Shown here one piece after another: positions 1 to 26,720 of a stretch of 26,720 bases of DNA. The notes under the pieces are model-generated. The model worked only from the letters and a program-made list of their open reading frames with translations, searched no databases and had not been told where the DNA came from. Each line of letters opens with the position of its first letter. Positions within the stretch are counted from its first letter, which is position 1. Both the position numbers and the translations under genes were made by a program. Origin of the DNA: a virus. The DNA lies in the IMG/VR virus record IMGVR_UViG_3300028027_000206, positions 1 through 26,720 of that record. One strand, given 5' to 3'.

Positions 1-2
1 TC

Positions 3-74
3 GGGCTTGTGGTGGGCTTTGTGGCTCTGTATGTTGTTATGTTGTCGAACCAGAAACGGGAACGGGTATGGTAG
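3..74 (+). CDS. C-terminal end of a small membrane protein (cut by window edge)
   Basis: This reading frame is open from the window start to a TAG at 72-74. The 23 visible residues begin with a hydrophobic run (GLVVGFVALYVVML) and end in a charged tail (SNQKRERVW), which fits the end of a one-helix membrane protein. The next gene's ATG lies inside its last codons, the same overlap style used throughout the region. Its start is outside the window, and the assignment rests only on hydrophobicity and gene overlap. Confidence 0.4.
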   Translation, partial: GLVVGFVALYVVMLSNQKRERVW

Positions 75-241
75 CTAGATTCGAACCCCTCCCGATCAAG
101 TTCATCCCTCTCTACCGTGTCCGGCATTTACACCAATGCGCTGTGGACGGTCGAAACCTGATTGAACTAGGCATCCTGTCGCCTCAGCAGCCCGTCAGGA
201 AGTACGCTTGGTTGCGGTATGTGAAGCAGAATCAGAATTGA
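68..241 (+). CDS. small basic hypothetical protein
   Basis: 57 residues, starting at an ATG that overlaps the upstream stop by 7 bases and ending two bases before the next ATG. The product is basic and aromatic, with no motif I recognise. Support is the tight packing with its neighbours in the same direction. No function is proposed. Confidence 0.5.
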   Translation: MVARFEPLPIKFIPLYRVRHLHQCAVDGRNLIELGILSPQQPVRKYAWLRYVKQNQN

Positions 242-243
242 AA

Positions 244-384
244 ATGAAAATCTGGATCATTGCAATACATCACGAAACAGGAGAGAAAATACCCGTTCTG
301 ATTGACCACCGACAAAAACACAGACTTACAAATTGTAAGCATTACAAGACAAAAAACGAAGCATTAAAATCAATACGAAAATGA
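244..384 (+). CDS. small basic hypothetical protein
   Basis: 46 residues rich in Lys and His, beginning MKIWIIAIHHETGEK. Its TGA overlaps the next gene's ATG (ATGA). No domain is recognised. The short hydrophobic N-terminus is followed by a soluble basic body, so it is unlikely to be a membrane protein. It is kept because it fills the space between two coupled genes exactly. Confidence 0.5.
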   Translation: MKIWIIAIHHETGEKIPVLIDHRQKHRLTNCKHYKTKNEALKSIRK

Positions 385-548
385 AAGGATATTTTGTTTA
401 CGAAGGCGACATTTTAAGGGCTGCACAGCCAAAACTCCATGTTGCAATGAGGTACTTTAAAAAGGGTCGGAAAATATTCAGAGGTACGCCCGAATATCAC
501 AAAACCGACCTTACAAAAATTGTTGAAAAGTTTCTTTTTATGGTATGA
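381..548 (+). CDS. small hypothetical protein
   Basis: 55 residues starting MKGYFVYEGDILRAA. The start overlaps the upstream stop by four bases, and the TGA overlaps the next ATG in the same way. It is basic in the middle (RYFKKGRK). No family is recognised. The double ATGA coupling is the main evidence that it is a real gene. Confidence 0.5.
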   Translation: MKGYFVYEGDILRAAQPKLHVAMRYFKKGRKIFRGTPEYHKTDLTKIVEKFLFMV

Positions 549-847
549 AAGCAATTTTAAGAGAAACCGAACCAAATGTTTTTTCTTTATGGGATAAAGA
601 CAAAATAAGGATTGAAACGCCTTACGACCTTTCCGCCACAATACAAGCAATTAAAAACAGAAGGGCCGGTATTTACTCCGAGTACGACATAAAGAAGGCC
701 ATAAACTTTGGCGTATTATTAGAGGCCGGAATGCTTACTCACGACTTCAAAAAATATTCATCCTATTTAGAACATTTCCAAGACATTTGGAAGAACGCAA
801 AAGAATGGGAAGTGGTTATTACTGACGAAAACGTTGGTTTTGAGTAA
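545..847 (+). CDS. hypothetical protein, 100 aa
   Basis: A soluble, mixed-charge protein beginning MKAILRETEPNVFSLWDKDK. It is coupled to the upstream gene by an ATGA overlap and is the last gene before a 168-base non-coding stretch, so it may end the first operon segment. No catalytic motif, membrane segment or signal peptide is visible and I do not recognise the family. Confidence 0.65.
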   Translation: MKAILRETEPNVFSLWDKDKIRIETPYDLSATIQAIKNRRAGIYSEYDIKKAINFGVLLEAGMLTHDFKKYSSYLEHFQDIWKNAKEWEVVITDENVGFE

Positions 848-1015
848 CCTAACCAGAATCCCCCGCCATCCATCGAGAAAAAGCGGTGGAATGGGGGTGA
901 AAAGATAAATTTACAAAAAGTCCTGAAAAGGCACATGAAACGCTGACAGCATGAAAACAAGGTAGGCGAATAAATCAGAACCTGCTACCGGATAAGCAGT
1001 AACACCGGGTAAGCT
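848..1015. other. non-coding gap with imperfect hairpins
   Basis: No credible gene lies here. An imperfect hairpin pairs CCCCC at 860-864 with GGGGG at 893-897 and continues with CCATC at 866-870 against GGTGG at 885-889. It lacks a T-run, so it is not a typical terminator. A second small hairpin, CTGCT (982-986) with AGCAG (995-999), sits just before the next gene. This could be a processed or regulatory leader; that is inference only. Confidence 0.3.
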
Positions 1016-1420
1016 ATGAAAAGCAAAGCGCAAGTATTAAGGGAGAATCCTTCCTTCAAATCATTAATTAACGCTGTAATTTCTCGCATTGGCATGGATT
1101 CAATCGAGGACGTAAACCGACACGGCATTTCTGGCGGGTTCAGCGGGTTTATTTACTACTCCGAAACTGCGGCCTTTTACAAGCGTCACAGGTCCGTAAT
1201 TAATCGCATGGTGTTGGATATGTCAAAAGAATTTGGATCGAATCCGGTTGACTTTGTGGCGGATTTCCGTTGTGTAAACGACGATGATGAAAACAGACAA
1301 GATATTGGAGTTTGTGTATATGGTGGCAACCTCAAGAAATTAGAGGACGACACACACGTTCCCAATGCTCTGGCGTGGTTTGCTGCTGAAGAAGTTTGTA
1401 GAATGTTTGACAACGACTAA
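1016..1420 (+). CDS. conserved phage hypothetical protein (DUF7222-like)
   Basis: 134 residues. The N-terminal part contains a distinctive block, a DV-rHGi-GGFSGFIYYSeT pattern at about residues 32-51, and a C-terminal LAWFAAEEVCR segment near residue 118. I recall this combination from a family of unknown function (DUF7222) in Bacteroidota phages and mobile elements, but this is from memory and needs a profile search. There is no signal peptide or membrane segment. It opens a new gene group after the non-coding gap and is followed 5 bases later by another small gene. Confidence 0.75.
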   Translation: MKSKAQVLRENPSFKSLINAVISRIGMDSIEDVNRHGISGGFSGFIYYSETAAFYKRHRSVINRMVLDMSKEFGSNPVDFVADFRCVNDDDENRQDIGVCVYGGNLKKLEDDTHVPNALAWFAAEEVCRMFDND

Positions 1421-1425
1421 CCACC

Positions 1426-1668
1426 ATGAGCGCAAAAAAGGAGATAGTAAACGGCCTGAAAAAAGGCGTTCAATATTCGCACTATGTTGGCGGGGATTTA
1501 ATGGAAATCAGTAACTCTTTATTCCTTGCCCTTGATCCTACCCTTTCCACCTACATGGAAGGCGAAGAGGCAAAAAATGAGTATTGGGCCAAACGTGCAA
1601 CAGATTTAGTTTCCCAATTGCGGGATAAAATTGCAGAGTTGGACAAGCTCAACCAAATGGATTATTAA
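1426..1668 (+). CDS. hypothetical protein, 80 aa, helical
   Basis: Soluble and mostly helix-forming. The C-terminal third is a charged heptad-like stretch (LVSQLRDKIAELDKLNQ) that could form a short coiled coil. It starts 5 bases after the preceding gene and is followed by a terminator hairpin. No family is recognised. Confidence 0.6.
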   Translation: MSAKKEIVNGLKKGVQYSHYVGGDLMEISNSLFLALDPTLSTYMEGEEAKNEYWAKRATDLVSQLRDKIAELDKLNQMDY

Positions 1669-1676
1669 TTCAAAAC

Positions 1677-1701
1677 GGGGCTGAAACACGCCCCTATTTT
1701 T
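1677..1701 (+). terminator. intrinsic terminator
   Basis: GGGGC (1677-1681) pairs with GCCCC (1690-1694) around an 8-base loop and is followed by TATTTTT. It lies just after the stop of the 1426 gene, so it probably ends or attenuates the first transcript. Confidence 0.6.
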
Positions 1702-1724
1702 CACCTTATCAATTTTATCAAACC

Positions 1725-2000
1725 ATGTTTACAACAAACGACATTCTACACGAACTCCACAACCCCGCCAATTATGTGCGGATCGAATGGTGCCACCCTG
1801 AAACGGTTTCGGCAGACGTTCGGGAAAGAATCAGAGAAGAAGCGGAATTGTACCGGATTGGAACAACTGCCGAACAGGTCGAAGAGTTCGACTTAGAAGC
1901 CGACAACGCATTACAGGCGGCCTCGATGTTCCTCGATTGGTCAGCCGATCACGGGGTTTATGAGACAATCAGCGTAACACTAAACCGGATAGGAGAATGA
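1725..2000 (+). CDS. hypothetical protein, 91 aa, acidic
   Basis: An acidic soluble protein (MFTTNDILHELHN start) rich in Glu and Asp. It is the first gene after the 1677 terminator and is coupled to the next gene by ATGA. It begins an uninterrupted chain of overlapping small genes that runs to about 4568. No motif is recognised. Confidence 0.6.
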   Translation: MFTTNDILHELHNPANYVRIEWCHPETVSADVRERIREEAELYRIGTTAEQVEEFDLEADNALQAASMFLDWSADHGVYETISVTLNRIGE

Positions 2001-2278
2001 AAGCCACCTACATAGCAACACAGGCCGGGAATCACGGCATTGACTACGTCACCGACTCAGGCAAAAAGGGTTTCGTGATTGGGATATTGGACGAAAAGAC
2101 GGCCAGAACTCTGGCAGCGGGGCCAAACCTAGCCGCAAAACTTGCCGACCTCATCCAATATCTGGGCGAGGATTGGGAGGATGATTCGATGGTGGAAGAA
2201 TGCAAGCAAGCATTACAGGAAGCCGGACAGCCTTTCGAATACGAAGCACCCGAAGACGATGAAATGCCGCCCTTATGA
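1997..2278 (+). CDS. hypothetical protein, 93 aa, acidic tail
   Basis: The first third looks like a small beta-rich segment (GIDYVTDSGKKGFVIGILD). It is followed by a helical part, LAAKLADLIQYLGEDWED, and a very acidic C-terminus (EYEAPEDDEM). Both ends overlap neighbours by four bases. The family is not recognised. Confidence 0.6.
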   Translation: MKATYIATQAGNHGIDYVTDSGKKGFVIGILDEKTARTLAAGPNLAAKLADLIQYLGEDWEDDSMVEECKQALQEAGQPFEYEAPEDDEMPPL

Positions 2279-2496
2279 GTTACCTCAAACACTTCACTAA
2301 CATCTGGCCCACACCAGACAAGCCCGTCACGCATTTCAAGCCGGAGCGGGGTGTTATTTGGCGCAACGAATGGGAGCCTTGCCACGACCACCTCGAAGGA
2401 CTGAAGGCCATTTGTGAGCGTTCCCTGCCTAATCCGTGGGAAGGTCGGGCAAGGTGGGAGGAGTATTTAGGGAAGTTAAACGAGTACATGAAATGA
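2275..2496 (+). CDS. hypothetical protein, 73 aa, Trp-rich
   Basis: A small soluble protein with seven Trp or Tyr residues spread along it and no clear metal-binding arrangement. It is coupled by ATGA at both ends. No function is proposed. Confidence 0.55.
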   Translation: MSYLKHFTNIWPTPDKPVTHFKPERGVIWRNEWEPCHDHLEGLKAICERSLPNPWEGRARWEEYLGKLNEYMK

Positions 2497-2675
2497 AAAC
2501 ACAAATAACACTTATTAGCCTCTATTACCTTGTTTGGGTAATTGCGGGGCGTTCCTTCAATCCGTTTGAATGGGAAGATTGGGTACGGGTAGTTTTTGCT
2601 GCCTGTTCAGTCTTTGCAATGCTTCTGTATTGCATTATGAAATTTGCACGAGAAGAGAAAAGAGGACAACCATGA
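2493..2675 (+). CDS. small membrane protein, two predicted helices
   Basis: 60 residues. I place the start at 2493 (MKTQITLISLYYL) and not at the upstream in-frame ATG at 2436, because 2493 overlaps the previous stop as ATGA like its neighbours. Hydrophobic segments lie at about residues 3-19 and 31-49, with a basic tail KFAREEKRGQP. It probably sits in the inner membrane. The function is unknown. Confidence 0.6.
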   Translation: MKTQITLISLYYLVWVIAGRSFNPFEWEDWVRVVFAACSVFAMLLYCIMKFAREEKRGQP

Positions 2676-2842
2676 AAACATACCTCATCGCCTTCCGTCC
2701 CGCTTCCGGCATTGTCTGGAAGGAGATCAAGGCCCGAACGGTGCAAGAGGCACGCAAGGAGGCCCGAAGCATTGGACCGATATATGCCGGACCGACCGAG
2801 AAAATAGTGCTGCCGGATAAGATCATACGAAAAGACCAATGA
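2672..2842 (+). CDS. small hypothetical protein, 56 aa
   Basis: Starts MKTYLIAFRPASGIVWKE at an ATG overlapping the previous stop. A longer in-frame extension to 2570 exists but would run through the upstream gene. The pattern of a short beta strand followed by a helix (VQEARKEARSIG) resembles many small phage proteins. No family is assigned. Confidence 0.6.
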   Translation: MKTYLIAFRPASGIVWKEIKARTVQEARKEARSIGPIYAGPTEKIVLPDKIIRKDQ

Positions 2843-3060
2843 GACACCCGATACTGACAAAGAAAGAACACCGCCTAAACACCCACTTACAGGCCACCCT
2901 GACGGAAGCCGAAGCGGTGGAGAGGTTTGCGTACATGACCAAGGAAACGAGGTTATTTTACACCGACGAGGCCAACATCCGCAAACAATGGCGGCTGGGC
3001 CGGTTAGGTAGTTTGATGAAACGATTGGATAGAGAGCAGTTTGACAAAACGAAAATATGA
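2839..3060 (+). CDS. hypothetical protein, 73 aa, basic
   Basis: A basic helical protein with no membrane segment. It is coupled at both ends by ATGA. The Arg/Lys content might suggest nucleic-acid contact, but that is not evidence of function. Confidence 0.55.
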   Translation: MRHPILTKKEHRLNTHLQATLTEAEAVERFAYMTKETRLFYTDEANIRKQWRLGRLGSLMKRLDREQFDKTKI

Positions 3061-3227
3061 AACAGAACGAAGAAAAAACCTTTCACGGACTCCTCGTCCG
3101 TCGGGAGGTGTCCGAGGCAGGCGGCACAGCGATATACACCTGCTGCGGGTTCACCAAGCGATCACGGGGAGCCGTGTCGGTGGCGGAACTGGAGAAATGG
3201 GTTTTGACAATAAAGGAAACGAAATGA
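3057..3227 (+). CDS. small hypothetical protein, 56 aa
   Basis: Begins MKQNEEKTFHGLLVRR at an ATG overlapping the upstream stop and ends at a TGA overlapping the next ATG. A second long frame covers the same bases, but only this frame keeps the ATGA chain intact on both sides. Two adjacent Cys (YTCCGF) are present without a partner pair. It also fills an otherwise unexplained 160-base gap. Confidence 0.5.
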   Translation: MKQNEEKTFHGLLVRREVSEAGGTAIYTCCGFTKRSRGAVSVAELEKWVLTIKETK

Positions 3228-3442
3228 AAACAACGAAAGAATGGCTTCAAGATTTGCCGGACGGCTATCGGGAGCGGGCACTGAGAAACTTACAAAAAGC
3301 TACTCAAAAAATAGAAGAGCCTAGTATAGATGAGGCACTTTTCGGAGCCTTTGAATGGGAAAGAACCCCCGAAGGCTCTGATTTTTGGGGTGCAGTTATG
3401 CGCCACTACAAAAAAGGAACACCATTACCACCACTACAATAA
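3224..3442 (+). CDS. hypothetical protein, 72 aa
   Basis: Starts MKTTKEWLQDLPDGYRERAL. The in-frame upstream extension to 3041 is rejected because it overlaps the 3057 gene and breaks the ATGA chain. The N-terminal pattern 'eWLqdLPdgyreRALrNL' looks like a short helical segment that I have seen in phage proteins of unknown role. Its stop overlaps the next start as TAATG. Confidence 0.6.
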   Translation: MKTTKEWLQDLPDGYRERALRNLQKATQKIEEPSIDEALFGAFEWERTPEGSDFWGAVMRHYKKGTPLPPLQ

Positions 3443-3633
3443 TGGTCCGCTACACGCTCCGCCTCCGCTCACAAACGCTCTACAACGGCACGAGCCGAAC
3501 AGACAGCTACAACGTGGCAAAAAGTCTGGGATACGTCAGAATCGCCGGAAAACCACCAACGGCGGACAGTATTGTTGAGGAGGTGGGGACATTGAACGGA
3601 ATACAAACTTTTTACTGGCATAAAACGAAATGA
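3442..3633 (+). CDS. small basic hypothetical protein, 63 aa
   Basis: Starts MVRYTLRLRSQTLYNGTSR at the ATG inside TAATG; the in-frame upstream ATG at 3385 would lie within the previous gene. It is beta-rich by appearance. No domain is recognised. Confidence 0.55.
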   Translation: MVRYTLRLRSQTLYNGTSRTDSYNVAKSLGYVRIAGKPPTADSIVEEVGTLNGIQTFYWHKTK

Positions 3634-3836
3634 AAAAGACAGCAATTGCATACGTCGTTACCTTCGAGACGACAATAGGGAACAAAAAAATAACAGCCTC
3701 ATTCGTGTCAGAATGGAGCGCAAAAGAAGAACGGCCTACGTGGTCAAACTGGCTTTCTGAACAAGCGGAAATCTTTAACAAGCGCAACGAAACAGATTCA
3801 GCCGTAGTTATTCACTCAAACGTAATCGAATCATGA
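3630..3836 (+). CDS. hypothetical protein, 68 aa
   Basis: A soluble protein with an alternating N-terminal strand pattern (AIAYVVTFETTIGNKK). Overlaps of four bases link it to both neighbours. No function is visible. Confidence 0.55.
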   Translation: MKKTAIAYVVTFETTIGNKKITASFVSEWSAKEERPTWSNWLSEQAEIFNKRNETDSAVVIHSNVIES

Positions 3837-4147
3837 CAACAAACGAAATATTAGAGGAGGCCATGAGCCTCTGGCCCTCAAACGAAACGAAGCCCCACTT
3901 CAAGTGGTTCAAGCCAAACGAATGGTGTTGTTCCACCGGATACGATCCGTGCGGCTACGCTCAGACAATGGAGGAAGCCCTCTACCGCTACGCCATCATC
4001 TGCCAACGCTATGACGACCGATTCGGCAAGGTGATAAGCTTCCTGTCCGACTACGTGCCGGATGCCCTGATGATTGATGAGGATGAGAAGGCAGTCGGGC
4101 CGTTCAGGGAAATGAATAAAATTGTAAACAACTTTTTTCAGCCATGA
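3833..4147 (+). CDS. hypothetical protein, 104 aa
   Basis: Contains a Trp/Cys-rich stretch (FKPNEWCCSTGYDPCGY, about residues 26-42) and a helical middle with MEEALYRYAIICQRY. Three Cys in 17 residues could bind metal but the spacing is not a standard knuckle. It is coupled by ATGA to both neighbours. Confidence 0.6.
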   Translation: MTTNEILEEAMSLWPSNETKPHFKWFKPNEWCCSTGYDPCGYAQTMEEALYRYAIICQRYDDRFGKVISFLSDYVPDALMIDEDEKAVGPFREMNKIVNNFFQP

Positions 4148-4341
4148 ACCGACACCTGCAAAACACCTTGTTCGCCCTATTGATTATAGGGCTGACAGGC
4201 ATGGCCCTGTACAAAAGTTCCGTGATGTGGGCCGGACTGGCCGTCTTGATTGCGACTATTTGGGTGTTTAAATTCCCAGATTCCGGAAATGATGACGAAA
4301 ATGACGTATTTCACCACTCTAAACGCCTGAACACCCCATGA
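4144..4341 (+). CDS. small membrane protein, two predicted helices
   Basis: 65 residues with hydrophobic runs at about 8-24 (TLFALLIIGLTGMALY) and 28-44 (MWAGLAVLIATIWVFKF), then an acidic, polar tail (DSGNDDENDV). This is typical of a tiny inner-membrane protein. ATGA coupling is present on both sides. The role is unknown. Confidence 0.6.
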   Translation: MNRHLQNTLFALLIIGLTGMALYKSSVMWAGLAVLIATIWVFKFPDSGNDDENDVFHHSKRLNTP

Positions 4342-4568
4342 AAACCAACCATTTACAGAGCCAATCCAGAGCAAAACAACCTGCCTTTTCTTTTGTATTG
4401 TATCCCGATTTCCAAAAAGACCGCTGGTTTTTGCCCTCTGAGATACGCACTTTCTGGAAGTGTGTGATGATAATAGCCCTTATCTGGGCCGGAGTATATT
4501 CGCACACTCATCGACCAAAAACATTAAACCATCAAACAAAATGCTCAAAAGAATCACAACCAAAGTAG
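4338..4568 (+). CDS. small protein with one hydrophobic segment
   Basis: 76 residues, basic, with a hydrophobic run CVMIIALIWAGVY near residues 42-54. It might insert into the membrane. It begins at an ATGA overlap. The low-complexity polar tail (NHQTKCSKESQPK) overlaps the next tiny gene. No family is recognised. Confidence 0.5.
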   Translation: MKTNHLQSQSRAKQPAFSFVLYPDFQKDRWFLPSEIRTFWKCVMIIALIWAGVYSHTHRPKTLNHQTKCSKESQPK

Positions 4569-4621
4569 TTTCGTGGGCAATGGTGGCCGGATGGGCCGCC
4601 TACATTTTAGGAATTATTTAA
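4541..4621 (+). CDS. tiny membrane peptide, 26 aa
   Basis: ATG at 4541 to TAA at 4619-4621 gives a short basic head (MLKRITTKVV) followed by a hydrophobic helix (AMVAGWAAYILGII). It is preceded by an A-rich stretch like many starts here and ends 10 bases before the ERF gene. It is short, so it could be chance, but the composition is typical of a single-pass microprotein. Confidence 0.4.
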   Translation: MLKRITTKVVSWAMVAGWAAYILGII

Positions 4622-4631
4622 TCAAATCAAT

Positions 4632-5267
4632 ATGGCAGCAGCTAAATTAAATCTCTACCAAAAGCTTCTGGAAATCCAGAAGGAAGTAATTGGCCTTGGC
4701 AAGGATGGCACAGGCAATTCATACAAGTACGTCACCGGAACCAAGGTGCTTGGTGCTATCAAGCCCCTGATGAATAAGTACGGGCTTCTACTCAAGACGG
4801 AAGTGCTTTCCATCGAAAACACACGGCAGGATTATCGGGTTGGCGTAAATGCTCAGAATCCAGAGGGACGACCTAAATCCGAAATCCTTTCAAAGCTGAT
4901 GATGAAGTTCACATGGGTGGATTGCGATACGGGAGAGAAGGACGAAAACCTTTTCGGGGCGAACGGCCAGAACGATTGGGATAAGGGATGTGGCTCCGCT
5001 TACACATACGGAGAGCGTTACTTCATGCTCAAATACTTCCACATCGCCACCGATGAGGACGACATCGACAACCCTGAGCGCAAGGCACAGGAAGAAGCGG
5101 AACGATCTGTAAAGCAGACGGCCTTGGACTTGGTGAAGAACTCCAAACTTCCTGACGCAAAAAAGCAGGAGTGGACAGTATGGCTCAACAAGGCCGGAAC
5201 GTCCGACATCAACAACATCATGGGACAACTTCAACAACAAATCGACGCAGTAGCGGGACAAGCATGA
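4632..5267 (+). CDS. erf: ERF-family single-strand annealing protein
   Basis: 211 residues. ERF-family proteins (as in phage P22 Erf) bind single-stranded DNA and promote annealing during phage recombination and genome circularisation. The N-terminal signature is clear: a helical 'LYQKLLEIQKEV', then 'GNSYKYVTGTKVLGAIKPLM' and 'YGLLL' at about residues 8-55. The second signature, GSAYTYGERYFMLKYF followed by an acidic DEDDID run, lies at about 121-145. The C-terminal ~65 residues are variable and end in a Gln-rich helix, as is common in the family. It is followed by an ATGA-coupled gene, and a Gp157-like protein lies 0.8 kb downstream, which fits a recombination module. No exonuclease partner is seen in the window. 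Confidence 0.93.
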   Translation: MAAAKLNLYQKLLEIQKEVIGLGKDGTGNSYKYVTGTKVLGAIKPLMNKYGLLLKTEVLSIENTRQDYRVGVNAQNPEGRPKSEILSKLMMKFTWVDCDTGEKDENLFGANGQNDWDKGCGSAYTYGERYFMLKYFHIATDEDDIDNPERKAQEEAERSVKQTALDLVKNSKLPDAKKQEWTVWLNKAGTSDINNIMGQLQQQIDAVAGQA

Positions 5268-5875
5268 AAACAGTATTTAGTAAAGAATTAATGCAAGACA
5301 CCACTGGATTATTCTATTGGAAGGATTTTGAATTAGAAGTTCTCAAAGGCAGAACAGAAATCCTTCTTACCGATATTCTGGAAAGTGAAATTCCGGTAGA
5401 CCGTAAGTTTGATATTATATGTAAAAAACTGGCGAACAGGGAAGAGAATCAGCAAATAACCATTGGTTGCGCTGAAATTGTGCTTGAGATATTTGATAAA
5501 AAATATCCCGAAGACAAGCAAGCACGACAGGCAATTCAGGCGGCAAAAGATTATTTGAATGGTCACATTGGCGTGGAGGAATTAAGAGAGAAGAGTGAAT
5601 CTGCTTTTGCTCGGCGGTTGGCGCTTGTTAAAGACCATAATGCCTTTTTCTCTGTTTATTATGCTATTGGGACTTCCATAGCTACTACTAGTGTTGTCGA
5701 TCCTGATATTGATAACGACAAAGTCGCTTCAGAGGCCGCTTATGCTGTTTATACTGCTTTTTGTGCCGGCTGTAAAGCTGGAGATATAGGCGGTGTAGTT
5801 CGTGGCGAAAAGAACTACGAAGAAATACTACTTAATTTTCTAAACGATTTCATCAACAAAACCACCCAACCATGA
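5264..5875 (+). CDS. Imm5-like all-helical protein
   Basis: 203 residues, starting at 5264 (ATGA overlap with erf); a longer in-frame ORF runs through erf and is rejected. The middle carries 'CAEIVLEIFDKKYPEDKQAR' followed by 'QAIQAAKDYLNGHIGVEELR' (about residues 69-108), then an Ala-rich helix and a second Ala-rich repeat (SEAAYAVYTAFCAG). This arrangement of a Trp/Cys-led helix, a 'YP-D-rpr-aI-aa' turn and Ala-rich helices resembles the putative immunity protein family Imm5, which also appears in phage genomes without a partner toxin. The family link is from memory. Codons look more AT-rich than those of erf or the Gp157 gene, suggesting separate acquisition. A protective role is not shown. 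Confidence 0.6.
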   Translation: MKTVFSKELMQDTTGLFYWKDFELEVLKGRTEILLTDILESEIPVDRKFDIICKKLANREENQQITIGCAEIVLEIFDKKYPEDKQARQAIQAAKDYLNGHIGVEELREKSESAFARRLALVKDHNAFFSVYYAIGTSIATTSVVDPDIDNDKVASEAAYAVYTAFCAGCKAGDIGGVVRGEKNYEEILLNFLNDFINKTTQP

Positions 5876-6081
5876 CCACACCCGACTCAATCCGTCGCTA
5901 TATCAACTCGGTTGTAAGCGACACACGCCTGTTCTCAAAAGAGGAACGGGACGGCTACTACAAGCAGGTAGCACGTCTGGAATACCAGCCGGAACTGCAA
6001 CGCATCGCCGACGAGGTGTACGCCTTGGAGCAGGAAAGGTGGACAGAATACAAACAAACAAATCAAATAGTTTTAGCATGA
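5872..6081 (+). CDS. hypothetical protein, 69 aa
   Basis: A charged helical protein beginning MTTPDSIRRYINSVVSDTR. It is coupled by ATGA both to the Imm5-like gene and to the Gp157-like gene. No motif is recognised. Confidence 0.6.
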   Translation: MTTPDSIRRYINSVVSDTRLFSKEERDGYYKQVARLEYQPELQRIADEVYALEQERWTEYKQTNQIVLA

Positions 6082-6596
6082 GCAATTCACTCTTTAACAT
6101 CACACACGAACGCCGCCTCATAATGGAAGCGTTGGAAGCATCAGACGGGGAGGCGTCAGATGAACTAGCCGAAGCCATCGCCATCAACAGGGCGGACTTC
6201 GAATCCAAGTCGGAATCCTACGGCTACATCCTGCGGAAGCTGGAAACAGACGAGGCCGCAATAGACAGCGAAATAGCACGCCTGACAGCCTTGAAGAAGT
6301 CCAAGGCGAATCAGTACGCCAGACTATCGCAGACACTTCTGGAAGCCTTGCAGGTGTACGGAAGTCAGGATGCCAAAGGTATTTACAGAGCGGAAGCCGG
6401 TACGTTCCGGTTCTCAACGGCCCGATCTCCCAAGAGCGTGGAACTGGTTGATGAGAATCTGATTCCCGACGAGTTCAAGATTGCCAAGACCACTTACACG
6501 GTGAGTAAGACAACGATCAAGAACGCTTTGGAGTTGGGACAGGAAGTTCCGGGGGCCACGTTCAAGGAAGGGGCTTTGCGATTGGTAATGAAATAA
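6078..6596 (+). CDS. Gp157-like (siphovirus Gp157 family) protein
   Basis: 172 residues, with the start placed at 6078 because it overlaps the previous stop as ATGA. The N-terminus (MSNSLFNITHERRLIMEALE) leads into a long helical, coiled-coil-like stretch at about 35-95. The C-terminal signature follows: 'FRFSTARSPKSVELVDENLI', then 'IPDEFKI', a 'Tytvskttik' segment and 'ALELGQEVPGATFKEG'. This is the Gp157 pattern, where the conserved parts are a Ser-Val-x-(I/L)-x-(D/E) strand, 'IP-ey' and 'G-eVPGA'. In streptococcal phages Gp157 was linked to phage resistance; in most phages its role is unknown. It is often found near ERF or RecT and SSB, as here. Confidence 0.88.
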   Translation: MSNSLFNITHERRLIMEALEASDGEASDELAEAIAINRADFESKSESYGYILRKLETDEAAIDSEIARLTALKKSKANQYARLSQTLLEALQVYGSQDAKGIYRAEAGTFRFSTARSPKSVELVDENLIPDEFKIAKTTYTVSKTTIKNALELGQEVPGATFKEGALRLVMK

Positions 6597-6604
6597 CTAC
6601 GAAC

Positions 6605-6811
6605 ATGAAAATATTCAGACATTTCCACACAGGTTGGTTTACAAAATCTTTCTGGGAGTACCTTTTGGAAAAACCGAAAGATAAACGTTGGTGTAATTGG
6701 TGGACACGCTTCTGGTGTAGGGCGTCCTATCATCCAGACGGAGTTTGGTGGCACTCGCATGGGTCAAGCCCTGATATGAGGTGTAAAAACTGCGGGGACG
6801 ATCTTGGTTAA
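6605..6811 (+). CDS. small zinc-ribbon-like phage protein
   Basis: 68 residues, very rich in Trp. The C-terminal half is 'WCRASYHPDGVWWHSHG' followed by 'MRCKNCGDDLG'. The CxxC near the end with an upstream Cys/His pair suggests a one-zinc fold, and many small phage proteins end in a C-x-x-C-G-x-x-L-G knuckle of this kind. It lies 8 bases after the Gp157-like gene and is followed by a strong terminator, so it closes the ERF-Gp157 transcript. The function is unknown. Confidence 0.7.
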   Translation: MKIFRHFHTGWFTKSFWEYLLEKPKDKRWCNWWTRFWCRASYHPDGVWWHSHGSSPDMRCKNCGDDLG

Positions 6812-6832
6812 ATTTTGGTTAGTATAATTGGG

Positions 6833-6866
6833 ACAGGGCCGTTTCATTGGGGCGGTCCTGTTTTTT
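6833..6866 (+). terminator. intrinsic terminator
   Basis: Nine base pairs, 6833-6841 against 6853-6861 (one G-T pair), around an 11-base loop, followed by six T. It separates the ERF-Gp157 group from the LytTR gene. Confidence 0.85.
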
Positions 6867-6881
6867 AAACGCAACAACAAC

Positions 6882-7244
6882 ATGAGACACTGTATCAGAA
6901 CCGTAGAGAATGGCACATACGCTATCATTCATACGGAAAGAGTTTTATACATTAATTCCCATCACAACAACTGCATGATTCACATGATGGACGGCAAGCA
7001 GATAGGCGTTTATTCCACGCTATCCGCTATATACAAACTGTTCCCGACATTTCTCAGGCCCCATGTAAGCTACCTGATTAATGCAGACCATTTACGAAGC
7101 GTTAGGCATCACACAGGTATTTTGGTGACGCTGAAGTTTTGTAACGATGAGAAACTATACTTCCACAAAAGCAAAAAGTTCTATCCATCGTTCTTTTCTA
7201 GTCTTTCGTCTAAAATCGGCAGCGGGGACGAGAAGGGGGAGTAA
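6882..7244 (+). CDS. stand-alone LytTR DNA-binding domain protein
   Basis: 120 residues with the start at 6882; the longer in-frame ORF would read through the terminator. The whole protein fits one LytTR domain: an initial strand 'ERVLYINSHHNNCMIHMMDG', then 'IGVYSTLSAIYKLFP', the diagnostic 'FLRPHVSYLINADHLRSV' (matching the usual F-R-x-H-x-S-y-x-x-N pattern) and a final 'VTLKFCNDEKLYFHKSKK'. LytTR domains bind direct repeats in promoters and usually sit behind a response-regulator receiver; here the receiver is absent. Such solo forms occur in phages and mobile elements as regulators. It likely controls phage promoters, but the target sites were not identified. Confidence 0.85.
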   Translation: MRHCIRTVENGTYAIIHTERVLYINSHHNNCMIHMMDGKQIGVYSTLSAIYKLFPTFLRPHVSYLINADHLRSVRHHTGILVTLKFCNDEKLYFHKSKKFYPSFFSSLSSKIGSGDEKGE

Positions 7245-7270
7245 ATTGCAGGGGATAAACAGAGAAGAAA

Positions 7271-7492
7271 ATGAATTCCGAACGAATAAAACAAATACAA
7301 TTACAGACGGCATATCCTGAAAGCCATTCCGTAAAACAAGCATTACTTCAAGTCTGGAACGAATGCGAACAAGAACGACCATATACCGAACAAGACATGA
7401 TTGCGTTTGGTAAGCTTTGCCACAATGACGCTCATTCGGCAAATTCATCAACAACATTCAGGTTATTATTAGAGAAATTCAAATCAGCATGA
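7271..7492 (+). CDS. hypothetical protein, 73 aa
   Basis: A soluble helical protein beginning MNSERIKQIQLQTAYPESHS. It starts 26 bases after the LytTR gene with a purine-rich run (AGAGAAGAAA) directly before the ATG, one of few plausible ribosome sites in the early region. It contains 'EQDMIAFGKLCHNDAHS', which is reminiscent of small phage proteins of unknown role. It is coupled to the next gene by ATGA. Confidence 0.6.
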   Translation: MNSERIKQIQLQTAYPESHSVKQALLQVWNECEQERPYTEQDMIAFGKLCHNDAHSANSSTTFRLLLEKFKSA

Positions 7493-7722
7493 CACAACAA
7501 GACCACCACCTCCCCGACCTGAAGGCGTTCATTGCCGGACTAGGCGGAAGCTGGCCCTCAGTAACGGACGACGAAATCTCGTGGTCCAGCGGGGTTAGAG
7601 AGGATCATTTCGAGGGGCCGGACGCCTTCATTGTTTTCTGCTACAATACATCAAGTACGTGGCCGGAGTTTATTCAGAACGTTAAGAATCACTGTAAAGA
7701 AATATTGGAACAATGCGAATAA
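7489..7722 (+). CDS. hypothetical protein, 77 aa, acidic
   Basis: A small acidic protein with 'GLGGSWPSVTDDEISW' near residue 18 and an aromatic C-terminal half. It starts at an ATGA overlap and overlaps the next gene by 10 bases. No family is recognised. Confidence 0.55.
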   Translation: MTQQDHHLPDLKAFIAGLGGSWPSVTDDEISWSSGVREDHFEGPDAFIVFCYNTSSTWPEFIQNVKNHCKEILEQCE

Positions 7723-8171
7723 GTAAAATAACGCTGCAAGTGCTGAGTGCATATTTGCCGTACAAAGTGCAAATGGTTAATATAACCCTTGACCGGAAAT
7801 ATAAACTTGGAACAAATAATATTGAACAAGTTTGGGCTAGATATGCAGAAGGGGAAACGCATAATAAGCCACTCCTCCGACCGCTATCGGATTTGACAAA
7901 GGAAATCGAACACAACGGGGAACGGTTTGTGCCGATTGAGAGATTGAATGAGTTAAATAACAAGTCAGACCATGTTCAATACTTTTTGGACGACGAGAAT
8001 GATTTGCTTTTGAAGCATACAAATAATGGATATAATGTTTTGGCGTTGTCGATTATTACTGATATTCAATTCCTTCTTTCGCTTCACATGGACATTTTCG
8101 GACTCATCGACTCAGGCGACGCATTACCACTCACAGACAAGCTGATCGAATTAAACAATAACAAATCATGA
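7713..8171 (+). CDS. conserved phage hypothetical protein, 152 aa
   Basis: Contains an N-terminal 'LSAYLPYKVQMV', a central 'KPLLRPLSDLTKEIEHNGER' and a C-terminal 'LHMDIFGLIDSGDALPL'. I recall this order (LPY, LRPLSDLTKEI, hfDvFGLI-G-A) from uncharacterised proteins common in Bacteroidota phages and prophages; no named domain is known to me. It lacks catalytic motifs, signal peptide or helices that cross the membrane. Genes of this type usually sit among early-region proteins as here. Confidence 0.75.
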   Translation: MRISKITLQVLSAYLPYKVQMVNITLDRKYKLGTNNIEQVWARYAEGETHNKPLLRPLSDLTKEIEHNGERFVPIERLNELNNKSDHVQYFLDDENDLLLKHTNNGYNVLALSIITDIQFLLSLHMDIFGLIDSGDALPLTDKLIELNNNKS

Positions 8172-8398
8172 AAATTCTATTTGTAATTAACAATTCCCAA
8201 TCAACAATGCTTCAATATGAGCATACGGGGACGCAATCAGCACCAGTAAGACGGGCTGTTGAAATTGAACTGACTGACGAGCAGATTCAAAAAATAGGCA
8301 TTCGTCAGTTGGGGATGGATTGTGGGAAACCATATTTCGAGACAATTGAAACCGTTTCACTCACCGCCCCTCCAAGCGTTACTGGAGATGAAGGATGA
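8168..8398 (+). CDS. hypothetical protein, 76 aa
   Basis: Soluble, with a beta-type N-terminus (MKILFVINNSQ) and an acidic flexible tail 'TAPPSVTGDEG'. The tail is nearly repeated at the end of the 8574 gene, and in both places the DNA forms a hairpin. Coupled by ATGA on both sides. No function is known. Confidence 0.6.
   Translation: MKILFVINNSQSTMLQYEHTGTQSAPVRRAVEIELTDEQIQKIGIRQLGMDCGKPYFETIETVSLTAPPSVTGDEG
8370..8387 (+). repeat. gene-end hairpin repeat, copy 1
   Basis: CTCCA (8370-8374) pairs with TGGAG (8383-8387) inside the last codons of the 8168 gene. The surrounding ACCGCCCC...AGCGT...CTGG bases resemble copy 2 at 8797-8818. No T-run follows. Confidence 0.4.
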
Positions 8399-8577
8399 CA
8401 GAATACTTCAACGAAGGAACACCGCATCTAAGCATGGCAGGAATACCATCACCATTCGATCATGAACCGATTCCATACACGAATCCATACAAGGATTTAC
8501 CGGAATTGATTCTACCAACCGAAAAGACAAAGCGCAACAGCAATTACACGAAGCCTAAAAAACGCAGGAAGAAATGA
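8395..8577 (+). CDS. small Pro-rich protein with basic tail, 60 aa
   Basis: Has eleven Pro residues and a strongly basic end (TKPKKRRKK). It is probably unstructured for much of its length and could contact nucleic acid through the tail; this is inference. It is coupled by ATGA on both sides. Confidence 0.55.
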   Translation: MTEYFNEGTPHLSMAGIPSPFDHEPIPYTNPYKDLPELILPTEKTKRNSNYTKPKKRRKK

Positions 8578-8822
8578 CAAATACACTCGCATATTCAGCC
8601 CTTACGCAACAAGTCTATTGGCTTGATGGCAAAGGCAAAAAGCACGAATTACCGAAGGGTAATTTGGAGCAAATCATTTTAATGTTCCTGACCGATGGCA
8701 TCCTTATTGACGAGGGGCAACAGGCGCAAAAGGTCTTTAAAGTTTCCGGAGTTCCTAAATGGAAGATTACGGTGGAAAGAGTTTTAACAAATCAAACCGC
8801 CCCCAGCGTATCTGGGGAATGA
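8574..8822 (+). CDS. hypothetical protein, 82 aa
   Basis: Starts MTNTLAYSALTQQVYWLDGK and ends in 'TAPSVSGE', which echoes the tail of the 8168 gene. No domain is recognised. ATGA overlap on the left; the next gene follows after 7 bases. Confidence 0.55.
   Translation: MTNTLAYSALTQQVYWLDGKGKKHELPKGNLEQIILMFLTDGILIDEGQQAQKVFKVSGVPKWKITVERVLTNQTAPSVSGE
8797..8818 (+). repeat. gene-end hairpin repeat, copy 2
   Basis: CCCCAG (8801-8806) pairs perfectly with CTGGGG (8812-8817) around CGTAT, within the final codons of the 8574 gene. It resembles copy 1 at 8370. It is not followed by T, so it is not an ordinary terminator. Confidence 0.45.
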
Positions 8823-8829
8823 AAAATAC

Positions 8830-9294
8830 ATGAAAGTACACATTGAAAATTACCGTGGATGGGATATTTCCTTTGACACAGACAAAGAAATGTTTCACTA
8901 TGTTTCCAGCGATTACGACACCGACGGAAAGAAAATCAGCTATGCAGCCGCAAAGAAATTCATTGACGATTTCATCAAAGAGAATCAGACTTTCACTCCT
9001 TTCTGGGTTGAGGGCGTTCCTGATTCTTATGGAAGAACGGGCAAGAAATTAAAGGTGGTTGGAATTCGCAAGGACGGTCGATTTATTTCAGAAAATGAAA
9101 AGGGAGAAAAGGACCAAATTTCGGATTATGACATCAAAGACTATATGGCTATCAACGAAGCTAACGGCCCATTATGGGACGAATTGAAAGCTATTGATTC
9201 GGACGCAAAAGTATTATCCGAAAAGCGTAAAACCGTTATAGCTAAATTTACAGTCAAAACTTTGAAAGAAATCAAATCGGAATTAAATCTATGA
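8830..9294 (+). CDS. hypothetical protein, 154 aa
   Basis: Begins MKVHIENYRGWDISFDTDKE, a strand-rich part with 'YRGWDISFDTDKEMFHY', followed by a helical 'YAAAKKFIDDFIKEN' and a middle 'KLKVVGIRKDGRFIS' with a charged helical end. Similar small 'eYrGfeI-fd' starts occur in phage proteins of unknown function. No signal peptide or membrane segment. Its TGA overlaps the ATG of the short signal-peptide remnant at 9291. Confidence 0.65.
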   Translation: MKVHIENYRGWDISFDTDKEMFHYVSSDYDTDGKKISYAAAKKFIDDFIKENQTFTPFWVEGVPDSYGRTGKKLKVVGIRKDGRFISENEKGEKDQISDYDIKDYMAINEANGPLWDELKAIDSDAKVLSEKRKTVIAKFTVKTLKEIKSELNL

Positions 9295-9350
9295 AAAACC
9301 TCCTCACTCTCCTGATCCTGATCTCAGTATCGGTGTCAGATAAATTTTAA
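9291..9350 (+). pseudogene. signal-peptide remnant duplicated from the metalloprotease start
   Basis: A 19-codon frame starts by ATGA overlap with the 8830 gene and encodes only a lipoprotein-like signal (MKNLLTLLILISVSVS) before a quick stop. Bases 9312-9338 are identical over 27 bases to 9630-9656, the signal peptide of the 9609 metalloprotease gene, in the same frame and at the same distance from the ATG. The Cys codon that would follow is lost. It looks like the abandoned start of that gene after the 9355 gene was inserted. Confidence 0.65.
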
Positions 9351-9354
9351 AGAT

Positions 9355-9594
9355 ATGGAAGATTACAGATTTACAACAACCGAACCATTAGCCACAACCG
9401 CAGATACGATGGCTGAATTCCTGAACACCGATGAACACTTTTATGCTCGATTTGATAAAGGGGCCGAAGTGGTATTTGAAGACGGAAGTTATGCCGAAGT
9501 TGAGAACGCAGATGGCAAGACTTTTGAGGTCCATGCAGCAGGCGATGGAGACTTTACCAATCACCGAATTACGTTCAGATTCTTATACGATTAA
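9355..9594 (+). CDS. hypothetical protein, 79 aa, acidic
   Basis: Starts MEDYRFTTTEPLATTADTMA. It is acidic and beta-rich in the second half (VVFEDGSYAEVENADGKTFE). It sits between the two copies of the signal-peptide repeat, so it is probably a late insertion. There are two short gaps around it (4 and 14 bases) and no ATGA overlap, unlike most neighbours. Function unknown. Confidence 0.6.
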   Translation: MEDYRFTTTEPLATTADTMAEFLNTDEHFYARFDKGAEVVFEDGSYAEVENADGKTFEVHAAGDGDFTNHRITFRFLYD

Positions 9595-9608
9595 GCCAAC
9601 TTTGTAAC

Positions 9609-10871
9609 ATGAAAAAACTTATCTTTTTACTGATCCTGATCTCAGTATCGGTGTCATGCAGTAATCCACCAACGCCACTTGTGGTTACATCTGGCACAAT
9701 TGACACAATCAGATTCATTCCACCCGACATGGGTCAGGATGAAATCGAAGTACATGAAGATCATCCACGCTACCTTTCAAGAGGACAATCTGAACCGGAT
9801 TTTTGGAATCCGTCTTATCGGTCTTACAAAATCCTTCCGGCATACATCGAGGTAGATTCAGCACTGACGGCATCATGGGGGCGTGACACGCTTACGAACC
9901 TGACCAGACTGGTACAATCATCATCCGCAATTCTGGAACGCATAGCAGGGCCAAAAATCCAATTGGTCAATTTCCGATTCTGGAAGAAACGTGATCCATA
10001 TGCGGCTATCAATTCAGCCGGAACGGTGCTTTATCAATGGAGTGCCGCTAATCCAACCAGGACAACCACATTCAATTTCTTTTTGTCTCGGAAGAACTTC
10101 GGTGGTATTGCGTTCATCAGCCGTGAAAATGTGATTACCACAAAGTACGCTGTTTGCGGATTCGGAACGGCATCGGTAGGTGATGCGACAAATTACAGCT
10201 ATCCGGTTTATTGTTTTACCCATGAACTTTTGCACAGTTGTGGGATTTCCCATACGCAAAATTGTTGCTCATGGAAAGATAAATCCGGCAATTGGTTGGG
10301 CCGCCTGGATTCATGCTATTCAGCAGAGATCAGTTGTTCACCAACTCCATCGGTATGCAGTAGCACAACCAAGTCGATGAGTTCAGGACTGAATTCATAC
10401 TGCCATTTGTACAACCGGATTCAATACAACCTACATTGGTCGGTTCTTCCCGTCCTTCATCGGGCTTTGTTTTATTCGACCCTGACTGACTACATACCAT
10501 CCCAACCACCACCAACCCCAACCAACACATTCAGCATCGCAGGAACGCCTTACACGGGCTATTCTAGGGCTGATACTGCAAAGGCAGTTGATGGGAACGA
10601 AGCAACACGATTCCTGACAACCGGAGCAACAACGCTGACATGGACGTTTTCACAAGCCACGACACGAACGCAGGTTTATTTGAGTTCAGGCTTCAACGGT
10701 GGCAGTCCGAACCAAACATTGACCCTGACGGTTGATGGGGTAAATGTGCCGTTGGGTTATAGTCCGGTTAGTAAGTTCACCAAGGCGATCAATGCGACCG
10801 GAAAGAGGTTTGTTTTGACGACAACGGGAACGGGGAATATCAGCAGGATTTTTGAAGCCGGAGTGAAATGA
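9609..10871 (+). CDS. secreted zinc metalloprotease lipoprotein (metzincin-like) with C-terminal carbohydrate-binding-like domain
   Basis: 420 residues. The N-terminus is a lipoprotein signal peptide with the likely lipidated Cys at 17 (VSVSC). The catalytic motif is HELLHSCGISH at 205-215: H205, H209 and H215 as zinc ligands, E206 as catalytic base and G212, which is the metzincin form. A Met at 257 (TKSMSSG) fits the Met-turn. Several Cys between 219 and 268 may form disulfides, consistent with export. A Pro/Thr linker near 298-306 leads to a domain (about 308-420) with an 'A-k-AVDGNeaTRF' start and 'LTWTF' strand, like F5/8 type C (discoidin) domains. The enzyme probably acts in the periplasm or on the cell surface. 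Its substrate is unknown; host surface protein or superinfection control are guesses. It is coupled to the next gene by ATGA. Confidence 0.82.
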   Translation: MKKLIFLLILISVSVSCSNPPTPLVVTSGTIDTIRFIPPDMGQDEIEVHEDHPRYLSRGQSEPDFWNPSYRSYKILPAYIEVDSALTASWGRDTLTNLTRLVQSSSAILERIAGPKIQLVNFRFWKKRDPYAAINSAGTVLYQWSAANPTRTTTFNFFLSRKNFGGIAFISRENVITTKYAVCGFGTASVGDATNYSYPVYCFTHELLHSCGISHTQNCCSWKDKSGNWLGRLDSCYSAEISCSPTPSVCSSTTKSMSSGLNSYCHLYNRIQYNLHWSVLPVLHRALFYSTLTDYIPSQPPPTPTNTFSIAGTPYTGYSRADTAKAVDGNEATRFLTTGATTLTWTFSQATTRTQVYLSSGFNGGSPNQTLTLTVDGVNVPLGYSPVSKFTKAINATGKRFVLTTTGTGNISRIFEAGVK

Positions 10872-11059
10872 AAACATTCGACAAATTCTGGTTCGCCTTT
10901 GCGTTGGTATGGGGGTTTATTATGGGATCATTCACATTGATCCTAACAACTCCTTCCACCACCATCCGCACTCACCATCGCCTCACGCCACGGATGGAAC
11001 TGGTGATTGACTCAGGGCGGGTTGATACAATTTTTATCTATAAAGCAGAAGGGAAATGA
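10868..11059 (+). CDS. small protein with N-terminal membrane helix
   Basis: 63 residues. A hydrophobic helix at about 7-27 (FWFAFALVWGFIMGSFTLIL) is followed by a soluble, Thr/Arg-rich part ending KAEGK. It overlaps the metalloprotease gene by ATGA, so the two may be made together. A single-pass membrane protein with the C-terminus outside is likely. No family is recognised. Confidence 0.6.
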   Translation: MKTFDKFWFAFALVWGFIMGSFTLILTTPSTTIRTHHRLTPRMELVIDSGRVDTIFIYKAEGK

Positions 11060-11238
11060 GTGTAGTTACGATAATTTACGAGGCACGCTGTAAGCACTGT
11101 CAAAACATCGAAAGAAGGTATCCGCTAACAATGGCGGGTACAAGAAGTAAAAAGCCACAACTTTGGTGTAAAGCCAAAAATGAGCAACTGTGGTACGGCG
11201 AAAAACAAAAAGCGTGTAAAGACGATTTCAAATTATGA
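11056..11238 (+). CDS. small Cys-rich zinc-binding-like phage protein
   Basis: 60 residues with CKHC at 12-15, a further Cys at 38 (LWCKA) and a Cys near the end in 'KACKDDFKL'. This spacing (CxxC, then C, then KAC-D-F) is common in uncharacterised phage proteins of Bacteroidota and probably binds one zinc. Coupled by ATGA on both sides. No function is known. Confidence 0.65.
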   Translation: MSVVTIIYEARCKHCQNIERRYPLTMAGTRSKKPQLWCKAKNEQLWYGEKQKACKDDFKL

Positions 11239-11423
11239 CACCACACCCCGACACCGAACGCCTCCGGTATGAGATAGACACGAAGACGGAATTTGACAAT
11301 GAGATAGAAATGAATTTTTGGCCTAACGGTGTTGGGCAATCAATTATTTTTCCTTCATGCATAGATTGTTTTAACTCACTCGGCAAGCACATTGCCACAT
11401 TCACACTGAAAGCATGGAAATGA
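11235..11423 (+). CDS. hypothetical protein, 62 aa
   Basis: Soluble, starting MTPHPDTERLRYEIDTKTE. A CxxC pair (CIDC) occurs at about residue 42. Overlaps both neighbours. No family is recognised. Confidence 0.55.
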   Translation: MTPHPDTERLRYEIDTKTEFDNEIEMNFWPNGVGQSIIFPSCIDCFNSLGKHIATFTLKAWK

Positions 11424-11707
11424 CGAACGAACAAAAAGCGCAAGAGTGGGTTGATGAGTGGAAGCAACAACGATTCCCATTTATAGAAGGCGAGGTTTAT
11501 TATTCACTCGATAATGCAATTTCCTTTGCTGCCTTCTGTCTGGACAAGAGGGAGGAGGAGAGCAGACACGAACAAGGCCGCCTCGAAGCAATCATCAATT
11601 ACACAAGCAATCCCGAACGAATGGTTCTGACGGATTTTGTCGCTGAACTGACGGGGATGGAAGTCAAAGAAATTGTCAAGAAATATAAAAAGTATCAGAA
11701 ACCTTAA
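11414..11707 (+). CDS. hypothetical protein, 97 aa, helical
   Basis: Charged and helical, starting MEMTNEQKAQEWVDEWKQQR. Either the ATG at 11414 or the one at 11420, which overlaps the previous stop as ATGA, could be the start; the product differs by two residues. The C-terminal 'KEIVKKYKKYQKP' is basic. This is the last gene of the early strand block before the tRNA-like element and terminator. Confidence 0.6.
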   Translation: MEMTNEQKAQEWVDEWKQQRFPFIEGEVYYSLDNAISFAAFCLDKREEESRHEQGRLEAIINYTSNPERMVLTDFVAELTGMEVKEIVKKYKKYQKP

Positions 11708-11786
11708 ACGCTTCGAAAGAGGGAGTGGATGACTAAGACTACCCCAATAGAATAAAAGCATTGACGGCCCGGAAAGACGGGTAAAT

Positions 11787-11862
11787 GGTGGAGGGGCGTA
11801 GTGAGGCAAGGTTGGCCGAGGCCCGTGTGGTTGCTATTCCGGTTCGATTCCGGACTCCACCG
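11787..11862 (+). tRNA. tRNA-like element with non-canonical D and anticodon region
   Basis: The acceptor arm is perfect: GGTGGAG at 11787-11793 with CTCCACC at 11855-11861. The T arm is perfect too: TCCGG (11838-11842), loop TTCGATT, CCGGA (11850-11854), in exact register with the acceptor. The discriminator would be G11862, and CCA is not encoded. The 44 bases between (11794-11837) do not fold by eye into standard D and anticodon arms, so no anticodon is given. Part of it can form a weak helix 11798-11804 with 11831-11837. It may be an unusual tRNA, a decayed tRNA, a tRNA-like structure or the trace of an attachment site. Confidence 0.5.
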
Positions 11863-11888
11863 CTTTTTTAGGGTTGAATATTGGAAAT

Positions 11889-11916
11889 GCCTCTGCCGTT
11901 GGTAGGGGCTTTTTTT
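11889..11916 (+). terminator. strong intrinsic terminator at the end of the early region
   Basis: Nine base pairs, 11889-11897 with 11901-11909 (two G-T pairs), loop GTT, followed by seven T. It ends rightward transcription after the tRNA-like element and meets the end of the opposite-strand lysis operon. Confidence 0.88.
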
Positions 11917-12064
11917 ATAGTACCCGTTTCAGATTTGGTCGGGCTTTCATTGGGCCTTTATTATGCCAGTATTGATTGCGTTTTGAGTATTCGGAATACT
12001 TGATCTGCCTTGCACATCCGAAAACAAAGAGAACCAGGAGACCGCTAATCAGTAGTTTTTTCAC
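11915..12064 (-). CDS. small lipoprotein, possible outer spanin subunit (GTG start)
   Basis: 49 residues read leftward from a GTG at 12064-12062 to a TAA at 11917-11915. The N-terminus is a good lipoprotein signal (KKLLISGLLVLFVFGC, lipidated Cys17), followed by a short basic, aromatic tail. The start lies 20 bases inside the holin-like gene in another frame. Outer spanin subunits (Rz1 type) are small lipoproteins encoded next to or within other lysis genes, so this position and size fit. Typical Rz1 tails are Pro-rich and this one has only two Pro, so the assignment is tentative. Confidence 0.55.
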   Translation of the reverse strand: MKKLLISGLLVLFVFGCARQIKYSEYSKRNQYWHNKGPMKARPNLKRVL

Positions 12065-12272
12065 GTTGTTGCGGTTGTGACTCAATCCGGTTTCGTTTTT
12101 TCACCATATCCCAAAATCCGGTAATGAACTGACCGAGGACATAAATCAGGATGGTATCGGACTTGTCTATCTTTTCGAATTTGTAAAGCCAACCAACGCC
12201 AAGCAATAGCCCTGCCGTCATCAATGTGACAACGGCAAAGCTGATGCCTTCCATCCATCGCTGAAAGTTCAT
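12045..12272 (-). CDS. holin-like small membrane protein
   Basis: 75 residues with two hydrophobic segments, at about 10-31 (SFAVVTLMTAGLLLGVGWLY) and 40-56 (TILIYVLGQFITGFW), and a polar, Arg/Gln-rich tail. Size, two helices and a charged C-terminus fit a class II holin, which would release the endolysin by opening the inner membrane. The start overlaps the upstream stop as TAATG. The call rests on topology and on its place in the lysis cassette, since holins share little sequence. Confidence 0.6.
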   Translation of the reverse strand: MNFQRWMEGISFAVVTLMTAGLLLGVGWLYKFEKIDKSDTILIYVLGQFITGFWDMVKKRNRIESQPQQREKTTD

Positions 12273-12583
12273 TACAGACCCGGAAACAATCCCTTAATCA
12301 GACCGCCAATGAACCGACCTCTTTTCTCTGCTCTTTCGGTTTTAAAACCTTTTGATTCATGTACTGAATCCAGATACTGAACGCAGATAGCCAGATCCTT
12401 TATTTGGCCTTTCAGCGAATCATTTGCATTGCTCAAGACTTGAATCCTGACTGATTGAACCAACATCAAGGAATCAACCTTTCGGTCAATCTTAGACCGT
12501 TTCTGGATACCGGATTGAATTTGATGTTCAATTGCACCAAGGCCAATTGCTATGGCTACTAAAGCGATGATTACGTATTTCAT
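12272..12583 (-). CDS. inner-spanin-like protein (N-terminal helix plus coiled coil)
   Basis: 103 residues, starting at 12583 (MKYVIIALVAIAIGLGAI) where ATGA overlaps the upstream gene's stop; a longer in-frame ORF to 12682 is rejected for that reason. One N-terminal membrane helix (3-19) is followed by a charged heptad-like region (about 22-85) and a Gly-rich end (GRFIGGLIKGLFPGL). This topology is that of an inner spanin (Rz type), which bridges to an outer lipoprotein and fuses the membranes at lysis. The 11915 lipoprotein could be its partner. Not supported by a specific motif. Confidence 0.5.
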   Translation of the reverse strand: MKYVIIALVAIAIGLGAIEHQIQSGIQKRSKIDRKVDSLMLVQSVRIQVLSNANDSLKGQIKDLAICVQYLDSVHESKGFKTERAEKRGRFIGGLIKGLFPGL

Positions 12584-12921
12584 AGAATTGATTTGAAGAA
12601 GTTTTTGATTTTCTGCCATAAAGATAATCTCCTTTCCCGAAGCGCATCTGTTTTCAGGATTGGTTTGACGTTGGATTCCCATTCAGGTTTCTTGACATCA
12701 CGGAGTCTTTTGTAGGTATCCAATGCCGCATTGAAACAACGCCAAATGAGTAGGATCAACCAACCGTGAAAGAATAACCATGATTCAATTCCCGTGAAGA
12801 CAAGTGAAACATCCGAGACTGAATACATGAATCGCATGGTCCAGTATGTACTCTGATCACCAAGGGCGTGGAATGTGTCCTGCTTTAAATTACAGGCAAA
12901 TTGATTGAGTGCTTCTTTCAT
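12580..12921 (-). CDS. membrane protein of the lysis cassette, unknown role
   Basis: 113 residues. A hydrophobic, Trp-rich segment lies at about 36-64 (GIESWLFFHGWLILLIWRCF), flanked by polar helices; the C-terminus is basic and amphipathic (LWQKIKNFFKSIL). Its ATG shares a base with the stop of the M15 endolysin gene. It could be a second holin, an antiholin or a lysis regulator, but no family is recognised. Confidence 0.6.
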   Translation of the reverse strand: MKEALNQFACNLKQDTFHALGDQSTYWTMRFMYSVSDVSLVFTGIESWLFFHGWLILLIWRCFNAALDTYKRLRDVKKPEWESNVKPILKTDALRERRLSLWQKIKNFFKSIL

Positions 12922-13274
12922 TACTTTGACCAGATAACATGAGAAGGTAGAGATGGATCACAATCAACATGAATCCAAGATTTGTAAATGCCGATCCGGT
13001 TAAAGCCAACGGCCTGAAGCGAACAAAGTATTCTGTATCCCTCTGTTCCGGATGAATAGCCGATGTCAGCAGCCCAGCCTTTTGTATGAGACGAATTAGA
13101 TTCGCCGCCAATTGCTTTATTGTGTGCAACCGTCCTGAAGCCTGAATTGATTCTAAAAGGGATTCCGCATAATGCACGGGCCTTGTCAAGTTTGGTCAAA
13201 AAGTCCGGCTGCATTTGTGAACCAGAACCAGGGGCATCCTTCGAATCAAATTCCGAAAGAGTGAAATGTTTCAT
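12921..13274 (-). CDS. M15-family peptidoglycan peptidase, probable endolysin
   Basis: 117 residues from the ATG at 13274; an in-frame ATG at 13283 would add three residues but sits at the predicted transcription start. The motifs are those of Peptidase_M15 (D-Ala-D-Ala carboxypeptidase or L,D-endopeptidase types): 'MKHFTLSEFDS' start, 'INSGFRTVAHNKAIGG', SSHTKGWAADI with H63 and D70, and 'WIHVD' with H102, giving the His-Asp-His zinc site. There is no signal peptide, so release would depend on a holin. It leads a leftward operon with three membrane-associated proteins and a lipoprotein. The family assignment is strong; the exact bond cut is unknown. Confidence 0.9.
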   Translation of the reverse strand: MKHFTLSEFDSKDAPGSGSQMQPDFLTKLDKARALCGIPFRINSGFRTVAHNKAIGGESNSSHTKGWAADIGYSSGTEGYRILCSLQAVGFNRIGIYKSWIHVDCDPSLPSHVIWSK

Positions 13275-13288
13275 TTGTAGCATAGATG

Positions 13289-13319
13289 CAAATTTTACCC
13301 TAAAAATTGTGTAATCAAA
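13289..13319 (-). promoter_or_regulatory. leftward Bacteroidota-type promoter for the lysis operon
   Basis: Read on the - strand: TTTG (13319-13316), 18 bases, then TAAAATTTG (13297-13289). The -7 box TAnnTTTG has one extra base or one mismatch depending on alignment. It lies directly before the endolysin start and would give a leader of about ten bases or less. Confidence 0.5.
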
Positions 13320-13324
13320 ACCCT

Positions 13325-13332
13325 TACATTTG
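13325..13332 (+). promoter_or_regulatory. rightward TAnnTTTG promoter box for the SGNH gene
   Basis: TACATTTG is an exact match to the Bacteroidota -7 consensus TAnnTTTG and ends six bases before the ATG at 13339, so the transcript would be nearly leaderless. A -33 TTG (13307-13309) is present but is closer (15 bases) than usual. It is back to back with the leftward lysis promoter. Confidence 0.5.
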
Positions 13333-13338
13333 TTGCAA

Positions 13339-14043
13339 ATGAAAAAGATATTAATTGTAATGGCCTTTCTGCTGATGGGATCAGCACAGGCGCAAAGAGT
13401 ATTGGTAGCCGGAACATCAATTGATTATGGCCTAAAAGCCACGCATCCCGATTCTGGATGGGTTCCACGTGTTGGGTTAGCACTTGGTTGGCAGATAATC
13501 AACAAGGCAGTCCCAAATGCCACTTATCTGGACAGCACGAACTACAAGCTAATCCCGCAATTGCGAAGCCAGAAAGGATTGCACTTTGACATCATCATTC
13601 TCGGTGGTCCGACAAACGACGCACAACCACCCTACAAGGGAGGGAACAAAGTCAGAAGGGCGTATAAGAGGGTTCTGGATTCTGTCAATCTATGGTGGCC
13701 CAATGCGACTATCATTCACATGACACCCATTCCAAGCCGTCATCCAATTGTTCCACAGATTACACTTGACACCCTGATAACGCCAATGGTCATTGCCAAT
13801 CGGGAAGGCAACCTGATCTGCAACTTTGCACAACTCCCGCCATTCATTTTAAGCATAGACCGACTACACCCAAACGATCAGGGTTATAGATACATGGCAA
13901 ACGCCTTTATTCAATGGTGGCTGCAAGGACGGGATAATGATTTCATCAAAGTACCTGCCGGACCGATTCAACACTACCAAGAGTTCAATATTGGAAGATG
14001 TCGGTTCTGGAAGGCAATAAAAAGAGAATGTGAAAGTGATTGA
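13339..14043 (+). CDS. secreted SGNH/GDSL-hydrolase-like protein
   Basis: 234 residues, with the start at ATG 13339; an upstream in-frame TTG at 13330 lies in the promoter. A Sec signal peptide (KKILIVMAFLLMGSAQAQ) suggests cleavage near residue 18-19. SGNH blocks are visible: VAGTSIDYG with nucleophile S27 (the usual Asp of GDS is Thr), GGPTND with N93, and DRLHPND with D174 and H177. These support an esterase or acetylhydrolase fold. Exported phage enzymes of this type could deacetylate surface sugars or peptidoglycan; the substrate is not known. It diverges from the endolysin operon, which hints at a role in lysis or surface change. Confidence 0.78.
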   Translation: MKKILIVMAFLLMGSAQAQRVLVAGTSIDYGLKATHPDSGWVPRVGLALGWQIINKAVPNATYLDSTNYKLIPQLRSQKGLHFDIIILGGPTNDAQPPYKGGNKVRRAYKRVLDSVNLWWPNATIIHMTPIPSRHPIVPQITLDTLITPMVIANREGNLICNFAQLPPFILSIDRLHPNDQGYRYMANAFIQWWLQGRDNDFIKVPAGPIQHYQEFNIGRCRFWKAIKRECESD

Positions 14044-14098
14044 AAATCAAAGGGATAAAAATTAATTGAAAAATATTTTATCTTTCTTTTCAAATATG

Positions 14099-14129
14099 TT
14101 TGCAGAAATGAAAGAAAGTAGTACTTTTG
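14099..14129 (+). promoter_or_regulatory. consensus Bacteroidota promoter for the 14158 cassette
   Basis: TTTG (14099-14102), exactly 19 bases, then TACTTTTG (14122-14129): a full match to the TTTG-N19-TAnnTTTG pattern. The first gene starts 28 bases downstream. The 114-base gap 14044-14157 is otherwise AT-rich and empty. Confidence 0.7.
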
Positions 14130-14157
14130 ATCCCAACAAACAGAAACAAAAAAGAAA

Positions 14158-14343
14158 ATGACACTTGCACAGACCATCAAATCAAACCCTTACTTAAACG
14201 TAAGCAATTGTACAGACGTTGCAGATTTAGAATCTGGAATGGATGCTTTAAGAGAATTAGATAAGAAATTCGGAGATACCAACAAAACGCTTCTGAAATT
14301 GTGGGGTAAGTTTTTGGACAAGAAAAAACGATTGGAGAAATGA
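14158..14343 (+). CDS. small helical hypothetical protein, 61 aa
   Basis: First gene behind the 14099 promoter, beginning MTLAQTIKSNPYLNVSNCTD and ending in a charged basic helix (WGKFLDKKKRLEK). Likely soluble and helical. Its stop overlaps the next ATG as ATGA. No family is recognised. Confidence 0.65.
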   Translation: MTLAQTIKSNPYLNVSNCTDVADLESGMDALRELDKKFGDTNKTLLKLWGKFLDKKKRLEK

Positions 14344-14663
14344 TTGAAAACACGTTAGTAACACACAAGAAACTCCAGTCTTTAGGGATTGGATGTATTT
14401 CTAAAGTTTTGAGCAAATCCGTAAAAGTCAATTTTGGGCTTTCTGATACAAAAACCTGCTCAACTAATCAACTAAATTCAGTTGATGTTAGCAACTGCAA
14501 AACAGTGCCTTTTAATGATTTTAGAAACCGGATTTTGCAAGAAAAAAGCGATTTGAATATTGTAATTGTTGGCAATGAGGTAAAAGAATTTGTCGGCATT
14601 GGTTGGACCACATTAAGAGTAGTTCAACTGTCGGACCTTTTGAAATATCCAAGAGTTGTTTAA
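14340..14663 (+). CDS. hypothetical protein, 107 aa
   Basis: Starts MIENTLVTHKKLQSLGIGCI. The first half has a small-barrel look ('HKKLQSLGIGCISKVLSKSV' then 'KVNFG'), like the short SH3 or KOW-type domains with an L-G-x-G turn, followed by 'DVSNCKTVPFNDFRNRIL'. No confident family. It is part of the cassette started by the 14099 promoter. Confidence 0.65.
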   Translation: MIENTLVTHKKLQSLGIGCISKVLSKSVKVNFGLSDTKTCSTNQLNSVDVSNCKTVPFNDFRNRILQEKSDLNIVIVGNEVKEFVGIGWTTLRVVQLSDLLKYPRVV

Positions 14664-14664
14664 A

Positions 14665-14907
14665 ATGAAAACACTTGAATATCTGGCTTTTATTCCGCCA
14701 ATAGTTTTACTTAATGTATTCTTCTGGTTTTTCATTTATCAGTTATGGTATCGCAAAAACTACATGACGCACGAATCAACACCGGAATACGATAAAGACT
14801 GGCATAAGTGCTGGGACTGTAAAAAAGTAGAATTAGAGATGTATTTTTACTATGTTCTTTTTGGCCGTGTTTATCGCTGCTTAAAATGTTCCCGAAAACA
14901 CAAGTAA
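14665..14907 (+). CDS. small membrane protein with zinc ribbon, 80 aa
   Basis: Start at ATG 14665 (MKTLEYLAFIPP), just after the previous stop; an upstream TTG would add three residues. A hydrophobic helix at about 6-26 (FIPPIVLLNVFFWFFIYQLW) is followed by a cytoplasmic CWDC (about 49-52) and CLKC (about 73-76), a four-Cys zinc ribbon split by an aromatic stretch. The function is unknown. Confidence 0.65.
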   Translation: MKTLEYLAFIPPIVLLNVFFWFFIYQLWYRKNYMTHESTPEYDKDWHKCWDCKKVELEMYFYYVLFGRVYRCLKCSRKHK

Positions 14908-14910
14908 CCA

Positions 14911-15105
14911 ATGCCTAAAGGAATTCCAAAAGACGGCCCTCGTAAATCCGGATGCGGTCGAAAGTCTGGAGAGCCAACCACGACAATCGCCTTCAGAGTT
15001 CCGGTTATCTTCAAAGCCCGATTGCAACTGGCAGTTAAGAACCTGATTAAGCAAATGGCTCAGGAACGACAATTAAATTTACAAACACAAGACCCTCTTA
15101 GTTGA
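14911..15105 (+). CDS. small basic protein, ribbon-helix-helix-like, 64 aa
   Basis: Basic N-terminus ([19 protein letters not shown]) then '[20 protein letters not shown]', which resembles the strand plus first helix of small MetJ/Arc-type DNA-binding or relaxosome-associated proteins. It is too short to show the second helix clearly. Its stop codon is inside the arm of the terminator that ends the cassette. Confidence 0.55.
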
Positions 15106-15115
15106 GGGTTTTTTT
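15092..15115 (+). terminator. intrinsic terminator overlapping a stop codon and a promoter
   Basis: ACCCTC (15092-15097) pairs with GAGGGT (15104-15109) around TTAGTT, followed by a T-run to 15115. The stop codon of the 14911 gene (15103-15105) is inside the hairpin and the T-run runs into the next promoter box. Confidence 0.85.
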
Positions 15116-15122
15116 ATATTTG
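15115..15122 (+). promoter_or_regulatory. TAnnTTTG promoter box for the packaging region
   Basis: TATATTTG matches the -7 consensus and lies 17 bases before the ATG at 15140. No TTTG is found at the standard 19-base distance. It shares bases with the preceding terminator's T-run. Confidence 0.5.
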
Positions 15123-15139
15123 CGAAAACGATTTCAGTT

Positions 15140-15295
15140 ATGCCGCTAAAAAAAGGATCAAGTCAAAAGACCATAAGCCAGAATATCAGCATGGAATTGA
15201 AGAAGAATCCTTCCATGAAACCTAAGCAAGCCGTTGCAATCGCACTAAGCACCGCAGGTAAGGCAAAGAAGCCAAAGGGCAAAAAGAAGATGTAA
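15140..15295 (+). CDS. small basic conserved phage protein (DUF6496-like)
   Basis: 51 residues: '[17 protein letters not shown]', then '[15 protein letters not shown]' and a Lys-rich tail. I recall the pattern MPLKKG-S-kTiS-NI, '[10 protein letters not shown]' from a widespread phage family of unknown function (DUF6496). It is strongly basic and might bind DNA. It is the first of three small basic genes before the terminase genes and follows a TATATTTG promoter box. Confidence 0.78.
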
Positions 15296-15296
15296 C

Positions 15297-15527
15297 ATGG
15301 CTGAAAAGAAATTTAAAAAGACAATAGGAGACAAAACCGTAAAGTTCGGGGCAAAGGGTTATTCCATTGATCCAGGAACTCCAAAAGGTGATTCCTATTG
15401 TGCCAGATCAGCCGGAATTAAGAAATGCAAGAACCCACCATGCCCGAATGACCTAAGCCGCCAAGCGTGGGGATGTCAGGGAAAGAAATCGGTCAAATCG
15501 AAAGCAGTCAAATTCAAACGAACATAA
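15297..15527 (+). CDS. small basic Cys-containing conserved phage protein
   Basis: 76 residues with 'GYSIDPGTPKGDSYCARSAG' at about 26-45, then CKNPPC and 'NDLSRQAWGCQGKKSVK'. The 'PGTPkGDsYCARS-gi' and 'NDlSR--W-C-GKkS' blocks recur in phage proteins encoded beside DUF6496-like genes. The four or five Cys may bind zinc. Basic at both ends. The role is unknown, possibly linked to packaging or DNA handling by location. Confidence 0.72.
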   Translation: MAEKKFKKTIGDKTVKFGAKGYSIDPGTPKGDSYCARSAGIKKCKNPPCPNDLSRQAWGCQGKKSVKSKAVKFKRT

Positions 15528-15531
15528 AAAA

Positions 15532-15690
15532 ATGAAACCAGGATTGTACGCCAACATCAATGCGAAAAAGAAACGCATTGCAGCCGGATCAGGCGAGAAG
15601 ATGAACCGTGTAGGATCAAAGGCCGCACCATCGGCATCGGACTTCAGACAGGCCGCAAAGACGGCTAAGAAGCCGACCAAAAAGAAATAG
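15532..15690 (+). CDS. small basic conserved phage protein, 52 aa
   Basis: Begins 'MKPGLYANINAKKKRIAAGS', then 'GEKMNRVGSKAAPSASDFRQ' and a Lys-rich end. The 'KPGLYANINAKr-RI--GSGEKM' block is familiar from small phage proteins located near the packaging genes. Together with the two preceding genes it forms a trio of very basic proteins. No function is known. Confidence 0.72.
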   Translation: MKPGLYANINAKKKRIAAGSGEKMNRVGSKAAPSASDFRQAAKTAKKPTKKK

Positions 15691-15740
15691 TCAATTCAAA
15701 TCATTTACCGTGAAAACGGCACTACTTAAAATGTTAAACT

Positions 15741-16154
15741 ATGCCAGCAGGAAGGCCCACAAGCTATGACCCGAAGTTTTGTGAAATGCTTATTGAACAC
15801 ATGGCGAAAGGATATTCCTTTGAATCATTTGGTTCAGTTACAGACACTTGTAAGGATACTCTTTATGAATGGGTAAAAGTTCACCCACAATTTTCCGACG
15901 CTAAAAAAAGAGCAACAGAAAAAAGCCGCTATTGGTGGGAGTCACAAGGGATTGATAACATTCTGAATAAAAAGCAAATGACCAAAGATTGGGAAGGCAA
16001 TACGGTCCTTGTCGAAACATCTCTTAACGCTGCTGCATGGATTTTCAACATGAAGAACCGATTTAAGGAAGAATGGCGAGATAAGCAGGAAATCGAGACA
16101 ACACCATCCACATTAACCGTGACCATTTCCGGCCCAACACCACCGAGTGAATAA
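15741..16154 (+). CDS. terS: terminase small subunit
   Basis: 137 residues. 'GRPTSYDPKFCEMLIEHMAK' leads into a helix-turn-helix-like segment, 'SFESFGSVTDTCKDTLYEWV', then 'FSDAKKRATEKSRYWWESQG', the usual order of small terminase DNA-binding subunits that recognise the packaging site. The C-terminal 'WIFNMKNRFKEEWRDKQEIE' is also typical. It lies directly upstream of the large subunit. The first ATG is used; no ribosome site is obvious. Confidence 0.85.
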   Translation: MPAGRPTSYDPKFCEMLIEHMAKGYSFESFGSVTDTCKDTLYEWVKVHPQFSDAKKRATEKSRYWWESQGIDNILNKKQMTKDWEGNTVLVETSLNAAAWIFNMKNRFKEEWRDKQEIETTPSTLTVTISGPTPPSE

Positions 16155-16160
16155 AGTACA

Positions 16161-16220
16161 ATGATCTCGGATAAAATGCCGGACTTTTGCCTCACCAAAT
16201 CTTTTAAAAGTACAAATTGA
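16161..16220 (+). CDS. possible leader peptide coupled to the large terminase start
   Basis: A 19-codon frame (MISDKMPDFCLTKSFKSTN) whose TGA overlaps the TTG start of the large terminase gene as TTGA. This mirrors the ATGA coupling used elsewhere. It could deliver ribosomes to a weak start codon. It may also be chance. Confidence 0.3.
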   Translation: MISDKMPDFCLTKSFKSTN

Positions 16221-17515
16221 ATTACGATTTCAACCGGAATTGGTGGCTTAAATGGTATTGGCCTTTTGTAGAAAAGCTATACACGAAGGAAGGACATTAC
16301 GGAACCCGTCAATCAGCAAAGAGCCACAACATTGCCCGAAAGCTGATTTATCATTCCTTTCAACCGTATCAGTTCAATGTAATCCATTCGAGAAAGGTCT
16401 ATTCAGACATCGAGGGTTCGACCTTTACCCTACTGACCAATCTAATCTATAAACACTTCAAGAATGATTTCATCATCCGAAAGAATCACTTTGAGATCAT
16501 CAATAAGCACACGGGTAATTGGTTCAGGGGATTGGGGATGGACAAGGCCGAAAAGGGTAAGGGTGTGGAAGGGGCTAACATTGCATGGTTAAACGAAGCC
16601 AATCAGTTCACCCGTGAAGATGTGGATTACATTGATACAACCCTACGAGGGGAGACAGGCGTTCCCATATCGCTTATCATGGACTGGAATCCCGAATCCA
16701 TCAACCATTGGCTGAAAAAGGAAGTAGACGAAAACAAGGACAAGCCGGATTGCATATTCCACAAATCAACCTTTTGGGATAATTACACCATCGACCGTGA
16801 AGCACTACATGAACGATTACTTCGAATTAAGTCACACGGTTTGGAAGGCGAAAGACGCTATAAGGTTTGGGCGTTGGGTGATTGGGGAGTTGAGGACATT
16901 GATTCAACCTTTGCCTATTCATTCGAGGCTGACAAACACGTTATCAAGGGCAAGATCAACATCAAACCTCAGTTCGAAGTCTACCTGTCATTTGACTTTA
17001 ACGTAACCAACACCTGCGGAGTTTATCAGTTCCTCAAGAACGTGAAAGGCCAGAAATACTATGCGACAATCAACAAGATTAAAACCTATCGAATCGGGGA
17101 TTTAAAAATACTTTGCGAAACAATCAAAGCTGAATTTCCGAAAGCAAAGTTTATCATCAACGGAGATGCGTCCGGTCAAAACAAATCAGCGTTCACATCG
17201 GATAACATTTCGGCATACACAGCCATTAAATCACATCTGCAATTGAATGATATGCAGATTCAGGTCGCACCTGCTAACCCGTCACACATCCAATCGAGAG
17301 TTATCACCAACATGGTTCTGCAAAGGTGTAACGTCAGAATAGCGGAAGAAAATGACCTGTTGATTGAGGATTTAAAACAGGCACAGGTAGACCGAAAAGG
17401 AAGTCTTGACCCTTGGAAGCTAAAGAACCCGAACTTATCGCACAGTCTCGATGAGTTCAGATATTTTGTTTTCACAAATTTTCATGAAATTGCAAACGAT
17501 TACGAAATTGAATGA
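16217..17515 (+). CDS. terL: terminase large subunit
   Basis: 432 residues, the ATP-driven DNA packaging motor and nuclease. The N-terminal ATPase has a deviant Walker A, YGTRQSAKS at 28-36, and Walker B plus catalytic acid IAWLNEAN with E127. The nuclease part has acidic residues D260 (SFDFNVTNTCG), D317 (NGDASGQN) and D412 (LDEFRYF), as in the Terminase_3/6C RNase H-like fold. The start is TTG at 16217: a TAA lies in frame at 16205-16207, and the next in-frame ATG is past Walker A. It overlaps the next gene by ATGA. Confidence 0.94.
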   Translation: MNYDFNRNWWLKWYWPFVEKLYTKEGHYGTRQSAKSHNIARKLIYHSFQPYQFNVIHSRKVYSDIEGSTFTLLTNLIYKHFKNDFIIRKNHFEIINKHTGNWFRGLGMDKAEKGKGVEGANIAWLNEANQFTREDVDYIDTTLRGETGVPISLIMDWNPESINHWLKKEVDENKDKPDCIFHKSTFWDNYTIDREALHERLLRIKSHGLEGERRYKVWALGDWGVEDIDSTFAYSFEADKHVIKGKINIKPQFEVYLSFDFNVTNTCGVYQFLKNVKGQKYYATINKIKTYRIGDLKILCETIKAEFPKAKFIINGDASGQNKSAFTSDNISAYTAIKSHLQLNDMQIQVAPANPSHIQSRVITNMVLQRCNVRIAEENDLLIEDLKQAQVDRKGSLDPWKLKNPNLSHSLDEFRYFVFTNFHEIANDYEIE

Positions 17516-17916
17516 TGAATAATTCTTGCTGCAAAACCTGTTACTCCATCTGCGAATCTTTGATTTCCTGCTTTGAGGATTTACTGATTTACATTCCGGT
17601 TGGTTATCTTGAAGACCAGATCAAGGTCAGGATTACAAACGGGCAGAATCATGTCACGTATCAGACCTTGGATGTCCTCGGTGGTACACACGTTCAGATC
17701 GTTGTCGAGACGGCAGCAATACCGGAAGGATTCTTTTCGGCATATGGTGGACCGTATGAACTTAGGTTCTTCAATACAGCCCTTCAGGAATTAAATTTTG
17801 TTGCAATTGACGGAAAAATGTATAATTGCATCACATTCAACATTGCCAACGGTTCAACGAATGAAACGGTTGCTTACGTGAATGCATTCTATAACGAACT
17901 GCCGCAAGGCTACTGA
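17512..17916 (+). CDS. hypothetical protein in late operon, Cys-rich N-terminus
   Basis: 134 residues. The N-terminus has Cys at 6, 7, 10, 14 and 20 (SCCKTCYSICESLISC), followed by a beta-rich domain with 'QIKVRITNGQNHVTYQTLDV' and 'GGPYELRFFN'. Proteins of this look occur near structural genes of Bacteroidota phages and could be a small virion protein, but no named family is assigned. The ATG overlaps the terminase stop; a second ATG at 17515 is possible. Confidence 0.7.
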   Translation: MMNNSCCKTCYSICESLISCFEDLLIYIPVGYLEDQIKVRITNGQNHVTYQTLDVLGGTHVQIVVETAAIPEGFFSAYGGPYELRFFNTALQELNFVAIDGKMYNCITFNIANGSTNETVAYVNAFYNELPQGY

Positions 17917-17917
17917 T

Positions 17918-18127
17918 ATGAAACGCACACTTTTTGCCATCCTATTCCTGATCGGGTTTTCCTGTTCCAAAAAGGAATCCTTTTCTGTTTACACAGTCAG
18001 GACAATTGAAAGACCAGGGACTTTTGCCTGCAAGATTACGGCCCGTTCACCGGGAAAACCTGACCTTGTCTTTTATGAGGAATGCGGAAAGTATGTGGTT
18101 AATCAGACCTTTAAAGTTGAATTTTGA
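17918..18127 (+). CDS. small lipoprotein
   Basis: 69 residues from the ATG at 17918; a longer in-frame ORF from 17882 runs through the previous gene. The signal peptide ends at a likely lipidated Cys16 (LFLIGFSC). The mature part is beta-rich and has two Cys (FACKIT and EECGKY) that may form a disulfide. A lipoprotein between terminase and tape measure genes is unusual and may alter the infected cell's surface, for instance in superinfection exclusion; that is a guess. Confidence 0.65.
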   Translation: MKRTLFAILFLIGFSCSKKESFSVYTVRTIERPGTFACKITARSPGKPDLVFYEECGKYVVNQTFKVEF

Positions 18128-18136
18128 TGAAAAACT

Positions 18137-18466
18137 ATGAATCTAATTGTGGGGGTAAGCGGAGAGGGTGCTGCATTATTATGCCTGTTTCAGATTGCGA
18201 TAGTGTCGGCAATGCTGTCATTGTTCTTGGATTACCTGATGGATCATATGCCGCCTTTCCAATGGTATTTAAGTCAGTTAAGCCAACTGCCCGAAAACAT
18301 CGCAAAGCCGTTAGGTGAATGCCTTTTCTGTTCGGGTGCATGGCAATATCTTTTCATTTCAATTTTCCTCTTTAATCAACCTTTATGGCTTTCAATCTTT
18401 GGCCTTGGAATAAACCACATAAGCCTCAAACTACTGGCATTCTTACGTCAGAAGATCAACCTGTAA
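18137..18466 (+). CDS. membrane protein with CxxC motif (DUF1360-like)
   Basis: 109 residues with hydrophobic segments at about 11-33 and 70-105. The middle has 'KPLGECLFCSGAWQYLFISI', like the 'C-fC-g-W' motif of DUF1360-type membrane proteins seen in phages and Bacillus spores. A competing frame, 18127-18318, starts with ATGA at the previous stop. I prefer this frame for its length and motif. It overlaps the next gene by 82 bases, which is more than usual. Confidence 0.6.
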   Translation: MNLIVGVSGEGAALLCLFQIAIVSAMLSLFLDYLMDHMPPFQWYLSQLSQLPENIAKPLGECLFCSGAWQYLFISIFLFNQPLWLSIFGLGINHISLKLLAFLRQKINL

Positions 18467-19131
18467 TTCCGCAATACAATGGGACTGCCGACCGGAAGCA
18501 TTGGGATAAGATCAAGTTTGCGTTTCGTTCTGGCGATCGGAACTATTTCTGTTTTGGGCATGATATCAACATCCCATACGAACGGATGCACGCAGCCATT
18601 GACATTTACAGGGAATTGGATGCGGCAGTTAATCCGGTTTATCTGGATAGTCATTGCAAGGCCGTTGATGCGGTTCTGGAATCCGAGAAGATCAAGACGA
18701 ATAAGAAACTGATTGAGATCGGGATATTGAACGCCAGACTGAAAGAACGCAAAGAACTGGCTATCTCTGTTCAAGTGCAAATCAAACTGGCAACGGTCAA
18801 ATACTTTGACGAGGTTGAAAACCCATTCAGCTATCAGCACGATTACAACAAGTCAAAGATTGAACATTGGGCTAAGTATGCCGATGTTCCCACTTTTTTT
18901 TTGAGTCTGCCGGAAAATCAATATCTGACTACTGGAGACGAATTACAGAGGAGTTTGAACACCTATTTAACGGGGGAAACTCTGATGAATTTAAAGATGT
19001 TAGAGCATCATATTACATTGTTAGCCTCAGAGACTTCAAACGCAGATTCAGCGAAAATCTTAGCTTTGCAAAAGGAATGGGAACAGACCTTTCTCAATTG
19101 GTCGAACAACCCCTCTACACTTACTACCTGA
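18385..19131 (+). CDS. probable tail assembly chaperone, unshifted product
   Basis: 248 residues, a soluble, mostly helical protein located directly upstream of the tape measure gene. The N-terminal part has 'KIKFAFRSGDRNYFCFGHDI' and 'YERMHAAIDIYRELD', then a long helical region (LIEIGILNARLKERKELAIS) and 'PFSYQHDYNKSKIEHWAKYA' before a run of nine T. The place and likely frameshift are those of tail assembly chaperones (lambda G and GT type), whose sequences are poorly conserved. Beyond the T-run this frame continues for 76 residues to a TGA at 19129-19131. The role assignment is by context. Confidence 0.65.
   Translation: MAFNLWPWNKPHKPQTTGILTSEDQPVIPQYNGTADRKHWDKIKFAFRSGDRNYFCFGHDINIPYERMHAAIDIYRELDAAVNPVYLDSHCKAVDAVLESEKIKTNKKLIEIGILNARLKERKELAISVQVQIKLATVKYFDEVENPFSYQHDYNKSKIEHWAKYADVPTFFLSLPENQYLTTGDELQRSLNTYLTGETLMNLKMLEHHITLLASETSNADSAKILALQKEWEQTFLNWSNNPSTLTT
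18894..18902 (+). promoter_or_regulatory. slippery T9 run, probable -1 ribosomal frameshift site
   Basis: Codons ACT TTT TTT TTG contain nine T. Slipping back one base enters a frame that stays open to 19187, while that frame has a TAA at 18873-18875 and no usable start afterwards. The downstream frame ends at a TGA overlapping the tape measure ATG. Confidence 0.65.
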
Positions 19132-19187
19132 TGTACTCGCATTGGGTAGCATCACTTAAGCAAGACAAATCCAATGCGAAAAAATGA
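18900..19187 (+). CDS. -1 frame extension of the tail assembly chaperone
   Basis: 95 codons read in the -1 frame after the T9 run, beginning FESAGKSISDYWRR and including 'EEFEHLFNGGNSDEFKDVRA', 'SYYIVSLRDFKRRFSENLSF' and 'PLYTYYLMYSHWVASLKQ'. It looks like a well-formed protein and stops at TGA 19185-19187, overlapping the tape measure ATG as ATGA. It has no start of its own near the T-run, so it needs the frameshift. The shifted product would be 267 residues against 248 unshifted. Confidence 0.6.
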   Translation, partial: FESAGKSISDYWRRITEEFEHLFNGGNSDEFKDVRASYYIVSLRDFKRRFSENLSFAKGMGTDLSQLVEQPLYTYYLMYSHWVASLKQDKSNAKK

Positions 19188-21943
19188 GTACCTTAAGTAC
19201 CAATCAGATTGTTGTCGAATACATCATCAAGGAGGGTGATATTCGTAAAGCACAACAAGATTTTGATAAACTAACTGAGGCTGAGAAAAAGGCCGTTCTT
19301 GAAACCAAGAATCTGAATGATGCCATTCGCAAAACAAGTGATGAGTCCAAGAAACTAGGGGATCAGTTTAAAAAAACAACTGAGGAAGGTGTTTCAGGTT
19401 CAACAAAAACCGAAACGGCATTAAAGGCCATTGCAGGACCAATTCGACAAAATCGTGAGGCTCTATCAGCCTTTACATCTCAACTAAGAGTAGCAGGTGA
19501 TGTCGCCACCGCAGCAGCCAATAAAGCATCAGCAGGTTTTGCAGGATTAGAGGCTAAACAAAGAGGCAATGTCGCTGCCGCTAATGCGTTTCGTGGGAGT
19601 TTAGGCCAAGTAAATACAACACTTGAAACTACTTCTAAAACTGGTAAAAAAGCTACTGAAGATGTTGCAGGGGGGCTTCAAAATATTAATGGAATTGCTA
19701 CTAAAATAGGGCCATTAATAGCCGGAGCATTTTCAATAGCCGCCATATCTGCATTCACCAAACAAGTAATTGAAACAACCATCAAATTTGAGGGCTACAA
19801 CAAGGCAATTGAATTTGGATCAGGTAGTGCTGAGAACTTTGCCAAAAATCAAGAGTTCCTAACCAACCTAATCAATAAGTATGGTTTAGGTCTGGCATCC
19901 GCAACGGAAGCCTATAAACAATTCTTTACTGCATCAACTCTTGCCGGACAAGCACAAGACGAGACGAACCGACAATTTGAAGCCGTTACTAAGGCCGGAA
20001 CGGTTCTGAAACTGACCACCGATCAAATGCAAGGTGCGTTTATGGCCCTTGGTCAAATGATGTCAAAAGGTACGGTTCAGGCTGAAGAGTTAAGAGGCCA
20101 ATTGGGTGAACGTATTCCAGGGGCTTTCAGCATCATGGCAAAAGCCTTGAATGTAAATGAACGCCAATTGGGTAAGATGCTTGAGCAAGGTCAGGTTTTA
20201 TCCAAGACTGCACTTCCTGCATTTGCAACCGAACTCGAAAAGACCTTTGGTCCTGCTGCCGAAAGAAATCTAAATGGAATGGTCAATTCCCAAAACAGAT
20301 TTAATAACGCAATTGATAATCTGATTCTGGCGGTAGGGAATAAACTTGAACCATTCCTGAAAGGTGCTTATGATTTAGCCGCAGGAATTGCCAATCAATT
20401 GTCTGGAATTGGCGAAAAAGTAAAAACCCAAACTGCCGAAAATCTTGGTATGAAAAGGGCCGAAGCGGATATTGTAAAGCAATTGATTAAATACGGTGGT
20501 GATTTGACAGTTCAAAATCAAAAGTTCATCCGTCAGCAGGAAGCCGTATTACTTCTTCTTGGTATGGAAGAAAAAATTTATAATCAACAAGTTTTGGTGA
20601 CCGAGAAAAGAATAATGGCACAAAACGATTTTAATGGTGTGGCAACCAAAGCCCTAAAAGATGCTGAGAGTGAACTTAATATTTTGATTGCTGAAGAAAA
20701 GGAACTTTCAAAAATCGCAGGAATTGAGGTTAAAAGGGGCGAAGATAAAAAGATATTAACAGAAGCCGAAAAGAAAGCCCTAGAAGATCAGTATAAAATC
20801 AGGCTTCAAAACCTTGAACTACTTAAACAAATACGTCAGATTGAATTGACCTTACAAGGTGTTCCAGAAGCATCATTAATTGCTCAAAAAGAGTTTCTTG
20901 ACAAGAAATATAAACTTCAACTTGAATTCTTTGGAAAGGTTAAGCAATTGACAGAAACCGAAATCAAACTAACGGGAAAAGAATATGAAAAGAGCCTTTT
21001 CGATTTGAATAGATACTATGAAGGTCTGAAAATGGTCAATAAGACCGCAACGGCTGATTTTGCGAAAGAGAATACAAAAGTATTGGATGCAGAGCAAGAT
21101 GCCGGAATAATCAGAATGAAAAACTGGTCAAAAGCATATGAAGCCAACTTAGCCGATGAAGTAAAAGCAAAGAAAAAAGCGGAACTAGAAAAAGCAGAAG
21201 CAACAAAAATTTATTATGATTTAGTGGCCAATTCGGTTCAATCGCTTTTTGATATCCAACAACAAAACATTCAGAATGAATTGTCCTCATTAAGCCAAAA
21301 GTATTCCGAGGAAATCCGTCTGGCCGGTGACAATCAGCAGAAGGTTTTGGAGTTGAAACAAAAGCAAGAAGCCGAAGAAAAAGCATTACGAACAAGGGCA
21401 TTTGAAGCCCAAAGACAGGCCGCAATTGCTCAGGTAATATTTAATGTTGCCCCAATTATTGCCCAACATTTAGCAAAAGTTGTTACTGCGCCCCTAGCTA
21501 TTGCAGCGTACGCATCCGCAGCCGCACAAATCGCATTCATCGCAGCCCAACCAGTTCCTGAATTCAAAGAAGGAACGAAAGGTAAGCCATTCAAAGGTGG
21601 AAAGGCCATTGTCGGTGAGATCGGAAAAGAGTGGGTTGTAACTACATCCGGAGCAGTTTACGAAACACCAGGAGTAGCTACCTTGGTCGACCTGCCGAAA
21701 GGATCGCAGGTAATCCCACATCACGAGGTCATCAAATCAGAACGGTTCATGGGTTCAAAGCTGATGAATCAGGGCCGTGGTGAGTCTGGAACAGGGCAAT
21801 TGGTAGAAAGACTAATCAGTATTGAAAACACCTTATCAAAGCTACCAATCACATCCCTGACGATGGATGAAAGAGGCTTTACAAAAAAGATTCAGACCAA
21901 GTCGAGAGAAACCAAGATTTTAAATAATCGGTTCGGGAATTGA
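19184..21943 (+). CDS. tail tape measure protein
   Basis: 919 residues, the ruler and chaperoned core of the tail tube. After a helical, charged N-terminus and an Ala-rich stretch with a hydrophobic segment near 172-193 (IGPLIAGAFSIAAISAF), the tape measure domain spans roughly 195-400: 'ASATEAYKQFFTASTLAGQA', 'MQGAFMALGQMMSKGTVQAE', 'ELRGQLGERIPGAFSIMAKA'. A long coiled-coil-rich region follows. Near the end come an Ala/Ile-rich hydrophobic part (IAQVIFNVAPIIAQHL) and the typical 'GGKAIVGEIGKEWVV' block. The length points to a long-tailed phage. Its ATG overlaps the stop of the shifted chaperone frame. Confidence 0.93.
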   Translation: MSTLSTNQIVVEYIIKEGDIRKAQQDFDKLTEAEKKAVLETKNLNDAIRKTSDESKKLGDQFKKTTEEGVSGSTKTETALKAIAGPIRQNREALSAFTSQLRVAGDVATAAANKASAGFAGLEAKQRGNVAAANAFRGSLGQVNTTLETTSKTGKKATEDVAGGLQNINGIATKIGPLIAGAFSIAAISAFTKQVIETTIKFEGYNKAIEFGSGSAENFAKNQEFLTNLINKYGLGLASATEAYKQFFTASTLAGQAQDETNRQFEAVTKAGTVLKLTTDQMQGAFMALGQMMSKGTVQAEELRGQLGERIPGAFSIMAKALNVNERQLGKMLEQGQVLSKTALPAFATELEKTFGPAAERNLNGMVNSQNRFNNAIDNLILAVGNKLEPFLKGAYDLAAGIANQLSGIGEKVKTQTAENLGMKRAEADIVKQLIKYGGDLTVQNQKFIRQQEAVLLLLGMEEKIYNQQVLVTEKRIMAQNDFNGVATKALKDAESELNILIAEEKELSKIAGIEVKRGEDKKILTEAEKKALEDQYKIRLQNLELLKQIRQIELTLQGVPEASLIAQKEFLDKKYKLQLEFFGKVKQLTETEIKLTGKEYEKSLFDLNRYYEGLKMVNKTATADFAKENTKVLDAEQDAGIIRMKNWSKAYEANLADEVKAKKKAELEKAEATKIYYDLVANSVQSLFDIQQQNIQNELSSLSQKYSEEIRLAGDNQQKVLELKQKQEAEEKALRTRAFEAQRQAAIAQVIFNVAPIIAQHLAKVVTAPLAIAAYASAAAQIAFIAAQPVPEFKEGTKGKPFKGGKAIVGEIGKEWVVTTSGAVYETPGVATLVDLPKGSQVIPHHEVIKSERFMGSKLMNQGRGESGTGQLVERLISIENTLSKLPITSLTMDERGFTKKIQTKSRETKILNNRFGN

Positions 21944-21952
21944 TTTTGTTGC

Positions 21953-21960
21953 TATATTTG
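21953..21960 (+). promoter_or_regulatory. TAnnTTTG promoter box after the tape measure gene
   Basis: TATATTTG starts ten bases after the tape measure stop codon. No gene follows before the terminator at 22019, so it could drive a short RNA. No -33 TTTG at 19 bases. Confidence 0.4.
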
Positions 21961-21965
21961 CAACT

Positions 21966-22045
21966 GACGGACTACTTCAGTCATACTCTTTTTTTTGTTT
22001 TTTCGTTTGTTTTCAAAAAGCCCGGCTCAAAAGGTCGGGTTTTTT
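21966..22045 (+). ncRNA. possible small RNA between a promoter box and a terminator
   Basis: The interval starts about six bases after TATATTTG and ends at the 22019-22045 terminator. Near its start ACTGA (21963-21967) can pair with TCAGT (21977-21981), followed by a T-rich stretch. No open frame of note is present. This would be an 80-base transcript; no family is recognised and it may simply be spacer. Confidence 0.25.
22019..22045 (+). terminator. intrinsic terminator
   Basis: Eight base pairs, 22019-22026 with 22034-22041 (two G-T pairs), loop TCAAAAG, then five T. It ends the tape measure transcript and any short RNA from 21966. Confidence 0.8.
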
Positions 22046-22057
22046 GTTGCAAAATAG

Positions 22058-22088
22058 TTTGGTAGTTCAATTCTCTTGTTTACTTTTG
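22058..22088 (+). promoter_or_regulatory. consensus Bacteroidota promoter for the 22113 cassette
   Basis: TTTG (22058-22061), exactly 19 bases, then TACTTTTG (22081-22088). The -7 box is the same as that at 14122. The first gene starts 25 bases later. Confidence 0.7.
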
Positions 22089-22112
22089 TTGCAAATTAAA
22101 ACAAACCAGAAA

Positions 22113-22322
22113 ATGGCAAAGAAAACAGAAATCAAAAACATGGTTCAATTACGGGATTCACTTTTGGAAACCTATAACCAACTGAAGAATGGAGAAATTG
22201 GTACTAAAGAGGCCAAGGAAACCAGTAATCTATCTGGCAAAATTGTTTCAACCGTAAAGGCTCAGATGGAGTATTACGTGATGACTAAGGCTGATGGCAA
22301 GATAGAGTTCATGGAATGTTAG
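22113..22322 (+). CDS. small conserved phage hypothetical protein, 69 aa
   Basis: Start at ATG 22113 (MAKKTEIKNMVQLRDSLLET); the longer in-frame ORF reads through the promoter. A soluble helical protein with 'LRDSLLETYNQLKNGEIGTK' and 'ETSNLSGKIVSTVKAQMEYY'. The 'e-sN-sGKiv-tvk-QlEY' block is familiar from small phage proteins in this host group, often next to replication or regulatory genes. It overlaps the next gene by 7 bases. Function unknown. Confidence 0.7.
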   Translation: MAKKTEIKNMVQLRDSLLETYNQLKNGEIGTKEAKETSNLSGKIVSTVKAQMEYYVMTKADGKIEFMEC

Positions 22323-22987
22323 CAGACGCAGTTTCTCTAATTTATGAACGCCTTTATTATCTTAATAAGGGCGTTCATATAAAACAAAAGCCTTCTTTAT
22401 TTATAAATATTGAAATAGATAGAGGGAGGTATCATTTTGATTTTGCAAATGTTTATTCCGATTTTTACAAAATCCCATTTCCTGACATGAGAATCTTTCC
22501 TAAGATTACGATTCGATTTGGATTTGAAAGAAATGAATCGAAAAAACATCTTTTATTAACTGGGAAGGATTCGGTTGCCATACTTTTAGACTTAAAATCA
22601 TTCCTAAAAATTGCAAATAAAGTTTGCAATAAAGTGGTTCTAAACCGGCCATACCTTCTTGATAACGAAGTCAAAAAAGCGTACAAAAGGCATTATTTAG
22701 ATGCATATAAAAAGGGGTTTAACAATGCTGAAAGATTTAGTATAGATAAAATCAAAGAAGATTTTGTTTATTTGACAGAAGAAATGTATGCTAATTTTTC
22801 CGATTTGTATATTAAGTCAAAAGACCCTGATTTTAGGAGAAAGTTGAAAAACATGGATACTGAAGGCAGATCATATTTTGACTTTTTGCCAAGGACCAAA
22901 GAAGATGCAGAAAATTGGAAGATTATAACTGACATTATTTCTCTTCATCAAAAAATTAAATCATTCGTTCAGGAAAAATCAACTTAA
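22316..22987 (+). CDS. AT-rich hypothetical protein, 223 aa, possible moron gene
   Basis: A soluble protein rich in Lys, Phe and Tyr, with no motif I recognise. The first half is beta-rich with alternating hydrophobics (SLFINIEIDRGRYHFDF and FPKITIRFGF), the second half helical and charged. Its base composition is clearly more AT-rich than the tape measure and tail genes around it. It is bounded by a promoter upstream of its partner and a terminator just after its stop, so it is probably an inserted accessory gene that can be expressed independently. The role is unknown. Confidence 0.75.
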   Translation: MLADAVSLIYERLYYLNKGVHIKQKPSLFINIEIDRGRYHFDFANVYSDFYKIPFPDMRIFPKITIRFGFERNESKKHLLLTGKDSVAILLDLKSFLKIANKVCNKVVLNRPYLLDNEVKKAYKRHYLDAYKKGFNNAERFSIDKIKEDFVYLTEEMYANFSDLYIKSKDPDFRRKLKNMDTEGRSYFDFLPRTKEDAENWKIITDIISLHQKIKSFVQEKST

Positions 22988-23007
22988 GGGCTTCGGCCCT
23001 TTTTTTA
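22986..23007 (+). terminator. intrinsic terminator with UUCG loop
   Basis: AAGGGC (22986-22991), loop TTCG, GCCCTT (22996-23001), then more T. It overlaps the last bases of the 22316 stop codon and ends that cassette. Confidence 0.9.
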
Positions 23008-23009
23008 TT

Positions 23010-23017
23010 TACCTTTG
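23010..23017 (+). promoter_or_regulatory. TAnnTTTG promoter box for the tail gene group
   Basis: TACCTTTG follows the terminator T-run and lies four bases before the ATG at 23022, so a transcript would be almost leaderless. No -33 TTTG at 19 bases. Confidence 0.45.
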
Positions 23018-23021
23018 TCCT

Positions 23022-25280
23022 ATGGCAGGATGGAAGTTTTATTTAAACGGCATACAGGTTGCTGAACCCATTGGTTGGGATGCAATCGAATTCACGGCCA
23101 AACGGCTACCTTCTTACGGGATTGATTCGCCATTCAGCACAGAATTAACCTTCACCGGAAAGGCCGCAAACTTAATAAAGGCTGAATATGATGTCCATTA
23201 CATCAATGCTGAAATAGCTATCCTGATTCAGTCTGATGTCAATGTGAACGGTTCAGCGTATGCCTTTGTTGGATTCCTGAACCTATCAATCTATTCCGAA
23301 AAGAACGTCTGCGATACCAATGGATTCGAAGTGACCGTTGGAATTATTGAGGACAATTTCAGAGAACGGTTTCTTGCTCGTCAGAATGTGGAGATTGATT
23401 TGTTGTCCGCAAAGGACTTGGATGAAAACGCAATCACTCCGGTTGTGTTGGATACGATTACAACGCACTCTCAGGAATTATTTCTCCAAGCTGATGCCAT
23501 ACAATACGATCCAAGAGTTTACAACAACATTATCAACGATCCGGTTTTCCTGGTCTTTTGGAGAACATCTGATTTTAAGGGTGTTTTTGGCAATACATTT
23601 AACATTACTGGAAATATAGTTTCTGGTACAAATGTGATATTTGTGAACAACTCAGACGAGACGAGAGAAATGTTATTTTCGGGTCGGGCAGTTGTTTCCG
23701 TTAAAAACAACCATCCATTTAATACCAACAGAGCATTTGTAACAATTGGGCAATTTGATGGGTCGGGTGGATCAACTGGAATTTTTACCACTGTTTTTAC
23801 CACGCCAAATATCCCACCTTTAGGAACTTACAACATTGACTACACGTTTACCCAAATCCCAATTTCAGTTCAAGCGGATTACAGGGTTGCCTATTATCTA
23901 TCTCTTGACTTCAGCCCCATTTACGGATATGATATAACCTTTGCCGATACCAACACATTAAGACTGGAGGAGTTTAATTCAACGACCGCATCTCTTACAA
24001 ATGGACTGACCATATTCAAAGCACTTGAGGCCGCAATTTATATAACTACTGGCACTCCAAATGGTCTGGTTTCAGATGTATTCAGTGATCCTGACGGATG
24101 CTTTTGGAATAACTTCATGACAACGGGTTTATTAATCCGAAACGCAACTCCACCAGAGGGAACTCAATTCCCAATTAAGACATCCTTTGAAAAGTTATAT
24201 GAAGGACTGAACAGGATATTCTGTTTGGGTTGGCAGTTTGAACAAGATACCTATGGAACGTGGAAATTGAGAGTCGAAAAGGCTGATTATTTCTTCAATA
24301 CCAACACGGTTGTTCAGTCATTCCCGAAAGTCGGGCAGATTATTCAAAACGCCATGTCTGACAAACTGGTGAACAACATTAAAATCGGCTATTCCGATAA
24401 GTTCAAAAATATTGCAGTATCAGCGATTACCGAAATCAATGCAGACCGGAATTATTTCATTGCCAATAAAGCAAGGGCCGACAATTCATCCGTTAGTCTG
24501 GATTTACTTTCAGACATCATTGCGTCAGGTTATGCGATTGAGTTTTACAGACGGTTGCAGTTCTTACGGGATGATTCAGGATCATCTGACAGGCCAAATG
24601 ATTATGATCTGTTCATCATCTGGACGAATCGATATGAGGTCACGGTTGATCTCGATACAGAACCGGGAATCGGTTATCGGTTGGAAGGTGAAACTGGAAG
24701 CAAGACCTTTGCACCGGGAACGGTTAGCTACGGTTCAAACTTCATTGCTGAATCCAACGGCCCAATTGACCGGGTTTATAATGTCTACAATTCACCTGCA
24801 CGAATAGCTGCTCGGTGGTGGAAGATACTTGGAATGCACACCTATGGCCTACCAACTGCCAATGCAATTTTGGCGTTTCAGGTTGGGCAATACTTCACTG
24901 ATTATTCCAGTCGGATTGATTCGACAAGTGAACCGGAAGAGTGCATGGAGGTAATCAATGGGGCATCGGATGTCCTTTTTGAAAATACCAACATCGGGCC
25001 GGACATCTTAGTTCCTGGTGAAGTGGAATATTTGATGAAACCCATTTCAGTCGAATTCGATGCACCACAAACCCTCTGTTCATTCATTGACATGAGTTAC
25101 AACGGCACAGGGTTGGTCAGGGTCACATCTGGAAGTCTCGAACTATTTGGATTCATTGACGAAGCAACGAACAAACCACAAGACCCGAATTCAGGATTAT
25201 CAACTTTACGGCTAACTTTGGCGAACAAAATCGGTGATGCAAGAGCCTTTTCAGATGGCTTTTCAGACGGATTTTCTTAA
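23022..25280 (+). CDS. tail tip or baseplate-like structural protein
   Basis: 752 residues. The N-terminus 'MAGWKFYLNGIQVAEPIGWD' followed by 'IEFTAKRLPSYGIDSPFSTE' is a beta-rich start like that of tail-tip or distal tail proteins encoded after tape measures in Bacteroidota phages. Most of the protein is beta-rich, with no membrane segment or catalytic motif. The end holds a short tandem repeat (AFSDGFSDGFS), encoded by a repeated run near 25250. Its position after the tape measure and before a fibre-like gene supports a role at the tail end, perhaps host contact. The exact part is not certain. Confidence 0.72.
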   Translation: MAGWKFYLNGIQVAEPIGWDAIEFTAKRLPSYGIDSPFSTELTFTGKAANLIKAEYDVHYINAEIAILIQSDVNVNGSAYAFVGFLNLSIYSEKNVCDTNGFEVTVGIIEDNFRERFLARQNVEIDLLSAKDLDENAITPVVLDTITTHSQELFLQADAIQYDPRVYNNIINDPVFLVFWRTSDFKGVFGNTFNITGNIVSGTNVIFVNNSDETREMLFSGRAVVSVKNNHPFNTNRAFVTIGQFDGSGGSTGIFTTVFTTPNIPPLGTYNIDYTFTQIPISVQADYRVAYYLSLDFSPIYGYDITFADTNTLRLEEFNSTTASLTNGLTIFKALEAAIYITTGTPNGLVSDVFSDPDGCFWNNFMTTGLLIRNATPPEGTQFPIKTSFEKLYEGLNRIFCLGWQFEQDTYGTWKLRVEKADYFFNTNTVVQSFPKVGQIIQNAMSDKLVNNIKIGYSDKFKNIAVSAITEINADRNYFIANKARADNSSVSLDLLSDIIASGYAIEFYRRLQFLRDDSGSSDRPNDYDLFIIWTNRYEVTVDLDTEPGIGYRLEGETGSKTFAPGTVSYGSNFIAESNGPIDRVYNVYNSPARIAARWWKILGMHTYGLPTANAILAFQVGQYFTDYSSRIDSTSEPEECMEVINGASDVLFENTNIGPDILVPGEVEYLMKPISVEFDAPQTLCSFIDMSYNGTGLVRVTSGSLELFGFIDEATNKPQDPNSGLSTLRLTLANKIGDARAFSDGFSDGFS

Positions 25281-25294
25281 ACGAATAAAAAACA

Positions 25295-26401
25295 ATGGCA
25301 AATACTAGGGCGCAACAGACAACGCTAATATCCACCAACATACCCGACAACACATCGGGATTGGTAACCCCTGCAAAGGTCAGAGAGGTTGATGATGCAC
25401 AGGTTTCGGCTGCTGCATTTGTGGACGATGACAATGACTTCACGGGGGTCAATACCCACACCAAACAGGTAAGATGGCATAAAGGTGATAATCTGGCATC
25501 GGGGTCTGAAATAACACTTGGGAATACAGGCAACTTTCACCACATCACCGGAAACACAACCATTACATCAATATCCACGAAGCAACACGGAACACGGATA
25601 TTATTGTACTTCGTTTCAAACCCTCTGCTGGCCCATTCGTCGGCTTTGTTTCTGCCAAATGCAACCAATCTTCAAGTCATTGCCGGGAGCCTTTATGAGT
25701 TCATTTCAGAAGGGTCAGGCAATTGGCGAATGTTGAACAATGATTCACTCAATAATGTGGTCATCAGTTCAATTGCAGATGATGAGGTTCTGCAATATGA
25801 GGCAAGCACTAAGAGTTGGAAAAATGTTGGATTCGGTACGGCATTAGCAAATTCAATCGGCAGTTCTGGATCACCGGGGCAAATCCCACAGACAGACGGA
25901 GCAGGGAATCTATCTTGGACCACCAATGGCGGTTCAGTATTGCTTCAATTCCTTCGTAACATCACGGCCGCAACCGTAACCGGGACAACGGCTAACACTT
26001 ACCTGACTGGTTTATTGATCCCTGCCAATACGTTCACGGTTGGTAATTCATTTGATGTGTTGGTACGGATTTTCAGGAATACATCTGTTGGAACTTGTAC
26101 CCATAGGATTTACTTGAACACAACAAACGATTTAGCCGGATCGCCCATCTTAATCGGTAATGCCGTTGTAACTGCCGGATTTACCGGATTGCTCTTGAGC
26201 CGGAATCTACTAATCCGATCATCCACAAGTACGGCCCATTACCCGGGTGCAACCAACGCAGTAATTGATATTACTTTAAGCACCGCATTCGATCTATCTA
26301 ACATTGATTGGACGGTCAATCAGTATTTAGTGGTATCGACCCAACCATCCGCAACTACACAAACCATAACTCACTATTCAACCGTTATATCACCGCACTA
26401 A
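25295..26401 (+). CDS. tail fibre-like protein
   Basis: 368 residues. The N-terminus has 'TTLISTNIPDNTSGLVTPAK', a pattern shared with the attachment part of many phage fibre or collar proteins ('I-dN-tg-ITp--vR'). The middle and end are Thr/Ser/Asn-rich beta strands (LGNTGNFHHITGNTTITSIS), with 'GSSGSPGQIPQTDGAGNLSW', a short linker typical of fibres. No enzymatic motif. It probably recognises the host surface or supports a receptor-binding protein. The stop overlaps the next ATG as TAATG. Confidence 0.75.
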   Translation: MANTRAQQTTLISTNIPDNTSGLVTPAKVREVDDAQVSAAAFVDDDNDFTGVNTHTKQVRWHKGDNLASGSEITLGNTGNFHHITGNTTITSISTKQHGTRILLYFVSNPLLAHSSALFLPNATNLQVIAGSLYEFISEGSGNWRMLNNDSLNNVVISSIADDEVLQYEASTKSWKNVGFGTALANSIGSSGSPGQIPQTDGAGNLSWTTNGGSVLLQFLRNITAATVTGTTANTYLTGLLIPANTFTVGNSFDVLVRIFRNTSVGTCTHRIYLNTTNDLAGSPILIGNAVVTAGFTGLLLSRNLLIRSSTSTAHYPGATNAVIDITLSTAFDLSNIDWTVNQYLVVSTQPSATTQTITHYSTVISPH

Positions 26402-26631
26402 TGAACATTATTTTCGAAAATCAACTTATAGGTTTATCCGGCATCGAATATTCAGCAACCGGATATGAAATAGTAGGGCCAAACGGCATTCATCTATTCT
26501 TGGAATCGGACGAAAACCGGAGTGCAATTTATCTTGAAGCAAATGAAATGTCGGTCAATGATGTTGAATGTGGTTCGATTGGTGAATTGATTGCAATGAT
26601 TGGGAATCCACCTTTAATTCAAAATTCATAA
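26401..26631 (+). CDS. hypothetical protein in tail region, 76 aa
   Basis: Start at ATG 26401, overlapping the fibre gene's TAA; a longer in-frame ORF from 26308 lies within the fibre gene. An acidic beta-rich protein (MNIIFENQLIGLSGIEYSAT). Its TAA overlaps the next ATG as TAATG. It may be a small tail component or fibre chaperone by location only. Confidence 0.6.
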   Translation: MNIIFENQLIGLSGIEYSATGYEIVGPNGIHLFLESDENRSAIYLEANEMSVNDVECGSIGELIAMIGNPPLIQNS

Positions 26632-26720
26632 TGGGAAACGCACATCCTTTCTACCGATTTAGTCCGGCTAATGTCAATGGGGGATTTGAACCGGGATACA
26701 ACCTTCAATCAACTTTGTCG
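26631..26720 (+). CDS. start of a protein cut by the window edge, probably structural
   Basis: The frame from ATG 26631 is open to the window end, 30 codons, starting MGNAHPFYRFSPANVNGGFE. It is coupled to the previous gene by TAATG. The visible part has no recognisable motif; the tail context is the only clue. Confidence 0.5.
   Translation, partial: MGNAHPFYRFSPANVNGGFEPGYNLQSTLS

Follow-up and report, generated by a model that had tools for sequence, protein, structure and literature searches.

The window analysed here, a 26,720-nt stretch of viral DNA, carries a gene for the terminase large subunit at 16217..17515 (+ strand; PHROG 3717, E=1e-34; Pfam Terminase_3, E=7e-25) and, at 19184..21943 on the same strand, a gene for a tape measure protein (TMP) of 919 aa (PHROG 18891, tail length tape measure protein, E=2e-53). 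Upstream of the TMP gene lies a 248-codon ORF (18385..19131, +; frame 0), which runs from an ATG at 18385 to a TGA at 19129-19131 and contains, at 18894-18902, a run of nine Ts (T9), the longest homopolymer of the whole window. In frame 0 the run is phased NNT TTT TTT TTG, and the heptamers T_TTT_TTT and T_TTT_TTG are both present, the former, at 18894-18900, conforming to X_XXY_YYZ in the zero-frame phase. The -1 frame is open from 18876 to a TGA at 19185-19187 that overlaps the TMP ATG at 19184, and its nearest upstream stop in the window is a TAA 21 nt before T1, the first base of the run. A shift on TTT TTT would join 172 frame-0 residues to the 95 residues of the -1-frame extension (18900..19187, +), yielding a product of 267 aa; the frame-0 stop is situated ~226 nt downstream of the slip site. 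The first-pass annotation had recorded the T9 run, 95 and 76 open codons after it in the two frames, and products of 248 and 267 residues, and all of its numbers were right, as were the TAA that it placed before the run and the TGA that it placed across the TMP start. When frame 0 of the window sequence alone was recoded synonymously, the -1 frame remained open in 59 of 20,000 trials. Flanking this region, an ORF at 18137-18466, encoding a hydrophobic protein of 109 aa with the motif CLFCSGAW, shares 82 nt in a different frame with the beginning of the 18385 gene and has a homolog in a 42-kb relative (L279-L281), and a T8 run followed by GTTTTT just past the TMP gene (21989-22001) may be part of a terminator.

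Searches of IMG/VR returned 35 close loci (78-98% identity), and a TMP-fragment scan together with a profile scan widened this family of uncultured phages to members of 26-50% identity. T9 is exact in every close locus that covers the site; in the close loci that extend as far as the stops, frame 0 terminates at +235 and the -1 frame at +291 nt from T1, indels being absent, while the position of the upstream -1 stop varies from -12 to -78. The comparison of related phages that the first-pass annotation had proposed as a check was made on 63 non-redundant loci covering the whole region (26-98% amino-acid identity), and every one of these has a single T-run, always precisely nine bases long and identically phased, and keeps both frames. 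Homologs of the frame-0 ORF are of conserved length throughout this set, the extension from T1 measuring 78 codons except in four loci (71) and in one (84); the -1 extension spans 92-110 codons, and the profiles of both C-termini match in every locus. Neither a pattern scan of bacterial genomes nor a profile search in four bacterial genomes with related TMPs yielded homologs of the gene, and tblastn searches of the cultured phages in INPHARED with three family members gave no credible homolog (one search returned three hits, at E=0.7).

The conservation extends to bases that the encoded amino acids leave free. The codon leading into T9 occurs in six types (ACT, GGT, GAT, GCT, AGT and TCT), such that its amino acid is variable and its wobble T constant. 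The wobble sites T1, T4 and T7 underwent zero changes on the substitution tree; by contrast, every degenerate column upstream varies. Elsewhere in the gene, Phe is encoded by 285 TTT versus 264 TTC codons, but at the slip site it is TTT every time. Because T1 and T4 are unconstrained by the shifted product, selection is acting on the slip-site nucleotides themselves.

The substitution tree was built from 25 unique sequences of close relatives, with changes counted by parsimony and no codon-model likelihood. Across T9, frame-0 wobble changes drop fourfold, from 3.60 to 0.87 per site (Mann-Whitney p=2.4e-13), second-position changes rise from 0.07 to 0.76 per site, and a single change point fits best exactly at T1. 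Upstream of T9, in the common N-terminal part of ~170 aa (18385..18893, +), the ratio of observed to expected N/S is 0.07 in frame 0, as against 3.79 in the unconstrained -1 frame and 4.20 in the +1 frame, which marks this part as coding in frame 0 only. In the overlap (18903..19131, +), the ratio is 0.59 in frame 0 and 0.58 in the -1 frame, as against 1.23 in the +1 frame, which holds 7-11 stops per sequence there, and beyond the frame-0 stop constraint is seen in the -1 frame only (N/S 0.52). Purifying selection in the overlap is equally strong in the two frames. Such a pattern marks true dual coding starting at T9, and the proposal that ~230 nt are read in two frames to give two products of similar length is strongly supported by the comparative data. 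Both frames have been kept functional over the same bases across 26-98% identity, so the end of the frame-0 form is specialised as well.

Because both frames are conserved in 63 non-redundant loci, chance or a read error is untenable as an explanation of this arrangement. Homopolymers are error-prone, but an error of sequencing or assembly in the T-run of one continuous gene is excluded by the relatives: nine Ts are found in 63 of 63 loci, both frames are conserved after T9, and the -1 frame upstream is broken by stops, which leaves this explanation with a vanishingly small probability. It is also very improbable that the locus holds two independent overlapping genes, the -1 gene being translated from an internal start or by translational coupling. 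An occasional GTG or TTG is all that was found in favour of such an arrangement, whereas the -1 ORF is without any ATG in 23 of the 63 loci and has its first ATG at +183 nt or later in the others. An independent internal start was rejected on this start-codon evidence. Constraint in the -1 frame, moreover, starts at T9, and the upstream -1 stop directly abuts the run in 4 of the 63 loci. Because of these four abutting stops and the 23 loci without an ATG, entry into the -1 frame must be at T9.

A programmed -1 shift at T9, by tandem tRNA slippage or by transcriptional slippage, is most likely. The first-pass annotation had called a programmed -1 frameshift; a transition at T9 is upheld by the run, its phase and the dual coding, but its ribosomal nature is not, T9 being suited to both mechanisms and no stimulator having been found. 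If the slip takes place on the ribosome, decoding would mostly continue in frame 0 to give the 248-aa form, and a fraction of ribosomes would slip back one base at T9, two Phe tRNAs moving in tandem on T_TTT_TTT, to give the 267-aa form, with its end fixed at the TMP start. We infer this mechanism and its product ratio, and consider a slip on the ribosome more likely than not. The phase of T9, which fits the X_XXY_YYZ heptamer, counts for ribosomal shifting, as does the recurrence of this phase in the A9 or A7 runs before related TMPs; the failure to find a downstream RNA structure or an SD-like stimulator tells against efficient shifting of this kind. Per-sequence folding of the downstream RNA gave MFE z-scores mostly near 0, and alifold on 56 sequences returned an empty consensus (both covering pseudoknot-free structures); an Rfam search detected no conserved RNA stimulator, and inspection by eye no conserved SD-like site among the relatives.

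The failure of folding, alifold and SD inspection to reveal ribosomal stimulators also speaks for transcriptional slippage, in which RNA polymerase would add one U at T9 in some transcripts, fusing the frames; the resulting protein would be the same, and such insertion may contribute. Slippage of this type is known at nine-base runs, namely the A9 of Thermus dnaX and a run of Us in Shigella mxiE (PMC1088944), and T9 falls into the same length class: a run of at least nine A or T, as expected of a transcriptional-slippage gene, is present in all loci, its length never departs from nine among the relatives, and A9 runs occur in several phages with related TMPs. However, the T9 and A9 loci are always in the tandem-slippage phase, for which transcription has no need, one phage with a related TMP (L184) has A7 only, and positions T8 and T9 of the run are also explicable by two-frame coding. 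We regard transcriptional slippage as the source of the shift as possible, if short of probable.

Comparable runs precede related TMPs in other phages: runs of A9 or A7 with identical phase are situated at -1 ORF overlaps in a Larkinella prophage and several viral contigs, and runs of nine bases may recur widely at the site before the TMP. In L184, the ORF upstream of the related TMP matches a PHROG tail assembly chaperone (E=3e-6). Short -1 overlaps with an A9 run that begins at codon position 3 were seen before the TMP at L203:4361-4463 and in L167, L173, L180, L186 and L195, and upstream of its TMP a Rudanella prophage (L204:4116-4329) has open frames that overlap by ~214 nt with a -1 offset, without a long homopolymer. 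Polaribacter P12002L and Leeuwenhoekiella Arctus_1 were set aside as comparators: their pre-TMP gene reaches the TMP start in a single frame, where it stops, and has no evident relation to the gene described here. In the 42-kb relative, the gene order is terminase, dual-frame gene, TMP, further virion genes and portal; the portal follows the dual-frame gene by ~11 kb, with the tail module ahead of the head module.

The gene stands directly before a TMP gene, as G/GT genes do, and has a -1 transition at a slippery run that is conserved in the same phase in 63 loci, with both frames under selection; position and analogy favour its identification as a tail assembly chaperone pair. A short form ending soon after the slip site was not found: frame 0 stays open for ~75 further codons in almost every locus, and these are conserved. 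The first-pass annotation had foreseen a pair unlike the usual short and long forms, and the products are indeed of similar length with alternative C-termini. Its assignment to the G/GT type agrees with the position and the frame transition but finds no counterpart in a chaperone family or fold. Searches of PHROGs, Pfam and NCBIfam with both products gave no match to any family, chaperones included. AlphaFold models of the products were of modest confidence (pLDDT 64 and 77, the latter being the helical model given for the -1-frame extension, which has homologs in A6), and Foldseek and VIA-align searches with these models gave only generic helical matches and no chaperone fold. The lack of a match in sequence or fold would also suit proteins with some other head or tail role that are merely located before the TMP, the frame transition itself being real, as would the gene order of the 42-kb relative, in which the tail module immediately follows the terminase and precedes the portal, and in which a major tail protein was not identified. 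Such a role is rather unlikely, since the position directly before the TMP, a -1 frame that stops at the TMP start or close to it, the -1 direction and the slippery run are all as in the G/GT genes of many phages.

Returning to a chaperone pair, in lambda the TMP is bound by the G part and the tail tube subunit by the T part (PMC5009743). On the model of gpG/gpGT, we infer a chaperone role in which both forms would probably act on the neighbouring TMP: the frame-0 form would make up the bulk of the chaperone, and the -1 form, as the minor one, would recruit tail-tube subunits. The best explanation overall, which we advance with moderate confidence, is one gene with a common N-terminal part of ~170 residues and two separately conserved C-termini, reached through a ribosomal slip and forming a chaperone-like pair.

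Frameshifting in tail chaperones is usually viewed as a means by which a short, abundant protein is occasionally extended. We tentatively raise the idea that, in this phage tail-assembly gene, a nine-T run without the usual stimulators gives two alternative C-terminal domains from ~75 dual-coded codons over deep divergence, and thus a domain swap rather than an extension, possibly through transcriptional slippage. No description of a C-terminal domain swap in a phage tail chaperone, possibly by transcriptional slippage, was found in the searchable literature; frameshifts in phage tail genes are already known, but the retention of ~75 codons of true double coding for this long is unusual. The -1 frame stops at the TMP start or close to it, which is also the case in other phages; on this ground it is probably the older, T-like part, the frame-0 end having been added by overprinting. 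Codon usage in the overlap (-0.052 for frame 0 and -0.006 for the -1 frame) leans weakly towards the same order, with differences too small to date the frames.

Long dual coding is also a property of the trans-frame products of animal viruses, the alphavirus TF and the arterivirus nsp2TF. There, as here, a frameshift opens a long alternative frame over a conserved one to produce alternative C-termini; the present case differs in being a phage DNA gene with a different role, for which no stimulatory element was found. With the transcriptional slippage at nine-nt runs in Thermus dnaX (A9), Shigella mxiE and IS elements, the gene shares a strictly conserved, in-gene homopolymer that joins two frames. 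However, the shifted products of dnaX simply end early, and in mxiE slippage is required for the longer product, whereas both frames here continue as conserved proteins on the same bases. Similarly, the gene resembles lambda gpG/gpGT in its position before the TMP, the -1 direction, the X_XXY_YYZ run, the end of the -1 frame at or near the TMP start and the common N-terminal part, yet it has no detectable homology to known chaperones. It differs further in the distance from slip site to in-frame stop, ~226 nt as against published averages of 26 nt (SEA-PHAGES) and 36 nt (Xu phages; both PMC10885494), and in having two C-termini that are of similar length and both conserved.
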